Part shown: positions 1 to 64,000 of the stretch, in pieces
How the letters are laid out: each line of letters opens with the position of its first letter
How positions within the stretch are numbered: the first letter of the stretch is position 1
NCBI RefSeq assembly: GCF_013408335.1
Contig: NZ_JACBZR010000001.1
Coordinates: forward strand, 992,001-1,056,000
From: Nocardioides panzhihuensis
GTDB taxonomy: Bacteria > Actinomycetota > Actinomycetes > Propionibacteriales > Nocardioidaceae
Reading direction: 5' to 3'
Length of the DNA stretch: 64,000 bases
Notes under the pieces: generated by a model
What the model was told of the DNA's origin: nothing
What the model saw: only the letters and a program-made list of their open reading frames with translations
The model's database searches: none
Program-made: the position numbers and the translations under genes

Positions 1-441
1 CAAGGGCTGGTCCCAGGTGTCGGCCTTGCCGGAGACGGATGCGTCGGCTGCGTACGACATCCCGTAGTCGGCGTAGGCGTCACCGGCGCCGTCGGAGCCG
101 TTGGGCCCCTCGCCCTGGGCCTTGTTGGCCTCGAAGCAGGTCAGCGTCTGGTGGTGGATGTTGCCGAACGCGTAGTTGAGGTGGGTGAGGTCGTCGGCGA
201 CGCCGGACGTCTCCAGTTGCTTGAGCTTGAAGGCACGGCCGTAGACGCCCCACTGCACGAAGTAGCCGACGTTGCGGTAGCCGTTGATCGCGGTCGGCTC
301 CGCGGCGGCCGTCTTCAGCGATGCGCTGGACGGGGTGCTGGTGAGGGCGAGAGTGCCGGTGAGGGCGAGTGCTCCGGCGAGTGCGCCGATGAGAAGCCCG
401 GCTGTTCGGCGGGCTCTTCGTGGGGGAAAGGCGACATGCAT
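1..441 (-). CDS. Secreted GH18-type chitinase, N-terminal part (cut by window edge)
   Basis: Reads leftward off the window edge, so only the first 147 residues are seen. An arginine-rich start (PRRARRTAG) is followed by a hydrophobic Ala/Leu stretch to about residue 40, a signal peptide for secretion. The mature start (GYRNVGYFVQWGVYGR, then DLTHLNYAFGNI) is the first beta strand and helix of a glycoside hydrolase family 18 TIM barrel, as in Streptomyces chitinases. The catalytic DxxDxDxE motif lies outside the window. The ATG at 441 is preceded by GGAGG seven bases away, which fixes the start. Expected role: extracellular hydrolysis of chitin. It is divergent from the gamma-glutamyltransferase gene. 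Family assignment is strong; activity is inferred. Confidence 0.88.
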   Translation of the reverse strand, partial: MHVAFPPRRARRTAGLLIGALAGALALTGTLALTSTPSSASLKTAAAEPTAINGYRNVGYFVQWGVYGRAFKLKQLETSGVADDLTHLNYAFGNIHHQTLTCFEANKAQGEGPNGSDGAGDAYADYGMSYAADASVSGKADTWDQPL

Positions 442-516
442 GGTGACACCTCCGAGGTGATGGCTGGCTCGGGCACCAGGCGCCCGAATCGCCATTTGAT
501 GGTGGCAGTGAGTTTG

Positions 517-537
517 TTTGTAAGCAACCCTTACTAA
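517..537. promoter_or_regulatory. Inverted repeat in chitinase promoter region
   Basis: TTTGTAAG and CTTACTAA form an 8-5-8 inverted repeat (7 of 8 pairs) about 80 bp upstream of the chitinase start, in the AT-rich part of the divergent intergenic region. The position and symmetry suit a repressor operator. It does not resemble the DasR consensus of Streptomyces chitin genes. The regulator is unknown. Confidence 0.35.
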
Positions 538-616
538 TTAAGGAATTCCAGAACCTAATTCGAGCCGGACGGGAAAGTAGTACGTTCGACGAGCCGCCAA
601 TCTCTGGGAGATCGCC

Positions 617-2434
617 ATGCTCGGACGCCGCTCTGCAGTTGTCGCCACCCTGGCCGGAGGCGCGCTCGCCCTGGCCACCCTGGTCCCGTACGGAGGGGCA
701 GCCGCCGCTCCGCAGGAACGGCTCGTGCCGCCACCGAAGGTGCCCACCGCGGTGGGCTACGGCGGCGCGGTGGCGAGCGTCGACGCCGACGCGAGCCGGG
801 TGGGGCTGGAGGTGCTGCGCAAGGGCGGCAATGCGACCGACGCCGCGGTCGCGACCGCAGCCGCGCTCGGTGTGACGGAGCCCTACTCGGCCGGCATCGG
901 CGGGGGCGGCTTCTTCGTGCACTACTCGGCACGCACCGGTGAGGTGGAGACCATCGATGGACGGGAGAAGGCGCCGGCTGCGATGCCTCGCGACGCGTTC
1001 ATCGATCCCGAGACGGGGAAGGAGTATCCGTTCTTCCCCGACATGGTCACCAGCGGTGCCTCGGTCGGGGTGCCGGGCACCCCGCTGACCTGGGACAAGG
1101 CGCTGAGGAAGTGGGGCACGCGCTCGCTGGGGCAGTCGCTCGCGCCGGCCGCACGACTGGCGCGGCACGGCTTCGTCGTCGACGAGACCTTCCGTCAGCA
1201 GACCGTCGACAACGCCGAACGTTTCGCAGCGATCGATTCCACGGCCGAACTGTTCCTTCCGGGAGGATCCGCGCCCGAGGTGGGCAGCCGGTTCCGCAAC
1301 CCCGACATCGCGAAGACCTACGATCTGCTCGCCCGCAAGGGCGTGAAGGCCTTCTACCGCGGCCCGCTGGCGGAGGAGATCGCCGCGACGGTGGCCGCGC
1401 CGCCCAAGAGCGCCGATACCGACCTGCCGGTCCCGGCCGGCTGGGTGACCACCGAGGATCTCGCCGCCTACACCGCGCCCGACCGCGAGCCGACCCACTC
1501 GACCTACCAGGGCCTGGACATCTATGGGATGGCACCGCCGTCCTCCGGCGGCACCTCGGTGGGAGAGGCGCTCAACATCCTGGAGCGATACGACCTCGCC
1601 GGGATGAACGACACCGAGGCCTACCACCACCTGCTCGAGGCGAGTGCGATCAGCTTCGCCGACCGTGGGGCCTACCTCGGCGACGCCGACCATGTCGACG
1701 TGCCCGTCGAGGCGCTGCTCGACGACACCTTCGCCGCCGAGCGGGCGTGCACGCTCGACCCCGCGGCGGCGCAGCCGAAGCCGGTGGCGGCCGGCGATGC
1801 GTACGACTTCGACGGGGTCTGCGACGGCGCGACCGGTCCCGGTGAGACCGCCAAGGACACCGAGAACCTGGAGACGACCAACCTGACCGTGGTCGACCGA
1901 TGGGGCAACGTCGTCGAATACACGCTGACGATCGAGCAGACCGGCGGATCCGGGATCACCGTGCCCGGGCGTGGTTTCATCCTCAACAACGAGCTGACCG
2001 ACTTCTCGACGACCTACCGGGCCGACGACCCCAACCGGATCGAGCCCAACAAGCGCCCACGCAGCTCGATGGCGCCCACGATCGTCCTGTCCGAGGGCCG
2101 TCCGGTCCTGGCGGTCGGGTCGCCCGGCGGATCGACGATCATCACCACCGTGCTCCAGATCCTCGTCGAGCGGCTCGCGCGTGACCGGACGCTGCCGGAG
2201 GCGATGGCCGCGCCGCGGGCCTCGCAGCGCAACGCTGCGAGCACCGGCGCCGAGCCGGCGTTCATCGAGACGTACGGGCCGCCGCTGACATCGCTGGGCC
2301 ACCGCTTCGCCTCGACCGCCGAGCTCGGTGCGGCCACCGCGATCGAGATCGGCCCGGACGGGCTGCTGACGGCCGCCGCGGAGCCTTGGCGGCGGGGTGG
2401 CGGGTCAGCGCTGGTGGTGAGGCCGGTCGACTAG
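617..2434 (+). CDS. ggt: Gamma-glutamyltransferase (glutathione hydrolase), exported
   Basis: This 605-residue protein is the usual length for the N-terminal-nucleophile GGT family (EC 2.3.2.2). An N-terminal signal peptide with two arginines and a hydrophobic Ala/Leu core ends near AAAAPQ. The large-subunit motif GGNATDAAVA is present. The autocleavage site falls at ETTNLTVVD, where Thr420 would be the catalytic N-terminal threonine of the small subunit; the family usually has TTH, here TTN. Further family blocks are NNELTDF and KRPRSSMAPTIV. GGGAG precedes the ATG. The enzyme would cleave gamma-glutamyl amides outside the membrane. Its stop codon overlaps that of the convergent PLP-enzyme gene by three bases. 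Confidence 0.93.
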   Translation: MLGRRSAVVATLAGGALALATLVPYGGAAAAPQERLVPPPKVPTAVGYGGAVASVDADASRVGLEVLRKGGNATDAAVATAAALGVTEPYSAGIGGGGFFVHYSARTGEVETIDGREKAPAAMPRDAFIDPETGKEYPFFPDMVTSGASVGVPGTPLTWDKALRKWGTRSLGQSLAPAARLARHGFVVDETFRQQTVDNAERFAAIDSTAELFLPGGSAPEVGSRFRNPDIAKTYDLLARKGVKAFYRGPLAEEIAATVAAPPKSADTDLPVPAGWVTTEDLAAYTAPDREPTHSTYQGLDIYGMAPPSSGGTSVGEALNILERYDLAGMNDTEAYHHLLEASAISFADRGAYLGDADHVDVPVEALLDDTFAAERACTLDPAAAQPKPVAAGDAYDFDGVCDGATGPGETAKDTENLETTNLTVVDRWGNVVEYTLTIEQTGGSGITVPGRGFILNNELTDFSTTYRADDPNRIEPNKRPRSSMAPTIVLSEGRPVLAVGSPGGSTIITTVLQILVERLARDRTLPEAMAAPRASQRNAASTGAEPAFIETYGPPLTSLGHRFASTAELGAATAIEIGPDGLLTAAAEPWRRGGGSALVVRPVD

Positions 2435-3498
2435 CGGTCGATGCGGTCGAGAGCCTGGGCGAGGTCGTCCCACAGGTCGTCGACGTCCTCGATGCCGACC
2501 GACATCCGCACCAGCCCGTCGGGGACGGTCGCGGACTCGGTCTTCCAGCGGCGCCGGCGCTCGAAGGTGGACTCGACACCGCCCAGGGACGTCGCGTGGA
2601 CCCACAGCGAGGTGGCGTGGGTGAGGAAGTCGGCCTGCTCCGCGGTCGGGAGGACGGCTGCGAGCATGCCGCCGAACCCCGGGTAGCGGACCTCCGCGAC
2701 GGCCGGGTGCGCGGCCAGCCGCTCGGCGAGCTCCGCCGCGTTGGCGGCGGAGCGCTCGACGCGCAGGTGCAGCGTACGAAGCCCCCGAAGCGCCAACCAG
2801 GCCTCGAACGGGCCGGGGATCGCGCCGAGCAGATCGCGGCGGGCCTTGAGCACCTCCCACAGGGTGTCGTCGGAGACGACGACCGCACCCATGACGACAT
2901 CGGAGTGGCCGGCGATGAACTTCGTGGCCGAGTGGATGACGATGTCCGCGCCGAGTGCGAGCGGCTGCTGGAGCAGGGGAGTGGCGAAGGTGTTGTCCAC
3001 CACGACCCGCGCTCCGGCCTTGTGCGCGGCAGCGATGATCGCCGGCAGGTCGGCGAGCTGCATCCCCGGGTTGGTCGGCGTCTCGACCCACACCAGCGCG
3101 ACCTCGCCGTCGAGCTTCTCGAGCAGCTTCACGACCGCGGCGGTGTCGGAGAAGTCCGCGAGGCGTGCGGTCAGCCGGCCGCGCCCCTCGAGGTCGGCCA
3201 GCTGGCCGATGGTCCCCAGGTAGCTCTGCTCGGTCGCCACGACGACGGAGTCGTTGACCAGGTCGAGCAGCGTCGCGATCGCCGCGAGCCCGGAGGCGAA
3301 CGACAGCGCCCGCCCTCCCTCGAGGCGCCCGAGCGTCTCCTCGAAGGCCACCCAGGTGTCGTTCGTGTAGCGCCCGTACTCCTTCTCCCCGCCGGCCACA
3401 TAGGTCGAGGCCATCGTGATCGGTACGTTGAGCGGCTGGTCGGGCTCGTGGGCCGGCCGCCCGGCGTGGACGGCGATGGTGGCGGGCTTGTGATCCAT
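2431..3498 (-). CDS. Cystathionine gamma-synthase/lyase family PLP enzyme
   Basis: This 355-residue protein belongs to the Cys/Met-metabolism PLP-dependent family (MetB, MetC, CGL, MetZ). The active-site lysine is Lys193 in HSATKFIAGHSD. Other markers are YGRYTND near the start, FASGLAA (phosphate-binding turn), VETPTNPG and VVDNTFATP. It is slightly short of the usual 380-400 residues, with a compact C-terminus. The family interconverts cystathionine, homocysteine and cysteine, but the substrate cannot be told from sequence. It is divergent from the hydrolase operon across a 75-bp hairpin element. Confidence 0.9.
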   Translation of the reverse strand: MDHKPATIAVHAGRPAHEPDQPLNVPITMASTYVAGGEKEYGRYTNDTWVAFEETLGRLEGGRALSFASGLAAIATLLDLVNDSVVVATEQSYLGTIGQLADLEGRGRLTARLADFSDTAAVVKLLEKLDGEVALVWVETPTNPGMQLADLPAIIAAAHKAGARVVVDNTFATPLLQQPLALGADIVIHSATKFIAGHSDVVMGAVVVSDDTLWEVLKARRDLLGAIPGPFEAWLALRGLRTLHLRVERSAANAAELAERLAAHPAVAEVRYPGFGGMLAAVLPTAEQADFLTHATSLWVHATSLGGVESTFERRRRWKTESATVPDGLVRMSVGIEDVDDLWDDLAQALDRIDR

Positions 3499-3522
3499 GC
3501 GACCGAGCCTATGTGGCCGCTC

Positions 3523-3597
3523 GGGGTAACACGTCGTTCGTAGGTCTATCCGGTCGTTGCGAAAGGGCGAGTAGTCCTACGAACAGCGTGTTACCCC
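3523..3597. repeat. 75-bp palindromic element, 22-bp inverted arms
   Basis: The left arm at 3523-3544 (GGGGTAACACG... TTCGTAGG) and right arm at 3576-3597 pair at 20 of 22 positions around a 31-bp centre containing TTGCGAAAG. It lies between the divergent PLP-enzyme and hydrolase genes. Its size and symmetry suit a mobile REP-like palindrome; a divergent operator is less likely given arm length. Confidence 0.8.
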
Positions 3598-3666
3598 AGG
3601 GCGGCGGCACATCTCACGCGCCGTGCGGTTACGGGTCAGGGCATGGTCCCGGATAAGGTTGCGGCC

Positions 3667-4404
3667 GTGTTGACGACCCTGCTGGATGGACGTGCCTTCG
3701 GTGAGAAGCACGGCAAGGATGCTGCCACCGTCGTGGCCCTGCACGGCTGGGCGCGCAACCGCAGCGACTGGGGTTCGACGCTCGAGGGCCTCGACGCGCT
3801 TGCGCTCGATCAGCCCGGATTCGGCGCGACCCCGGCTCCGGAGACGGCCTGGGGAAGCAAGCAGTACGCCGAGTGGCTCGCCGAGATCCTCGAGAGGCTC
3901 GACCGCCCGGTGCTCGTCGGCCACAGCTTCGGCGGCCGGGTGGCCGTCCAGCTCGCCGCGACTCGTCCTGAGCTCGTCCGCGCCGTCATCCTCACCGGGG
4001 TGCCGCTGTTCCGTCCGAAGACCGGCGGCAAACCCAAGCTCGCCTACCGGATCGGCCGCTGGCTCCACTCCAAGGGGCTGATCCCCGAGGCCAAGATGGA
4101 AGCGCTGCGGGAGAAGTACGGCTCGACCGACTACCGCAACGCCAAGGGAATCATCCGCGACATCTTCGTGAAGGTCGTCAACGAGTCCTACGCGGACCAG
4201 CTGGCGGCCATCCCGAACGACCTCCCGGTCCGTCTGATCTGGGGCGAGAACGACACCGCCGCTCCGGTCTGGATGCCCGGCGAGGCCATGGAGATCCTGG
4301 GGGACAACGCGACCCTCGAGATCGTCCCCGGCTCCGCACACCTGCTCGACGCGGGGCTGGTCAAGAGCCTTCGAGGCGCCATCGACGAACTTCGTACGAA
4401 CTGA
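3667..4404 (+). CDS. Alpha/beta hydrolase
   Basis: About 245 residues with the alpha/beta-hydrolase fold. VALHGWARNRSDW forms the oxyanion strand-turn. The nucleophile elbow is GHSFGG. A late acid is likely in WGENDTAAP, and the catalytic histidine in PGSAHLLDAG. There is no signal peptide, so it should act in the cytoplasm. The GTG at 3667 follows AAGG by nine bases; an ATG at 3643 is an alternative that adds eight residues. It is the first gene of an apparent operon, 23 bp before a membrane-anchored Mur ligase homologue and then a Ddl-like gene, suggesting it processes a peptide or ester linked to their product. The substrate is unknown. Confidence 0.85.
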   Translation: MLTTLLDGRAFGEKHGKDAATVVALHGWARNRSDWGSTLEGLDALALDQPGFGATPAPETAWGSKQYAEWLAEILERLDRPVLVGHSFGGRVAVQLAATRPELVRAVILTGVPLFRPKTGGKPKLAYRIGRWLHSKGLIPEAKMEALREKYGSTDYRNAKGIIRDIFVKVVNESYADQLAAIPNDLPVRLIWGENDTAAPVWMPGEAMEILGDNATLEIVPGSAHLLDAGLVKSLRGAIDELRTN

Positions 4405-4427
4405 ATCTGAGGGGCTGAAGAAGAAGC

Positions 4428-5918
4428 ATGTGGATCGTCCTGGTCACCTCCGCGCTGACCCTGGTCTCGTACTACCGCTGGCTGCGGGTAGCCCAGCGTG
4501 AGCACTACGAGCCGACGCGACTGTTCGCGATCGAGTGGATCTGGATCAAGGCCCGTCCGGTCGAGGCGATCCTGCTCGGCGCGGTCGTCGTGGTCTGCCT
4601 GGCCTCGTTCGTGCTGCCCTACGGTGCGCTCGTCGGGGCGCTGCTGTTCGTCGGCTGGCCGGTCGGGATGAGCTTCGTGGGCGCCAAGCGCCTGGTCTGG
4701 ACGGATCGGGTCAAGCGCCTGGCCGGGGTGCTCTTCGTGCTCCACGCCCTCGTGACCGTCCTGATCGCGCTGCTGGCCCCGGCCGCCGCCGGCCTGCTCC
4801 CGGTCCTCGCGGTCCCGCTGTCCGAGGCGGCGCTGGCGATCATGTGGCCGACCGAGAAGGCGATGGCGAAGAAGTGGCAGGTGCAGGCCGCCGCCACCAT
4901 CAAGAAGGTCAACCCCAAGATCGTCGCGATCACGGGCTCCTACGGCAAGACCTCGACGAAGAACTACGCCACCCACCTGATGCAGGGGCGGTGGTCGACG
5001 CTGGCCTCGCCGGCGAGCTTCAACAACGCGATGGGCCTCTCCCGTGCGGTCAACGACCGTCTCCAGCCCGGCACCGACATCTTCGTGGCCGAGATGGGGA
5101 CCTACGGTCCGGGCGAGATCGCCGCGCTGACCGAGATCTTCCCGCCCGAGGTCGCCGCGATCACCACGATCGGCGAGGCTCACCTGGAGCGGATGAAGTC
5201 GCGCGAGACGATCGTGAAGGCGAAGTCGGAGATCCTCCCGAACGCCGCCACCGTGGTGCTCAACATCGACGTACCCGAGCTAGCTCTCATCGCCGAGAAC
5301 CTCCGCGCCAGCAAGCGCGTCATCGCCTGCTCCGCGGTGCCCGGCACCGCCGCTCAGGTCGTGGTGACAGACGGCGCGCTCACGATCGGCAACGAGACGT
5401 ACGCCGTCGAGCTGCCCGACGAGGTCGGGCACCCGATCAACGTCGCGATCGCAGTCGGCCTCGCTCTCGCGGTCGACGTCCCGATCGAGACGATCACCCA
5501 GCGGCTGGCGTCGATCCCCGGCACACCCCACCGGGCCGAGGCCAACAAGACGCCCGGCGGCGTCTGGGTCGTCGACGACACCTTCAACTCCAACCCCACC
5601 GGCGCCGCCGCGGCGCTCGCGAAGGCGAAGCGGCTGGCGGGGGAGGCGGGCACGGTGTGGACCATCACTCCCGGTATGGTCGAGCTGGGCACGGAGCAGG
5701 CCGCGCGCAACGTCGAGTTCGCGCAGGCTGCCACTGCCTCCGACAAGATGCAGCTGTGCATCGTCGGTCGCACCAACCGAAAAGCGCTGCGTGCGGGGGA
5801 CCCGTCGCGCATCCACGAGTTCGACAGCCGCAAGGCGGCAGCGGATCATGCTCTGACCGCGGCCAAGGAGGGCGACGTGGTGCTTTACGAGAACGACCTC
5901 CCCGACCACTACGCGTAG
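4428..5918 (+). CDS. Membrane-anchored MurF-like Mur ligase
   Basis: 496 residues. The first 140 hold four or five hydrophobic helices (about 1-16, 45-84, 99-140), which ordinary soluble MurF lacks. The rest is a Mur-ligase: P-loop GSYGKTST at 170-177, the MurF-like SFNNAMGLSRAV, a central block with TIGEAHLERM, and VVDDTFNSNPTG in the C-terminal domain. Mur ligases join an amino acid or peptide to a carboxylate with ATP; MurF adds D-Ala-D-Ala. The following gene is a D-Ala-D-Ala-ligase homologue 18 bp downstream, so the pair probably makes and attaches a dipeptide-like unit at the membrane. It is unlikely to be the housekeeping MurF. PgsB/CapB-like poly-gamma-glutamate synthesis is an alternative idea. 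Function is inferred. Confidence 0.82.
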   Translation: MWIVLVTSALTLVSYYRWLRVAQREHYEPTRLFAIEWIWIKARPVEAILLGAVVVVCLASFVLPYGALVGALLFVGWPVGMSFVGAKRLVWTDRVKRLAGVLFVLHALVTVLIALLAPAAAGLLPVLAVPLSEAALAIMWPTEKAMAKKWQVQAAATIKKVNPKIVAITGSYGKTSTKNYATHLMQGRWSTLASPASFNNAMGLSRAVNDRLQPGTDIFVAEMGTYGPGEIAALTEIFPPEVAAITTIGEAHLERMKSRETIVKAKSEILPNAATVVLNIDVPELALIAENLRASKRVIACSAVPGTAAQVVVTDGALTIGNETYAVELPDEVGHPINVAIAVGLALAVDVPIETITQRLASIPGTPHRAEANKTPGGVWVVDDTFNSNPTGAAAALAKAKRLAGEAGTVWTITPGMVELGTEQAARNVEFAQAATASDKMQLCIVGRTNRKALRAGDPSRIHEFDSRKAAADHALTAAKEGDVVLYENDLPDHYA

Positions 5919-5936
5919 GACCCAGGAGCTTTCACC

Positions 5937-7052
5937 ATGAGCGTAACCAAGGCCACCATCGTCTTCGGCGGTCCGAGCGCCGAGCACGACATCAGCATCC
6001 TCACCGGTCTCCAGGCCGAGCGGGTCCTCTCCGGTGCGGGCGTCGAGGTGACGTGCCTCTACTGGGCCCGCTCGGACAAGTGGTTCCTGGTGCCCGCCAA
6101 GCAGGAGGCGCGTGACTTCCTCGGTGGTGAGCCGAAGGGCTCCAAGGCCGTCGAGCTCCGTCTCGGCTCCGAGAAGGGCGACGGGTTCTACACCGTCGGC
6201 GGCTTCGGCGGCGGCAAGCGCCTGGAGACCGGCCCGATCCTCTCCGCCTTCCACGGTGGCGCGGGCGAGGCCGGCGGCATCCAGTGGCTCTTCGAGCTCG
6301 CGGGGTTGAAGGCCACGGGCGCCACCCCCGCCTCCGCCGCGCTCGGCATGGACAAGCTCGCCTTCGGCGCGGTGATGCTCAACGCCGGCTTGCCGTCCCT
6401 GCAGCGTGAGCTGCTCTCGCGCTACGCCACGCCGTCCTTCGAGGGCCCCTACATCGTCAAGCCGCGCTTCGGTGGCTCCTCGATCGGCATCGAGGTCGTC
6501 GACGACTACGAGACCGGCCTGGCGCTCCTCAACACCTCGCCGCACCTGCGTGCCGGCGCGGTCGTCGAGCCGTACCGCCCTGACCTCTTCGACCTCAACG
6601 CCTCGGTGCGCACCGCTCCCGAGGTCGCCGTCTCCGAGGTCGAGCGCCCGCTGCGCTCCGAGGAGGCGAAGATGTACGACTACTCCGCCAAGTACGTCCA
6701 CACCGACGGGCTGTCCTCGTCGCCGCGCGAGTTCCCGGCCCAGGTCGAGGAGTCGATCACCAAGCAGATCAAGGAGCTGTCCGTACGCGTCGTGGAGCTC
6801 ACCGGCCTGACCGGCATCCTCCGCATCGACTTCCTCTCCGACGGCAAGGGCGAGGTCTACATCAACGAGGTCAACTCCATCCCCGGAGCCCTCTCGCTCT
6901 ACCTGTGGCCCGACACCCCCGCCTCCGAGGTCCTCACCAGCGCCATCGCCGAGGCCGAGAAGCACATCCCCCAGGTGACCAGGAACTTCGAAGAGGGCGT
7001 CGCCCTCAAGGCCGCCGGCGGCATCGCCGGCAAGCTCACCGGCCTGAGCTGA
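5937..7052 (+). CDS. D-alanine--D-alanine ligase family ATP-grasp enzyme
   Basis: 371 residues with AGGAG before the ATG. The Ddl start motif FGGPSAEHDIS (Glu16), the ATP-binding KPRFGGSS (Lys175), Asp298 in LRIDFL, and Glu311/Asn313 in NEVNSIPG are all present, so the metal-binding residues are intact. The segment VVEPYRPDLFDLNASVR at 209-225 departs from the usual Ddl EEFI-G-E motif, which hints at a changed substrate. It forms an operon with the membrane MurF homologue and alpha/beta hydrolase upstream. Likely reaction: ATP-dependent dipeptide or depsipeptide formation. The true second substrate cannot be read from sequence. Confidence 0.87.
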   Translation: MSVTKATIVFGGPSAEHDISILTGLQAERVLSGAGVEVTCLYWARSDKWFLVPAKQEARDFLGGEPKGSKAVELRLGSEKGDGFYTVGGFGGGKRLETGPILSAFHGGAGEAGGIQWLFELAGLKATGATPASAALGMDKLAFGAVMLNAGLPSLQRELLSRYATPSFEGPYIVKPRFGGSSIGIEVVDDYETGLALLNTSPHLRAGAVVEPYRPDLFDLNASVRTAPEVAVSEVERPLRSEEAKMYDYSAKYVHTDGLSSSPREFPAQVEESITKQIKELSVRVVELTGLTGILRIDFLSDGKGEVYINEVNSIPGALSLYLWPDTPASEVLTSAIAEAEKHIPQVTRNFEEGVALKAAGGIAGKLTGLS

Positions 7053-7058
7053 GGCTCA

Positions 7059-7196
7059 CCGCTGGTCGAGCCGCCGGAGCCGCTAGGCGGAGGCGTGTCG
7101 AGACCAACACAGTCGTCTCGAGCGCCGAGGGGGCTGTGTTGGTCTCGACACGCTCGCTGGCGCGAGGGTCTGAACGAAGTGGCCCTCGACCAGCGG
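7059..7196. repeat. Nested palindromic repeat between convergent ddl-like genes
   Basis: Outer arms CCGCTGGTCGAG (7059-7070) and CTCGACCAGCGG (7185-7196) are perfect complements. Inside, GTGTCGAGACCAACACAG (7095-7112) pairs perfectly with 7134-7151, and the match extends two more pairs outward. It belongs to the GGTCTCGACACGCTCG-type REP palindromes seen again at 18276 and in part at 17103. It fills the whole gap between two convergent genes and may serve as a bidirectional terminator. Confidence 0.85.
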
Positions 7197-7205
7197 CGGG
7201 TGGCC

Positions 7206-8168
7206 TCAGCGGGCGAGAGCGCGCTTGAGGAGGGCGAGGGTGACCTCGCCCATCGAGGTGCCGTCGTGCTTGGCGGCGAAGGGGAAGACGCTGGTCTCGG
7301 TGGCGCCGGGGGTGATCGCGACCTCGAGGACGACGAAGGCGCCGTCGGGGGTGACCATGAAGTCGGTGCGGGAGATGTCGCGCATGCCGAGCAGCTCGTG
7401 GGCGCGGACGGCGGTCTCGCCGAGCTCGGTGAGCAGCGCGTCGGGGAGGTCGGGGCGGCCGAAGCCGACGAACTCGGCGGTGTAGCGAGCCGCGAAGTCG
7501 AACTCGTGGCCTTTGCTGAAGTCGATGGCGATCGGGGTCAGAGACTGCGGGCCCTCGTCGGTCTCGTGGACGACCACGGAGACGTCGATGCCGGCGTAGA
7601 AGCGTTCGATGAGCGCCTCGTCGCAGTAGGCGTAGGTCTTGACCAGGGCCGCAGGAAGGGCGGAGAGGCCGTCGACGCCGGTGACGCCGAGCGCCGATCC
7701 GCCGCGCGAGGGCTTGACCACGACGCGCTCGCCCATCCGCGAGATGACGTGCTCCATCAGCACCGGGGCGCCGACGTCGCGGAACGTCGTGGAGGAGAGC
7801 GAGACGGACTCCGGGACCGGGATGCCGCCGCGGCGCAGGAGCTCCCGGGCGGCCGCCTTGTCGAACGCGACCCGGCAGGAGGTGGAGACGGTGCCGACGT
7901 ACGGGATCCCGATCAGCTCCAGGAGCGTCTGGATCTCGCCGTCCTCACCGAACTGGCCGTGCAGCGCCGGCAGCGCCACGACCGCCTTGTCGCGTTCGAG
8001 GTTGTGCAGCAGCGCCCGGTCGAAGTCGTACGCCGCCACCTCCACTCCCAGCGCCGACAGCTCGCGCACGAGGTTGCGGCCCGAGGCCAGCGACACGTCG
8101 CGCTCGTGGCTCAGCCCGCCGGCGATGACGGCGACGGGCCCGGAAAGAGGAGGTGTGCTCATGCCCAT
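7206..8168 (-). CDS. D-alanine--D-alanine ligase family protein with altered metal-ligand position
   Basis: 320 residues, ATP-grasp Ddl family. AGGLSHERDVSL (Glu22), VVKPSRGGSALG (Lys152), Asp269 in RTDFMV and Glu282 in LEVAITPGATETS are recognisable. In characterised Ddl the motif is E-x-N-x-x-P-G, where Asn binds Mg2+; here that position is Ala284. It may be a paralogue with altered metal binding or substrate. An internal ATG at 8162 could also be the start. It is convergent with the other Ddl-like gene and lies beside the Lrp-domain gene and thiL, where actinobacteria often keep their housekeeping ddl. The altered motif makes its role uncertain. Confidence 0.82.
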   Translation of the reverse strand: MGMSTPPLSGPVAVIAGGLSHERDVSLASGRNLVRELSALGVEVAAYDFDRALLHNLERDKAVVALPALHGQFGEDGEIQTLLELIGIPYVGTVSTSCRVAFDKAAARELLRRGGIPVPESVSLSSTTFRDVGAPVLMEHVISRMGERVVVKPSRGGSALGVTGVDGLSALPAALVKTYAYCDEALIERFYAGIDVSVVVHETDEGPQSLTPIAIDFSKGHEFDFAARYTAEFVGFGRPDLPDALLTELGETAVRAHELLGMRDISRTDFMVTPDGAFVVLEVAITPGATETSVFPFAAKHDGTSMGEVTLALLKRALAR

Positions 8169-8174
8169 GGTTCT

Positions 8175-8185
8175 AACACAGTGTT
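8175..8185. promoter_or_regulatory. Short palindrome upstream of the second ddl-like gene
   Basis: AACAC-A-GTGTT is an 11-bp palindrome lying 7 bp before the start codon of the minus-strand gene. No Shine-Dalgarno is visible there, so it may overlap a promoter or operator of a leaderless message. Evidence is positional only. Confidence 0.25.
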
Positions 8186-8220
8186 GTAACGGACGGCCGG
8201 GTGGAGCCGTCAGTCCGATG

Positions 8221-8457
8221 TCAGATGTGCACGACCGGGCAGGTCAGCGTGCGGGTGATGCCCTCGAGGTTCTGCACACGGGCCACGACCAGCTTCCCGA
8301 GCTCGTCGACGTTGCGGGCCTCGGCGCGGACGATCACGTCGTACGGACCGGTGACGTCCTCGGCCAGGGTCACGCCCTGGATCTTGCCGATCTCGGTGGC
8401 GACCTCCGCGGCCTTGCCGACGTCCGTCTGGATGAGGATGTACGCCTGTACGACCAT
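8221..8457 (-). CDS. Stand-alone Lrp/AsnC ligand-binding (RAM) domain protein
   Basis: 78 residues matching only the effector-binding half of Lrp/AsnC regulators (AYILIQTDVGKAAEV at the start, VTGPYDVIVRAEARN in the middle, VQNLEGITRTLTCPV at the end). It has no helix-turn-helix domain. Such single-domain forms are a common actinobacterial family found next to thiL. It probably binds a small amino-acid-type ligand as an oligomer and may partner with another protein. AGGAG precedes the ATG. It is divergent from thiL. Confidence 0.88.
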   Translation of the reverse strand: MVVQAYILIQTDVGKAAEVATEIGKIQGVTLAEDVTGPYDVIVRAEARNVDELGKLVVARVQNLEGITRTLTCPVVHI

Positions 8458-8611
8458 GGTGCAGCTCCTGTTCTCAGTGCCTCCCTTGGCACATTGTCCG
8501 ACCAGTAACCTATCGCGTTATCTATCGATCGACCTACACCGACCCTGGGGATAAGACGTAACGATGGAGCGACCGCGCGAAGTGCGGAGACGGCCGGATG
8601 CGTGTCCCGGT

Positions 8612-8629
8612 ATCTTCGCGCGCGAAGAT
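8612..8629. promoter_or_regulatory. Perfect 18-bp palindrome upstream of thiL
   Basis: ATCTTCGCGCGCGAAGAT is a perfect palindrome ending 17 bp before the chosen thiL start. It could be an operator or a 5' UTR hairpin that affects ribosome access. No regulator is assigned. Confidence 0.4.
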
Positions 8630-8646
8630 GAGGGTTGGATGTAGTC

Positions 8647-9603
8647 ATGGCTTTTCCGAGGGACTCGACACTCGCCGACGTCGGTGAGTTCGGGCTGATC
8701 ACCGAGATGACCAAGCACTTCGCCCAGGGAGAGCAGGTGCTGGTCGGCCCCGGCGACGACGCCGCGCTGCTGCGGGTCAAGCATGGTCACGTGGTGGTCT
8801 CGACCGACCTGCTCGTCGAGGGACGACACTTCAGGCGGGACTGGGCCGAGGCGTCTCACATCGGCCACCGGGCCGCCGGTCAGAACCTCGCCGACATCGC
8901 CGCGATGGGCGGCGTCGCGCACTCCATGACTCTCGGGCTCGCCCTTCCGTCGGACCTTCCGGCCGAGTGGGCGGTCGACTTCGCGGAGGGGTTCGCCGCG
9001 GAGTGTGCGCTGGTCGGGGCCTCCGTGGTCGGAGGCGACGTCACCGGCGCGGACCAGATCGTCATCTCCGTGACCGCCATCGGCGCGGTCGCCCAGGCGC
9101 CGGTGCTCCGCTCGGGCGCCGAGCCCGGCGACGTACTCGCCCTGTGCGGCCGCCAGGGGTGGGCCGCCGCCGGCCTGGCGATCCTCAAGCGCGGGTTCCG
9201 GTCACCGCGCGTGCTCGTCGACGCCTACCGGCGTCCCCAGCCGCCGTACGCCGCCGGCCCCGCCGCCGCAGCCGCTGGTGCGTCGGCTCTGATCGACGTC
9301 TCCGACGGGCTCCTGGCCGAGGCCAGGCACATCGCCGACGCCTCGGAGGTCTCCATCGACGTGCACACCTCGGCGCTGACCATCTCCGAGGAGCTCAAGG
9401 CGGTCGCCTCGGCGACGGGAGCCGATCCGCTCGCCTTCGTACTGGGCGGGGGAGAGGATCACTCCCTGCTCGCCGCGTTCCCGCCCGACGCCGAGCTGCC
9501 GGAGGGGTGGACCGTGATCGGTACGATCGGCGAGCCCGGAGAAGAGCCGGTCACCGTCGACGGTGAGCTCTACGAGGGCACGACCGGCTGGACGCACTTC
9601 TGA
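8647..9603 (+). CDS. thiL: Thiamine-monophosphate kinase
   Basis: About 318 residues of the AIR-synthase-like/ThiL fold. Metal- and ATP-binding motifs are visible: GPGDDAALL, STDLLVEGRHF, HRAAGQNLADIAAMG, VGGDVTGAD, and C-terminal LIDVSDGLLAEARHIA and LGGGEDHSLLA. It phosphorylates thiamine phosphate to thiamine diphosphate in the cytoplasm (EC 2.7.4.16). GAGGG at 8630-8634 lies 12 bp before the ATG at 8647; an in-frame TTG at 8635 is an alternative. It sits between the Lrp-domain gene and rpmB, the usual actinobacterial arrangement. Confidence 0.94.
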   Translation: MAFPRDSTLADVGEFGLITEMTKHFAQGEQVLVGPGDDAALLRVKHGHVVVSTDLLVEGRHFRRDWAEASHIGHRAAGQNLADIAAMGGVAHSMTLGLALPSDLPAEWAVDFAEGFAAECALVGASVVGGDVTGADQIVISVTAIGAVAQAPVLRSGAEPGDVLALCGRQGWAAAGLAILKRGFRSPRVLVDAYRRPQPPYAAGPAAAAAGASALIDVSDGLLAEARHIADASEVSIDVHTSALTISEELKAVASATGADPLAFVLGGGEDHSLLAAFPPDAELPEGWTVIGTIGEPGEEPVTVDGELYEGTTGWTHF

Positions 9604-9620
9604 GCCCAGCTCAGGGAACG

Positions 9621-9656
9621 ACGAAGGCCGCCGCCCAGCTGGGCAGCGGCCTTCGT
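9621..9656. terminator. Bidirectional terminator between thiL and rpmB
   Basis: ACGAAGGCCGC and GCGGCCTTCGT form a perfect 11-bp stem, with a further CCCAGCTGGG palindrome in the loop. It lies between convergent stop codons, so it can serve both strands. Confidence 0.85.
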
Positions 9657-9674
9657 TCATGCAAGAGCTTGGGG

Positions 9675-9860
9675 TCAGCGAGCGACCTTGCCGGCCTTGA
9701 TGCAGGTCGTGCAGACATTCATGCGCTTCGGAGTGCCGTTGATAACGGCGCGGACGCGCTGGATGTTGGGGTCGAAGCGGCGCCTGGTCGCCTTCTTGGA
9801 CCACGGCCGGTTGTTGCCGAAGCCCGGCTTCTTGTCGCAGATGTCGCAGACGGCAGCCAC
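9675..9860 (-). CDS. rpmB: 50S ribosomal protein L28 (zinc-ribbon form)
   Basis: 61 residues. MAAVCDICDKKPGFGNN at the start and NVCTTCIKAGKV at the end give the CxxC pairs of the zinc-binding L28 form. RRFDPNIQRVR is the family rRNA-binding core. The GTG start is preceded by AGGAG. It acts in the large ribosomal subunit. Some actinobacteria keep a zinc-free duplicate for zinc limitation; this is the zinc-bound type. Confidence 0.96.
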   Translation of the reverse strand: MAAVCDICDKKPGFGNNRPWSKKATRRRFDPNIQRVRAVINGTPKRMNVCTTCIKAGKVAR

Positions 9861-9985
9861 CGTGAACTCCTGAGGTTGAATAGATGATCGAGGTCAGTTA
9901 GATGTTGCCGGCGAGCGCGATGAACGGCTGCCCAGCCGAGACAACCGAACAAGCGTAGCCCGTCGGGCTGTGAGCGACGAAATCG

Positions 9986-11014
9986 TCACTCGTCCGAGCC
10001 GCGATCGCGCCACCTGTCGAGCGGGGCGGCCAGCGCGGTGGCCAGCTTCCAGCGTTTCGACCCCCGCAGGGCGTCGATCTCGGCGCGCTGGCCGGCGAGC
10101 TGCTTGCGCTGCGACCCGAGCCGCCGTTTCTGGTCCGAGACGACCTCACGGAGCCGCGCGAGCTCCTCGCGCAGCTCCAGGCCGTGCTCGACCCAGTCCG
10201 GGATGGCGGGCACCGCGGGGAGGTCGGGGGCGAGGCCGCGGCGCAGGACGACGTAGAACTCGATGTCGTTCTCCGGCACGGGCAGGAGGGACTCGACCGC
10301 CCAGCCGGTCAGCCCCAAGCGGCGCAGCTCGGCGATGATCTCGGGGAACGAGCGGTCGGTGTAGGTCCACACGTGGCAGTCGACGTACTCGCCCCGACGC
10401 GCTCGGTCGAGCTGAGCCCGGGTGTAGCCGAGGTCGTGGACATAGGTCTCCGCCTCGCTGGGCCCGTGGCGGTGGAGGCGCTTGGGATCGCCGTTGACCG
10501 CACAACGGTGATGGTCGTAGACCGCGCGCACCGACGGGGTCGTGTCGCCGGCCTCGTACGCCTGCAGGATCTGCCCGATCGTCGTGGGTGGGCGGTGCGC
10601 GTCGAAGGTGTAGCGCCGGTCGGGGACGACCAGGACGAGAGCGCCGTCCGGAGCGGTGACGGCCTCGACCTGCGCCAGCCAGCCGATCAGGTCGGGCACG
10701 TGCTCGACGACGTGGCTGGCCAGCGCCCAGTCGAACGGAGCGCCCTCCTTGGCAGCCTCGTCGAGCGTACGCATCCTGGTGCCGTCCCACATCGGATAGT
10801 CGATCTCGGGGATGGTGTCGTGGTTCACGTTGGAGTGCTCGGCGTACGACTCGTAGAGCCGGTCGCGGTCGTAGAGGTCCAGATAGGAGACCTCCGCGGC
10901 GCCTCGCGGGATGAGCGGCTGGTGCAGGGGGCCGATCTCCAGTCCGCAGCCGGCGGAGAAGTCGAAGATTTCGTTGACGCGTCTCGCGCGTGGGGTCGGG
11001 GTCGGAATCGACAT
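9986..11014 (-). CDS. Class I SAM-dependent methyltransferase with C-terminal coiled coil
   Basis: 342 residues. LEIGPLHQPLIPRG is the SAM-binding loop, SYLDLYDRDRL the acidic strand end, and WALASHVVEHVPDLIGWL with LVLVVPDRRYTFD complete a methyltransferase_11/23-type core (residues about 20-150). Residues 285-330 are charged and heptad-like, ending in a GSKRWKLATAL segment of the kind that closes many surface-glycan transferases. The protein at 62410-63453 is of the same family, so this is probably a tailoring methyltransferase for cell-surface sugar. It lies apart from the glycan runs, between rpmB and the DAK2 gene. The acceptor is unknown. Confidence 0.82.
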   Translation of the reverse strand: MSIPTPTPRARRVNEIFDFSAGCGLEIGPLHQPLIPRGAAEVSYLDLYDRDRLYESYAEHSNVNHDTIPEIDYPMWDGTRMRTLDEAAKEGAPFDWALASHVVEHVPDLIGWLAQVEAVTAPDGALVLVVPDRRYTFDAHRPPTTIGQILQAYEAGDTTPSVRAVYDHHRCAVNGDPKRLHRHGPSEAETYVHDLGYTRAQLDRARRGEYVDCHVWTYTDRSFPEIIAELRRLGLTGWAVESLLPVPENDIEFYVVLRRGLAPDLPAVPAIPDWVEHGLELREELARLREVVSDQKRRLGSQRKQLAGQRAEIDALRGSKRWKLATALAAPLDRWRDRGSDE

Positions 11015-11251
11015 CCGGGAGTCCTTCGGCGTAGGGAGGTATCCAGACTAGGGACGTACGCACACCGATGCAGGGCGCGACTCGGCGGATCTTGTTACTC
11101 ACTAGTGTCTTTGCCGCAGCCTCGGATTTGTTCACCCGTCGTTTACCCCGTGCCCCGGAACCGCCTAACCTTGGGGCCGCGATACCGGGAAGTGTGTCCG
11201 TCGTCACGGTGTCTGGCTGTAAACAGGGGTGTCGAGGAGTAGGGAGGCAGC

Positions 11252-12889
11252 GTGGCCGAGGTCAAGCTCGATCTGTTCCGCCGGTTCGGCGACCTGGCGA
11301 CCGACGCGCTCGCGTCGCACCGCGAGGAGATCGACGCGCTCAACGTCTTCCCCGTCCCCGACAGCGACACCGGCACCAACCTCTACCTGACCATCGCCGC
11401 AGCCCGTGACCGGTTGCGCGAGTTCACCGGCCCCGACTGGCGAGAGGGGCTGCGCGCCTTCTCCCGCGGCGCGCTGTTGGGCGCCCGCGGCAACTCCGGC
11501 GTGATCCTGGCCGAGATGATCGGCGCTCTGCTGCGCCGCCTGGTCCAGGCCACCGATGAGGAGCGCACCGCCACGGTCTTCGCCGACGCGCTGCGCAAGG
11601 CGGGCAACGCCGCGTACGCAGCGGTGGGGGAGCCCCAGGAAGGCACCATGCTCAGCGTGCTCAGCGCGGCCGCGGACGCCGCCGTGGCGTGCGTCGAGGC
11701 CGATGACACCGCCCGCACGCGCGACGTGATGTCGGTCGCCGCGGGTGCGGCCCGCGAAGCCCTGGCCCGTACGCCGGAGCAGCTGCCCATGCTCGCGGCC
11801 GCAGGGGTGATCGACGCCGGTGGCCGCGGGATCTGCGTCCTCCTCGACGCCTTCGAGACCGCTCTGACGGGGCGCCGCCCCAGCCCGCAGGCGCCGATGC
11901 CCCACACCCCGCACATCCCGATCCCGACGGTCATGGGTGCGGCCGACGGACATGCCCTGGAGCCGGGCGGCCCGTCGTACGAGGTGATGTATCTGCTCGA
12001 CGCCGAGGACGCGGCGATCGCCGACCTCCGCAAGCGGCTCCAGCCGCTGGGGGACTCGCTCGTCGTCGTCGGTGGCGAGGGCATCTGGAACGTCCACGTC
12101 CACGTCGACGACGTCGGGGCCGCGATCGAGGCCGGGATCAACGCCGGGCGACCGCATCGGATCCACGTGACCCACTTCGCCGAGCAGATCGCCGGGCAGC
12201 AGCATCGCCACGCCACCCGCAGCGGCCGGGCGGTGATCGCGTTCGCGGCCGGACCGGGCCTCGCCGAGCTCTTCCGGGGTGCTGGGGCGATCGTGATCGA
12301 GGGCGGCCCGCGTCGTCGCCCGACGACCTCCGAGCTGCTCGAGGCGATCACCGCCTCGGGTGCCGCCGAGGTGATCGTGCTGCCCAACGACGTGCCGACC
12401 CGACAGTCGGGGGAGGCCGCTGCCCGCACCGCCGAGGACGACCTCGACATCAACGTCGCGGTGATCCCGACCCGTAGCCAGGTGCAGGGGCTGGCGGCGA
12501 TCGCGGTCCACGAGCCGGGGCGGAAGTTCGACAAGGACGTGCTGGAGATGACCGCCACCGCACGACACGCGCGGCACGGCGCGGTCACCATCTCGAACAC
12601 CCGAGCGATTACCATGGCAGGGCCGTGTATGCCGGGCGACGCGCTCGGGGTGCTCGACGGAGACTTCGTCAAGGTCGGCCAAGACCTGGAGACATGCGCG
12701 ACCTACGTCCTCGCCCGGCTCATCGGTGGCGGTGGCGAGCTGGTCACGCTGGTCTCCGGGCTCGAGGACCCCAAGGGCGAGCTCGCCGAGGCTGTCGCGG
12801 CGTGGCTGGCTGCCAACCATCCGGCCGTTGATGTGATGGTGTACGACGGAGGCCAGGAGCGCTATCCCCTCCTGATGTCGGTCGAGTAG
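11252..12889 (+). CDS. DAK2-domain kinase subunit (FakA/YloV-like)
   Basis: 545 residues. The N-terminal DhaL/DAK2 domain (about 1-195) carries NVFPVPDSDTGTN, with the Mg-ATP aspartates, and ARGNSGVILAE. A middle domain holds the YEVMYLLD and WNVHVHVDD blocks, and a C-terminal DegV-like half follows (from about 325). This matches the FakA-type protein that phosphorylates fatty acids held by a FakB partner; no fakB is in the window. GGGAGG precedes the GTG start. It lies 28 bp upstream of recG, as in most actinobacteria, and is probably co-transcribed with it. Confidence 0.9.
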   Translation: MAEVKLDLFRRFGDLATDALASHREEIDALNVFPVPDSDTGTNLYLTIAAARDRLREFTGPDWREGLRAFSRGALLGARGNSGVILAEMIGALLRRLVQATDEERTATVFADALRKAGNAAYAAVGEPQEGTMLSVLSAAADAAVACVEADDTARTRDVMSVAAGAAREALARTPEQLPMLAAAGVIDAGGRGICVLLDAFETALTGRRPSPQAPMPHTPHIPIPTVMGAADGHALEPGGPSYEVMYLLDAEDAAIADLRKRLQPLGDSLVVVGGEGIWNVHVHVDDVGAAIEAGINAGRPHRIHVTHFAEQIAGQQHRHATRSGRAVIAFAAGPGLAELFRGAGAIVIEGGPRRRPTTSELLEAITASGAAEVIVLPNDVPTRQSGEAAARTAEDDLDINVAVIPTRSQVQGLAAIAVHEPGRKFDKDVLEMTATARHARHGAVTISNTRAITMAGPCMPGDALGVLDGDFVKVGQDLETCATYVLARLIGGGGELVTLVSGLEDPKGELAEAVAAWLAANHPAVDVMVYDGGQERYPLLMSVE

Positions 12890-12917
12890 AGATCGCGAGA
12901 TCTAGGAGGAGCAGACG

Positions 12918-15182
12918 GTGGCGATCACCCTCGAGTCCCCGATCGAGGCGGTGCTGGGAAACAGCAAGCACGGCGCGAAGTTCACCAACGGCCTCGGGCT
13001 GCGCACCGTGGGAGACCTGCTCCACCACTTCCCGCGCCGCTACCTGCGCACCGCCGATCTCGGTCAGACGCCGCAGCTGCACGAGGGCGAGATGCTCACG
13101 GTGCTGGGCGAGGTGGTCAGGAGCGTGGTGCGCCAGCACACCGACCGCCGCACCGGCCGCCCCGCCTTTCGGGTCGAGACCCAGCTCAAGGCCGGCACCG
13201 CCGACCTGCAGCTCACCTTCTTCTCCAAGTCCCAGCGGATCGCCGAGTGGCGCCGCGGAGTGCTCGCACCAGGCACTCGCGGGGTCTTCGTCGGCAAGGC
13301 CGGCTCTTTCCGCGGCGACTGGCAGCTGGCCAACCCGCAGATGGTCGTCTTCGGTGACCCCACCGACTCCGAGAACGCCGCCGATGCGGCCGACAACCAG
13401 ATGGCCGTCGAGGAGCTGACCGAGCTCTTCCCGATCTACCCGCTCACCGCCGGCCTCCAGCACTGGGACGTGATGCGCGCGGTGCGGTTCGCCCGGCAGG
13501 TCGTCGAGGACATCACCGATGTGCTCCCCGAGCAGCTCCGGGAGACGTACGCCGTGCCGGGACTGCGCGAGGCCATGGACCTGATCCACGCGCCCCACGA
13601 GCTCAAGGACGTCCAGCGCGCTCAGCACCGGTTCCGGTTCGAGGAGGCGCTCGGGCTGCAGCTGGTGCTGGGGCGTCGGCGACGAGCGCTCCAGGCGCTG
13701 GGCACCACCGCCCGGACCGGTGGTGTCCACCACCTGCTCGAGGCCTTCGACGAGCGGCTGCCGTTCACCCTCACCAAGGGACAGGAGGAGATCGGGACGG
13801 AGGTGGAGAAGGCGCTGGCTCAGCCCCATCCGATGAACCGCCTCCTCCAGGGTGAGGTCGGCTCCGGTAAGACGCTGGTCGCGCTGCGGGCGATGCTCCG
13901 GGTCGTCGACTCCGGGGGCCAGACGGCGCTGCTGGCGCCGACCGAGGTGCTCGCTCAGCAGCACTACCGCTCGATCACCACGATGCTCGGCGATCTGGCC
14001 GCCAGCGGCCTTGCCGGAGGGCTCTTCGCCGGTGACCAGGAGCAGACCCATGTCGAGCTGCTCACCGGCTCGATGACCAAGACGCAGCGCAAGGGGCCGT
14101 TGAGCCGGATCGCCACCGGCGAGGCCGGCATCGTCGTCGGCACCCATGCCCTGCTGCAGGATCAGGTGATGTTCGACGACCTCGGCTTGGTCGTCGTCGA
14201 CGAGCAGCACCGCTTCGGCGTCGAGCAGCGCGCCGCCCTGACCGACAAGGCCGGCACCCCACCGCATCTGCTGGTGATGACCGCGACGCCGATCCCGCGC
14301 ACGGTCGCGATGACGGTCTTCGGCGATCTCGAGGTCTCGACGCTGACCGAGCTCCCGGCCGGACGTGCCGAGATCCAGACCAACCTGGTCTCCCTCGTGG
14401 AGCATCCCGCATGGATCGCCCGGGTGTGGGAGCGAGTCAGGGAAGAGGTGGAGAAGGGCTACCAGGTCTACGTCGTCGCCCCGCGGATCAGCGGTGACGA
14501 GTCCGAGCAGGGCGAGAGCGACCAGCGTGACTTCGACGTGGACGGCAACGAGGTCGCCGCAACGCCCGGGCGGCTCTCCGCCGTGGACGAGGTCACCGAG
14601 GAGCTGACGAGCGGTCCGCTGCAGGGGCTGAGCGTGGCCAAGCTCCACGGCAGGCTCTCGGCCGATGAGAAGGAGCGCACCATGAGCGCCTTCGCCGCCG
14701 GTGACATCGATGTGCTCGTCGCGACCACCGTGATCGAGGTCGGTGTGGACGTACCCAACGCCACCACCATGGTCATCCTCGACGCCGATCGTTTCGGCGT
14801 CTCCCAGCTCCACCAGCTGCGCGGCCGTGTCGGTCGTGGCGGCCTGCACGGGCTGTGCCTGCTGGTCTCCCACGCGGAGGCCGGCACCCCGGCCCGGACC
14901 CGCCTGGACGCGGTCGCCGAGACCACCGACGGGTTCGCGCTCTCCCGGGTCGACCTCGACCAGCGCCGCGAGGGGGACGTGCTCGGTGCCTCCCAGTCTG
15001 GCCGGCGATCGAGCCTGGAGAGCCTGCGTGTGCTCCGCGACGAGGAGACGATCCTGCGGGCCCGCGAGGCGGCCGAGTCGCTGCTCGAGGCGGACCAGGA
15101 GCTCACCACCGCGCCGCTCCTGGCCGAGCGGGTCCACGAGATCGAGGAGTCCGCCTCCGCCGACTACCTGGAGAAGTCCTAA
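12918..15182 (+). CDS. recG: ATP-dependent DNA helicase RecG
   Basis: 754 residues. An N-terminal wedge/OB domain (about 1-200) begins with TVGDLLHHFPRRYLR. The superfamily 2 motor follows: QGEVGSGKT (P-loop 312-319), DEQH at 428-431, MTATPIPRTV (motif III), and QLRGRVGRG (motif VI). RecG remodels stalled replication forks and branch-migrates Holliday junctions. An acidic insert (ISGDESEQGESDQ, about 525-540) lies between motifs IV and V, a known variable site. AGGAGG precedes the GTG start. rsmD follows 9 bp later. Confidence 0.97.
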   Translation: MAITLESPIEAVLGNSKHGAKFTNGLGLRTVGDLLHHFPRRYLRTADLGQTPQLHEGEMLTVLGEVVRSVVRQHTDRRTGRPAFRVETQLKAGTADLQLTFFSKSQRIAEWRRGVLAPGTRGVFVGKAGSFRGDWQLANPQMVVFGDPTDSENAADAADNQMAVEELTELFPIYPLTAGLQHWDVMRAVRFARQVVEDITDVLPEQLRETYAVPGLREAMDLIHAPHELKDVQRAQHRFRFEEALGLQLVLGRRRRALQALGTTARTGGVHHLLEAFDERLPFTLTKGQEEIGTEVEKALAQPHPMNRLLQGEVGSGKTLVALRAMLRVVDSGGQTALLAPTEVLAQQHYRSITTMLGDLAASGLAGGLFAGDQEQTHVELLTGSMTKTQRKGPLSRIATGEAGIVVGTHALLQDQVMFDDLGLVVVDEQHRFGVEQRAALTDKAGTPPHLLVMTATPIPRTVAMTVFGDLEVSTLTELPAGRAEIQTNLVSLVEHPAWIARVWERVREEVEKGYQVYVVAPRISGDESEQGESDQRDFDVDGNEVAATPGRLSAVDEVTEELTSGPLQGLSVAKLHGRLSADEKERTMSAFAAGDIDVLVATTVIEVGVDVPNATTMVILDADRFGVSQLHQLRGRVGRGGLHGLCLLVSHAEAGTPARTRLDAVAETTDGFALSRVDLDQRREGDVLGASQSGRRSSLESLRVLRDEETILRAREAAESLLEADQELTTAPLLAERVHEIEESASADYLEKS

Positions 15183-15191
15183 GGTATCCCA

Positions 15192-15755
15192 ATGACCCGG
15201 ATCATCGGAGGCGTCGCGGGAGGGCGACGTCTACTCTCCCCCAAAGGGGTGCGGACCCGTCCCACCACCGACCGGGTCCGCGAGGCGCTCTTCTCGGCGA
15301 TCGAGTCCAACTACGGCTCCCTGGCCGGGCTGCGCTTCCTCGACCTCTACGCCGGCACCGGCGCTGTCGGGCTGGAGGCGTGGTCGCGCGGCGCCGGGGT
15401 CGTGACCCTGGTCGAGTCGGACCGGCGTACGGCCGGGGTGATCCGTTCCAACGCGAAGGACCTTGGTTTCCCGCGGGCCAACGTGGTCGCGGCCACGGTG
15501 GCGAGCACCCTGGTGACACCGCCGTTGGCTCCCTACGACATGGTCTTCCTCGATCCGCCCTACCCGCTCTCGGACGACGCCGTCGCCGAGGACGTCGCGC
15601 TGCTGGTCAAGCACGGCTGGCTGGTGCCGGGGGCACTGGTCGTCGTCGAGCGGTCCGCGCGCAGCCCCGAGCCGGTCTGGCCCGACGGGTTCACCGACCA
15701 GAAGCCCAAGAAGTACGGCGAGACCACGCTCTGGTACGGCACTGCGCCGGAATGA
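15192..15755 (+). CDS. rsmD: 16S rRNA (guanine(966)-N2)-methyltransferase
   Basis: 187 residues. It opens with TRIIGGVAGGRRL and then RTRPTTDRVREALF, has the SAM loop FLDLYAGTGAVGLEA, and the N-methyltransferase catalytic motif DPPY in FLDPPYPLSDD. It methylates N2 of G966 of 16S rRNA during 30S assembly. It is tightly linked to recG upstream and coaD downstream, the standard arrangement. Confidence 0.96.
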   Translation: MTRIIGGVAGGRRLLSPKGVRTRPTTDRVREALFSAIESNYGSLAGLRFLDLYAGTGAVGLEAWSRGAGVVTLVESDRRTAGVIRSNAKDLGFPRANVVAATVASTLVTPPLAPYDMVFLDPPYPLSDDAVAEDVALLVKHGWLVPGALVVVERSARSPEPVWPDGFTDQKPKKYGETTLWYGTAPE

Positions 15756-15807
15756 GTCTCGACGATCTCGACCACCGAGGCCGGACCGATCTAAGGAGAG
15801 AAGCAGA

Positions 15808-16299
15808 ATGACGCGTCGCGCGGTGTGCCCTGGGTCGTTCGATCCGCCCACCTTCGGCCACCTCGACATCTTCACCCGCGCCTCGGCGATGTTCGACGAG
15901 GTCGTCGTCGCCGTCGGGGTCAACCCGTCGAAGTCGAAGCGCCTGTTCACGCCTGAGGAGCGGATGGAGATGATCACCGAGATCGTCGCTCCGCTGGGCA
16001 ACGTACGGGTCCAGGACTTCACCGGTCTGGTCACCGACTTCTGCGTCGAGATCGAGGCCCAGGCGATCGTGAAGGGGCTACGCGGCGCTCCCGACCTGGA
16101 GTACGAGGCGCCGATGGCGCAGATGAACGCCCACATGACCGGTGTCGAGACCGTATTCCTGCTCAACGACCCACGCTGGGCGGCGGTCTCCTCCTCGTTG
16201 ATCAAGGAGATGGCCCATTTCGGTGGGGATGTGTCGGCTTTCCTGCCGCCGGATGTTCTCGCACGACTCACCAAGCGTTTGGCAGAACGTTCCGCGTAA
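15808..16299 (+). CDS. coaD: Phosphopantetheine adenylyltransferase
   Basis: 163 residues, the usual length. The nucleotidyltransferase motif CPGSFDPPTFGHLD has the T/HxGH-type His18. KGLRGAPDLEYEAPMAQMN and SSLIKEMAHFGGD are family blocks. It transfers AMP to 4'-phosphopantetheine in coenzyme A synthesis (EC 2.7.7.3). AAGGAGAG precedes the ATG. Confidence 0.97.
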   Translation: MTRRAVCPGSFDPPTFGHLDIFTRASAMFDEVVVAVGVNPSKSKRLFTPEERMEMITEIVAPLGNVRVQDFTGLVTDFCVEIEAQAIVKGLRGAPDLEYEAPMAQMNAHMTGVETVFLLNDPRWAAVSSSLIKEMAHFGGDVSAFLPPDVLARLTKRLAERSA

Positions 16300-16373
16300 C
16301 AGGCATCGTTCGCCGGTATCGTTCACTGGACAGTTCTTCCCAGGGCTGCCCGCCGTTCTTTCTCTGGAGATCA

Positions 16374-17102
16374 ATGTCCACCTCAGGCCGTTCCCCGCTT
16401 TCCTTGGCAAAGCAGTCCTACGCCGCCTCTCTCAAGGCGGTCGGTCGCGGACTGACGAAGACGGGGCTAGCGAAGGAGACCGCCCCGCCGGTCGAGCAGC
16501 GCTGGCGTCACTGGACCCACTCGCTGACCAAGGTCTACGACTCCCTGGCGATGGCGAAGCTGGACGTGCCGTGGTGGACCTACGACGCGATCACCGCCGT
16601 CGACGCCTGGCTGAGCGAGCGTGAGCGCCCGATCCGGATCTATGAGTACGGCTCCGGCGCCTCCACCATCTGGCTCTCCCGTCGCGCCGACGAGATCCAC
16701 TCCGTCGAGCACCACAAGGGCTTCGGCGAGATGATGCAGGCCGAGCTCGCCGGCGAGGAGAAGATCTCGCTGCGGGTCATCGAGCCGGTCGCCAGCGACA
16801 ACCCCGTGATCGCCTCGCAGAAGGAGGGCCATGCGGGGCTCGACTTCGAGACGTACGTCAACTCCATCGACGACGTCGACGGCGAGTTCGACCTCGTGGT
16901 GATCGACGGGCGCGCCCGCGAGGCGTGCCTGGAGAAGGCCAAGGACCGGCTCGCTCCCGGCGGGATCATCGTCTTCGACAACAGCCGTCGGCGCCGCTAC
17001 GTCGAGGCGATCGCGGCCTCGGGCCTGAAGGAGACCATCCACGCCGGTCTCACCCCGACGCTCCCTTATCCTGAGCGCACGTCCGTCCTCGCCAAAGGCT
17101 GA
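16374..17102 (+). CDS. Class I SAM-dependent methyltransferase, surface-glycan associated
   Basis: 242 residues. YEYGSGASTIWLSRR is a SAM-binding loop, HSVEHHKGFGEMM the second strand and acidic turn, FDLVVIDGRAREACL the motif IV region, and APGGIIVFDNSRR follows. The fold resembles FkbM/methyltransferase_24-type enzymes that act on sugars. GGAG precedes the ATG. It begins the non-housekeeping block inserted after coaD. The substrate is not identifiable. Confidence 0.75.
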   Translation: MSTSGRSPLSLAKQSYAASLKAVGRGLTKTGLAKETAPPVEQRWRHWTHSLTKVYDSLAMAKLDVPWWTYDAITAVDAWLSERERPIRIYEYGSGASTIWLSRRADEIHSVEHHKGFGEMMQAELAGEEKISLRVIEPVASDNPVIASQKEGHAGLDFETYVNSIDDVDGEFDLVVIDGRAREACLEKAKDRLAPGGIIVFDNSRRRRYVEAIAASGLKETIHAGLTPTLPYPERTSVLAKG

Positions 17103-17157
17103 GGTCTCGACAAGCTCGACCACCGGTGGCTGAGCTCGACCACCGGTGGCTGAGACC
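17103..17157. repeat. REP-like tandem: 20-bp unit twice
   Basis: GCTCGACCACCGGTGGCTGA occurs at 17114-17133 and again, identically, at 17134-17153. It is bracketed by GGTCTC and GAGACC, so the whole can fold. The unit contains the palindrome CCACCGGTGG. It resembles the GTCTCGACAAGCTCGACC repeats of actinobacteria and starts directly after the stop codon of the methyltransferase. Confidence 0.8.
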
Positions 17158-17168
17158 CAAGTCATCAG

Positions 17169-17203
17169 GGGCGCCCGGCGTGGATGATCCACGCCGGGCG
17201 CCC
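17169..17203. terminator. Strong hairpin terminator
   Basis: A perfect 16-bp stem (GGGCGCCCGGCGTGGA and its complement) closes a 3-base loop, directly before the next gene at 17224. No U-tract follows, as is usual in high-GC actinobacteria. Confidence 0.8.
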
Positions 17204-17223
17204 GCTCTCATAGGGTCGCCGTC

Positions 17224-18990
17224 ATGGCGTCATCTGGGGACCTGAGAGCTGATCACACGGAGCCGATCGGGACCATCAGGTGGGCGACCTTCGTCGGGGT
17301 CTGCGTGGTCGCGCTGGTCTGGTCGGCCTACTCGGTCGGCGCCCAGAACGGCTCGTTCCTGACCCAGGACTTCGGCGCCCAGTATCACCTCGCCGAGATC
17401 ACCGCCCGGGGCGCGATCCCGCTGGTCGATTTCGAGCACGGCTGGAACGCGGGCTCGTTCTGGGTCAACGCAGCCCTCTACGCCATCGCCAGCGGCAGCC
17501 CGACGATCTGGTACTTCCTCTGGGGCCGGCTCCTCGGCGCCGGCCTCGGCGCCGTGCTGGCCGCCGCGATCGGGCTGCGGCTGCGGCTGCATCCCGTCGT
17601 GATGATCGCCGTCGCACTCGGAGTGCTCCTGCTGGCCACCCCGCTGCACATCAAGTACACGATCTGCCTGCTGTGGGTCTTCGTCCTGCTGCCCACCGGG
17701 TGGCTCGAGTCGCGCCCACGCCTGGCCGCTGCCGCGCGGGTGCTGCTCCCCGCGCTGGTCTTCTGGCAGTACGTCGAGCTGGCGGTGCTCCTCACCGGGG
17801 CCGCGGGTCTCTTCGAGCTCTTCGCGCGTCGCTCTGTGTCCTGGCGCACCCGGATCGTCAACTGCGTCCAGCTCGCCGGGGGGTTCGTGCTCGGGCTGGT
17901 CGTCGAGGCAGTGGCATACAAGGCCTTGTGGGGGCTCTCCTTCGCCGACTTCAACCGGCAGGTGATCCTGGGGCAGACCGAGACGCACGAAAATGCGCAG
18001 TACGCCGTCTGGAACTTCTTCGACCTGCCGACCGAGTCCGGGCGGTTCTTCATTCTCGCGCTCTACCCCTTCGCGCTGCTGCTGCCCTTCGTCCCGCTGG
18101 TGTGGCAGCGGGTCTCCGACTCCACCCGGTTGGTCGCCCTGGCCGGTCTGGTCCTGGTCATCGTCCCCATTCGGCGGGTAGACAACCCCCACACCACCAC
18201 CGTCTCCGCCCTGGTCCTCGTCGCCGTCGTCCTGGTCGTGGCCGAGCTCTACGAGCGCCGTACGCCCCCGCCGTCGGTTGAGCCGGATTCGCGAGGAACG
18301 AGCGAATCCGTGTCGAAACCAACACGGTCCGTCATCGCGCTACCTCTCGCCGTGCTCGGTGCCGCCTGGACAGCCGCAACCCTCTGGATCGGCTTCGGCC
18401 TGCAGAGCATGCTCGGAGCGATTTTCTTGGTGGCGCTGGCCATCGCCGGAGCGACCCTTGGTTCCGCCTTCCTCGGCAGGGCCACCGCAGCGGTCTCCGC
18501 CGGCGCTCTGGTCGTGCTGGGCGGCGTACCGGCTCTCGCCGCCGTCGACCACCTGGGCGACATGCGCACTGACGCGAAGTCGTTCGTGGTGAGCGACTCG
18601 ATCGCCCGCTGGGTCGGGCCGGAGTACGAGCGCTGCAGCGGCGGTACTCGTGAGACGCTCGTGATGCCCAACTATCTGGAGCTCTACGACGCACTCGAGA
18701 TCACCAACCCCACGCCCTACTACCTGTTCCACTACGACTTCGCGCAGTACGAGGACGTGCTGGTGCCTCAGCTCGAGGACGGCTCGATCCCTGTCGTCAT
18801 CGAGACCATGCCCCTGCACACTCCGCAGCCGTGGCTCACCGACGCCGTCCGGGCGAACTATGTGCCGTGCTCGGTCGTGCGGATCGAGAAGCAGGGGGTC
18901 GCTGTCACTGTCTGGACTCATCAGTCCCGCGGCGGTGTTCAGCAGCGCGATCTCACTGTTCGGGGTGGGGAGATTGGGCCGACGCGCTGA
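17224..18990 (+). CDS. Polytopic GT-C-like membrane protein
   Basis: 588 residues with a short N-terminal tail, then about ten to twelve hydrophobic helices and a C-terminal soluble part (from about 430). TQDFGAQYHLAE at 47-58 is a loop acidic motif of the kind that marks GT-C lipid-sugar-dependent glycosyltransferases. Residues about 351-368, between helices, are encoded by a REP-like palindrome. A truncated relative of its N-terminus is at 21001-21152. It is probably a membrane glycosyltransferase for surface polysaccharide. The exact start is uncertain because no good ribosome site is seen. Confidence 0.7.
   Translation: MASSGDLRADHTEPIGTIRWATFVGVCVVALVWSAYSVGAQNGSFLTQDFGAQYHLAEITARGAIPLVDFEHGWNAGSFWVNAALYAIASGSPTIWYFLWGRLLGAGLGAVLAAAIGLRLRLHPVVMIAVALGVLLLATPLHIKYTICLLWVFVLLPTGWLESRPRLAAAARVLLPALVFWQYVELAVLLTGAAGLFELFARRSVSWRTRIVNCVQLAGGFVLGLVVEAVAYKALWGLSFADFNRQVILGQTETHENAQYAVWNFFDLPTESGRFFILALYPFALLLPFVPLVWQRVSDSTRLVALAGLVLVIVPIRRVDNPHTTTVSALVLVAVVLVVAELYERRTPPPSVEPDSRGTSESVSKPTRSVIALPLAVLGAAWTAATLWIGFGLQSMLGAIFLVALAIAGATLGSAFLGRATAAVSAGALVVLGGVPALAAVDHLGDMRTDAKSFVVSDSIARWVGPEYERCSGGTRETLVMPNYLELYDALEITNPTPYYLFHYDFAQYEDVLVPQLEDGSIPVVIETMPLHTPQPWLTDAVRANYVPCSVVRIEKQGVAVTVWTHQSRGGVQQRDLTVRGGEIGPTR
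18276..18327. repeat. REP-like palindrome inside a coding sequence
   Basis: GGTTGAGC... GTGTCGAAACCAACAC has the same ends as the intergenic palindrome at 7059-7196. Its core GGATTCGC / GCGAATCC is a perfect 8-bp stem. It stays in frame in the linker of the membrane protein and adds about 17 hydrophilic residues. Confidence 0.65.
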
Positions 18991-19018
18991 GGTTGGTGTG
19001 TTTTTGTGGTTGGGGTTT

Positions 19019-19161
19019 GCCGCCGACCCTTTCGGGGAGGGTGTTCTCGGCGGCGTCCGGAGTAAAGGACGGACTTCGGCCGCCGGCTGTCGCCGGTCGC
19101 CTGCGGCGATCCTTGACACCGGCCGTCGCCGAGAATTTTGGCTGGCTATCGGGTCGGCGGC
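19019..19161 (-). repeat. 143-bp palindromic element, intact copy
   Basis: Bounded by perfect 11-bp terminal inverted repeats, GCCGCCGACCC (19019-19029) and GGGTCGGCGGC (19151-19161). Inside is a second, imperfect long pair of arms starting TTCTCGGCG. A second copy in opposite orientation spans 19460-20972 and is split by the IS110 element. There is no ORF of its own, so it is MITE- or REP-like. Confidence 0.85.
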
Positions 19162-19242
19162 AGGGGTTTGGTGCGGGGGTTTGGGTTGGGCAGGGGCTTG
19201 GGCCGCGTGGGCCCGGTGCTCCTGGTTGGAGGGGTGGGTTTG

Positions 19243-19270
19243 CTGGTGAAAGAAGGGTTTCTTTCACCAG
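19243..19270. repeat. Perfect 12-bp hairpin
   Basis: CTGGTGAAAGAA, loop GGGT, TTCTTTCACCAG. It lies in the 300-bp gene-free stretch between the two palindromic-element copies. The stem is AT-richer than its surroundings. Its role is unknown. Confidence 0.7.
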
Positions 19271-19288
19271 CGCGCGCCACCGTCCGGG

Positions 19289-19365
19289 CGAACGAATTTT
19301 CGTTCGGGCGCCGGGGTCGTTCTCGGCTGGGACTTGGCTAGTGCGGGCGAACGAATTTTCGTTCG
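19289..19365. repeat. Two copies of an 18-bp hairpin
   Basis: CGAACGAATTTTCGTTCG occurs at 19289-19306 and again, identically, at 19348-19365, each within a GGGCGAACGAA context. The 8-bp arms flank TT. The 42-bp spacing puts them about four helical turns apart. No gene lies here. Confidence 0.75.
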
Positions 19366-19499
19366 CGCAGAGGAGCATGCCTTCTCGGCAGCTGGTTTTT
19401 TGGGGTGTAGCGACATGACGGCGACCTGTCGTGGGTGATTTCCCCGCGGCCACACCCGGGCCGCCGCCCCGATAGCCAGCCAAATCTGTGAGTGTTGAT

Positions 19500-19715
19500 G
19501 ACGGCTGGCCTGGGGCTGGCTGGCAGGGTCGGGGCCGGTCCTGTCGGGATGTGACTCCCAGCCAAATTGGCCCGCGATCATGTTCGTGGTGTCTTCGAAA
19601 AGACGTGTCCGTCTCGATGGGGTCCGGCGCCGACCCTGGCCCACCTCGATGGCTTGATCAGAAGCATGTCCGACCCGGTAGCAGCCGTGGTCGTGGCTCA
19701 TCACAGTGATGCCTC
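19500..19715 (+). ncRNA. Putative bridge RNA of the IS110 element
   Basis: Lies between the left end and the transposase. Loop 1: outer stem GACTCC (19553-19558) with GGGGTC (19619-19624); CCAGCCAAAT at 19558-19567 equals the left target at 19476-19485; hairpin ATCAT-GTTC-GTGGT (19577-19590); GAAAAGA at 19597-19603 complements the right target TCTTTTC. Loop 2: AGAAGCAT at 19660-19667 matches the element's right end AGAAGCGT at 7 of 8; hairpin CGACC...GGTCG (19671-19693); TCACAG at 19701-19706 complements the left end CTGTGA. This is the target-loop then donor-loop order known for IS110 bridge RNAs. The RNA ends are estimates. Confidence 0.72.
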
Positions 19716-19783
19716 GTGGTGACTTCACTCCCGGGCCGACGCCGGTGACGACGTCCATCCCGAAGCAGAGGAGTCCATCGCCG

Positions 19784-20839
19784 ATGACCATCGTGGCAGA
19801 CCTGTTCAGATTCGTCGTGGGAGTCGATACCCACGCGGCCACCCACACCTACACCATCCTGGAGTCCTCCGGTCGAGTGATCGACCAGCAGCAGTTTCCC
19901 GCCAGCCCCGCCGGCCTGACCCGAGCAATCGACTGGATCGGGCGCCGCACCGAAGGCGACCTCGACGCCACCCTGGTCGCAGCAGAGGACACCGGCACCT
20001 ACGGCGCGATCCTGGCCGGCCGTCTGGCCGTATCTGGCTACCGGGTCGTGGAAGCCCCCACCCCGCGTCGTGACCCGGCCGCGGGCAAGAACGACGCCAT
20101 AGACTCCCTCGCCGCGGCGCGCTCCACGCTGACGACGCCGACCCGCCGACTCCGCGATCGTCGCGGCGGTGGGGACCAGCACGCCGCCAGCGTGCGCTCA
20201 GCGCTGCAAGTCCTGCTCACCGCCCGTGAACAGGCCACCGGGGAACGCACCCGCGCAGTCAATGCGCTCACCGCATTGCTGCGGACCAACGACCTCGACA
20301 TCGACGCCCGCCGTGCCCTGACCAACACCCAGATCAAGACCATCTCCCGGTGGCGACGCCGCGAAGAACCCATCGACCTCGCCACCACCAGGGCCCATGC
20401 CGTGCGCCTCGCGCTCCGAATTACCGAGCTCGATTCCCAGATCACCGACAACGCCAACCAGATCAAGACACTCGTCCACGACCAAGCGCCCATCCTGCTC
20501 GACCAGCCCGGCATCGGCCCCGTCACCGCGGCAATCATCCTCACCGCCTGGTCCCACCCCGGCCGCGTACGCAGCGAGACCGCCTTCGCCAAGATCGCCG
20601 GCACCGCCCCACTCCCCGCCTCTTCCGGCAACACCCAACGCCACCGCCTCAACCGCGGCGGGGACCGCCGTCTCAACCGCGCCCTGCACACCATCGTCCT
20701 GACCCGCATGCGCTGCGACCCCACCACCCGCGCCTACACCGAACGACGCCGAGCCGAGGGCAAGACCACCCGAGAGATCCGCCGCATCCTCAAGCGCTAC
20801 ACCACCCGACAGATCTACCGCACCCTCAACACCGCTTGA
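19784..20839 (+). CDS. IS110-family transposase (DEDD recombinase)
   Basis: 351 residues from the ATG at 19784, which has GAGGAG ten bases upstream. The N-terminal RuvC-like DEDD domain shows Asp15 (VGVDTHAAT), Glu68 (AAEDTGTY), and Asp104/Asp107 (KNDAIDS). A coiled middle region follows, then the Tnp_20 domain with LLDQPGIGPVTAAI and AFAKIAGTAPLPASSG, where Ser280 or Ser281 would be the catalytic serine. All catalytic residues are present and the frame is open, so the enzyme looks functional. In this family the protein is guided by an element-encoded bridge RNA; the candidate lies immediately upstream. Confidence 0.95.
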   Translation: MTIVADLFRFVVGVDTHAATHTYTILESSGRVIDQQQFPASPAGLTRAIDWIGRRTEGDLDATLVAAEDTGTYGAILAGRLAVSGYRVVEAPTPRRDPAAGKNDAIDSLAAARSTLTTPTRRLRDRRGGGDQHAASVRSALQVLLTAREQATGERTRAVNALTALLRTNDLDIDARRALTNTQIKTISRWRRREEPIDLATTRAHAVRLALRITELDSQITDNANQIKTLVHDQAPILLDQPGIGPVTAAIILTAWSHPGRVRSETAFAKIAGTAPLPASSGNTQRHRLNRGGDRRLNRALHTIVLTRMRCDPTTRAYTERRRAEGKTTREIRRILKRYTTRQIYRTLNTA

Positions 20840-21000
20840 CAAACATAGAAGCGTCTTTTCTCGACATGGTCCGGTGTCCAGGATCGCCGAAGGCGACCGG
20901 CGTAGCCGGCGGCCGCAGGGCGTCCTTGACTCCGGGGCATGTCGAGAAGACCCTCGAAGAAGGGTCGGCGGCCCACACCCGCCCGAGGAGACAACAGCAA

Positions 21001-21152
21001 TGACGCCACAGCAACCACGCGAACCCATCGGCCCCGTCCGGTGGGCCACCTTCGCGGTGATCGTCGTCGTACGTGCTGCCTTCACCCTCACCGCGCAGGT
21101 CGAGCCGTTGGCTGGGGACATGGGAGCGCAGTACAGGTCGCCTACCCCTTAG
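21001..21152 (+). pseudogene. Truncated N-terminus of a GT-C-like membrane protein
   Basis: It encodes 50 residues, including EPIGPVRWATFAV and GDMGAQY, which align with EPIGTIRWATFVG and QDFGAQYH at the start of the 17224-18990 protein. After GAQY one base appears lost (the other frame reads QVAYPL), and the sequence then runs straight into the stop of the opposing gene. It is therefore a remnant of a paralogue whose remaining 500 or more codons were deleted. It lies 29 bp past the split palindromic element that holds the IS110, so a rearrangement there is likely. Confidence 0.78.
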
Positions 21153-22138
21153 GCAGACGTACGCCGCCCAGCAACCGCCCCGAGGCCGGCCAGCACCACA
21201 TCGGCGAGGAGCAGCAGCACCCGCGAGGCGAGCGCGACGGTGAGCGCCTCGGGGACGCCGATGATCGGCCCCAGCGTGAGCGCGAGCAATGCCTCGCGGA
21301 CTCCCGCGCCGGCAGGAGCGGGGATGAACGCGATCCCGGCGGCCCAGGCCAGGGCCATCCCGCCGGTGGCGGCCGCGACCTCGATCAGTCCCACCGAGGC
21401 GTAGGACTCCATCATCACAGCCAGGTGGAGACCGAAGGCGACCCAGGCGAGCACGGCCCAGCCGATCGCGGTGAAGAGCCCGCGGGCAGTGAGGCGTACG
21501 CCGAGGGGCTCTCGCCCGAGCCGGGCGAACACCCAGTCGAGCACCCCGGGGACGACGCGCGGGTGCAGGCAGACGGCGAGGGGGACGAGCAGGAGCAGCA
21601 GCCACCAGTAGTGGTTGAGGCCGTCGGGGGAGGACCACGGCAGCAGGAGCGCGCCGACACCGATGCCGCTGGCGACGACGACACCCATGAAGAGGATGTT
21701 GGCGCCGAGCATGGTGCGCCGGGCGACCCCCCAACGCAGGCCGAACTGCATCTGAGCGACGACCGGCCACACCGAGCCGGGCAGATACTTACCCAGCTGG
21801 GAGACGTAGAAGACCGAGTGGGAGTCGCGCAGCGAGGGCCGGATGCCCATACCGTGCAGGAGGGCCACCCAGATCTGGCCGATCAGCATGGTGCCGACGA
21901 CGGCCAGGACCCCGGCGATCGCGACTCTGCCGAGGCTCAGCTCCTGCACCGCGGTGGCCAGGTCCTCGCGTTGGCGCCAGACGAGGTAGGCGCCGCCGAG
22001 CACGACGAGGAGGGCGAGGGCGATCTTGAGCAGCCGCTTCGCCAGGCTGGGTCTCGTGGGGCTGGGCGTAGCCGACGACCCGGCCTCCGCTGGGGAGACC
22101 GGGTCGGAGTCGGTCGTCGTCACAGGCTGGTCGTCCAC
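21149..22138 (-). CDS. Flippase-like membrane protein (LPG_synthase_TM/UPF0104 family)
   Basis: 329 residues: a Pro/Ser-rich cytoplasmic tail of about 33 residues, then about eight hydrophobic helices. The signature YVSQLGKYLPGSVWP is typical of the AglD2/LPG-synthase transmembrane family, and AGAGVREALLALTLG is the second conserved block. The protein at 29917-30858 shares both motifs. Family members include lipid-linked-sugar transporters and accessory proteins of glycosylation. It overlaps the upstream GT2 gene by 19 bp on the same strand, so the two are translationally coupled. The substrate is unknown. Confidence 0.83.
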   Translation of the reverse strand: MDDQPVTTTDSDPVSPAEAGSSATPSPTRPSLAKRLLKIALALLVVLGGAYLVWRQREDLATAVQELSLGRVAIAGVLAVVGTMLIGQIWVALLHGMGIRPSLRDSHSVFYVSQLGKYLPGSVWPVVAQMQFGLRWGVARRTMLGANILFMGVVVASGIGVGALLLPWSSPDGLNHYWWLLLLLVPLAVCLHPRVVPGVLDWVFARLGREPLGVRLTARGLFTAIGWAVLAWVAFGLHLAVMMESYASVGLIEVAAATGGMALAWAAGIAFIPAPAGAGVREALLALTLGPIIGVPEALTVALASRVLLLLADVVLAGLGAVAGRRTSA

Positions 22139-23172
22139 GTCTCGCCGGACGACTGGGCGGCGGCGCGCTTCTGGGCGTGCGGCAGGTCGAACTGCGCCAC
22201 CGAGGTCTGGTCACGGAGCATCTCGGTGCCGGACTTGCCGAAGCGGGCCTTCTTGGTGTGCTCCAGGTCGTCCTCGATGAGCACCCGGTTGGTGCGGATC
22301 AGGTCGGAGATGACGCCGAGCATCGCGGACATGAAGGCCAGGTTGATCAGTACGCCACCGAGCAGCAGCGACTGGATGTGGTTGCCGTTGTCGCCGCTCA
22401 GCCACAGCGCGAGATAGCGGACGAACGGGATCGCCCCGAGGACGAAGAAGAACGCGGTGAGCCAGACGAAGATGGCGTACGGCTTGTACATCATGTAGGA
22501 GCGCACGATCGCCGCGCCGGACTTCATGATGTGCTCGGGCATCGACTTGAACAGTCGGGACTCACGCGTCTTGGCGTTGGTCTCGATCGGCACCGAGGTG
22601 ATCTTCATCCGCTTGTTGCCCGCCTGGATGATCGTCTCCATGCAGTAGGAGAAGCGGGTCACGGTGTTGAGGAGCATCAGCGACTCGCGCGAGTAGGCGC
22701 GGAACCCGCTGGCGGCGTCGGGCAGGTCGGTCTCGGCAGCCATGTTGACCACCTTGGAGCCGACCTTCTGCAGCTTCTTCTTCAGCCCCGAGAAGTGTTC
22801 GATCCGGTCGACCTGGCGGTCGCCGATGACGATGTCGGCCTGACCGTTGATGATCGGCTGGACGAGATCGGCGATGCGCTCCTGCGGGTACTGGTTGTCG
22901 CCGTCGGTGTTGACCACGATGTCGGCGCCCAGTTCCAGCGCGCGGACCACACCGTCGTGGAACGAACGGCCCAGCCCCTGGTTGCGGGAGTGGTGCACGA
23001 ACTCGCGCACGCCGTGCTCCTTGGCGACCTCGACCGTCCGGTCGCTGCACCCGTCGTCGATGATCAGGATCACGATCTCGTCGATCCCGGGGATCTCCTT
23101 CGGGATCGACTCCAGGACGGACGGTAGCGTCTCCTCCTCGTTGAGGCAGGGGACTTGAACGACAAGCTTCAC
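22120..23172 (-). CDS. GT2 family polyprenyl-phosphate glycosyltransferase
   Basis: About 350 residues. The N-terminal GT-A domain shows VVQVPCLNEEETLP, ILIIDDGCSDRTVE and the DxD motif in VVNTDGDNQYP. KTRESRLFKSMPEHI is followed by two C-terminal helices (AIFVWLTAFFFVLGAIPF; LLGGVLINLAFMSAMLGVI). This resembles dolichyl-phosphate-mannose synthase-like enzymes that load a sugar onto a polyprenyl carrier. The GTG at 23172 has GAGG five bases upstream; a longer frame to 23268 has no ribosome site. It is coupled to the flippase-like gene. Confidence 0.87.
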   Translation of the reverse strand: MKLVVQVPCLNEEETLPSVLESIPKEIPGIDEIVILIIDDGCSDRTVEVAKEHGVREFVHHSRNQGLGRSFHDGVVRALELGADIVVNTDGDNQYPQERIADLVQPIINGQADIVIGDRQVDRIEHFSGLKKKLQKVGSKVVNMAAETDLPDAASGFRAYSRESLMLLNTVTRFSYCMETIIQAGNKRMKITSVPIETNAKTRESRLFKSMPEHIMKSGAAIVRSYMMYKPYAIFVWLTAFFFVLGAIPFVRYLALWLSGDNGNHIQSLLLGGVLINLAFMSAMLGVISDLIRTNRVLIEDDLEHTKKARFGKSGTEMLRDQTSVAQFDLPHAQKRAAAQSSGETWTTSL

Positions 23173-23369
23173 AGGGACCTCAAGGGCAGCTAGTGGGACC
23201 GAACGGAATTCGGGGTACGTGAGGGGCTTCCGATCGGCCACATTACCGCGTGGATTCTGAGGCTCCACGCCCCCTCGCTGGTGTCACCCGGCGTATGTGC
23301 TAGGGCCACCTGGCGTTCAACACCGGTCCACGCCTTCGGCGGGACGGTCGACCGAGACGTACGACATGC

Positions 23370-24978
23370 TCAGCTCGCCTTGTCGGCGCGGATGGCGTCG
23401 GAGATCTCCCGGGCGCGGCGATAGTCGGCCTTGCCGGTCACGTGCCGCGAAACCTTCTCGACGACGTGCACGGTGCGCGGGACCTTGTATCCCGAGAGCC
23501 GGGTGCGCAGGTGCGTGCGGACGTCCTCGACATCGAGATCGAGACCCCCACGCGGCTCGATGAGTGCTGCGACCTGCTGGCCGTAGGTCGGGAAGAGCGA
23601 AGACGAGGGCGTCGAAGACTCCCGGGTGCGACTTGAGAGCGACCTCGACCTCCTCGGGATAGACCTTCTCGCCGCCGGTGTTGATGCATCCCGATCCGCG
23701 ACCGAGCAGAGTCAGCCGATGGCCCTCCTCGATCTGGACGTAGTCGCCGGGCACGGCGTAGCGGGTGCCGTCGATCTCGATGAAGGTGCGCGCGGTCTTC
23801 TCCGGATCGCCCAGATAGCCGATCGGGATGGTGCCCGAGCGTGCCATCAGGCCGATCGCGCCGACCTCGCTGGGATCGATGATCCGATGCTGCTCGTCGA
23901 TCACGACGGTTCCGGGCCCGAGGTGCACCAGGGAGCCTTTGTCCGCGAGCGTCGCCTGCTCGATCCGCCCGTTGCCGGTCATCCCGGTCTCGGAGGAGCC
24001 GAGCACGTCGAGCACCACGGCGTCCGGGAAGGCCTTGATCCAGCGCTCCTTGACCTCGGCGGAGAAGAGCGCGGCCGCGCTGGTCACGGTCAACAGCGTG
24101 CTGGCGTCGTAGGAGCCACGCTCGAACTCCTCGATCAGCGGTCGCGCCATCGCGTCCCCGACCAGCGAGATCGTGTTGATCCGCTCGGCCTCCAAGGTCC
24201 GCCAGATCGTCGGCGGGTCGAACTTGGGAAGAAGTACGCTGGTGTGGCCGGTGATGAACCGCATCAGCATCGCCCACTGCCCGCTGGAGTGCATGAGAGG
24301 CCCGAGCTGGAGAGAGACCAGCGGCGAGGGATCCCCGGCCGCGGCCCGCGACGGCGCGAACTCATCGATCGGCTTCCGGGTCGCGAAGTCGGTGCCGCCA
24401 CCGAGGGCCCGCCAAGCATCCTCGTGGCGCCACATCACGCCCTTCGGGTAGCCCGTCGTCCCGCCGGTGTAGATGATGAAGACGTCATCGGCGCTGCGCT
24501 CGCCGAAGCCTCTCGTCGTGGGCTCGCCGTCGAGAGCCGTCTGCCAGTCGACGGACTGGTACGCCGTGCTCTCGCCGCTGCCGTCGGCGATCGACACCAC
24601 GTGCCGAAGACGCTCGTGCTTCGGCACGACTCCGGCCAGCACCGGTGCGTAGCCGGCCTCGTGGACGAGGCCGACCATCCCGGAGTTCTCGAAGAGATGG
24701 TCGAGCTCGGCCTCGAGGTAGCGGTAGTTGATGTTGATCGGCACCACGCGCGCCTTGAAGCATCCGAGCATCGCGACCACGTGCTCGGCCACGTTGCGGG
24801 CCATCAGCCCGACGTGCTCGCCGGGCTCGATCCCCGCCCCGAGGAGGTGGTGCGCGAAGCGGTTGGCCTCCGCGTCCAGCTCGGCGTACGTGTAGCGCAC
24901 CTCGCCGGCGATCAGCGCTGGACGGTCCGGAACGACATCGACAACGTGCTCGACCAGGTCGGCGATCTGAACAGCCAT
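23370..24978 (-). pseudogene. Acyl-CoA synthetase (FadD-like), frameshifted near the C-terminus
   Basis: An AMP-forming acyl-CoA ligase of about 535 residues when both frames are joined. The ATP-binding IYTGGTTGYPKG, core LGSSETG and GRGSGCINTGGEKVYPEE are intact. At about 23586 the frame breaks: VFALPD should run into YGQQVAALIEP, but these lie in different frames, consistent with loss of five bases from a GACC repeat. The shifted frame continues with LSGYKVPRTVHVVEKVSR and GKADYRR, which holds the C-terminal catalytic lysine, and stops at 23370. As read, the product lacks its C-terminal domain. It is a recent pseudogene or a sequencing error; the rest shows no decay. Confidence 0.82.
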
Positions 24979-25043
24979 GAGTGAAACCTTGGAACGCGAG
25001 CGTGCAGGTGTCACGCGCTCGGTGTCGCTAGATGGAACGTGTT

Positions 25044-27839
25044 CTAGGAACTCGTGTCGTTCGGCGTCGCGACGTCCTCCCGGCCTCGCCGCCACCTCCG
25101 GAGCACGGCCGGTACGAGGAGGAGAGCGAGAACGAGGACGCCGCCGGAGGAGATCGCCGCGCCGGCCCGAAGACCGGGCGCGTCATAGCGGAGCGTGACG
25201 GTGTGGGTGCCGTCAGGGATCGGCACCGCCGCGAAGGCGTGGTTGCCGGCGACCAGGTCCACGGCGCGGCCGTCGACCGTCGCCGACCACCCCGGGCGGG
25301 CGATCGAGTCGGCGATTACCAGGTAGCCGTCTCCGTCCGCGGTGACCTGCGCCCGGATCGTCTCGGGCTCGTCGCGGAGCACCTCGACCTCTGCGGTCGA
25401 GCCCGACGCCGCCGGCGTCGAGTCGTCCTCGAGCAGCACCGTGCCAGGAGGGACCCCTTCGCTCAGTCGCCGCACCCGGGTCGGACCGTCGGCGACGACC
25501 TCGCTGGTGCCGGCCCAGCGGATCCGGGGCAGAGCGCTCGCGCGCTCGTAGACGACCGCGCCGGCCGAGGTGTGCACCACCCGGAGGCCGTCGTTCCTCT
25601 CGGGCCTGACCGCGGCGCAGATCGCGGACCCGTCGGAGCGGCCGGCCAGGTGGACGGGCTTGCGCTTCCCCGAGAACGTGATGGTGACGGCCACCGGGCC
25701 GGTGGTGAAGCGGTGGTCGGGCACTGCGACGCGGAGCTTCTCGCCACGCTTGAGCGGCTTGGTCACGGCGCGCTCGGAGGTGACCGCGTCGGCACCGGTG
25801 CCGACGTTCACCCGGACGATCGTGGGCGTCTCCTGGCGCGGCCTGAGGCCGTCGGGCACGGTGACCTCGACCCCGCGCAGGTTGCCCCGCGGGACCTGGC
25901 AGGTCGTCTCCTGGTCGGGCATCACGGCCAGCGCCTGCCGCTGCGCCGCCGGCACTCGCACCCGCTCGGCGGCCCCGATGACCTCCATCGGCTGGGTCGC
26001 CCAGTAGCGGACCGAGAGCTGGTCGAGCACCGGCTGACGTCCCGGCGTGGGCACGTTCGCGGGGAAGTCGCTGTAGGTCCGGGACAGCTGGGCATCCGGG
26101 CTGACCGCGGCGATCAGCGCCTTCCACTCCGGCGACGTGAACTCGTGACCCGTCGGCGTACGCAGCCGGTAGTGGTCGGCGACGGCCGAGTGCTCCCAGC
26201 TGGAGGCGCCGTAGCGGTCCTGGCCCAGGTTCTCCTTCAAGAACGCGTGGGCCGGGGTGACCGGGTAGAAGTCGTCGCGGTCGGTCAGCGGCAGCACCTC
26301 GCGCGCGAACATGGTGCTCTGCGCGAGCACGGCGATCACGAGCAGCAGGGGGCCCAGCAGGCGTAGGCGACCCCGCAGCAGGAGCGTCGCCGCCACCGCG
26401 AGGACCGAGACGATCAGCAGCAGCGCCGGACCCCGCAGATTCGCGGCCAGGTCCGGGATCGGCCGTTGGTAGCTGTCGATGTAGGTGTAGGCCGCGTACA
26501 AGAAGTACGCAGCCGCCCCGGCGGCCACCAGCAGCACGACCAGCGCCACCACCAGGCGCGGACGCCGGGGCCCGCCCTCGCCGCGAGACGAGCGGGGCTC
26601 CTCGGCCCGCTGGACCAGACGCTCGAGCCCGATGCCGGCCAGGACCGCGCACAGGAACCCGAAGATCGAGTTAGCCCGCCCGAAGCTGTTCGAGCTGTAA
26701 CCGGGCAGCTTCTGGAGCAGCTCGAGTGGCAGTCCACCGATCCACAGGAGCCAGACGACCGCGGCCAGGGCGAGCGCGAGGAGTGCCGGCGTCGACGGCC
26801 GGCGACCGCCGGGCAGCCTGATGACCACGGCGCACAGGACCAGCACCAGCGCCGCCACGCCGACGAACGCGATCGACTCGATCGGGTTGTCCTCGCCCAG
26901 CCAGAGCCCGTCGACACAGGTGCCGTAGACGTCGGGGGCGACGGTGGTGAGCGCGAGACTGGCGGGCTTGACCTGGTTGGGGACCCGCTCGTCGATCCCC
27001 AGAGCGCTCATGTTGAGGGCGAACGGAAGCACCTGGACCGCGGAGAGCGCGACCCCGAGCCCGACCCCGCCGGCGGCGATGCCGCCCGCGACCAGGGTGC
27101 GGCGAGCGTCTCGGAGCAGGAGCGCCCGGACGACCACGTAGACCCCGCCCAGCGTCAGCGCGAACATCGTCACCGCCGGGAACCCACCGAGCAGCATCGA
27201 GGCGACGACCGAGCCGACGGCGGCGAGGTCGCGCGCGCCGCGCTCGCGCACAGCCCGGTCCAGAGCCCAGAACAGCAGCGGGATCAGGCAGGCGACCTTG
27301 GTGTGCGGCCAGTTGGTCCACATCATCATGAAGCCGGAGGTGAAGAAGACCAGGCCGGCGACCAGCGCGATGCTGCGGCGAACGCCGAGGCGTCCGAGGA
27401 AGAGCACCATCCCGGCCAGCACCAGGACCAGCTCGGTCAGCTTCACCCAAGCCGGCGCCAGCCACATCGGCATCACCCAGTAGGACCACGAGACGGGGCT
27501 CAGCACCGCGTGGTTCGGCAGCGAGGCCAGCGGCGCACCGCCCACCTCGTAGGGCGCCCACGTCTGCCAGTTGCCGTGGCGTACGCCCTCGACGATGTTC
27601 TCGACGCCCGGCAGGTAGTAGTCCCAGGTGTCGCCGCGGCACCACAGCGTTCCTTGCGGGATCGGCCCCTCGGCGGCGTACGGCATCATCGCGTGCAGCC
27701 AGCCGGTGTCCAGCAGCATCCCCCGCCCGACGAGCGCGGGACCGAAGGTCACCGCGACGAAGAGGACGAGGAGCGCCAGCACGACGCCGGAGCGCCACCG
27801 ATCGGAGATCACAGCCGGAAATCTATGAGCAGTCGGCAC
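25044..27839 (-). CDS. YfhO-family polytopic membrane protein
   Basis: 931 residues. About thirteen hydrophobic helices fill 15-500. Conserved luminal-type loops carry WCRGDTWDYYLPG and WAPYEVGGAPLASLP, the latter being the W-x-PY-x-GG-P motif of YfhO proteins. A large beta-rich external domain (about 500-895) follows, then a last helix (GGVLVLALLLVPAVLRR) and a basic tail. YfhO proteins are GT-C-type and add sugars to lipoteichoic acid or other surface polymers from polyprenyl-phosphate donors. It is followed by a methyltransferase and a GT4 upstream on the same strand, all part of the surface-glycan island. Confidence 0.83.
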   Translation of the reverse strand: MPTAHRFPAVISDRWRSGVVLALLVLFVAVTFGPALVGRGMLLDTGWLHAMMPYAAEGPIPQGTLWCRGDTWDYYLPGVENIVEGVRHGNWQTWAPYEVGGAPLASLPNHAVLSPVSWSYWVMPMWLAPAWVKLTELVLVLAGMVLFLGRLGVRRSIALVAGLVFFTSGFMMMWTNWPHTKVACLIPLLFWALDRAVRERGARDLAAVGSVVASMLLGGFPAVTMFALTLGGVYVVVRALLLRDARRTLVAGGIAAGGVGLGVALSAVQVLPFALNMSALGIDERVPNQVKPASLALTTVAPDVYGTCVDGLWLGEDNPIESIAFVGVAALVLVLCAVVIRLPGGRRPSTPALLALALAAVVWLLWIGGLPLELLQKLPGYSSNSFGRANSIFGFLCAVLAGIGLERLVQRAEEPRSSRGEGGPRRPRLVVALVVLLVAAGAAAYFLYAAYTYIDSYQRPIPDLAANLRGPALLLIVSVLAVAATLLLRGRLRLLGPLLLVIAVLAQSTMFAREVLPLTDRDDFYPVTPAHAFLKENLGQDRYGASSWEHSAVADHYRLRTPTGHEFTSPEWKALIAAVSPDAQLSRTYSDFPANVPTPGRQPVLDQLSVRYWATQPMEVIGAAERVRVPAAQRQALAVMPDQETTCQVPRGNLRGVEVTVPDGLRPRQETPTIVRVNVGTGADAVTSERAVTKPLKRGEKLRVAVPDHRFTTGPVAVTITFSGKRKPVHLAGRSDGSAICAAVRPERNDGLRVVHTSAGAVVYERASALPRIRWAGTSEVVADGPTRVRRLSEGVPPGTVLLEDDSTPAASGSTAEVEVLRDEPETIRAQVTADGDGYLVIADSIARPGWSATVDGRAVDLVAGNHAFAAVPIPDGTHTVTLRYDAPGLRAGAAISSGGVLVLALLLVPAVLRRWRRGREDVATPNDTSS

Positions 27840-27881
27840 CGAGCGCGGGGAGCGCGCGCGGCAGGTCGGGCATGTGGATGC

Positions 27882-28637
27882 TCAGTCGAGCCTGGTCGCG
27901 ACCGCGACGAGGCCGGTGCCGGTCTCGGGCCGCAGTCGCTGCAGCGCCATGAACGGGCTGGTCGCCAGGGCGATGACGGCGCCCTTGAGGCGTCCGCTGG
28001 GCTGGAACGTACGGCCGGTCGCCCGGGTGAGCTCCTCGGGTGTGAGATCTCCCACCTTCGCCAGCTTCCTGGCGTCGATCCGGTTGCGGACCGCCTCCAG
28101 TGCGTAGCCGAGGGGCCAGCCGTAGACGGTGATGTCGACCTCGCCGAGGCCCGCCTCCTCGAGCCGGGTGGTGAGCTCCTCGGGGCTGTAGCGGCGGAAG
28201 TGGCCGGCATGCCGGTCCATGGGCCCGAACCGCTCCTGAAACGCCGGCACGGAGAGCACGAGGTGACCGCCGGGGCGGATGTGGGTGACCCACTCGGCCA
28301 ACGCCTCCTTGTCGTCCTCGATGTGCTCGAGCACCTCGAAGGCACAGACGAGGTCGTACGTCGCCCCCGGCTCCAGCTCGGAGGACATCGCGTTGAGCAC
28401 GGTGCCGCCGAGCGCGGTGATGCGCTCGTACGCCACCGTGAACGAGTCCGCGTCGGGCTCGACCCCGAGGTAGTCGGCGCGCGTGGCCAGCCGGGCACCG
28501 AAGGCGCCCTGGCCGCAGCCGATCTCCAGCGCCGTCGTCGGTGCGAGCCGGTCGATGATGCGGCTGACGACGTCGTAGCGCAGCCAGGCGCGGGGTGCGA
28601 GCGGGGGCAGCGGGCGGTCGGTGGCGGTGAGCGTCAT
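27882..28637 (-). CDS. Class I SAM-dependent methyltransferase
   Basis: 251 residues, Methyltransf_11/23 type. ALEIGCGQGAFGARLA is motif I, YLGVEPDADSF the acidic loop, and YDLVCAFEVLEHIEDD and GGHLVLSVPAFQERFG complete the core. The SAM site is complete. It lies between YfhO-like and GT4 genes on the same strand and probably modifies a sugar of the polymer. AGGA precedes the ATG. A 30-bp tandem repeat sits just upstream. Confidence 0.85.
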   Translation of the reverse strand: MTLTATDRPLPPLAPRAWLRYDVVSRIIDRLAPTTALEIGCGQGAFGARLATRADYLGVEPDADSFTVAYERITALGGTVLNAMSSELEPGATYDLVCAFEVLEHIEDDKEALAEWVTHIRPGGHLVLSVPAFQERFGPMDRHAGHFRRYSPEELTTRLEEAGLGEVDITVYGWPLGYALEAVRNRIDARKLAKVGDLTPEELTRATGRTFQPSGRLKGAVIALATSPFMALQRLRPETGTGLVAVATRLD

Positions 28638-28650
28638 CTGGTTCCTGGGT

Positions 28651-28729
28651 CGGCTTCGCTTCAGCTGTACCTGTTGCTTCGGGCTTCGCTTCAGCTGTAC
28701 TTACTGCTTCGGGCTTCGCTTCAGCGAAG
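28651..28729. repeat. 30-bp tandem repeat with terminal hairpin
   Basis: The unit CGGCTTCGCTTCAGCTGTAC plus ten bases is repeated with exact 30-bp pitch at 28651, 28681 and (partial) 28711. The last partial unit ends in CTTCGCTTCAGCGAAG, a 7-bp hairpin. It fills the gap between two minus-strand genes and overlaps the stop codon of the GT4 gene. Confidence 0.85.
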
Positions 28730-29821
28730 ACATTCGAGGATGGGGGCGGCGACGGCCTGAGGTGTGTAGTGCTCGCGCGCCTGCTCGTAGGCCGCCTCCC
28801 GCAGGCGCTGGGCTTCTTCGGGGTCGTCGGCGAGCTTGGTGAGGGCGGCGGCGAGGTCTTCCGGGCTTCCGGGGGTGACCAGCATGGCCGCGCTCTCCAG
28901 CATCCGCCGTTGGGGCGCGGTGTCGGAGGTGACGACGACCGCGCCGGCGGCCGCGCCCTGGAACGCCTTGTTGGGCACCACGCGTCGTGCCTGCGGGACG
29001 GTGCCGAAGATGCCGAGGCTCACGTCGAACCCGGCGACGAACTCGGGCAGGTCCTCGGCGTCGACCCAGTCGACCCAGGAGACCCGCGGGTTGTGGGCCG
29101 CGAGGCGCCGGGCCTCGTCGTACTGCTGGCCCTGGCCCACCATCGTCACCTCGATCCGCTCGTCGTCGGCGAGCATGTCGAGGGCCTCGGCTATCACGGC
29201 AGGGCCGTGGGTGGGGGAGAAGAGGCCGACGAAGACCGTCTTCAGCGGCGCCTCGGTCGGCCGCTCGAGCGACTTGGCCCCCGCGTCGAACCACTCCTTG
29301 GTGGCACCCACCGGACAGACCACCGAGCGGAGGCGTACGTCCTCGGGCAGCGCCTGCTGCTGCTCGGCCGTGTCCACGATGACCACGTCGGCCCGTGCCA
29401 GCGCCATCGCGTCGATCGCCTTCATCAGCCGCAGCTTCAGCCCGCCCGAGCCGGCCAGGCGCCGGTTGGTGGCGACCCCGGCCGCGGAGACCATGTGGTC
29501 CAGCAGGATGGTCGAACGAGGATGGAGGAGGCGCGCCAGGTGCACGTCGAAGTGGCCCAGATAGCCGACCAGGACGGCATCGGGACGCCGGCGCCGTCGC
29601 AGCGACTCGACGGTCAGCCCGCTCCAGCGGCTCAGCAGGCGCAGCACGAGCAGCGGCAGCCGCCACGGCTGGCGCAGGATCGCCACCCTCGCCGCGGTGT
29701 CCAGGCCCAGCGGCCGGTTCACCTCGGTGACCTCGGCGCCGCAGGCGCGCAGGCCCTCGATGAGTACCGCGACCCGCGGATGGGAGGTCACGTCGTAGGT
29801 GCCGAAGGCGACGATGTGCAT
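28721..29821 (-). CDS. GT4-type (GT-B) glycosyltransferase
   Basis: 366 residues. The N-terminal Rossmann domain starts at MHIVAFGTYD, and the C-terminal donor-binding domain has KTVFVGLFSPTHG and SLGIFGTVPQARRVVPNKAF with VVTSDTAPQRRML, the GT4 donor-site pattern. The usual E-x7-E is reduced. It is predicted to be peripheral at the cytoplasmic membrane. It is divergent from the second flippase-like gene. Confidence 0.85.
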   Translation of the reverse strand: MHIVAFGTYDVTSHPRVAVLIEGLRACGAEVTEVNRPLGLDTAARVAILRQPWRLPLLVLRLLSRWSGLTVESLRRRRRPDAVLVGYLGHFDVHLARLLHPRSTILLDHMVSAAGVATNRRLAGSGGLKLRLMKAIDAMALARADVVIVDTAEQQQALPEDVRLRSVVCPVGATKEWFDAGAKSLERPTEAPLKTVFVGLFSPTHGPAVIAEALDMLADDERIEVTMVGQGQQYDEARRLAAHNPRVSWVDWVDAEDLPEFVAGFDVSLGIFGTVPQARRVVPNKAFQGAAAGAVVVTSDTAPQRRMLESAAMLVTPGSPEDLAAALTKLADDPEEAQRLREAAYEQAREHYTPQAVAAPILECLR

Positions 29822-29916
29822 CACCTCAACGTTAGGCTCGTCGTCAAGGGGAGATCGAGCAGCACACCCCGCATCTGAGATGTCGGCACCCGAAAAAGTG
29901 CTGCCGGGAAGGATCT

Positions 29917-30858
29917 GTGGGCCGAGGCTGGACGAAGGTGGTTCCCCTCAAGGCGGTGGTCGTCGCGATCGTCGTCGTGGTGGCTGCGTACGCGGTCCAC
30001 CGCAACTGGGACGCGCTCGTGCGCGGCTTCGAGGAGCTGCCGCTGTGGGTGCTCGCGGTCGCCTTCGGACTGACCGTGCTCGCCCAGGTCGTCGCGCTGC
30101 TGATGTGGCGGGTGGTGCTGGCCGATCTCGGCTCGCCGCTGCGGCTGGTGCCCGCGGCCAGGATCTTCTACGTCAGCCAGCTGGGAAAGTACCTGCCTGG
30201 CTCGTTGTGGACGCTCCTGGGTCAGATGGAGCTCGCCCGCGCCGAGCGGGTGCCGCGGCGTACGTCCTTGACCCAGGGTGTCCTCGTGCTGGCGATCGCC
30301 GTCGGCGCCGGGGTGATGGTGTCGGTGCTCCTGATGCCGTTCCTCGGGCGGGAGACGCTCGCACGCTACTGGTGGGCGGTCCTGCTCCTGCCGTTGATCC
30401 TGGTGATGCTCCATCCGCCGGTCTTCGGCAAGGTGGTCGACACGGGGCTTCGGCTGCTGGGGCGCGAGCCGCTCGAGGTACTCCCGACCTGGCGGGGGCT
30501 CGGCAAGGCGCTGGCGCTGCAGGGCCTGGTCTGGATTCTGCTCGGTCTCCAGGTCTGGGTGGTCGTGGTCGGCCTGGGCGGTGACCCGCTGCCCTCGTTG
30601 CTGGCCAGCGTCGGCGGCTACGCGCTCGGGTTCAGCCTGGGCATGGCCGCGATCGGGCTCCCTGCCGGCGCCGGGCTGCGCGAGGCCGTCCTGGTCGTCG
30701 CCCTCTCCGGTGTCCTCGCGCCGGGGCTCGCGCTGCTGGTCGCCCTGCTCGCTCGCGGCATCGCCGTCCTGGCCGATGTGCTCGTCGCCCTGGTCGCCGC
30801 CTTCCTGACCCGCCGCGGCGGCGAGGTCGCGACCCCCGCCCCATCGTCAGCTCCGTGA
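29917..30858 (+). CDS. Flippase-like membrane protein (LPG_synthase_TM/UPF0104 family), second copy
   Basis: 313 residues with about eight helices. YVSQLGKYLPGSLWTLLGQ and AGAGLREAVLVVALSG match the protein at 21149-22138, with similar loop order, so the two are paralogues within one island. It starts at GTG with GGAAGG upstream. The stop overlaps the start of the next gene by four bases (GTGA), indicating coupling with the GT-C-like protein downstream. Probably moves or helps use a lipid-linked sugar. Confidence 0.83.
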   Translation: MGRGWTKVVPLKAVVVAIVVVVAAYAVHRNWDALVRGFEELPLWVLAVAFGLTVLAQVVALLMWRVVLADLGSPLRLVPAARIFYVSQLGKYLPGSLWTLLGQMELARAERVPRRTSLTQGVLVLAIAVGAGVMVSVLLMPFLGRETLARYWWAVLLLPLILVMLHPPVFGKVVDTGLRLLGREPLEVLPTWRGLGKALALQGLVWILLGLQVWVVVVGLGGDPLPSLLASVGGYALGFSLGMAAIGLPAGAGLREAVLVVALSGVLAPGLALLVALLARGIAVLADVLVALVAAFLTRRGGEVATPAPSSAP

Positions 30859-32270
30859 CCAGCCAACGAACCACTCGGGAGATCTCTGTGCCCACCGCAC
30901 GGCCCACCGCACCACAGCTCTGGACCGCCGGCCTGATCGCCAACCTCGTCACCTGTGCCGGCGTGTGCGCCGGTTACGCGCTCTCCTCGCCGCTCTACGG
31001 CTCCAAGGACGAGGTGGCCCATGCCGACCACGCCTACCAGCTCTGGCACGGCACCCTGATCAGCGTCGGCGACCCGATGCGGATGCCGCAGGTCTGGGGC
31101 TACACGCTGCCCTTCGACTGGACCGGCCAGCATCCACCGCTCTTCTACCTGCTGCTGGCGCCCGTGGTCGGACCGCTCACCGACGCCGGCCACCTGCTCG
31201 CCGCCGGGATGGCCGCACGCGGCATCTCCGCCGTGATCACGTGCCTCGTCGTGGCCGCGGTGATGTGGACGACGCGGCAGATTGTCCCGGGCCGTCCCGA
31301 GGTGTCGATCGCGGCCGGCCTGGTCACCGCGTTGAGCCCGGCACTGACCAGGCTCGGCGGCATCGTCTTCAACGACAACCTGTTCGTGCTGTGGGCCACC
31401 CTTCTTGTCGGTCAGACCGTCTGGCTGCTCCGCCACGGGCCGCGGACCCGCGGGCTGGTGCTCTTCGGCCTGTACGCCGCAGCCGCACTCGGCACCCGAC
31501 TCCCCGGGGTCGTCTTCATCGGTCTGTGCGCGACGACCCTCGGCCTGGTCTGGATCTTCACCGGCCCCCGCCGCGACTGGGCGGGCGTCCTGCGCCTGGG
31601 CGTGGCGGTGGTGCTAGCCGTCGCCGTCAACGCGTGGTTCTTCCTCCGCAACTTCCGGGACACCGGCAACTGGTCCGGGATGCAGACCGACCTCGTCGGC
31701 AAGCCCGGTGGCCCGCTGCACGCGCGGGAGGTCCGCCCGGTGCTCGACGTCGCCACCGACCCGGACATCTGGCGTCAGCTCCTGATCCCGCCGGCGCTCC
31801 AGCAGCACGTGACCATCGGTGCCGTGCTCACGGTCGTCCCGCTGGTGCTCGGCCTGATCGTCGGGTTCCGGGTGCTGTCCCGGTCGCGCCGCGACCTGGT
31901 CCGCGTGGCGACAGCGCTGCTGCTGCTCGCCCTCACGGCCGTCATCGTCGGGATCCAGCTCCGCTATGCGGCCGGCGGCGGGGGAGCGTACTGGCGCTAC
32001 CTCGTCCCGCTCACCATCGTGACCAGTCTGCTCACCGCGATCGGGCTCACGGCCAGACCGCGCCTTGCGGGACCGGCGGTCGCGGTCTGGGCCGCAGCGG
32101 CGTACGCGGTCTTCGCCGCCCACGTCGCCCCGCCGAACCCCGCCGGCGGCGATCTCGCCACCGCCCCGGTCTTCCAGTCGGCGGCTTGGGTCGCGACGGG
32201 GATCGCGGGGGTCGCGGCCGCGGTCGGCGTGGCGACCGTCCTTTTGGTCGCCGTCGCCCGGTCCCGTTAA
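30855..32270 (+). CDS. GT-C-like polytopic glycosyltransferase
   Basis: 471 residues with eleven or twelve helices. The first extracytoplasmic loop carries YGSKDEVAHADHAYQLW, then WGYTLPFDWTGQHPPLFY. The acidic pair followed by Q-HPP-FY is characteristic of GT39/DUF2142-like sugar transferases that use polyprenyl-phosphate donors. It is coupled to the flippase-like gene by a GTGA overlap. The housekeeping block resumes 40 bp after it. Confidence 0.77.
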   Translation: MTSQRTTREISVPTARPTAPQLWTAGLIANLVTCAGVCAGYALSSPLYGSKDEVAHADHAYQLWHGTLISVGDPMRMPQVWGYTLPFDWTGQHPPLFYLLLAPVVGPLTDAGHLLAAGMAARGISAVITCLVVAAVMWTTRQIVPGRPEVSIAAGLVTALSPALTRLGGIVFNDNLFVLWATLLVGQTVWLLRHGPRTRGLVLFGLYAAAALGTRLPGVVFIGLCATTLGLVWIFTGPRRDWAGVLRLGVAVVLAVAVNAWFFLRNFRDTGNWSGMQTDLVGKPGGPLHAREVRPVLDVATDPDIWRQLLIPPALQQHVTIGAVLTVVPLVLGLIVGFRVLSRSRRDLVRVATALLLLALTAVIVGIQLRYAAGGGGAYWRYLVPLTIVTSLLTAIGLTARPRLAGPAVAVWAAAAYAVFAAHVAPPNPAGGDLATAPVFQSAAWVATGIAGVAAAVGVATVLLVAVARSR

Positions 32271-32310
32271 GATCTGATGGATCTGTCGTGCCCTCATCCG
32301 GAAGTGAAAC

Positions 32311-32865
32311 ATGACCAGCCTGGACCCGAGAGCGCCGCTCGTGCTCGATACTCGCGAGCTCGGCCGCCGCCCGGGGTCTGAGCGTCATGTCGAGGTGACG
32401 GTGCCGGCGCCGGCAGATCTTGGTATCGAAGTCCTCGCTGTCCCCGAGGGATCGCCGGTCGAGCTCGACCTGCGTCTCGAGGCGGTCATGGAGGGTGTGC
32501 TGGTCACGGGGACGGCTTTGGTCGGCCTCGATGGCGAGTGCGTGCGGTGCCTGGAGAAGATCGAGGACGAAGCCGAGGTCGACATCCAGGAGCTGTACGT
32601 CTACAACGACTCTCGTGACGGCCAGGCGCCTGATGAGGACGACGAGACCAGCCGGACCGAGGGCGATCTGATCGACCTCGAGCCGGTGCTCAGGGATGCG
32701 GTGGTGCTCGCACTGCCGTTCCAGCCGATGTGCCAGGACGACTGTCCGGGACTGTGCCCCGACTGTGGGGCGCGGCTCGCGGACGAGCCCGAGCACGACC
32801 ACGGCGACAAGGTAGACCCGCGCTGGGCGGGGCTGGCTTCGCTCAAGGAAGACCCCAGCAACTAG
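32311..32865 (+). CDS. DUF177 (YceD) family protein
   Basis: 184 residues. LVLDTRELGRRPGS at the start, VRCLEKIEDEAEVDIQELY in the middle and CQDDCPGLCPDCG near the end are the DUF177 pattern; the two cysteine clusters look metal-binding. The gene is 67 bp before rpmF, its near-universal partner, and may be linked to rRNA or ribosome assembly as in the plant homologue. Its molecular role is not established. Confidence 0.92.
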   Translation: MTSLDPRAPLVLDTRELGRRPGSERHVEVTVPAPADLGIEVLAVPEGSPVELDLRLEAVMEGVLVTGTALVGLDGECVRCLEKIEDEAEVDIQELYVYNDSRDGQAPDEDDETSRTEGDLIDLEPVLRDAVVLALPFQPMCQDDCPGLCPDCGARLADEPEHDHGDKVDPRWAGLASLKEDPSN

Positions 32866-32932
32866 AGTTCGCCAGATAATTAGGCTTCAGTAGCCGGTCG
32901 AGATCCGACCGGCCGAATAAGAGGAGAAAACA

Positions 32933-33118
32933 GTGGCTGTCCCGAAGCGGAAGATGTCGCGCAGCAACACCCGCCACCGCCGCTCGGCCTGGAAGGCCGT
33001 TGCGCCGACCCTGGTGACGTGCGCGAACCCCGCCTGCGGCGCCAAGCACATCCCGCACCGTGCGTGCGGCGAGTGCGGCCAGTACGGCGCTCGCGCCGAA
33101 CGTCGCCAGGTCCTCTGA
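32933..33118 (+). CDS. rpmF: 50S ribosomal protein L32
   Basis: 61 residues. [17 protein letters not shown] is the basic start, followed by a zinc ribbon (CANPACG and CGECGQYG). The GTG start has AGGAG eight bases upstream. It is a large-subunit component. Confidence 0.97.
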
Positions 33119-33138
33119 TCTGACACGCGGTTAGTCTC

Positions 33139-33837
33139 CTGACCAACTACGCAGAGCTTCGCAAAGCGCTCGGGGATCCGATCCTGGACCCCGAGCTGCT
33201 TGAGCGTTCGCTCACTCATCGTTCCTACGCGTACGAGAACGGTGGCCTGCCCACCAACGAGCGCCTGGAGTTCCTTGGCGACTCGGTGCTCGGCGTCGTG
33301 GTCACCGAGACCCTCTATCGCATCCATCCAGACCTGCCCGAGGGCAAGCTGGCCAAGCTGCGGGCGGCGGTTGTGAACGCCCGCGCCTTGGCCGAGGTCG
33401 GTCAGGCCATCGGCCTGGGCCAGCACATCAAGCTGGGCCGGGGCGAGGAGGCCACCGGTGGGCGCGAGAAGGCTTCGATCGTCTCCGACACCGTCGAGGC
33501 GGTGATCGGAGCGGTCCACCTCTCCGGTGGTATCGAGGTCTCCACGGTCCTCGTCCACCGGCTCTTCGACCCGCTCATCGAGGCGGCCTCCGACCTCGGT
33601 GCCGGTCTCGACTGGAAGACCTCCCTGCAGGAGCTCTCCGCCGAGCGTGCCCTCGGTGTGCCGGAATACGTCATCACCGACGAGGGCCCCGACCACATGA
33701 AGACCTTCACCGCGAAGGTCCGGGTCGGCGAGCAGCTCTACGGCAACGGCGTCGGCCGCTCCAAGAAGGAGGCCGAGCAGGCCGCCGCGGAGACGGCCTA
33801 CGGCGAGATCCAGGCCGCCGCCGCGGTCACGGGCTGA
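33139..33837 (+). CDS. rnc: Ribonuclease III
   Basis: 232 residues from the CTG at 33139. [12 protein letters not shown] and the RNase III signature [13 protein letters not shown] are visible, with catalytic acidic residues again at [13 protein letters not shown]. The C-terminal dsRBD is about 155-226 ([26 protein letters not shown]). The frame is open only from 33124, and no ATG, GTG or TTG occurs before the conserved N-terminal helix, so the start is probably CTG. It processes rRNA and double-stranded RNA. rpmF ends 20 bp upstream. Confidence 0.93.
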
Positions 33838-33892
33838 CCGCCCGGCGCCCCTCGCTTGGTGGGTCCTCATCCGGCAACTACGATTCCGGCTC

Positions 33893-35992
33893 GTGTCTCC
33901 ACCCGTCCTGCAGGCCTCGTCGCCGCAGCAGCAGATCGCTGCGCGCGGTGCGACCGGCGCCCAGGGAAAGCGCAAGGAGATCGAAGGCCTGCGTACGGTC
34001 GCGGCACTCCTGGTCGCGATCTACCACATCTGGCTCGGCAAGGTCTCCGGCGGTGTCGACGTCTTCTTCGTCGTCACCGGGTTCCTGATCACCCTCACGC
34101 TGGTCGGCCACGTACGCCGCGAGGGTCGGATCAGACCGCTGTCGTACCTCGGCCGTCTGGCCCGGCGCGTCTGGCCGATGGCCGCCGTGGTGCTGCTGGC
34201 CGCCCTGGCGATGACGGTCGTGATCGCTCCAGAGGCGCTTCGGCCACGCAACTTCTCCGAGGTGCTCGCCTCAGCCCTCTACTACGAGAACTGGTTCCTC
34301 GCGGAGAACGCGGTCGACTACCTCAACCAGCATGATCCGCATACGCCTGTTCAGCATTTCTGGGCGATGTCCGTGCAGGGCCAGTTCTACCTGACCTGGT
34401 TGGTCGTGGCCGTGGCTGCGTGGCTCCTCGCCGCGCGCGGCGCCCGCCGTGTCGACGTCCGCCGCTTCGTGGCCGTCCTTGCCGGTCTCATCGCTCTTGT
34501 CGGCGCGATCTCGTTCGCGTGGAGTCTGATCCAGACGGCGGGCAACCAGCCGTACGCGTACTTCTCCTATCTCACCCGGGTGTGGGAGTTCTCTGTCGGC
34601 GGGCTGCTCGCGCTGGCCGGAGCGCGACTCGCCCTTCGTGGCCGGGCAGCGGCCCTCGCCTCCTGGGCAGCGCTCCTCGGGCTGTTCGCCTGTGGCCTCG
34701 TGCTTCCTGTCGAAGGCGCCTTCCCCGGTGTGGCGGCGCTGTGGCCGGTCGCGTGCGCGACGCTGCTTCTGGTGTCGACGCGCGAGGACGAGCGGGCCTG
34801 GTCCGGGACCCGCCTGCTCGCCACGCCGGCCGTGAGCTGGTTGGGCGCGATGGCGTTCGGCATCTACCTGTGGCACTTCCCGATCCTCATCGGCTACCGG
34901 TATGTCCACGGCACGGACGCCGTGCCCGGCGTGCTGGCCGGAGTCACGATGGTCCTCGCCGCTGTGCTGCTCGCCATCGCCTTCCACTACGCCGTCGAGC
35001 GCCCCGTCGCCCGCGGTTGGCGGCCGGGCCCGGCGAAGCCGGTGATCGCTGCGGCCCTGATCGGCTCCTGGATCGCTGTGGTGGCGCTCTCCTACGTCGG
35101 CGTCAGGGACTCGAACGAGGTCGCCGCGAACAGCCGGCAGAGCGCCGCCCAGGCCGCGGACGAGCTCGGAGACTGCTTCGGGTACGCCGCCAAGGACAGT
35201 GCCGGTCCGTGTGCCGACGAGCTCGCCTCGGCGCCGATGATGCCGGCCCGGGTCGGACTCCTGAACGACACCGGGCGGGCCTACGACTGCTACTCGGCCG
35301 CGGACGCGAAGCATCTGCGGACCTGCACCTTCGGGACGGGCAGCGTACGGGTCGCGCTGGTCGGGACCTCGCACGCGGCCATGCTCACGCCGCTGTTCCG
35401 CGCGGCAGCGCGCGAGCGTGACTGGCAGGTGAGCGTGATGACGGGCAACGGGTGCGTCTGGTCTGCGGAGCGTGCGGGCGGCCAGGGCATCAGCGAACGG
35501 TGTGGGACACGCATCCAGGAGACCGAGGATCAGCTGTTCGGTGGCGAGCCGTTCGATGCGGTGGTCTTCGCCGGAGGCCGCAATCCCGGCATGGTCGCCC
35601 CGGACAGGATCGACGAGGCGGCGACGAACTGGCGTGCGCTGCGCGAACGGGGGACCGATGTCGTCGTCATCGAGGACAACCCGCGGAACGGCGAGGACGC
35701 CGCGCGCTGCATCACGGAGTCGTCCGAGGAGAAGCTGCGGGCCGGGGCCTGCGACGTCTCTCGAGCGGAGGCCACGAACGCACCCGACACGCTCGTGTCG
35801 ACGGCACGTCGGATCGAGGCTCCCGTCGTGACCACGCTCGATCTCTACTGCGACGACCGGACCTGTCCCGCAGTCATCGGGAACGTGATCGTGTACCGCG
35901 ATGCCCATCACCTGACCCTGACCTACGAACGTACGATGGCTGAGGAGCTGTTCCGCCGTCTGGGCGAGCACATCCCCAGCGGGAGGCCCTGA
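33893..35992 (+). CDS. Acyltransferase-3/SGNH fusion, surface O-acetylation
   Basis: 699 residues. The N-terminal acyltransferase 3 domain (30-420) has about ten helices and begins [17 protein letters not shown] with the active histidine His45, then [14 protein letters not shown]. The C-terminal SGNH-hydrolase-like domain (about 480-699) has GTSHAAM with Ser493 and DAHH at 670-673. OatA-like proteins of this build move acetyl groups across the membrane and put them on a surface sugar. It overlaps mutM by one base (TGATG). It separates rnc from mutM, which are usually adjacent. A second copy is at 39897. Confidence 0.9.
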
Positions 35993-36861
35993 TGCCAGAG
36001 CTACCGGAGGTAGAGGTCGTACGCGCCGGCCTCGAGCGTCACATTGTCGGAGCGCGGATCGTCGCGGTCGAGGTGCTGCACCCCAGGCCCGTGCGACGCC
36101 ACCTCGCCGGCCCGTCGGCCTTCGCAGAGGAGATGACCGGCCGGGTGGTCACGGGTGCCCGGCGCCGCGGCAAGTACCTGTGGCTGCCGCTCGACTCCGG
36201 TGACGCCCTCATGGCCCACCTGGGCATGAGCGGTCAGATGCTCGTCCAGCCGCCCCTCTCGCCCGACGAGAGGCACCTGCGGGTGCGTCTGCGTCTCGAC
36301 GGTGCCGCCGAGGGCCGCGAGCTCCGCTTCGTCGACCAGCGCATGTTCGGCGGCCTCTCGATCAGTCCTGGAGGAGCAGAGCTCCCGCCCGAGATCGCCC
36401 ACATCGCCCCCGACCCGCTCGAGCCCGTCTACGACGAGGAGGCGGTCGCGACCCGCGTACGCCGCTCGGCCAGCGGCATCAAGCGGATCCTGCTCAACCA
36501 GACGGTCATCAGCGGCGTCGGCAACATCTACGCCGACGAGGCCCTGTGGCGCGCGAAGCTGCACGGCGAACGGCCGGGGGAGCGGCTGACCGGCCCGAAG
36601 GTGCGTGAGCTGCTCGGCCACGTACGCGACGTGATGATCGAGGCGCTCGCCCAGGGCGGCACCTCCTTCGACGCGCTCTACGTCAACGTGAACGGCGAGT
36701 CGGGCTACTTCGACCGGTCGCTGGCGGCGTACGGACGCGAGGGCGAGCCGTGCGACCGGTGCGGAGCGCCGATGCGGCGCGTGGCCTTCATGAACCGTTC
36801 CTCCTACTTCTGCCCCACCTGCCAGCCGGCACCTCGAGTCCGCGGAAGCCACGGGAAATAG
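35992..36861 (+). CDS. mutM: Formamidopyrimidine-DNA glycosylase
   Basis: 289 residues. It begins with [10 protein letters not shown], in which Pro at the processed N-terminus is the catalytic nucleophile. It has HLGMSGQM, the helix-two-turns-helix with [15 protein letters not shown], and the zinc finger CDRCG...CPTCQ at the C-terminus. It excises 8-oxoguanine and cuts the abasic site. It is coupled to the acyltransferase gene by a one-base overlap. Confidence 0.97.
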
Positions 36862-37208
36862 TCCATCTGTGCTATTGCTCAGGGGCCCATGGGACCGCCC
36901 GAATATTGCGGGCCGATGACAGTTCCGGCGATCCTCGGCGTTGGTTAAGGAAACCGAATCCCCGTGGGTTAATCTCTGGTCCGTTCGTCTTGGGTTCAGA
37001 GACGACGCACCGCCTTGTTCGGGCTGGCGGTTTTAGCCGGGTGGCGACGTGGTCATCCGGATCTCGGGAAGACAAACCGCGGCCCACCCATACCGGCGCA
37101 GGCGTCAACGACGCTGGCCGTCATCGGTTGGGCAACAGCTCGACAAGGACAACAGGTGGCTCCCCACAAGCTCTCGGAAGGACGTCCGACTGTGAGAGTT
37201 GCTCGGGC
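36862..37208. other. 347-bp gene-free region, likely promoter and leader
   Basis: No supported gene. The open frame across it (joined to mutM in another frame) has low coding quality and no homology pattern. It is AT-richer than its surroundings around 36940-37000. A weak hairpin CCCG...CGGG is present near 36898. It probably holds the promoter and leader of the GT2 gene. I looked for known riboswitch patterns and could not recognise one. Confidence 0.5.
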
Positions 37209-38384
37209 GTGACGGGCTGGAGGAAGCTGGGCGAAGCCGGAGTCCGTCGGGTCAGAGACCTGGCAGGGTTCAGGCCGACGCTCAGCGTGGTCGTACCGGT
37301 CTACAACGTGGCGGAGTACGTCGAGAAGAGCCTGCGCAGCATCCTCGCCCAGTCGCGGAGCGAGATCTCGAAGCTCGAGGTGATCGTCGTCGACGACGGC
37401 TCGACCGACGGGTCGGCGCAGATCCTGCGGCGACTGGCCGCGGAGGAGTCCTGCGTCACCGTCATCACCCAGCCGAACTCAGGGGTGTCGCGAGCGCGTC
37501 ACACCGGGATCGACGCGGCAACCGGTGAGCTGCTGACGTTCGTCGACCCCGACGACACCCTTCCGCACGATGCGTGGTCGGCGATGGTGCGGTCGCTGCG
37601 GCGTACGGGCTCGGACTTCGCGGTCGGTGCGGCAGAGCGGGTCGCCGTCGAAGACGGGGTTGAACGCAGGTTCATGACGCCGCTGATGCGCCGCAACCAC
37701 GCGGAGGAACGGCTCAGGTGCCGGATCGAGGACGCGCCCTTGATGCTCGCCGACATCTTCGTGTGGAACAAGGTCTTCCGGCGGTCGTTCTGGACGGAGA
37801 ATGCGATCGCCTTCCCGGAGCGAACTCGCTACCAGGATCAGGTCGCACTGACGCAGGCGTTCCTCGCCGCCGACTCCTTCGACGTCATGACGGAGATCGT
37901 CTACGACTGGCAGGTCCGCGCGGACCGGTCCTCGGCGACGCAGAAGCGGGCGCAGATCGCGAACCTGGTCGAGCGCATCGGCACCAAGCGTCAGACCATC
38001 GAGCTGGTTCGTGCGGCCGGATCGGCTGACCTCATGGAGACCCTGCTCGTCGAGGTCTTGCCGATCGACATGTGGGAGCACTTTCGTGCGGCGGTTCATC
38101 CCGACACCGAGGATCCGCGCCGCTACTGGAACCTGTTGCGCGCTGCCGTGCTGGAGTTCTGGTACGACGCCGGGGTGCCGTTCGAGGACACCGCGGTTCC
38201 ACGCGCCCAGCGGCTCATGGCGTGGCTTGTCGCCCAGGATCGGGCCGAGGACCTCGCCGTCCTGGTCACGATGATCGACAGACACGGCGCCCGGAAGGCG
38301 ATCGGCCAGCATCCGTGGCGCGATGATCCGGCGCTGCCCGCGAATCTGGGCGACATCGAGGCATCGGTGGGAGTGCCCTCCTGA
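37209..38384 (+). CDS. GT2 family glycosyltransferase
   Basis: 391 residues from the GTG at 37209. The GT-A domain has TLSVVVPVYNVAEYVEKSL, VIVVDDGSTDGSAQIL, NSGVSRARHTGIDAATG and the DxD-like FVDPDDTLP. A helical C-terminal half (about 200-390) resembles that of the GT2 proteins at 47083 and 53162. The start lacks a clear ribosome site. First gene of the second glycan run, 354 bp after mutM. Confidence 0.88.
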   Translation: MTGWRKLGEAGVRRVRDLAGFRPTLSVVVPVYNVAEYVEKSLRSILAQSRSEISKLEVIVVDDGSTDGSAQILRRLAAEESCVTVITQPNSGVSRARHTGIDAATGELLTFVDPDDTLPHDAWSAMVRSLRRTGSDFAVGAAERVAVEDGVERRFMTPLMRRNHAEERLRCRIEDAPLMLADIFVWNKVFRRSFWTENAIAFPERTRYQDQVALTQAFLAADSFDVMTEIVYDWQVRADRSSATQKRAQIANLVERIGTKRQTIELVRAAGSADLMETLLVEVLPIDMWEHFRAAVHPDTEDPRRYWNLLRAAVLEFWYDAGVPFEDTAVPRAQRLMAWLVAQDRAEDLAVLVTMIDRHGARKAIGQHPWRDDPALPANLGDIEASVGVPS

Positions 38385-38417
38385 CGCGACAACCAATGCG
38401 CGGATAGGCTCTGCCCC

Positions 38418-39284
38418 GTGCGAGAACGTTTCCGGTTGTCCCCAGGCGGTCGTTACCCCCAAGAGCCTTGGTTCCACATCGGCTCCCTGGGGGTGACCAC
38501 GACGTGGCTCGTGGTCTTCGGGAGCATCGTCGGGCTGGTGCTCTTCGCCTTCCTCGGTGGCGCGGGCGTCGTCGGGCTGGCCCTGATCCAGCCCAACCTC
38601 GCCGACCTCAAGCTGTGGACGCTGATCACCTGGCCGTTCGCCTATCCGCAGTTCAGCATCTTCGACGTCCTGGCGATCTTCTTCTTCTGGTACTTCGGGT
38701 CCGAGCTCGAGCGCAACGAGCTCGGCCGGGTCAAGTTCGCCTGGCTGCTGGTGACGTTCACCGCGGTGCTCTCGGTTCTGGCCGTGTTCTTCGGTTCGGT
38801 GCTGGACCCCAACTACGTCCTCGCCGGCCTGGGGATGCTCGAGATGATGGTGGTGCTGCTGTGGATCGCGCAGTGGCCCGACCGGATGTTCATCTTCAAC
38901 ATCCCGGCATGGCTCTTCGGTGTGATCCTGGTGGGCATCCAGCTGATCCAGTATCTCGGCTACCGCAGCTGGGTGATGTTGCTCGTCTTCGTCGTCGGTC
39001 TGGTCGTCAACGCGTTCGTCGCGCGCCAGTTCGGGCTGCTCGACAAGTTCGCCTGGATCCCGCAGGTTGCCGGGCAGCCGAAGGCGCCCAAGCCGGCCAA
39101 GGCGAGGAAGCGGAAGTCCGGCCCGACCGTCGTCACCGGCCCCTGGGAGTCCTCGACGGTCTCGAAGGACGAGCAGCGGATGGACGAGCTCCTCGACAAG
39201 ATCCACGCCGAGGGTGCCGACTCGCTGACCAGCAAGGAGAAGAAGGAGCTCATGCAGCTGCGTGAGCGCCGTCGCCGAAGTTGA
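38418..39284 (+). CDS. Rhomboid-like membrane protein, apparently lacking catalytic serine
   Basis: 288 residues with six hydrophobic helices and a basic tail (about 215-288) ending in MDELLDKIHAEGADSLTSKE, a tail found on many rhomboid-family proteins. FGSELERNELGRVKF matches the rhomboid helix-two end (normally GxxLExxxG). At the catalytic position (GxSG in active rhomboids) it reads LAGLGMLE, and the usual His is not seen. It is therefore probably an inactive rhomboid relative with a binding or chaperone role. The hairpin at its stop codon ends the transcript. Confidence 0.72.
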   Translation: MRERFRLSPGGRYPQEPWFHIGSLGVTTTWLVVFGSIVGLVLFAFLGGAGVVGLALIQPNLADLKLWTLITWPFAYPQFSIFDVLAIFFFWYFGSELERNELGRVKFAWLLVTFTAVLSVLAVFFGSVLDPNYVLAGLGMLEMMVVLLWIAQWPDRMFIFNIPAWLFGVILVGIQLIQYLGYRSWVMLLVFVVGLVVNAFVARQFGLLDKFAWIPQVAGQPKAPKPAKARKRKSGPTVVTGPWESSTVSKDEQRMDELLDKIHAEGADSLTSKEKKELMQLRERRRRS

Positions 39285-39299
39285 GTGTGTCGCACTCAA
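39281..39299 (+). terminator. Short hairpin at the stop codon of the rhomboid-like gene
   Basis: TTGAGTG, loop TGTCG, CACTCAA; the TGA stop lies within the left arm. It is a candidate weak terminator. Confidence 0.5.
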
Positions 39300-39444
39300 G
39301 TCTGGGGTGAGATCCGGCGATTCTTACGGTCGGAGGTCCTGGCTTTGCGTGCGCGACGTTGACGCTTGTCGATTACGGTGTCACCCTTGTAGACGGCCCG
39401 GTATCGCGGGAACTTCTAGTGATTCCAACGAAGGAAACGTATTC

Positions 39445-39642
39445 ATGGCGAAGGCGCTGATCGGTTATATGAGCAGCGACCTGCGGACTCCCGCCCACCT
39501 CACCGCCGAGAATGCTCGGTTGCGTGCGCGTGTGCGTGAGCTCGAGGATCTCGTTCTCTCTCTGAAGACGGAGAACGATGCGTTGGTCGCGGCTCACACC
39601 GCTGACCTCGACACCTCGATGCAGGAGATGCAGCCCGCCTGA
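39445..39642 (+). CDS. Small coiled-coil protein, conserved-type actinobacterial
   Basis: 65 residues. MAKALIGYMSSDLRTP is followed by a leucine-rich heptad region (ENARLRARVRELEDLVLSL, then KTENDAL). There is no membrane segment and no enzymatic motif. GAAGGAA lies seven bases before the ATG. The pattern resembles small conserved actinobacterial proteins of unknown role with MAKALLGY starts. It has its own terminator at 39695. Confidence 0.72.
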   Translation: MAKALIGYMSSDLRTPAHLTAENARLRARVRELEDLVLSLKTENDALVAAHTADLDTSMQEMQPA

Positions 39643-39694
39643 CCTGCGGGCACACTGCAACACCACGGGCGAGAGCCATTTCTCGTTCAGGGGG

Positions 39695-39721
39695 AACCGA
39701 CTCTGGATAACAGGGTCGGTT
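39695..39721 (+). terminator. Hairpin terminator after the small coiled-coil gene
   Basis: AACCGACTCTG, loop GATAA, CAGGGTCGGTT: an 11-bp stem with one G-U pair, followed by TCGACCTTTT. Confidence 0.75.
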
Positions 39722-39866
39722 TCGACCTTTTGGTTGGGAAGCGTCCCATGGTCGAGGACGGCCCACCTTGCTGTAAGGTTCGCTGCGGCCGTCGCATCCG
39801 TCTTGGATAGATCGCCCGGTGTGCTGGTCTCGGCGGCATTCTGCCTCATGATCCCCCACGGGAGCT

Positions 39867-39887
39867 CCGCGCTGTCTTGCAGCGCGG
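39867..39887 (+). promoter_or_regulatory. Hairpin just upstream of the second acyltransferase
   Basis: CCGCGCTG, loop TCTTG, CAGCGCGG: a perfect 8-bp stem ending nine bases before the GTG start. It would cover or abut the ribosome-binding region in the RNA, so translational control or attenuation is possible. No ligand is known. Confidence 0.4.
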
Positions 39888-39896
39888 CCATCCGTC

Positions 39897-42020
39897 GTGA
39901 CCCAGAAATTCCACTCCTCAATGCCTACTCTTCAAGCCAGCCGGGAGCAGCCGGCGCCGGCGACCGAGCGCGCTGTGCCGTCCGGAGGTCAACGCGCCGA
40001 CATCCAGGCGCTCCGCGCGCTCGCGGTCTCGCTCGTTGTCATCTATCACTTCTGGCCCCACAGGCTGACCGGAGGATATGTCGGCGTCGATGTGTTCTTC
40101 GTGATCTCCGGATTCTTGATCACGACGCACCTCATCCAGAATCCGCCGGCGCGGTTGGGTGATCTCGCCTCCTTCTGGGGGCGGCGGATCCGTCGGCTGC
40201 TGCCTGCGGCACTTCTCGTGCTCGTCGCGAGCTTGGTTGCGACCTGGCTGGTCGCGCCGTCGACCTTGTGGCACGACACGACCGTGCAGGCGATCGCTTC
40301 TGCGTTTTACGCCCAGAACTGGGCGCTGGCGGCCCAGGCCGTCGATTACATGGCGGCCGACAGCGTCCCGACGGCCGTCCAGCACTACTGGTCGCTGTCG
40401 ATCGAGGAGCAGTTCTACCTCTGCTGGCCGGTGCTGATCATGCTCAGCGGCATATTCGTCCGCAGGCGTGGCGGCAGTCTGCTGTCAGGGGCGGCTTGTT
40501 GCATCGTCATCGTCACGCTGATCTCCTTCGCCTCGTCAGCCTTGGCGCCCTCGACCGACGCGGCCGCGTACTTCCACTCGTGGACCCGATTCTGGGAGCT
40601 CGGTGCGGGCGGCCTTGCGGCGTTCGTCGCGATCTGGCTCCCTGCCGCCGAGGGCGGTCGTACGTTGCGCACGCTGCTCGCCTGGGCCGGTCTGGCGGGT
40701 ATCGTGTTCTCCGCCTGGACCTACGACGAGACCACCGTCTTCCCTGGCTCCGCGGCTGCGCTGCCCGTACTCGCGACCGCCCTCGTGATCCTGGCGGCAC
40801 CCGTCCCTGGTGCAGGGTCGCCGCTGCCGCTGATGGGGCTACGACCGGTTCAGTGGCTCGGCGGCGTCTCCTACTCGGTCTACCTGTGGCACTGGCCGGT
40901 GATCGTCCTGCTCCCGTTCGCCCTCGGACACCCACCTTCGTGGCCGGTCAAGGCGGGAGCGCTCGCGGTCGTGTTCCTACTGGCTTGGGGGACCAAGATC
41001 ACGGTCGAGGACCCTCTGCGAGGCTCCAGACCGCTCGGAATGCCGCTTCGGCGGAGCTTCGTGTTCGCCCTGTCTGGAGCGCTCGTCGTCTCGGCCGTAG
41101 GAGCGGGGCTCGAGTGGCGCACCAGGCTCGCCTCGGAAGCTCCGACGGTTGCTGCCGGCCGACCGTGCTTTGGGGCCCAAGCGCTGATCGACCGCGGTTG
41201 CGACTCGGTGCATGGTGAATCGCTGGTGACGCCACCGGCCTTTGCCGCTACGGACATGAGTCCCGCTGCCGAGAGAGGATGCGTTGTCGGCGGTGGCTAC
41301 ACCGACCGTGCGTCCTGCACCTTCGGGGCGGCCTCAGGCAAGCAGGCGAGGGTCGCGCTGATCGGCAACTCGCACGCAGACATGTGGCTTCCCGCGCTCG
41401 ACGAGGTCGCCGAGCGGCGCGGATGGAGGGTGACCACCTATCTGATCGAGAACTGCTACACGGTGGCCAGAAAGATCGACTTCGAGGACAAGCGGACGGG
41501 CAACTGCGCGAGCTGGAACAGATGGGCGATCGGCGAGGTGAGCAAGGGCGACTTCGACCTGGTCATCACCGGCAACAGGTCTCTGCAGCCGCTGGTCGGC
41601 GTCTCCGAGGCAGACAAGGGTGAAGTGCTGACCAGAGCGTACGAAAAGGTTCTGCGGCAGTGGATGGACGGCGGGAAGCGTGTCCTGGTCCTGCAGGATG
41701 TGCCTCGAGCAGGGTTCGACGATGACCCGACCGACCCCCAGTGCGTGGAGGCTAACGCAAGCGATCTGGCCGCGTGCGACGCACCGATCTCCCAACGTGA
41801 TGTCCCGGTCGAGCAGGCTGACGCGGCCAGGCAGATCAACGACGAGCGGGTCAAGGTGTTCGACCCCACCCCGTACGTCTGCCCGGATGGAATCTGCCGG
41901 GCCGTGGTCGGTGGTGTGATCGTCCACTACGACCTACACCACCTGTCGGGGACCTTCGTCAGAAGCCTTGCTCCCCAACTTGGTGTGGCAGTCGAGCAGG
42001 CAATGGAAGGATCGAACTGA
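39897..42020 (+). CDS. Acyltransferase-3/SGNH fusion, second copy
   Basis: 707 residues. IQALRALAVSLVVIYHFW (His51), then GGYVGVDVFFVISGFLI start the acyltransferase 3 membrane domain (about 35-400). The SGNH domain shows GNSHADM with Ser492 and DLHH at 679-682. It has the same domain order as the 33893 protein but with different loops, so they likely modify different sugars or positions. Its stop overlaps the next glycosyltransferase (TGATG). GTG at 39897 is chosen; ATG at 39921 is also possible. Confidence 0.9.
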   Translation: MTQKFHSSMPTLQASREQPAPATERAVPSGGQRADIQALRALAVSLVVIYHFWPHRLTGGYVGVDVFFVISGFLITTHLIQNPPARLGDLASFWGRRIRRLLPAALLVLVASLVATWLVAPSTLWHDTTVQAIASAFYAQNWALAAQAVDYMAADSVPTAVQHYWSLSIEEQFYLCWPVLIMLSGIFVRRRGGSLLSGAACCIVIVTLISFASSALAPSTDAAAYFHSWTRFWELGAGGLAAFVAIWLPAAEGGRTLRTLLAWAGLAGIVFSAWTYDETTVFPGSAAALPVLATALVILAAPVPGAGSPLPLMGLRPVQWLGGVSYSVYLWHWPVIVLLPFALGHPPSWPVKAGALAVVFLLAWGTKITVEDPLRGSRPLGMPLRRSFVFALSGALVVSAVGAGLEWRTRLASEAPTVAAGRPCFGAQALIDRGCDSVHGESLVTPPAFAATDMSPAAERGCVVGGGYTDRASCTFGAASGKQARVALIGNSHADMWLPALDEVAERRGWRVTTYLIENCYTVARKIDFEDKRTGNCASWNRWAIGEVSKGDFDLVITGNRSLQPLVGVSEADKGEVLTRAYEKVLRQWMDGGKRVLVLQDVPRAGFDDDPTDPQCVEANASDLAACDAPISQRDVPVEQADAARQINDERVKVFDPTPYVCPDGICRAVVGGVIVHYDLHHLSGTFVRSLAPQLGVAVEQAMEGSN

Positions 42021-43840
42021 TGGAGCGTCCGCTGAACCGCGTATTCGAGAGCGCTCAGGACCTGATGGGGTTCGTCGAGGAACTTCCCCAGCCGGCGGGC
42101 GAGGTCACCGTCGCCGTAGCCGACGTGGACCTGATCCGGATCCTTACCCTTGCCGACCCGGCGACCACGGTGGAGACCTTCACGCTGCGCATCGAGCGTT
42201 GGGAGACACCGCACAAGCGCTGGAACGGCCGGCTCGGTTGGATGCCGGGGGTCATTCGACAGGAGTTGCGCTACCCGCGCAGCGGAGCGGGCGCAGCGGA
42301 GGTCGAGATCGGGCTCCGGCAGCCAGCCCCGCTCGCTGCGGTCGCCCGGGCTATCTATCCGCTCTTCGCCGTCACTCGCGGCCATCACGGCTACGGGTAT
42401 GTCGGTCTCGGTTCCGATGCGCTTTCGCTGGTTGGTCTCGGACTTCTGCCCACCCCGACCGCGCCCGGGGTTCCAGAAGTGCCGGTCGACCATCTCGACG
42501 GGGTCGGGCTGAGCCTCGCCGACTACGGCCTGGTCAGCGATCAGGTTCGGCTCGCTGAGCTGGTCGGGTTCAAGGACGACCCTGCCCTCACAGTCTTCCG
42601 ACACCCGCTTGCCGTCGACCCTGCGACCGGTCACCTCACCGTTTCCGATCGTGGGCAGGCGCCGCTGGTCGACCTCAATGTGCACAACCCGGTCGGACGG
42701 TTCCAGGGCTGGGTCGACCCCGACGGCTCGTATCGAGCCAGCCTGGTCGAGGGGACGCTGCGGCTCGAACCCACGGCCCACTCGGCTGAGCGGGTGGTCG
42801 ACGTGGTGCTGCCGCTGACTGCGCCAGTTCGCGGTGCCGACGTACGCGGTCTGCGCAAGATCGAGGCGATCGATCTGTCTGGGGTGTCGGTCGACGATAT
42901 CGACACGGAGAGGACCATCTACCGCCGCCTGGCCGAGCTAGCCGCGACCGGGGTGATCCTGCACTCGTTGCCGACGGAGATGCGGATCGCCGAGGACGTG
43001 CTCGGCAAGGACTTGGCCGGACTGGTGCGGCAGACCTACCGCCCGAGCTCGGGCCTGGTCCGTGAATTGCGGTCGGTGCCGCAGCGCCGCTTGGCGATGG
43101 AGCAGTTCGGTGGCTTCTTCGAACTCGCCGAGTACACCCAGTCACGAGGGCACCGACTGCTGCCGAAGGTGAGCGTGGTGCTCTCCACGATGCGCCCTGG
43201 CCGGGTTGCAGCCGTGATCGAGGCGCTTGCGGCGCAGCGATATCCGGACGTGGAGATCATCGTCGCTCTCCACGGTGCGGAGGGCCCGCTGCCGCCGCGG
43301 CTCGAGCAGGTTCTAGCGGCCACCGGCGCAGTGGTCACTCGCCACGAGAAGGAGAAGGCATTCGGCGCGGTCCTCGCAGACGCAGCCCGGATCGCCTCCG
43401 GCGACCTGGTCGTGAAGATTGACGACGACGACATCTACGGTCCGCAGGTGATCGGCGACCTGGTCCTCGCCCACCTCTACTCCGGGGCCGACATGGTCGG
43501 CAAGACCACCGAGTATCTCTATCTGGAGGCACTCGAGCACACCGTGCACCGCACCTTCGCGACCGAGATGCACCACTACCAGATCGCTGGGGGAGCGATG
43601 ATGCTCTCCACCGCGATGCTGAACGAGATCGGGGGATGGCGCCCCACCCCCAACTCGACCGACCGATCGGTGCTCATCCGGGTCGGCAACGCCGGTGGCA
43701 TCGGCTACCGAACCAACGGCCTCGGATACGTGTACATCCGCCACGCCGATGGGCACACCTGGCGCCGTGACGACTCGAGCCTGGTGGCGGGCTCCTACGA
43801 GCAGTGGCCACGCTTCATGCCCGAGATCGTCGAGGGCTGA
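42020..43840 (+). CDS. GT2 family glycosyltransferase with large N-terminal extension
   Basis: 606 residues. The first 375 have no family I recognise; they are beta-rich and include VDHLDGVGLSLADYGL. The GT-A domain is at about 380-600: PKVSVVLSTMRPGRVAAVI, VEIIVALHGAEG, KIDDDDIYGPQV (DxD) and AGGAMMLSTAMLNEIGGW. It forms one operon with the acyltransferase upstream (one-base overlap) and a GT2 40 bp downstream. Confidence 0.83.
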   Translation: MERPLNRVFESAQDLMGFVEELPQPAGEVTVAVADVDLIRILTLADPATTVETFTLRIERWETPHKRWNGRLGWMPGVIRQELRYPRSGAGAAEVEIGLRQPAPLAAVARAIYPLFAVTRGHHGYGYVGLGSDALSLVGLGLLPTPTAPGVPEVPVDHLDGVGLSLADYGLVSDQVRLAELVGFKDDPALTVFRHPLAVDPATGHLTVSDRGQAPLVDLNVHNPVGRFQGWVDPDGSYRASLVEGTLRLEPTAHSAERVVDVVLPLTAPVRGADVRGLRKIEAIDLSGVSVDDIDTERTIYRRLAELAATGVILHSLPTEMRIAEDVLGKDLAGLVRQTYRPSSGLVRELRSVPQRRLAMEQFGGFFELAEYTQSRGHRLLPKVSVVLSTMRPGRVAAVIEALAAQRYPDVEIIVALHGAEGPLPPRLEQVLAATGAVVTRHEKEKAFGAVLADAARIASGDLVVKIDDDDIYGPQVIGDLVLAHLYSGADMVGKTTEYLYLEALEHTVHRTFATEMHHYQIAGGAMMLSTAMLNEIGGWRPTPNSTDRSVLIRVGNAGGIGYRTNGLGYVYIRHADGHTWRRDDSSLVAGSYEQWPRFMPEIVEG

Positions 43841-43880
43841 CAGCCCCGCTCTGCCTGAATCACAAGAAGGACTCAAGATC

Positions 43881-45542
43881 ATGCCCAAGCCCCTGACCAC
43901 CAACCCGGCGCTTCGTGACGTCGTCTACAAGAACCAATGGCGCGACGCCTTCGACGGCACTGTGCCCGAGGGTTGGCAGCCGACCCTGAAGGTCACGGTC
44001 GTCACCGCGGCTTTCAACTCCAAGACCCTCGATCTGACCCTCGCCTCTCTCGCGGCTCAGGACTACCCCGAGGATCTCCTCGAGGTCGTCGTGATCGACG
44101 ACGGCAGCGAGCCGGCGGTCACGATCGGGAAGTACGCCCCGAAGAACACCCGCCTAATCCGAGTCAACGAAGAGCTCGGCGAGGGCTGGGGGCGGTCAAA
44201 CGCGCTCAGAATCGGCATCGAGGCGTCCGACGGCGACATCATCTACTGGGTCGACTCGGACATGATCCTCTTCTCGGACAATGTGCGTGAGCACGCGAAG
44301 TGGGCTCATTTCATCCCGGAGGCAGCGACCATCGGGCACAAGGGCTTCGTCGAAGAGTGGGACTTCACCCCCGAGCAGGTCTTCAACGAGGTGCGCAGCG
44401 GTGACATCCGCAAGCATCACGACCTCTCCACGCTGCACCGTCACTGGTCGCTCGACATCTTCGAGAAGACCGATGATCTCAACGCCAGCGGTGGACGCAA
44501 CTACTCCACCCACATGGGGGCCTGCGCGACCGTCACCAGGTCGGTCTACGAGCAAACCTTCGGCCAGCGGCCCGAGCTCAAGCTCGGCGACGACACCGAA
44601 ATTGCTTACCAGATCTGGCAGCGCGGCGCGGTGTTCATCCCCGTCATGAGTGCTGAGACCTATCACCTGGGACGGGCGACGGTCCAGGACAAGGGACGCG
44701 AGGTCGCCCACTTCAACGACATCCACTTCGCCCAGCGGATGCCGATCCCGCGTTACCGGCGGGGAGCCGCCAACCGGCAGTGGCAGGTCCCGTTCGTCAC
44801 CGCCGTGGTGAACGTCGACGAGGAAACCGCAGAGTTCGCCCGCCGTTGCGTCGACATGTTGCTCAACCAGACCGAGACCGATCTGCAGGTGCTTCTCGTC
44901 GGTCCCTGGTCGCGGCTGGTGACCGGTCGGCGCCGGGTCCTTGCCGACCCCGATCTGGAGCTGCACCTGCTGCAGGAGTGGTATCGCTGTGAGGGACGGG
45001 TCACCATGGTCGAGAACGACCCTGACGACGTCTTCCCGTCGCCCTACCGTCTTGACGTGCCGGTCACTGTCGGGCTGGCCCCGAGCGCGCTTCACGAGAT
45101 CATGCGTGACGTCTACGGCAACGACCTCGGGGTGGTGAACTACTTCGCACCGGAAGGCGCCGACGAGGCCACGGTGCTGACGGTCAGGCCGACCCAGGCG
45201 TACAGCCGTGCCCTCCGCTATGCCTCCGACAAGGTCGCCCCGATCGAGGCGATCGACGCAGTCTGGGGCGTTGAGTGGCGTTCCAGCAAGGAGCTCGGCC
45301 TGGTCGATCTCCGGACGGCTGAGCCGGTCAAGAAGGTAACCCGCGGTGACAGCGACCTGGCAGTTCGCGAGCTGCGGGAGCAGCTCGGCCAGGAACGGCA
45401 GCGGGTCGAGAACCTCAAGCAGCGAGCGCGTGCCAACCGAGAGCGTGCGGAAGCCGCTGAGGCACGTGCCGAAGCGCTGGGCATCAAGCGCCGCGTACGC
45501 AGCAAGGTCAGCCGGATCACAAATCGCGTCACACGAGCTTGA
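43881..45542 (+). CDS. GT2 family glycosyltransferase with coiled-coil C-terminus
   Basis: 553 residues from the ATG at 43881, with AAGAAGGA upstream. The GT-A domain has KVTVVTAAFNSKTLDLTL, VVVIDDGSEPAV, YWVDSDMILF (DxD) and GACATVTRSVYEQTFG. A second alpha/beta segment spans about 290-490. The last 60 residues are a charged coiled coil (VRELREQLGQERQRVENLKQ) ending in a basic tail. Coiled-coil tails of this kind are common on complex-forming surface-glycan enzymes. Confidence 0.87.
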   Translation: MPKPLTTNPALRDVVYKNQWRDAFDGTVPEGWQPTLKVTVVTAAFNSKTLDLTLASLAAQDYPEDLLEVVVIDDGSEPAVTIGKYAPKNTRLIRVNEELGEGWGRSNALRIGIEASDGDIIYWVDSDMILFSDNVREHAKWAHFIPEAATIGHKGFVEEWDFTPEQVFNEVRSGDIRKHHDLSTLHRHWSLDIFEKTDDLNASGGRNYSTHMGACATVTRSVYEQTFGQRPELKLGDDTEIAYQIWQRGAVFIPVMSAETYHLGRATVQDKGREVAHFNDIHFAQRMPIPRYRRGAANRQWQVPFVTAVVNVDEETAEFARRCVDMLLNQTETDLQVLLVGPWSRLVTGRRRVLADPDLELHLLQEWYRCEGRVTMVENDPDDVFPSPYRLDVPVTVGLAPSALHEIMRDVYGNDLGVVNYFAPEGADEATVLTVRPTQAYSRALRYASDKVAPIEAIDAVWGVEWRSSKELGLVDLRTAEPVKKVTRGDSDLAVRELREQLGQERQRVENLKQRARANRERAEAAEARAEALGIKRRVRSKVSRITNRVTRA

Positions 45543-45562
45543 GCTCCGAGTAGGAGAACCAG

Positions 45563-47071
45563 ATGTCGGAGGAACGGATTCAACAGCTGATCCATCAGCG
45601 TGACGTGGATGCGGCAGCGGCAATGATCATCGCTCTGCGCGAGGGTGACGGAACACGGGTCGATGACGGCATCGCGGTCGCGGTCGATGCACTCCTACGA
45701 GGAGCCGGTGGCCTCTTGGAGTCACGGCTCATGGACACCGCGGGCGGCCTCGATCGGCCTGGGTTTAACGCGGCGGTACGTCACCTCTGTTTCTACGGCC
45801 TCGGTGACATCGCCCAAGAGTTGGTCGACCTCGTTGAGAACCGAGGTCTGCTTGCCATGGACGACCTGCGCTTGGAGGACGCCAAGCGTGTCATCGACGG
45901 CGTCAACGCGCGAATGGGGCAGTTCGAGAAGCTCGTCGAGAGCGGTGCGTACGAACGGGTGCAGTTGATCGAGGCGCGCGAGTTCGAGCGGCGGCCGATG
46001 CCCGAGCGTCTTCCGTTGTCGGCCGATGCCGACCTGATCTGCTATCAACAGGGCGGCACGATCGAGACTCATCCTTCGACCTTCGAGGCTGACTTCGCCG
46101 GGCTCCCGGAGAGCCAGCGGGCGGCGCTTCGAGCAGCCGGGTTCGACCGTGATTTCAACGAGAGCGACATCGACCGGGTGTTCGTCGCTCGCGACGTGAG
46201 GTTCTGTGTCAGCGACGAGGACGTCGCGACCGCCTTCACCGCAGATCTGCGCACGCGTGCCGCTCGTGCTTCGCGCTATGCCAAGGCCAACAGCACCAAC
46301 GTGGCGGCCCCGGTGCGCACCGAGATCCCACGGGCGTACGTGCTTCCCTTCGCCCACAACTACGTGAACTACTACCACTTGATGGCTGAGACCGCGGCCG
46401 GGCTGAGCGGAATCCACCGGGTGCCGCACGACACTCCGATCGTCTACGTGGAGGACCGTTTCGGAGTGCTTCCGTTCGCCTTCGAACGGCTGGGTCTGGA
46501 TCCTGCCCGGCTGGTCTCAGCAAGGGAGCTGGAGACGACCCAGGTTGCCTGCGCATACTGGCCGGACCCTCCACCATACCTGTGGTCGCGGCGAGTCTTC
46601 GACCTCTTCGGGTCGATGACTGCGGTGGACGTCGATCCCGCCTCCCGTCGAATCTATGTCTCCCGGACCCGCTCGCCCCGATCCTTCACCAATGAGGCAG
46701 CGGTCGAGGAGATGATGTCGGATCTCGGCTTCAGGATCGTGTACGCGGAGGACCTGACGCTCGCCGAGCAGGCGAGCGCGTTCGGTTCTGCGGACCTCGT
46801 CGTCGCGCCGCACGGTGCTGGGCTGACCAACCTCGCCTTCGCCCGCGCAGGGGTGAAAGTCGTCGAGCTGTTCCCGGACAACTTCGTCAAGCCCGACTTC
46901 TACCTGAGATCCAAGCAGATCGGCGCGCGCTATCGCTGCCAGGTCGTGCACCAGAACACTGTCGACCTCCGGCTCTTGCAGCAGCTTGTCGGGGAGGCTC
47001 GGCGACCGTGGGCACCCGCCTGGCTGGCATCTTGGCCCGACGGGGTCCGGACTAGCGCGGGTCCGACTTGA
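45563..47071 (+). CDS. GT61 (DUF563) family glycosyltransferase
   Basis: 502 residues. The N-terminal 200 residues are helical and acidic. The GT61 catalytic region is at about 250-460: PFAHNYVNYYHLMAE, RRIYVSRTRSPRSF, and DLVVAPHGAGLTNLAFARAG, the family hallmark. It sits in the operon between two GT2 genes, 20 bp after the first. The sugar is not identifiable; GT61 members include xylosyl- and GlcNAc-transferases. Confidence 0.87.
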   Translation: MSEERIQQLIHQRDVDAAAAMIIALREGDGTRVDDGIAVAVDALLRGAGGLLESRLMDTAGGLDRPGFNAAVRHLCFYGLGDIAQELVDLVENRGLLAMDDLRLEDAKRVIDGVNARMGQFEKLVESGAYERVQLIEAREFERRPMPERLPLSADADLICYQQGGTIETHPSTFEADFAGLPESQRAALRAAGFDRDFNESDIDRVFVARDVRFCVSDEDVATAFTADLRTRAARASRYAKANSTNVAAPVRTEIPRAYVLPFAHNYVNYYHLMAETAAGLSGIHRVPHDTPIVYVEDRFGVLPFAFERLGLDPARLVSARELETTQVACAYWPDPPPYLWSRRVFDLFGSMTAVDVDPASRRIYVSRTRSPRSFTNEAAVEEMMSDLGFRIVYAEDLTLAEQASAFGSADLVVAPHGAGLTNLAFARAGVKVVELFPDNFVKPDFYLRSKQIGARYRCQVVHQNTVDLRLLQQLVGEARRPWAPAWLASWPDGVRTSAGPT

Positions 47072-47082
47072 AAGGACCTATC

Positions 47083-48114
47083 ATGACCCGTACGCCGGGA
47101 CTCACCATCGTCATCCCGACCTACAACCGGGCCGAACTGCTCGATCGATGTGTCGGCTCCGCACTGCACGACGTCGTAGACCGGCGCGATCTGAGGACCC
47201 GGGTTCGGGTCGTCGTCGCCGATGATCGTTCGGACTCCGAGGCGGCTCTGCGGATGCTCGATGCGTTGGGGTCGCGCTACTCCTCGGATCTGCTCAAGAT
47301 CGTCCGGCTGCCTCGCAACACCGGCGGTGCCAGCATGCCTCGCAACACCGCGTTGGATCATGTGGAGACGAGCCATGTGTTCTTCGTCGACTCCGACGAC
47401 TACCTCGGTGCCGGCTCGGCCGAACGTCTTCTCGACATCCTCGATCGGCGCCCCGAGCTCGACTATCTGGCGGTCAATACGGTCTCGGACAGCGAACGCG
47501 TCCGAGAGCTGACGGTGACGGAGGAGTTCAAGCCCGTCGACTTCCCTGACGCGGCGGGGTCGCTCTCCTGCAAGCGGATCTACCGCTTCGAAAGGCTCCG
47601 CGACCTGGGGCTCCGGTTCGACGAGTCGATGACCGTCTTCGAAGATTGCCTGTTCACCTTCAGCTATCTCGCCCATGCCGCCGACATGGCGGTAGCTGGC
47701 GGCCACGACTATTACCACTTCAGCGGCCACTCGAGCGTCGGTCCTGTGGAGGATGGACACCTGTCGCGACGCGACCACACCCGGGGCTACTTCGCCCACC
47801 ACCGGGTCGCGGACATGCTCCGGTTCCTCGAGGGGGCGCTTCTCGAGCTCGCCGCCGCGGATGTCAGCGACCAGGTGCGTACGACGGTCGCCGTCGACGT
47901 GTTGCTTCCGCGGTTCTTCAGAATCATGGGGTTCCGGCGGTTTCTCGGCTTCGTCAGCAACAAGGACCGACAGCGCGGCCTCTTCCGCCGCGCGCGGATC
48001 CTCTTCGGCTCGTCTCTGTACACCAAGGAGTACGTTCTGGCCGGCCTGGAGTCGGCGCATGGCAGGGACTTGGAGGCGATCTTCGCCGACGATCTGGAAC
48101 GGTTCCTGGCGTAG
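47083..48114 (+). CDS. GT2 family glycosyltransferase
   Basis: 343 residues from the ATG at 47083 (AAAGGA seven bases upstream). TIVIPTYNRAELLDRCV, VVVADDRSDSEAALRM, GGASMPRNTALDHV and the DxD motif in VFFVDSDDYLG form the GT-A core. A helical C-terminus follows, like the one at 37209. Last gene of the second glycan run; a hairpin terminator lies 22 bp past the stop. Confidence 0.9.
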   Translation: MTRTPGLTIVIPTYNRAELLDRCVGSALHDVVDRRDLRTRVRVVVADDRSDSEAALRMLDALGSRYSSDLLKIVRLPRNTGGASMPRNTALDHVETSHVFFVDSDDYLGAGSAERLLDILDRRPELDYLAVNTVSDSERVRELTVTEEFKPVDFPDAAGSLSCKRIYRFERLRDLGLRFDESMTVFEDCLFTFSYLAHAADMAVAGGHDYYHFSGHSSVGPVEDGHLSRRDHTRGYFAHHRVADMLRFLEGALLELAAADVSDQVRTTVAVDVLLPRFFRIMGFRRFLGFVSNKDRQRGLFRRARILFGSSLYTKEYVLAGLESAHGRDLEAIFADDLERFLA

Positions 48115-48135
48115 GTTGCTGCGAGGTCCGCAGAT

Positions 48136-48168
48136 CAGCGGGTGAGGCGGGTTATCCTCGACCCGCTG
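48136..48168 (+). terminator. Terminator after the second glycan run
   Basis: CAGCGGGTGAGG, loop CGGGTTAT, CCTC-G-ACCCGCTG: a 12-bp stem with one bulged G. It separates the glycan run from smc. Confidence 0.75.
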
Positions 48169-48271
48169 GCCTTCCCCCGTGCAGCGCCAACTAGATTTGC
48201 CCGCTTGCGATGACCGTGCGAAGCGCGCGAGACGAAGACGACCACGTGGTCCTGAGCCGGGGGAGAAACCG

Positions 48272-51200
48272 ATGTACCTCAAGCGTCTGACCTTGAAGGG
48301 GTTCAAGTCCTTCGCGTCCGCGACGACCCTCGAGCTCGAACCCGGCATCACCTGCATCGTCGGGCCCAACGGCTCGGGCAAGTCCAACGTCGTCGACGCG
48401 CTCGCCTGGGTGATGGGTGAGCAGGGCGCCAAGAGCCTGCGCGGCGGCAAGATGGAGGACGTCATCTTCGCCGGCACCGCCGGGCGCGCCCCGCTCGGCC
48501 GCGCCGAGGTCTCGCTGACGATCGACAACACCGACGGTGCGCTGCCGATCGAGTACGCCGAGGTCACCATCTCCCGCACGATGTTCCGCAACGGCGGCTC
48601 GGAGTATGCGATCAACGGCAGTCCGTGCCGGCTGCTCGACGTCCAGGACCTGCTGTCGGACTCCGGCATCGGCCGCGAGATGCACGTCATCGTCGGCCAG
48701 GGCCAGCTCGACACGATCCTGCGCGCGACCCCGGAGGACCGCCGCGGCTTCATCGAGGAGGCCGCCGGCGTCCTCAAGCACCGCAAGCGCAAGGAGAAGG
48801 CGCTGCGCAAGCTCGACTCCACGCAGGTCAACCTGGACCGGCTCCAGGACCTGCTCGTCGAGATCCGCCGCCAGCTCAAGCCGCTCGGCCGCCAGGCGGA
48901 GGTCGCCCGGCAGGCGCAGACGGTGCAGATGGACGTACGCGACGCCAAGGCCCGCATCTATGCCGACGACCTGGTCAGCGCTAGGACCGAGCTCGACAAG
49001 GAGCTCGCCGACGAGGGCGCGCTGCTGGCCCGTCGGGCCGAGGTCGAGGAGACCATCGCGGAGGGACGTGAGCAGGAGGCGGTGCTCGAGGCCGCGCTGC
49101 GCGAGGATCTGCCGGCGCTGGCCGCCGCGCAGGAGACCTGGTTCGCGCTGAACTCGCTGCGAGAGCGGCTGCGCGGCACCCAGTCCTTGGCCTCCGAGCG
49201 GGTCCGCAACGCGGCCGGCTCCGAGGACCTGGAGGTGCGCCAGGGGCGCGACCCTGAGGAGCTCGAGGCCCAGGCCGAGGTGGCCCGCGAGCAGGAGGAG
49301 ACCGCCGACGCCGAGGTCGAGGAGCTTCGCTACTCCCTCGAGGAGGCGGTCGAGGCCCGCAAGGCGGCCGAGGACGCCGCGGCCGAGGAGGAGCGCCGGG
49401 TCAAGGGGCTCGAGCGCGCCGCCGCCGACCGCCGCGAGGGGCTGGCCCGGCTGACCGGGCAGGTCAACGCGCTCAAGTCGCGGGCCGCTGCCGCCGACGG
49501 CGAGGTCGGGCGGCTGACCGCTGCCCGCGAGGAGGCGCTGGCTCGCGCCGAGCGAGCTCAGCGCGACTTCACCTCCTTGGAGACCAAGGTCGCCGGGCTG
49601 GACGCGGGGGAGGAGGGCCTCGACGCCGAGCACGAGGCCGCTGCCGCCGCGCTCGAGGACATCGAGGGGCGGCTCGGCAAGCTGCAGGCAGAGGCTCAGC
49701 AGGCCGACCGCGACCGCTCCACCCTGGCCGCTCGCAAGGACGCCTTGGAGATGGGACTGAACCGCAAGGACGGTGCAGGTGCGCTGCTCGGCTCGGACCT
49801 GCCCGGCGTCCTGGGTTCGGTCGCCGCGCTGCTCGCGGTGCGCTCGGGCTACGAGGCCGCCGTCGCGGCAGCGCTCGGGACCGCGTCGGACGCGGTGGTC
49901 GTCGAGTCGGCCGAGCGGGCAGTCGGCGCGATCGAGCATCTCAAGACCGAGGATCTCGGTCGGGCCGGGCTGCTCCTGGGCGGATCGCCCGAGGAGACCG
50001 GCGGCTGGCCGTCGCTGCCCGCGGGGGCGGCGTACGCCCTGGACGTGGTGGAGTGCCAGCCGGTGCTGCGGCCCGCGGTGGCGCGACTGCTCGACAAGGT
50101 GGCGGTCGTCGAGGACCTCGCCTCAGCCCGAGCGCTCGTCGTCGAGAATCCCGAGATGACCGCGGTGACCCGCGAGGGCGACCTGATCGGCGCCCACTTC
50201 GCCGCCGGCGGCTCCTCCAGCGTGCCCAGCCTGCTCGAGGTGCAGGCGGCCGTCGACGAGGCCACCGCCCAGCTCGCCGAGGCCAATGCGGTCTCCGAGC
50301 GGGCCACCTTCGAGACCTCCCGCCTGGAGGCAGAGCGGCTGGCCGCCCAGAAGCGGGTCGACGTCGCGCTGGCCAAGCTGCACGAGTCCGACGCGACCCT
50401 GGCCGCCGTGGCCGAGGAGCTCGGCCAGTTCGGTGCCCAGGCCCGCGCCGCGCGCGGTGAGGCCGAGCGGCTGCTGGCGGCCGTCGAGCAGGCGCAGGAG
50501 GCGCGCGAGAACGCCGTCGCCGGCCTCGCCGAGCTCGAAGAGCGGCTCGCGATGGCCGAGGAGGAGCCCGAGGACGAGCCCGACGTGAGCGCTCGCGACG
50601 GACTGGCCCAGGCTGCCCGCGACGCGCGTCAGCGTGAGATGGACGCGCGGTTGGCGCTGCGTACGTCCGAGGAGCGCGCCCGTGCGCTGGCCGGCCGCGC
50701 CGAAGGGCTGCTCCGCGCCGCTCGGCAGGAGCGCGAGCAGCGTGCCAAGGCGGCCGCCCGCCGTGAGCAGCTGCGCCGCGAGGGCGAGGCCGCGCGAGCG
50801 GTCGGGACCGCGGTGGCGTACGCACTGGACTGCCTGGAGGTCTCGGTGCAGCAGGCCGCCAGGGCCCGCACCGAGATCGAGGAGTCCCGGACCGGGCGCG
50901 AGCAGGCGCTGCGGGAGTGCCGCTCGCTGCTGCGCAACCTCGGCAAGGAGCTCGAGGAGCTGGTCAACTCGGTCCACCGCGACGAGATGGCCCGCGCCCA
51001 GCAGCGGATGCGCATCGAGCAGCTCGAGGAGCGGATCCTCGACGAGCTCGGCCTCGACCCCGAGGCGATCGTCAAGGACTACGGCCCCGACCAGATGGTC
51101 CCGCAGCACCCCGACGAGGACGGCAACGAGCGCGAGCCGATCCCATACGTCCGTGCCGAGCAGGCCAAGCGGCTCAAGGTCGCCGAGAAGAACCTGCGCG

Positions 51201-51811
51201 CCCTGGGCAAGGTGAACCCGCTGGCGCTGGAGGAGTTCGCCGCGATGGAGGAGCGTCACAAGTTCCTCACCGAGCAGCTCGAGGACCTCAAGCAGACCCG
51301 CAAGGACCTCCTCGACATCGTCAAGGAGGTCGACAACCGCGTCGAGCAGGTCTTCACCGAGGCCTGGGAGGACGTGCGCGTCGCCTTCGACCACGTCTTC
51401 TCGCGGCTCTTCCCGGGTGGCGAGGGCCGACTCGTCCTCACCGACCCGGACAACATGCTCACCACCGGCATCGAGGTCGAGGCCCGGCCCCCGGGCAAGA
51501 AGGTCAAGCGGCTCTCGCTGCTCTCCGGTGGCGAGCGGTCCCTGGTGGCAGTCGCCTTCCTGGTCTCGCTCTTCAAGGCGCGTCCCTCGCCGTTCTACAT
51601 CCTCGACGAGGTCGAGGCCGCGCTCGACGACACCAACCTCGGCCGGCTCCTGGAGATCTACGAGGAGCTGCGCGAGTCCTCGCAGCTGCTCGTCATCACC
51701 CACCAGAAGCGCACCATGGAGGTCGGCGACGCCCTCTACGGCGTCACGATGCGCGGCGACGGGGTCACCACCGTCATCTCGCAGCGGCTGCGCGACGTGC
51801 AGCCTGCCTGA
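48272..51811 (+). CDS. smc: Chromosome segregation protein SMC
   Basis: 1179 residues, standard length. Head-domain P-loop GPNGSGKS is at 31-38. Long coiled coils flank a hinge at about 500-660 (LGSDLPGVLGSVAALL, then LGRAGLLLGG). The C-terminal head carries the signature LLSGGERSLVAVAF and Walker B PFYILDEVEAALDD. The ATG at 48272 follows GGGGGAG. SMC with ScpAB compacts and resolves chromosomes. In most actinobacteria it follows mutM and precedes ftsY; here glycosyltransferase genes stand on both sides. Confidence 0.97.
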   Translation: MYLKRLTLKGFKSFASATTLELEPGITCIVGPNGSGKSNVVDALAWVMGEQGAKSLRGGKMEDVIFAGTAGRAPLGRAEVSLTIDNTDGALPIEYAEVTISRTMFRNGGSEYAINGSPCRLLDVQDLLSDSGIGREMHVIVGQGQLDTILRATPEDRRGFIEEAAGVLKHRKRKEKALRKLDSTQVNLDRLQDLLVEIRRQLKPLGRQAEVARQAQTVQMDVRDAKARIYADDLVSARTELDKELADEGALLARRAEVEETIAEGREQEAVLEAALREDLPALAAAQETWFALNSLRERLRGTQSLASERVRNAAGSEDLEVRQGRDPEELEAQAEVAREQEETADAEVEELRYSLEEAVEARKAAEDAAAEEERRVKGLERAAADRREGLARLTGQVNALKSRAAAADGEVGRLTAAREEALARAERAQRDFTSLETKVAGLDAGEEGLDAEHEAAAAALEDIEGRLGKLQAEAQQADRDRSTLAARKDALEMGLNRKDGAGALLGSDLPGVLGSVAALLAVRSGYEAAVAAALGTASDAVVVESAERAVGAIEHLKTEDLGRAGLLLGGSPEETGGWPSLPAGAAYALDVVECQPVLRPAVARLLDKVAVVEDLASARALVVENPEMTAVTREGDLIGAHFAAGGSSSVPSLLEVQAAVDEATAQLAEANAVSERATFETSRLEAERLAAQKRVDVALAKLHESDATLAAVAEELGQFGAQARAARGEAERLLAAVEQAQEARENAVAGLAELEERLAMAEEEPEDEPDVSARDGLAQAARDARQREMDARLALRTSEERARALAGRAEGLLRAARQEREQRAKAAARREQLRREGEAARAVGTAVAYALDCLEVSVQQAARARTEIEESRTGREQALRECRSLLRNLGKELEELVNSVHRDEMARAQQRMRIEQLEERILDELGLDPEAIVKDYGPDQMVPQHPDEDGNEREPIPYVRAEQAKRLKVAEKNLRALGKVNPLALEEFAAMEERHKFLTEQLEDLKQTRKDLLDIVKEVDNRVEQVFTEAWEDVRVAFDHVFSRLFPGGEGRLVLTDPDNMLTTGIEVEARPPGKKVKRLSLLSGGERSLVAVAFLVSLFKARPSPFYILDEVEAALDDTNLGRLLEIYEELRESSQLLVITHQKRTMEVGDALYGVTMRGDGVTTVISQRLRDVQPA

Positions 51812-52076
51812 CCGGGCCTGGACGACCCCGGACGCCCAACACCACATACGGGTCATGCCGGGCTCGGCCGCCCGGACGGGCATCCCCGAGGTGGGTCTCC
51901 AGGGAACAGCTGGTGAACAATAAGTACACGACCGCGAGGATTTCGTCGGAGTGGTCAAAGGCGGTTCCTTTACCGGCCTAGAATTCTCCGGTTACCGGCC
52001 AGCCGGGACATTCGGCGAGACCTGGTCTCGACGCTCGGGGGATCGTCACGGTCAATGAAAATTCGAGGACCCCCAC

Positions 52077-53162
52077 ATGCCTTCGACCCTCCTGTCGTTC
52101 CCTCACTATGCGAGCAACCCTTACCTGACGATGCTCACCGTGGCGCCGCGAGCCGCCGGGTGGGACGTGGTGGACGGCATCCGCACACTGCACCGCCTGG
52201 AGCTGAGGGCCGGGCACCTCGCCTCTGGAGATGTGCTCCACGTGCACTGGACCTCGCCGGTGACCAGCGGTTGCCAGAATGCTGACGAAGCCTGGGCCAA
52301 GGCCGCCCGGTTCGAGGACGTGCTCACCGGCGTACGCAGCCGTGGCGTCGACGTGATCTGGACGGTGCACAACTCGATCGCCCACGAGGCCGACTACATG
52401 GATGTCGAGCTCGCGGTCGCCAAGATGCTGGCGAGGCACGCGACCCGGATCATCCGGCTCAACCCGGCGACCATCGAGGAGACCGCGGCCTACTACGCGC
52501 TCCCGCCCGAGAAGGTCGTCGAACTGCCACACTCGTCCTACCTCGGCGTCTACCCGGACGGCGGTGACGACGTCGCCTCGCGCGAGCGCATCGGCGTGCC
52601 TCAGGGGGTACCGACAGTGGGTTTCATCGGCCAGATCCGGGCCTACAAGGGGCTCGACGTGCTCTGCCGGGCCGTCAAGATCGCAGCGCGCACGGTCCCT
52701 GACCTGACCTTCGTCGTGGCCGGCAAGGTCGTGCCGGCCGAGGATCACCAGACAGTCGAGGCGATGTTGTCCTCTCCCAACGTCGTGAAGCGGCTGGAGT
52801 TCGTCGAGACTGCCGACTACTCCGACTGGCTGCGGTCCAGCGACGTGGTCGCGTTGCCTTACCGCCGGATCCTCAACTCCGGCTCGCTGCTTGCCGCCGG
52901 GACGTTCGGCCGCACGGCCCTCATCCCCGAGGGCACCCCGATCGCACGACAGTTCGCGGAGCAGCCGTGGGTGGTGACCTACGCGCCCGAGCCCGACGAA
53001 CCGGCAGCGCTGGCGGCGGCGATCCTGGAGGCGCTCGAGGGGCAGGAGGAGCGGCGCCGCGCGGCCCACGAGTACACCCGGGCCTACACGCCCTATGACA
53101 TGTCGCGCGACTACCTGCGGCTGCTCGAGGGCCTGGCCGGCGTTGTGGAGCTGGCGGCCTGA
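52077..53162 (+). CDS. GT4-type glycosyltransferase
   Basis: 361 residues. HVHWTSPVTSG and TVHNSIAHEADY in the N-terminal domain are followed by the donor domain with TVGFIGQIRAYKGLDVL, VVALPYRRILNSGSLL and PEGTPIAR. The GT4 E-x7-E region is modified to LNSGSLLAAG. GAGGA precedes the ATG. The 265 bp after smc hold a possible -10 (TAGAAT at 51979) but no gene. It is coupled to the next GT2 gene by a one-base overlap. Confidence 0.86.
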   Translation: MPSTLLSFPHYASNPYLTMLTVAPRAAGWDVVDGIRTLHRLELRAGHLASGDVLHVHWTSPVTSGCQNADEAWAKAARFEDVLTGVRSRGVDVIWTVHNSIAHEADYMDVELAVAKMLARHATRIIRLNPATIEETAAYYALPPEKVVELPHSSYLGVYPDGGDDVASRERIGVPQGVPTVGFIGQIRAYKGLDVLCRAVKIAARTVPDLTFVVAGKVVPAEDHQTVEAMLSSPNVVKRLEFVETADYSDWLRSSDVVALPYRRILNSGSLLAAGTFGRTALIPEGTPIARQFAEQPWVVTYAPEPDEPAALAAAILEALEGQEERRRAAHEYTRAYTPYDMSRDYLRLLEGLAGVVELAA

Positions 53163-54880
53163 TGGCGGTGCCCGAGCTGTCCGTCGTCGTGCCGACCCGC
53201 GATCTGGGCCCCTGGGTGGGTGAGCTTCTCTCCTCGATCCTCGAGGACCAGTCGACCGAGCAGGCGCCGCTGGACCTGGAGGTCATCCTCGTCGACGACG
53301 CCTCCACGGACGAGACCTTCGAGATCGCCCAGACGTACGCAGCCCGAGACGCTCGCCTGACGGTGGTCTGCTCGCCGGGCACCGGTGGAGGACAGGCGCG
53401 CAATCACGGTGTGTCGCTGGCGCGCGGCGAGTTCCTCGCCTTCGCCGACGGCGACGACCTCGTGCCCCGCGGGGCGTACGCCGCGATGCTGCGCAAGACG
53501 CGGGAGACCGGCTCGGACATGGTGGTCGGCCGGTTCTTCAAGCTCTTCAGCGACCGGGTCTGGTGGCCGGTGCGGGTATGGCCTGCCTTCGACGAAGAGC
53601 GCACCCTGCTGAAGTTGGCCGACGCGCCCTCCGCCTTGCGCAACCGGGCCTGCTGGAACCGAGTCTTCCGGCGCAGCTTCTGGGACGCAGCGCAGATCTC
53701 GTTCCCCGACGCGACCCGATCCAACGACATCGAGCCGATGGTGCACGCACTGACCACCGCCCGCTTCGACATCGTCACCGAGACGGTCTACGTCTACCGA
53801 GACCGGCCGGGACCTGGGTCGATGACGGCGAAGTCACACTCGCCCGAAGGGCTCATCAGCTATCTCGAGCAGGAGCTGCGCTGTGCCCGCCGGATCGTCG
53901 AGCTCGGTGACCCGAAGGTGCGCGCGGAGTATGCCTCGCTGGTCTTCGCCGCCGACGGCTGGACGGCGATCGTCCGGGCGTTGCGCGGGATGTCGGTGAT
54001 CGACGCAGCCGCGTTGGAGCCCGCGCGGCTGATGATCTGTGAGCTGGTCGGCCTCTTCGACGAGGGTGTCATCGACGACCTGGACGACGTGAAGCGGTGG
54101 GGATGGCGGCTGGTCGAGTCGGGCAAGTGGGCGACAGTGGCCCGGCTGATCGGTGACGACGTTCGCTGGGAGGAACGGACCGTTGCCGATCTTCTCGAGT
54201 CGTTGCGCCTGGTCGCGGACAGTGGCGTGGCGCCGCTGCGTACGCTCCGACGGCCGCTCGTCGATGTCGTCACGACGATCGCGCTGAGCGACGAGACGCT
54301 GGTCGGCGACGACCTCGCAGACCTGGTGCTCAAGCATCGCGACCTCTTCACTGCGGTCGCCGAAGCTGCCGACGATCCGGGTTGGCGCCTGAGCCGGATC
54401 CTGGTGGCGCTCGAGGACGGACCCGAGCTGCTTCGCCAGGTGGTCGCGGGCGCGACCGACCCGGTGACGGCCACATCGCTCTCGCTCGTGGACGGGCACG
54501 TCCATCTGAGGCTCACCCACACGACGGTGGGTGCCGAGGGTCTCCGGGTGGTCTTCGCTCACGACAGCCGGCGCCGAACCTTCGACTACGACGCCGCGGA
54601 GCTCGCCTCGGGCGAGGTCGAGGTGGCGCTGTCGACCTCCACGCTCGCGGGCGGGCGCTGGCGCGTACGGTTTCAGGGGCGCGACGCCTTGGGTGAGTTC
54701 GACGGGCCGGTCGTCATCGATGCGGACGTCATCGGTGAACGTTCGGCCGACAGGGCGCGGATCGTCGAGCTCGAGGGCCGTGCGCGCCACGGGATCGACA
54801 TCGACCCGAGCATCGGCGAACGGGGAGTGCGCAAGGCACGGCGCGTGGCCGGGAGGATCGTGCGACGGGTCCGCCGGTAA
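53162..54880 (+). CDS. GT2 family glycosyltransferase with C-terminal beta domain
   Basis: 572 residues. ELSVVVPTRDLGPWVGELL, VILVDDASTDETFEIAQ, GGGQARNHGVSLARGE and FADGDDLVPRGAY (DxD) are the GT-A core (1-230). A helical region spans 230-430. A beta-strand domain (about 440-540) follows, then a basic tail. This layout resembles GT2 proteins of teichoic-acid-like polymer synthesis. It overlaps the GT4 gene by one base. Confidence 0.87.
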   Translation: MAVPELSVVVPTRDLGPWVGELLSSILEDQSTEQAPLDLEVILVDDASTDETFEIAQTYAARDARLTVVCSPGTGGGQARNHGVSLARGEFLAFADGDDLVPRGAYAAMLRKTRETGSDMVVGRFFKLFSDRVWWPVRVWPAFDEERTLLKLADAPSALRNRACWNRVFRRSFWDAAQISFPDATRSNDIEPMVHALTTARFDIVTETVYVYRDRPGPGSMTAKSHSPEGLISYLEQELRCARRIVELGDPKVRAEYASLVFAADGWTAIVRALRGMSVIDAAALEPARLMICELVGLFDEGVIDDLDDVKRWGWRLVESGKWATVARLIGDDVRWEERTVADLLESLRLVADSGVAPLRTLRRPLVDVVTTIALSDETLVGDDLADLVLKHRDLFTAVAEAADDPGWRLSRILVALEDGPELLRQVVAGATDPVTATSLSLVDGHVHLRLTHTTVGAEGLRVVFAHDSRRRTFDYDAAELASGEVEVALSTSTLAGGRWRVRFQGRDALGEFDGPVVIDADVIGERSADRARIVELEGRARHGIDIDPSIGERGVRKARRVAGRIVRRVRR

Positions 54881-54934
54881 TTGGCCCGAGGGCGCGCCCT
54901 CGTGGGCTCGGCTCGCTGTCTATGATCAGCCGCG

Positions 54935-55387
54935 ATGAGCACTCCTGACCGCAAGGCCCCGACCCGCGCCGACTACGTGCACTGGCGCACGATCACCACC
55001 CGCTGGCGTGACGACGACGCCTACGGGCATCTCAACAACGCGACCTACTACGAGTATTTCGACACCGCCGTCAACGCCTACCTGTTCGAGGCGACCGGCG
55101 TGAACGTGCGGAAGCTGCCGAAGATCGGGATCGTCGCGGAGACCTCGTGCCGCTACCTGCGCGAGATCGGGTTCCCCGAGCCGGTCGAGGCCGGACTTGT
55201 CGTCGACAAGGTCGGCAGCTCGTCGGTCATCTACCGGATCGGGCTCTTCCAGGGGCCGGGCGAGGAGGCCGCGGCCGAGGGCCGGTTCGTGCACGTCTAT
55301 GTCGACAACACGGACCCGTCGCGGCCGGTGACGCCGATACCCGACGAGATCCGGGAGGCAGTTCTGCCGCTGTGGCGGGAGAACTGA
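54935..55387 (+). CDS. Hotdog-fold acyl-CoA thioesterase
   Basis: 150 residues of the 4HBT/FcbC class. TTRWRDDDAYGHLNNATYY holds the catalytic Asp/His-Asn region, followed by FDTAVNAYL on the long helix and GIVAETSCRYLREIGFPE. It hydrolyses small acyl-CoA thioesters in the cytoplasm; the chain length is not predictable. It stands between glycosyltransferase genes with its own gaps of 54 and 107 bp. Confidence 0.9.
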   Translation: MSTPDRKAPTRADYVHWRTITTRWRDDDAYGHLNNATYYEYFDTAVNAYLFEATGVNVRKLPKIGIVAETSCRYLREIGFPEPVEAGLVVDKVGSSSVIYRIGLFQGPGEEAAAEGRFVHVYVDNTDPSRPVTPIPDEIREAVLPLWREN

Positions 55388-55494
55388 TGGTGACGAGGGG
55401 CTGAATCTTGCGTGGCACCGTTACATCGTTGCCAGGCTCTGTGACATCCTGACCCACTGCCGAAGCACGATCGAGAGCGTCTTGGGGGACCTCT

Positions 55495-58400
55495 GTGGAC
55501 GAAGAGTTGAAGCGCATCGCCCGTGGCGGCCTGCGCAGGGGGCGAGACCTGGCTCGCAAGGTCTACAACGACTCGCCCCTCTACAGCCGGGCCGACGACG
55601 TGCGACTGCTCGTCGACTGCCCGCTGTTCGACCACGAGTGGTACGCCCAGCAGGTCGGTGAGCGCCTCGACCGCAAACGGGCGGCCCGTCACTATCTCGA
55701 GCAGGATCCGGCCAAGCCGCTGGCGCAGCCCAGCCCGCTCTTCGACCCCGAGTTCTTCGTCGCGCGGCTGACCCCGCGGCTGCGCAAGCAGATGGGCGAC
55801 CAGGACCCGTTCCTCTACTGGCTGCGCGCCGAGCTGTGGCTGCAGCCGACCCACCCGCTCTTCGACACCGACGGCTACACCGAGCGGCGCAAGACCGAGA
55901 GCTTCTACGGCGGCGCGATCGGCCACTACGTCGACCGGGGCGCTCGCAACGGACGGCGCGCCAACGACTGGCTGGAGCAGGTCGACGGCCGGTTCCCCGA
56001 CCTGCGTGACTGGATCCGCGACCGGCGCGCGGAGTGGCAGGCCCGGCAGGGCGGCGGCCCGCAGACCTGGCGGCCGGCCATCGACCGCGGCACGGCGACC
56101 CCGGCCGGTCGTGTGCCGGTCGGCACGGTCAGCGTCATCGTCGACCTCGGTGCCTCCGACGAGCTCGCTCGCGCGACCCTGGAGAGCGTCGCCGCCCAGA
56201 GCGGCGTGAGCACCGAGATCATCGTCATCGACCGTGGCCTGACTCCCTCGGCCGCCGATTCGGTCGCCGATCTCGTCCCTGGCGCGCGGGTCGTGCCGGG
56301 CGACCCGGACCGCGGTGAGCCCGGCGTTGCCGCGGCGTTCGCCCAGGTGAGCGGCGACTTCGTCGCGTACGTCGCCGGGGGAGACGTCTGGAATCCTGGT
56401 CGTCTCGCGCGGCTGGCCTCGGTGGCGGAGTCGGCCGGGAGGCCGCTGGTCGCCGATGTGCTGGAGCGTCCGTGGCAGCCGGAGCAGCGGTTCGCCGTCG
56501 ACGTGCCTCCGCTCTCGCCCGGACCCGACGTCCCCGGCCCGCTGATGCGGGTCCTGCTCTCGAGGCTGCTGATCTCCGCGTCGCTGCTGAACGAGGTCGG
56601 CGGACCCCGTGCCGGCATCGGCGTCGGCTGGGCCTACGACCTCGCGCTGCGACTGACCACGAAGGCCGACGTCGAGGTCGTCCCCGAGGTCGGCGTCGAA
56701 CGTCGCCAGGGCATCAACCCGCGCCGGCGGCGCCAGGACCGGCTCCCGCTGGACCCCTTCGACCTGGAGTCGTGGGAGGACGTCGTCCGGAACCGGGCCT
56801 TCGTCGACTGGGCCGCGCTCGCGGAGCGGGCGCCTGACCCGGACGTGGTCTCGGTCGTCATCCCGACCTACGACGACTCGCTGCTGACCGTCGGTGCGGT
56901 CGAGGCCGTGTTGGAGCACGGCGCGGGAGCGAAGCGGCTCGAGATCGTGGTCTGGGACAACGGCTCCTCGGCCCGCGTCTCGGCAGTGCTCGACTCGCTG
57001 CCGCTGCGGTTTCCCGAGGTGAAGGTGGTGCACAGCACCGTCAACCACAACTTCGCGCTCGGCAACAACTTCGCCGTCCCGTACGTCACCGGGGAGACCG
57101 TGGTTTTCCTCAACAACGACACCACGGCGCTGGCCGGCTGGCTGGAGCCGCTGGTCGACGCACTCGCGGACCCCGAGGTGCTCGCCGCGCAGCCGCTGCT
57201 GCTCTACCCGAGCGGGTCGGTGCAGTCGGCCGGGGTCGTCTTCCCGCCCTACGGCGGGCTTCCCTACAACATGCTCGCCGAATATCCGTCCGAGGACGCC
57301 GCCGGCCTGGCGGGTCACCGGTTCTCGGCGTTGACCGGCGCCGCGCTGGCGATGCGCTATCGCGACGTCGTCGCGCTGCAGGGGTTCGACCCGATCTTCA
57401 CCAACGGCATGGAGGACGTCGACCTGTGCCACCGGCTCGCCGCGCTGCGGCCGGGGTCGTTCCGGGTGGTCACCACTGCGGAGGTCGTCCACCACGAGTC
57501 GAAGTCGAAGGGCCGCTTCGCGCGCGCCCCGCGCAACCGGCTGATCTACCTCGACCGCTGGGCCGGACGGGTCGAGCCGCGCGACGACGTGGCCGCCTGG
57601 GCCTCCTGCGGCTATCAGGTCGTCGGCCGGGCGACGGCCGGGGAGCCGACCGGCCCGGCGAAGACGTACGCCGCCACCCGCCCGATCCTCGCCCCGATGC
57701 CGCGTGCGTCGATCGTCGAGGGCATCCCGCAGCTGCGCTGGTCGATCAAGATCTCCGCGCCCGGAGCGCCGGAGGGGGAGCGGTGGGGTGACACCCACTT
57801 CGCGCGTGCGCTGGCGCGGTCGCTGCGCAAGCTCGGCCAGTCGGCGGTGGTCGACCACCACTACGAGTGGGAGCGGCCGAGCGCTCTCGACGACGACGTC
57901 GTGCTCACCCTGCGCGGCCTCTCGCGCTACTTTCCGGCCCCCGACGGCCGGATCAACATCGGCTGGGTGATCTCCCACCCCGACGCGGTCACCCGCGCCG
58001 AGGCGGCCGGCTTCGACCGGCTGCTGGCCGCCGGGCCGGCGTGGGCCGAGCGGATGTCGGCACAGTGGGGGATCCGCATCGACCCTTTGCTGCAGGCCAC
58101 CGACCCCGAGCTGTTCAACCCGGACCGGACGCTGCCCGACAGCGGACACGCGGTGCTCTTCGTCGGCACCTCGCGCGACGTGGAGCGCCCCATCATCCAC
58201 GACGCTGTCGCTGCTGGGCTGCCGCTGTCGGTCTACGGCCACGGCTGGGAGCCCTACATCCCACGCCACTACGTCAAGGCCCAGCACATGCCCAACGTCC
58301 GGCTCGGCGCGGAGTATCGGGCCGCCGGGGTCGTGCTCAACGACCACTGGGCCGACATGCGCGACTACGGCTTCATCTCCAACCGGCTCTTCGACGCCGT

Positions 58401-58656
58401 CGCCTCCGGCGCCCGGGTCATCTCCGACGACGTCGTCGGCCTCCGCGACGTCTTCGGCGACACCGTCCAGGTCTACGAGACGCCCGAGGACCTGGTGAAG
58501 TGGTCATCGATGCCCGACCCCTCGGTCGTCTTCGGCACCGACGAGCACATCCGCGCCGAGGCCGCCCGAATCCACCGTGACCACGGCTTCGACGCTCGCG
58601 CCCGCACCCTTCTCGACATCGCGCTCGAGGAGAGGACCAGACGCGACCGTCTCTAG
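55495..58656 (+). CDS. Multi-domain glycosyltransferase (two GT2-like units plus GT-B-like C-terminus)
   Basis: 1053 residues. Residues 1-200 are helical with repeated FDxxxY motifs (LFDHEWYAQQ, LFDPEFFVAR, LFDTDGYTER). A first GT-A-like unit (about 210-430, VSVIVDLGASDELARATLE) has no clear DxD and may be inactive. The second (about 450-700) is complete: VVSVVIPTYDDSLLTVGAV, VVWDNGSS, VVFLNNDTTAL and GMEDVDLCHRL. The C-terminal 300 residues (INIGWVISHPDAVT, GFISNRLFDAVASGARVISD) match the CgeB/GT-B type. GTG start with GGGGGA upstream. Such fusions build repeat units of surface glycans. Confidence 0.86.
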   Translation: MDEELKRIARGGLRRGRDLARKVYNDSPLYSRADDVRLLVDCPLFDHEWYAQQVGERLDRKRAARHYLEQDPAKPLAQPSPLFDPEFFVARLTPRLRKQMGDQDPFLYWLRAELWLQPTHPLFDTDGYTERRKTESFYGGAIGHYVDRGARNGRRANDWLEQVDGRFPDLRDWIRDRRAEWQARQGGGPQTWRPAIDRGTATPAGRVPVGTVSVIVDLGASDELARATLESVAAQSGVSTEIIVIDRGLTPSAADSVADLVPGARVVPGDPDRGEPGVAAAFAQVSGDFVAYVAGGDVWNPGRLARLASVAESAGRPLVADVLERPWQPEQRFAVDVPPLSPGPDVPGPLMRVLLSRLLISASLLNEVGGPRAGIGVGWAYDLALRLTTKADVEVVPEVGVERRQGINPRRRRQDRLPLDPFDLESWEDVVRNRAFVDWAALAERAPDPDVVSVVIPTYDDSLLTVGAVEAVLEHGAGAKRLEIVVWDNGSSARVSAVLDSLPLRFPEVKVVHSTVNHNFALGNNFAVPYVTGETVVFLNNDTTALAGWLEPLVDALADPEVLAAQPLLLYPSGSVQSAGVVFPPYGGLPYNMLAEYPSEDAAGLAGHRFSALTGAALAMRYRDVVALQGFDPIFTNGMEDVDLCHRLAALRPGSFRVVTTAEVVHHESKSKGRFARAPRNRLIYLDRWAGRVEPRDDVAAWASCGYQVVGRATAGEPTGPAKTYAATRPILAPMPRASIVEGIPQLRWSIKISAPGAPEGERWGDTHFARALARSLRKLGQSAVVDHHYEWERPSALDDDVVLTLRGLSRYFPAPDGRINIGWVISHPDAVTRAEAAGFDRLLAAGPAWAERMSAQWGIRIDPLLQATDPELFNPDRTLPDSGHAVLFVGTSRDVERPIIHDAVAAGLPLSVYGHGWEPYIPRHYVKAQHMPNVRLGAEYRAAGVVLNDHWADMRDYGFISNRLFDAVASGARVISDDVVGLRDVFGDTVQVYETPEDLVKWSSMPDPSVVFGTDEHIRAEAARIHRDHGFDARARTLLDIALEERTRRDRL

Positions 58657-58672
58657 CTGGACCGTCACCGCC

Positions 58673-58731
58673 GTCGACCGAGGCGTCACTCGCGTCGGCC
58701 GAGAAGTCACGTACGTCGGTCGAGGTGTCAC
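58673..58731. repeat. 21-bp-pitch repeat array A (3 units)
   Basis: A 17-bp unit (consensus GTCGGCCGAGRCGTCAC) at 58673, 58694 and 58715, separated by 4-bp spacers. Same family as arrays at 60478 and 62272. With the gene start that follows, it is duplicated at array B. Confidence 0.85.
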
Positions 58732-58766
58732 TCCTCACGGCGTACGTGACCTATCAGAGTGTCCGG

Positions 58767-58892
58767 GTGACGAAGCTTTTCGGTGATCCAACTGCGCGAG
58801 CGGGACGCGCTGGTCGATGACCTGAGGTCGCTCTCACCCGCTCAATGGCGGGCCGCCATCCTCTGTGGGAGTGGGAGGCCGAGGAGATCCCC
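58767..58892 (+). pseudogene. Remnant 5' end of a DinB/maleylpyruvate-isomerase-like gene
   Basis: GTGACGAAGCT then TCGGTGATCCA align with the start of the gene at 60570 and continue for about 125 bp (RERDALVDDLRSLSP and QWR are recognisable). One extra base near 58778 and one missing base near 58868 break the frame, and similarity then stops. Together with array A upstream it duplicates the array B plus gene-start region 1.8 kb away. Confidence 0.8.
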
Positions 58893-59035
58893 TGTCCGTG
58901 CATAGAACCATCCCGATGTCCGGTCCTGGGGCTTCTGCCCCGCGAAATCCGGTCTGTTTCTGTCGGTCCTTCCCGATACGGTTAACCCGTCACCGGTGCG
59001 AGGGGCCTGGTGTCTGGATGCGAGGGGTACTGCCA

Positions 59036-60445
59036 GTGATCGACTACGAGGTCGCCGTTGCGCCGATGGGCGTGTTGGGCATGCAGCGGCTGCTGGAGGC
59101 GGTCGAGGCCGCCGACCCGAATGATGAATCGGAGTGGATCGAGTTCAAGGCCGACCTGGACCCCAGCACCAAGGACGGGGCCGCGACGATCGCGAAGGCC
59201 ATCGTGGCGTTCGCGAACCGCGACCCGTCCCGTGCCCAGCGCTGGTGTGGAGGACACGCCTACCTCGTGATCGGCCTGGCGCCGGGCAACCTGGCCGGGA
59301 CGGCCGATGTCGACCCGGCGGTCCTGCACGACAAGGTCAGCGCGCTCATTGCGTCCCCGTCGCCGGACTGGGACCCGACGCCGGTGTCGTACAAGGGCAA
59401 GCCGCTCATCGTCATCACCGTCGCGCCGCCCAAGGCGGGTGACCCGATGGCTTGCATCGGTAAGTCCTCGGGCTCCGTGACCGACGGGAACGTGTACGTG
59501 CGGGTTCCCGGGAAGTCCGCGCCTGCCAAGGCAGCGGACATCCGGCGCCTCTCGGATCGCCTTTCCCCGGCCGCGGAGACGCTCCACGACATCGCCGTCA
59601 CCGCGTCGGAAGAGGTGACGGCGGTTGACTACCCAGTCGACTGGCTCGACCAGTGGATCGATGCTGAGGAGGACGCGCTTCTCGGGCCACTGAAACCCGA
59701 GCCGCCCTGGACGCAGGGGAAGGACCTCAGCAATGCGCTGCTCGGGTTTTACCCGGACGCGCTCACGTCGATCACACGGGTCGGGGCCGCCATCGAACCT
59801 CAGGCGAGTCGCGTCAACGACATGCTCAGGACGAGGCATGAAGAGGACCGGACCGAGGACGAGTTCCGAGCGGCGGTCGCGGCCTACCTCGACCGGTGTC
59901 GCGAGGGCCTGCCGGAGGGGTTCGAGGTGATCCGTGCCAACGCGGGCACACCGGTCACCTTCTCGATCACGAACAACACCGACCGCAACTACAGCAAGGT
60001 GCTCGTCAAACTGCACATCGAGGGTGACGTGTTCGGCTACGACTGGGTCGATGAGTTCAAGGGATGGGGCAAGTACGTGGGCAAGCGGCCCCGGAAGTGG
60101 GGCCCGTGGACGACGTCGAAGTTCCCGAACGTCGAGCGCCCTGACTTCCGTTACATGCACGCAGTGTCGAGTCCGTCCATAGTCGCGTCGGCTCCTCGGC
60201 CGCATCCTCGAATCGAGAACGGCGGCTCGGTGAACATCACCTGTGTGCCGGTCGACCTGCGTCCCGGCGAGACCGAGCAACTTCTGACTCTCGACCTCGT
60301 CGCCGACCGGTGCGTCACCACGGAGGTACGAGTCACCTGGACGGCCACCGCGACCGACGTCAGCGGGAAACTCTCCGACGAGTTCGTCATCCCGTTGGCC
60401 GACGAGCGAGTCTGGCTCGACCTCGGCCGGGACTGGACCGTGTGA
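59036..60445 (+). CDS. Schlafen/AlbA_2-type putative DNA-binding protein
   Basis: 469 residues from the GTG at 59036 (GAGGGG eight bases upstream; ATG at 59018 is possible). The N-terminal domain (about 15-180) has ESEWIEFKADL, TIAKAIVAFANRDP, YLVIGLAPGNLAG and VYVRVPGKSAPAKAADIRRL, the AlbA_2/Schlafen pattern. The rest (about 180-469) is not recognised and ends in a beta-rich region. AlbA_2 proteins occur among phage-defence and regulatory genes. It lies between two copies of a repeat plus gene fragment, so it looks inserted. A defence role is inference. Confidence 0.78.
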   Translation: MIDYEVAVAPMGVLGMQRLLEAVEAADPNDESEWIEFKADLDPSTKDGAATIAKAIVAFANRDPSRAQRWCGGHAYLVIGLAPGNLAGTADVDPAVLHDKVSALIASPSPDWDPTPVSYKGKPLIVITVAPPKAGDPMACIGKSSGSVTDGNVYVRVPGKSAPAKAADIRRLSDRLSPAAETLHDIAVTASEEVTAVDYPVDWLDQWIDAEEDALLGPLKPEPPWTQGKDLSNALLGFYPDALTSITRVGAAIEPQASRVNDMLRTRHEEDRTEDEFRAAVAAYLDRCREGLPEGFEVIRANAGTPVTFSITNNTDRNYSKVLVKLHIEGDVFGYDWVDEFKGWGKYVGKRPRKWGPWTTSKFPNVERPDFRYMHAVSSPSIVASAPRPHPRIENGGSVNITCVPVDLRPGETEQLLTLDLVADRCVTTEVRVTWTATATDVSGKLSDEFVIPLADERVWLDLGRDWTV

Positions 60446-60477
60446 GGGGCGACGTCGGAGCGGGATTAGATGAATAT

Positions 60478-60536
60478 GTCGGTCGACGCGTCACCCGCGT
60501 CGGCCGAGACGTCACGTTCGACGATCGAGGCGTCAC
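60478..60536. repeat. 21-bp-pitch repeat array B (3 units)
   Basis: Units at 60478, 60499 and 60520 (GTCGGTCGACGCGTCAC, GTCGGCCGAGACGTCAC, GACGATCGAGGCGTCAC), 4-bp spacers. The following GCGGCGTACG and TCAGAGTGT are shared with the region after array A. Confidence 0.87.
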
Positions 60537-60569
60537 TTCTCGCGGCGTACGACCTGTCAGAGTGTGCGC

Positions 60570-61190
60570 ATGACGAAGCTGTCGGTGATCCAGACGCGAG
60601 AGCGAGACGCGCTGGTTGACGACCTGAGGTCACTCTCGCCCGAGCAGTGGCGGTCGGCCACCCTGTGCGGGGAGTGGGACGTGGAGGAGGTCGTGGCGCA
60701 CCTCGGCGCGGCCTCCCGACTCTCATTCCCGGGCTGGCTGCGCAGCATGATCGGAGCGCGGTTCGATCCCGACGTACACAACCGCAGGCGGCTGGAGGAG
60801 TTCCGCGGATCCTCGGTCGAGGAGACGCTGGAGCGGTTCGCGGAGATCGGCCCCATCGGGCTGCCGCGCAAGGAGAGCGTCGGCGGGCTGGGGGAGATGA
60901 TCGTGCACGGCGAGGACATCCGGCGGCCTCTCGGCATCCGGCACGACCCCGACCCTGACGGGCTGCTGGTGGTCGCGAGGTTCTTCGCCACGAAGGACTT
61001 CGCGGTCAACAGCAAGACGTTGGTCCAGGGACTTCGTCTCCGGGCCGTCGACGCGGACTTCGTGGTCGGCGACGGTCCCGAGGCCGAAGGACGTCTGCTC
61101 GACCTGGTCATGGCGATGGCTGGGCGGGATGTGGTGCTGGTCGGCCTGGAGGGGGATGGGGTTCCTGAGCTCCGCCGCCGGCTGGCCTGA
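60570..61190 (+). CDS. Maleylpyruvate isomerase/DinB-like (TIGR03083 type) protein
   Basis: 206 residues. SVIQTRERDALVDDLRSLS and CGEWDVEEVVAHLGAASR, with its conserved histidine, match the mycothiol-dependent maleylpyruvate isomerase N-terminal domain, a DinB four-helix bundle with a metal site. GEMIVHGEDIRRPLG is the second conserved block, and a C-terminal SCP2-like domain is reduced. The family includes mycothiol-dependent isomerases and transferases of actinobacteria. The ATG at 60570 is chosen by alignment with the remnant copy; GTG at 60564 is possible. Confidence 0.85.
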   Translation: MTKLSVIQTRERDALVDDLRSLSPEQWRSATLCGEWDVEEVVAHLGAASRLSFPGWLRSMIGARFDPDVHNRRRLEEFRGSSVEETLERFAEIGPIGLPRKESVGGLGEMIVHGEDIRRPLGIRHDPDPDGLLVVARFFATKDFAVNSKTLVQGLRLRAVDADFVVGDGPEAEGRLLDLVMAMAGRDVVLVGLEGDGVPELRRRLA

Positions 61191-61262
61191 ACTATCTGGT
61201 GAGTCCGGGTGGCCGTAAGGTGCTGGGTGGCGATGACGGCAGTGCGGCACGGAGGAGACGGG

Positions 61263-62273
61263 TTGGGCAGCGAGGGGAGCCGGCTCGAGCGGCTGGTGCA
61301 GGAATCTGTCCGTGTCTCGCCGGCGCCCGGAAGCCTCTCGCCGGCCTTGCGCGCCAGCCTGACACTGCTCGTCGGGCTGCTCGCGCTGGCCGCGACCGGT
61401 CACATGGAGCTGGCGGCGTACGCCTGTTTCGGCACCTTCGCCTCCATCTATGGTGGCCGACAACCGCTGCGAGGACGATGGCGGACCCAGGCCGCGGCGG
61501 GAACGATGATGTCTGTCGCGGTCCTGTGCGGTGCGCTTGTCGCGACCTCACCGCACCGTGCCTGGCTGGTCATCCCGGTTGCCGCGGTGTGGGCGGCGGC
61601 CGGGTCGATGCTGTCGGACAGGTTCGTGCTGCGGCCACCCGGCCCGATGTTCCCGGTGTTCGCCGTGGCGACGTGTGCGGCGCTTCCGGTGACCCTGACC
61701 GGGGTCTCGGTGGCGGTCGGGGTGGCGGCGGCTGCGGCCGTGCTCGCGGTGCTCCTCGGGGTCCTCGAGGAGAGGCTCCTCGGCGACGGCCGGCCGGTCG
61801 AGGCCGGCCGTGGTGAGGTCAGGCTCGACCATGCGACGGCGGTCGTCGTCGCGGTCGTGCTCGCCGGCACGGTCTCGACCGGGCTCGGACTGAGCCACAC
61901 GTACTGGGCGATGGTGGCCGCGGCGGTGCCGTTCGGGGTCACCGGGCTGCTGGCTCAGACGACCCGCGGGCTGCAGCGCGTGGTCGGCACCCTGGTCGGT
62001 CTGGTGGTGGCAGCGGTGCTGCTGTCGATCTCGCTTCCCGCCCTCGTCATCGCGGTCGTCGTCGCCGCGCTCCAGGCGATCACCGAGCTCCTCGTCGGGC
62101 GTCACTACGGCCTCGCGCTCGTCGCCATCACCCCGCTCTCGCTGCTGATGGTCCAGCTCGGCCACCCCCAGCCTGTCGACGCGCTGCTGTGGTCACGCCT
62201 GACCGAGACCTTCCTCGGAGTCGTCGTCGGCCTAGCCGCCGCCTTCGTCCTCCGCGAGGTCCGCCGCCGCTGA
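61263..62273 (+). CDS. FUSC-family inner-membrane protein
   Basis: About 336 residues, ten or eleven hydrophobic helices in two similar halves (LRASLTLLVGLLALAATGH; THTYWAMVAAAVPFGVTGLL region). GTFASIYGGRQPLRGR and TRGLQRVVGTLVGLVVAA are the FUSC_2-type motifs seen in fusaric-acid-resistance/aromatic-acid exporters. The TTG at 61263 has GGAGGAG six bases upstream; ATG at 61233 is an alternative without a close ribosome site. It lies 72 bp after the DinB-like gene. The transported substrate is unknown. Confidence 0.8.
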   Translation: MGSEGSRLERLVQESVRVSPAPGSLSPALRASLTLLVGLLALAATGHMELAAYACFGTFASIYGGRQPLRGRWRTQAAAGTMMSVAVLCGALVATSPHRAWLVIPVAAVWAAAGSMLSDRFVLRPPGPMFPVFAVATCAALPVTLTGVSVAVGVAAAAAVLAVLLGVLEERLLGDGRPVEAGRGEVRLDHATAVVVAVVLAGTVSTGLGLSHTYWAMVAAAVPFGVTGLLAQTTRGLQRVVGTLVGLVVAAVLLSISLPALVIAVVVAALQAITELLVGRHYGLALVAITPLSLLMVQLGHPQPVDALLWSRLTETFLGVVVGLAAAFVLREVRRR

Positions 62274-62414
62274 CCTCCGAGACGTCACGCACGTCGGCCG
62301 AGACGTCACGTACGTCGGTCGAGACGTCACGGCAGTGCCAAGTCGGCCGACGGTAGTGACGCTTCGGCCGACCGTAGTGACGCCTCGGGCGACGGGGGTG
62401 ACGTCTCGGCTACT
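62272..62414. repeat. 21-bp-pitch inverted repeat array C (3 forward + 4 reverse units)
   Basis: Forward units at 62272, 62293 and 62314; reverse-complement units at 62335, 62356, 62377 and 62398, all 17 bp on a strict 21-bp pitch. The centre is about 62333. The first and last units run into the stop codons of the two convergent genes. The array could form a long cruciform or RNA hairpin. Confidence 0.87.
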
Positions 62415-63453
62415 TCTCGAAGACTGCCTGGTCGAGGACGCGGCGCTCGTCGTCGGCGAGGACGAGGAGGTCCTCACGGGCGAGGCCGGTGCCTTCCCCG
62501 GAGGGGGAGAGGTTGATGAAGAACTCGTGCTTGACGGTGTCGTGGAAGGAGGTCTCCCGCAACGAGATGAAGTCGAGGTCGGCGAGGTCCTGGAGGAGCA
62601 GGCGGAGGTGGTTGGGGGTGCAGACCCAGTTGTGGGTGTCGATGTAGCGCTCCCCGCGCCGCGCCTCCTCGCCGCTGGCCTTGACGGTCTCGAGCCCGTT
62701 GGCGAAGGTGTAGTCGCCCTTGTGGCGTGGGCCCCAGGCGGTGATGCCGCCGTGCTTGGCCGCGTTGAGCCGCTCCTCGATGACCGCGCCCATGGTGTGC
62801 ACCGACGACGGGTAGAGCGAGGCGTCGATGACCCGCGAGAGCGAGGCCCGCTCCCGGAACCGGTCGAAGCAGTAGCGGTGGTCGGGGATGACCAGGGCAA
62901 GGACGCCGTCGGGCTCGAGCAGCTTCTCGCACTCGTTGAGGAAGTCGATCATCGAGGTGGTGTGCTCGATGACGTGGGAGGCGACGATCAGGTCGAAGCG
63001 ATCCGGAATCACCTCTGACCAGGGAGTTCCCGGCTGAAAGACGTAGTCGACCTCCTCGATGTCGTCGGGGTCGTACTGGGAGAAGCCGGCGTAGCGCTTC
63101 ACCAGACCCTCGCGGTCGAGATAGTCGACGATGCGTACGTCGTAGCCGTCGCGCTTGGGCAGGATCGCGTTGTGGGCGGGGCCGATCTCGAGGATCAGGG
63201 CGTCGGGCTTGACCCCGGCGAGCACCTGCTCGCGCCGCAGACCGAGCCGGTCCTGGCCCGGGATCGCCGGCACCGCGGTGGTGCGGTTGCGGTCGCCCTG
63301 CAACCGGTCCACCTTCGTACGCAGCTTCTGGTTGCGCTGCTTGAGCTCGTCGATCCGGTGGTGCAGGCGCGCGGCCTCGGCGTCGGCGGCACGGACGGTC
63401 TGCAGACCCGCTGAAGCGAGGCCGCGGCGTACGGCGCCCCTGAAGGTGGGCAA
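62410..63453 (-). CDS. Class I SAM-dependent methyltransferase with N-terminal coiled coil
   Basis: 347 residues. A coiled coil at about 25-58 (LHHRIDELKQRNQKLRTKV) precedes the methyltransferase: LILEIGPAHNAILPKRDGY, VRIVDYLDREGLV, FDLIVASHVIEHTTSMIDFL and VLALVIPDHRYCFDRF. The EIGPxHxxxxPK loop and PDxRYxFD motif match the 9986-11014 protein, so the two are related, one with its coil N-terminal and one C-terminal. It lies 24 bp after a partial glycosyltransferase on the same strand. Confidence 0.83.
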   Translation of the reverse strand: MPTFRGAVRRGLASAGLQTVRAADAEAARLHHRIDELKQRNQKLRTKVDRLQGDRNRTTAVPAIPGQDRLGLRREQVLAGVKPDALILEIGPAHNAILPKRDGYDVRIVDYLDREGLVKRYAGFSQYDPDDIEEVDYVFQPGTPWSEVIPDRFDLIVASHVIEHTTSMIDFLNECEKLLEPDGVLALVIPDHRYCFDRFRERASLSRVIDASLYPSSVHTMGAVIEERLNAAKHGGITAWGPRHKGDYTFANGLETVKASGEEARRGERYIDTHNWVCTPNHLRLLLQDLADLDFISLRETSFHDTVKHEFFINLSPSGEGTGLAREDLLVLADDERRVLDQAVFEK

Positions 63454-63476
63454 GACAGGTCCTCCTGAAGAGAGTT

Positions 63477-64000
63477 TCAGCTTTTGCGGGGTGGGATGTA
63501 GGGCTCGGCGGCAAGGGCGGCCCGGCCGCGCTCGGCACCGCGGGCGTGCTCGTCGTCGGGCACGGCCTTGTCGTTCTCGGGATCGAGCACGTCGCGGAGC
63601 AGGTCGGGGATCAGCGCGCGGGTGAGCACGATCTGCAGGTGGTTGGTCAGCCAGTCGTCGAAGGAGTAGTCGCCCGAGAAGGCCCCGGCGGCGAGCTCTG
63701 TGCGGGTGGGCGTGCGGGCGAGATAGGCGTCCTGCAGCGTCCCGGCGAGGTAGCGCTGGTAGTCACGCATCCCGTGGTGGCGCGGGCTCGGCTTGAGCCC
63801 CGGGTTGGCCTCGTAGCCCCTGCCGGCGTTGATCACCTTGCGCTCGAGCTGGGACCAGGATCGCCAGGGGAGGTGGAGCACCTCCATGGCGACCTCGTCG
63901 GCCGGGTGGCCGTTGCTCTTCAGCGAGACGAAGTGGTTGCCCTGGACGACCTTGATGTCGGACTCGCCGCGGTGGATCGCGTTGGGCGTGGGGTGGGCGT
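63477..64000 (-). CDS. Glycosyltransferase family 2 (Glyco_tranf_2_4-like), C-terminal part
   Basis: The frame runs open from the window edge to 63477, giving at least 174 residues. IKVVQGNHFVSL and EVLHLPWRSWSQLERKVINA resemble the end of GT2_4-type glycosyltransferases, where a G-x-H motif and an arginine-rich LPWRS segment are conserved. The GT-A core with its DxD is beyond the window. The ATG at 63887 is internal, not the start. It is the upstream partner of the methyltransferase at 62410. Confidence 0.72.
   Translation of the reverse strand, partial: AHPTPNAIHRGESDIKVVQGNHFVSLKSNGHPADEVAMEVLHLPWRSWSQLERKVINAGRGYEANPGLKPSPRHHGMRDYQRYLAGTLQDAYLARTPTRTELAAGAFSGDYSFDDWLTNHLQIVLTRALIPDLLRDVLDPENDKAVPDDEHARGAERGRAALAAEPYIPPRKS

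Follow-up and report, generated by a model that had tools for sequence, protein, structure and literature searches.

A left-end bridge RNA with target and donor guides in an IS110-group insertion sequence of Nocardioides panzhihuensis

Does the non-coding sequence ahead of an IS110-family transposase gene in Nocardioides panzhihuensis encode an RNA that recognises both the site the element has entered and the ends of the element itself? The question arose from a first-pass annotation of the window (the whole stretch of DNA analysed, 64,000 nucleotides), in which four short segments were picked out as the target and donor guides of a bridge RNA. We are close to certain that the stretch does encode the bridge RNA of an IS110-group insertion sequence, taking the explanation as a whole. 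The element is a new and well-supported IS110-group bridge RNA member, and the type of system is already known. Among the IS110-group elements examined by Durrant et al., a bridge RNA is predicted for 85.7% (PMC11208160). Demonstrated here are the anatomy of the RNA, the ends of the element, its empty site, a conserved and covarying fold, and the covariation of the guides with targets and ends among homologues.

The element, its gene and its target are laid out as follows.

19488..20854, + strand: IS110-group element, 1367 bp between the core copies (junctions of two copies, empty site)
19486..19487, + strand: left core copy, CT (junctions of two copies, 69/69 empty site)
20855..20856, + strand: right core copy, CT (junctions of two copies, 69/69 empty site)
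19784..20839, + strand: DEDD transposase/recombinase gene, IS110 family (PF01548 and PF02371 above curated cut-offs, PDB matches)
20836..20841, + strand: TTGACA, a -35-like box in the right end that overlaps the stop codon (sequence, conservation in guide pairs)
19450..19485, + strand: left target half, lying within a repeat arm (15 or more uninterrupted copies in the genome, 88-100%)
20857..20979, + strand: right half of the interrupted target repeat arm (inverted repeats, alignment, empty site)
19020..19171, - strand: uninterrupted inverted partner arm of the target repeat (inverted repeats I1, I2, I5 and I8, alignment)

The ends were determined independently of the guides, from a second copy of the element and from an empty site. 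A second copy, identical in its transposase, is present on contig C1 (4481933-4482982) of the genome (G000; 6.31 Mb, 3 contigs). Identity between the two copies spans window positions 19473-20883, and their outer flanks differ. Beyond the core the identity runs for 13 nt on the left, followed by one mismatch and about 23 nt more, and for 27 nt on the right. When the flanks of the window copy are joined, the resulting 69 bases are found as an intact 69/69 site at C1:4083688-4083756, and at least 14 further near-complete copies of this sequence exist (88-99%; 40 of 60 candidates scored). The junctions of the two copies together with the empty site thus place the core CT at 19486-19487 and 20855-20856; CT is the short core common to the target and both junctions. 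The two copies may not represent independent insertions, because both lie in similar repeats and gene conversion could have carried the element from one to the other. The left non-coding end (19488-19783, 296 nt) is longer than the right (20840-20854, 15 nt). In the IS1111 group the RNA lies in a long right end; here the right end measures 15 nt and the RNA is in the left end.

The transposase reading frame is intact and contains PF01548 (DEDD_Tnp_IS110, RuvC-like; 55.3 bits) and PF02371 (Transposase_20; 76.3 bits), both exceeding the curated cut-offs. At E up to 0.1, a PDB sequence search returned only the ISCro4 transposase (6e-10) and IS621 (1.8e-9). Residues D14, E67, D103, D106 and S280-G281, counted from the one that follows the initial Met, do not vary in a 32-sequence transposase alignment. 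D14, E67 and S280-G281 were aligned with IS621 in the PDB search, and their counterparts there are described as catalytic or conserved residues (PMC11208158). The catalytic D11, E60, D102, D105 and S241 of IS621 correspond to D14, E67, D103, D106 and S280, the positions of D103 and D106 having been assigned by eye from the motif and the roles taken from PMC11208158. A contig scan for relatives with the single transposase protein found none; the scan was repeated with alignment A1, and the best 80 of 552 relatives were kept. An IS110 transposase on contig C2 (L013 and L014, 10124-10785) is seemingly in two separate pieces.

The element interrupts one arm of an inverted repeat. The two arms in the window lie about 280 bp apart with no DUF222-HNH gene between them; elsewhere such arms (L137-L141) lie on either side of a gene, which in the two cases scanned encodes DUF222 and HNH domains. 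The inverted-repeat units have arms of roughly 145 nt and many copies in the genome, and both the window unit and the unit at C1:4083688 are short, MITE-like versions. We take the inverted-repeat units to resemble the mycobacterial REP13E12 repeats. A preference of the two insertions for repeat copies bearing CT was considered and dropped, the numbers being too small (8 CT, 6 TT and 1 CC among 15 uninterrupted copies). Between the arms, 19242-19271 and 19283-19371 contain a hairpin whose 13-nt stem is perfect (GCTGGTGAAAGAA) and the palindrome GAACGAATTTTCGTTC, present twice.

A second IS110 is present on C1 in seven identical copies (L003-L009), with a transposase 38% identical to that of the window. 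All seven occupy the same point, which by eye falls in the histidine codons of HNH-type genes close to the repeats targeted by the window element, and no duplication of the target is visible. Two different IS110s thus seem to exploit distinct parts of one repeat unit. For the second of them the guides allow no confident reading: a direct search of L003 with the covariance model R1, described below, gave 27.9 bits with several competing matches, although L003 was absent from the whole-genome result of that model.

A search of the window against Rfam returned 0 matches at the gathering score, and covariance models were therefore built for this analysis; E-values of such home-built models are rough. 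The structure that emerged consists of a 5' stem-loop, a stem closing loop 1 and a stem closing loop 2, with a hairpin inside each loop. The sides of loop 1 are 19556-19568 and 19594-19606, and those of loop 2 are 19654-19667 and 19698-19710.

19502..19522, + strand: 5' stem-loop ahead of the target loop (single-sequence fold of the window; homologues share the stem in RNAalifold columns 1-19, where the window row is cut off)
19544..19721, + strand: bridge RNA core with target- and donor-binding stem-loops (held-out model R2, covarying pairs, fold z)
About 19524 / 19640, + strand: limits of an outward extension of the first stem (inverted repeat 19524-19541 / 19621-19638)
19556..19568, + strand: target loop, 5' side, with left target guide CCAGCCAAAT at 19558-19567 (equals left target 19476-19485; covariation in homologues)
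19594..19606, + strand: target loop, 3' side, with right target guide GAAAAGA at 19597-19603, followed by handshake nucleotides (complement of core and right target; covariation)
19654..19667, + strand: donor loop, 5' side, with left donor guide AGAAGCAT at 19660-19667 (7/8 match to the right end, AGAAGCGT, at 20847-20854)
19698..19710, + strand: donor loop, 3' side, with right donor guide TCACAG at 19701-19706 (complement of CTGTGA at 19486-19491; covariation)

The left end folds more stably than its shuffled versions (z -4.33; 0/200 shuffles as good). Fifteen aligned left ends give a 52-pair consensus in which 30 pairs show a change on both sides at least once. For the 38 pairs of the model structure, 95.3% of cells in the 15 sequences are paired as compared with 37-47% in slid controls, a comparison biased towards the structure because it was derived from the same alignment on which it was tested. 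Changes on both sides occur in 22 of these 38 pairs, and 0/500 shuffles reach any of five measures. An 89-row alignment is also consistent with the structure, but it had been fitted to the model. Model R1 was trained on 15 of 91 sources, the window included, with the second copy of the element a further identical source. It matches 85 of the 91 at E up to 0.01 and gives no match in L012, L064, L090, L107, L111 and L130. Across the whole genome, where 150 of 11191 first-look candidates were scored, R1 finds only the two copies of the element and two further matches with E of 0.23 and 0.66. Because the window element was in the R1 training set, a model R2 was built from which it was excluded; R2 matches 19544-19721 with 120.1 bits (E 2.1e-26), and the next match in the window has an E of 0.58. 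The first upstream alignment had misplaced L061 and L066: the former was later found by the model, and the latter aligned poorly and was excluded from the models. Four sources found later (L142-L145) were checked for structure only, and L081 and L053-L056 lay outside the model search. In one source, L126, tandem matches to the bridge RNA model (467-633 and 666-830) precede a single transposase, perhaps because an element inserted beside the left end of another.

The plan of a target loop followed by a donor loop, each guide pair bracketing a hairpin, had been proposed in the first-pass annotation and is borne out by the held-out model, by covarying helices, and by guides that covary with targets and ends. 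A covariance model had been suggested there as a check, and it places the structure even with the element left out of training. The enclosing stem of the first guide pair was misdrawn. It had been given as GACTCC/GGGGTC, and GACTCC (19553-19558) overlaps the guide; the fold and the alignment consensus instead pair GTGAC (19551-19555) with GTCC (19607-19610), extended by 19537-19550 with a stretch reaching about 19626.

All four guide segments are found where they had been reported, including the 7/8 donor match. The 10-nt equality of the left target guide with the left target half holds, and a detail had been overlooked: the target continues from AAAT with the core C (AAAT-CT), for which the guide (AAAT-T) offers no equivalent. 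The left guide of the window copy therefore skips the core C and stands one nucleotide out of register, one behind. The right target and right donor guides both include CT. The left donor guide has a mismatch (AGAAGCAT against AGAAGCGT) and reads GT where the donor has the core CT, and the donor-loop handshake base is unpaired with the target base adjoining the core. Comparison of 20,000 random window sites with loop 1 gave 0 matches to the 5' side (10 nt), 18 to the 3' side (7 nt) and 0 to both sides at once; the first 10 bases of a random site were present anywhere in the left end in 23 of 20,000 cases. This estimate of chance covers the target guides only, and a test in homologues takes the place of a probability for four matches in order.

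For that test, conserved end motifs rather than the guides served to define both ends of each homologue. Two of the 89 model matches lie near contig starts without an assignable left end; 87 remain. The left test could use 78 of these and the right test 60. Rows were dropped for a left-end motif score below 7, a right-end motif score below 12, a loop length other than 13, a flank shorter than 11 nt, or Ns in the flank. Removal of redundancy left 52 distinct left guides and 38 distinct right guides, one of the latter from the weak model match L003, as well as 49 distinct guide pairs (46 with a left donor loop of 14 nt). The left guides match their own flanks at 326/468 positions (shuffled mean 153.8, sd 10.1, maximum 200) and the right guides at 172/228 (shuffled mean 61.0, sd 7.3, maximum 91), values reached by 0/20,000 shuffles in either case. 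If one nucleotide of slack is allowed, in the shuffles too, the left guides match at 412/468 positions (shuffled mean 199, maximum 244). With this slack 46 of 52 left guides match their own flank at 7/9 or better, compared with 74 of 2652 pairings with foreign flanks. These 46 comprise 31 in register, 8 one ahead and 7 one behind, the window copy among the last. Six distinct left guides fall below 7/9; L070, which was scored as a miss, matches its flank by eye at an offset of two.

The shuffles ignore relatedness, and a comparison with the nearest relative whose guide differs at 4/9 positions or more was hence included. A guide's own flank is the better match in 50 of 51 such cases, with one tie. 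Homologues at other targets do not keep the guide segments of the window element, whose retention the first-pass annotation had named as a refutation, and guides change along with targets. Two elements of Brevibacterium sp. S111 (L103 and L084) have transposases that are 97% identical and share the right guide; their left guides differ, and each matches its own target at 9/9. Judged from sequence, this pair is a case of natural retargeting, as has been described for ISEc11/ISXne4 (PMC11187229). Two Glutamicibacter elements (L106 and L110) with transposases 87% identical differ in both left and right guides, which fit different targets.

The donor guides and the handshake positions follow the same logic. 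The base of the left donor guide after AGAAG equals the base of the right end in 45 of 46 distinct guide pairs, with little agreement at the next position, and the right donor guide, at its variable base, complements the left end in 48 of 49. Handshake positions have been described for IS621 (PMC11208158). Here, the target-loop handshake position agrees with the donor base in 47/49 pairs (shuffled mean 22.5, maximum 35); the second such position is invariant and thus uninformative. The donor-loop handshake positions agree with the target bases in 25/49 and 29/49 (shuffled means 13.2 and 13.6, maxima 23 and 26).

These data bear on other interpretations of the locus. The structure might be real and the guide matches a product of selection by eye, with the protein alone picking the site and the likeness due to chance or to capture of target sequence into the element. 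The guides were indeed originally located by eye, and six of the 52 homologous left guides match poorly. However, no random window site matches both sides of the target loop, homologous guides at fixed structural positions covary with their flanks, and one strain has nearly identical transposases whose left guides differ and fit different targets; the idea is already contradicted, and we regard it as very improbable. Even harder to credit is a region that is merely a structured regulatory leader of the transposase mRNA. Its position directly upstream of the gene and its strong structure (z -4.33) would suit a leader, but Rfam gave no match at the gathering score, and the loop nucleotides covary with DNA outside the element, unlike those of a leader, which refutes this reading.

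A different matter is whether the bridge RNA of the window element can still retarget. The skipped core C could have lowered or abolished new insertions in this lineage, the second copy having arisen by gene conversion or homologous recombination between the target repeats. The one-nucleotide register shift and the unpaired donor-loop handshake base point in this direction, as does the presence of only two copies, identical to each other, both within similar repeats and with identity running past the core. Against it, six more distinct homologous guides share the offset while matching at 7 to 9 of 9 positions (at least one is an A run of uncertain register), the outer flanks of the two copies differ and the transposase frame is intact. 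We consider such a loss unlikely.

By analogy with IS621, the bridge RNA would act through both loops. The left and right target guides of loop 1 would pair with opposite strands of the insertion site, and the left and right donor guides of loop 2 with the joined right and left ends of an excised circle. With the help of the RNA, the DEDD/serine recombinase encoded just downstream would deliver the circle to the target, where strands would be exchanged at the core. The natural target is one arm of an inverted-repeat unit of the kind that elsewhere surrounds a DUF222-HNH gene. Extrapolated from the work on IS621 are the existence of the circle, a junction promoter that drives transcription, binding of the RNA by the protein, and the exchange of strands. 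The junction promoter is predicted only. In the closed circle the TTGACA box of the right end would point across the junction towards the left end. This box reads TTGACA in 31 and TTGACG in 4 of the 49 guide pairs, the other 14 being unjudged because the stretch read starts one base later. When the joined ends are read across the circle junction, a good -35 and no good -10 are present. Scanned in its linear form for sigma-70 promoters, the element gave no match, the expected outcome if a promoter arises only on circularisation.

The system resembles IS621 in having the RNA in a long left end with a 5' stem-loop, a target loop and a donor loop, in left guides that equal the top strand and right guides that complement it, and in the CT core (in the window copy), the handshake positions and the combination of DEDD and serine recombinase (PMC11208160, PMC11208158). 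Sequence similarity to IS621 is low (PDB match E 1.8e-9). In IS621 the core is noted to take part in all four guide pairings, whereas the left target guide of the window lacks the core C and its left donor guide has no core. ISEc21 and its seekRNA offer another parallel, a target-specific insertion sequence in which an RNA from the non-coding region finds the target; however, that seekRNA is 74 nt, the structure here is about 200 nt with a donor loop as well, and host and target differ (PMC11187229). Insertion into a dispersed palindromic repeat is shared with REP-targeting IS110 elements (PMC11208160), although the repeat here is an arm of a unit that elsewhere encloses a DUF222-HNH gene. One raw genome sufficed to read a complete bridge RNA, with its structure, both target guides and both donor guides, and comparison could then put the reading to the test. 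The actinobacterial clade contributes dozens of natural pairs of guide and target, among them recombinases that are nearly identical yet carry different guides within a single strain; these pairs are candidate programmable recombinases.

The clade also differs from IS621 in its core. CT is strongly preferred in both target and donor of IS621 (PMC11208160). Among the 49 distinct guide pairs of the clade, the first core base is C in 46 at the left junction and in all 49 at the right. The second core base is always T at the left junction; at the right it varies with the right guide (C in 21, T in 10, A in 9 and G in 9), which complements it in 45 of 49. Informative empty sites came from the Arthrobacter NtRootA1 genome only, and a pattern search for an empty site of the Mycolicibacter copies found none. 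Uninterrupted sites in Arthrobacter NtRootA1 read C-C in 11 of 13 cases and C-T in 2 of 13, and the three insertions fetched from this genome have C-T at the left and C-C at the right. The chances seem to us evenly balanced that the core of the clade is not a fixed CT, only the first base C being usually shared and the second base of the target being free and encoded by the right guide. The left junction would then retain the donor T and the right junction the target base, with net exchange between the core bases even where these mismatch. As an alternative to such exchange, mismatched core bases might always be repaired in one direction. A variable, guide-encoded second core base may be a new detail, as no statement of this rule was found in the available parts of the main text of PMC11208160 and PMC11208158, nor in the titles and abstract openings of related literature. 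If true, the rule would widen the target range beyond that of IS621, and the pairs of the clade suggest that the IS621-derived core rule is perhaps not universal. The 13 uninterrupted targets in Arthrobacter NtRootA1 (G254; for example L150-L157) have the form GCCGTAAGTGAC[CT]CCGCGTTGC, some as closely inverted pairs, and constitute a REP-like repeat family that serves an IS110.
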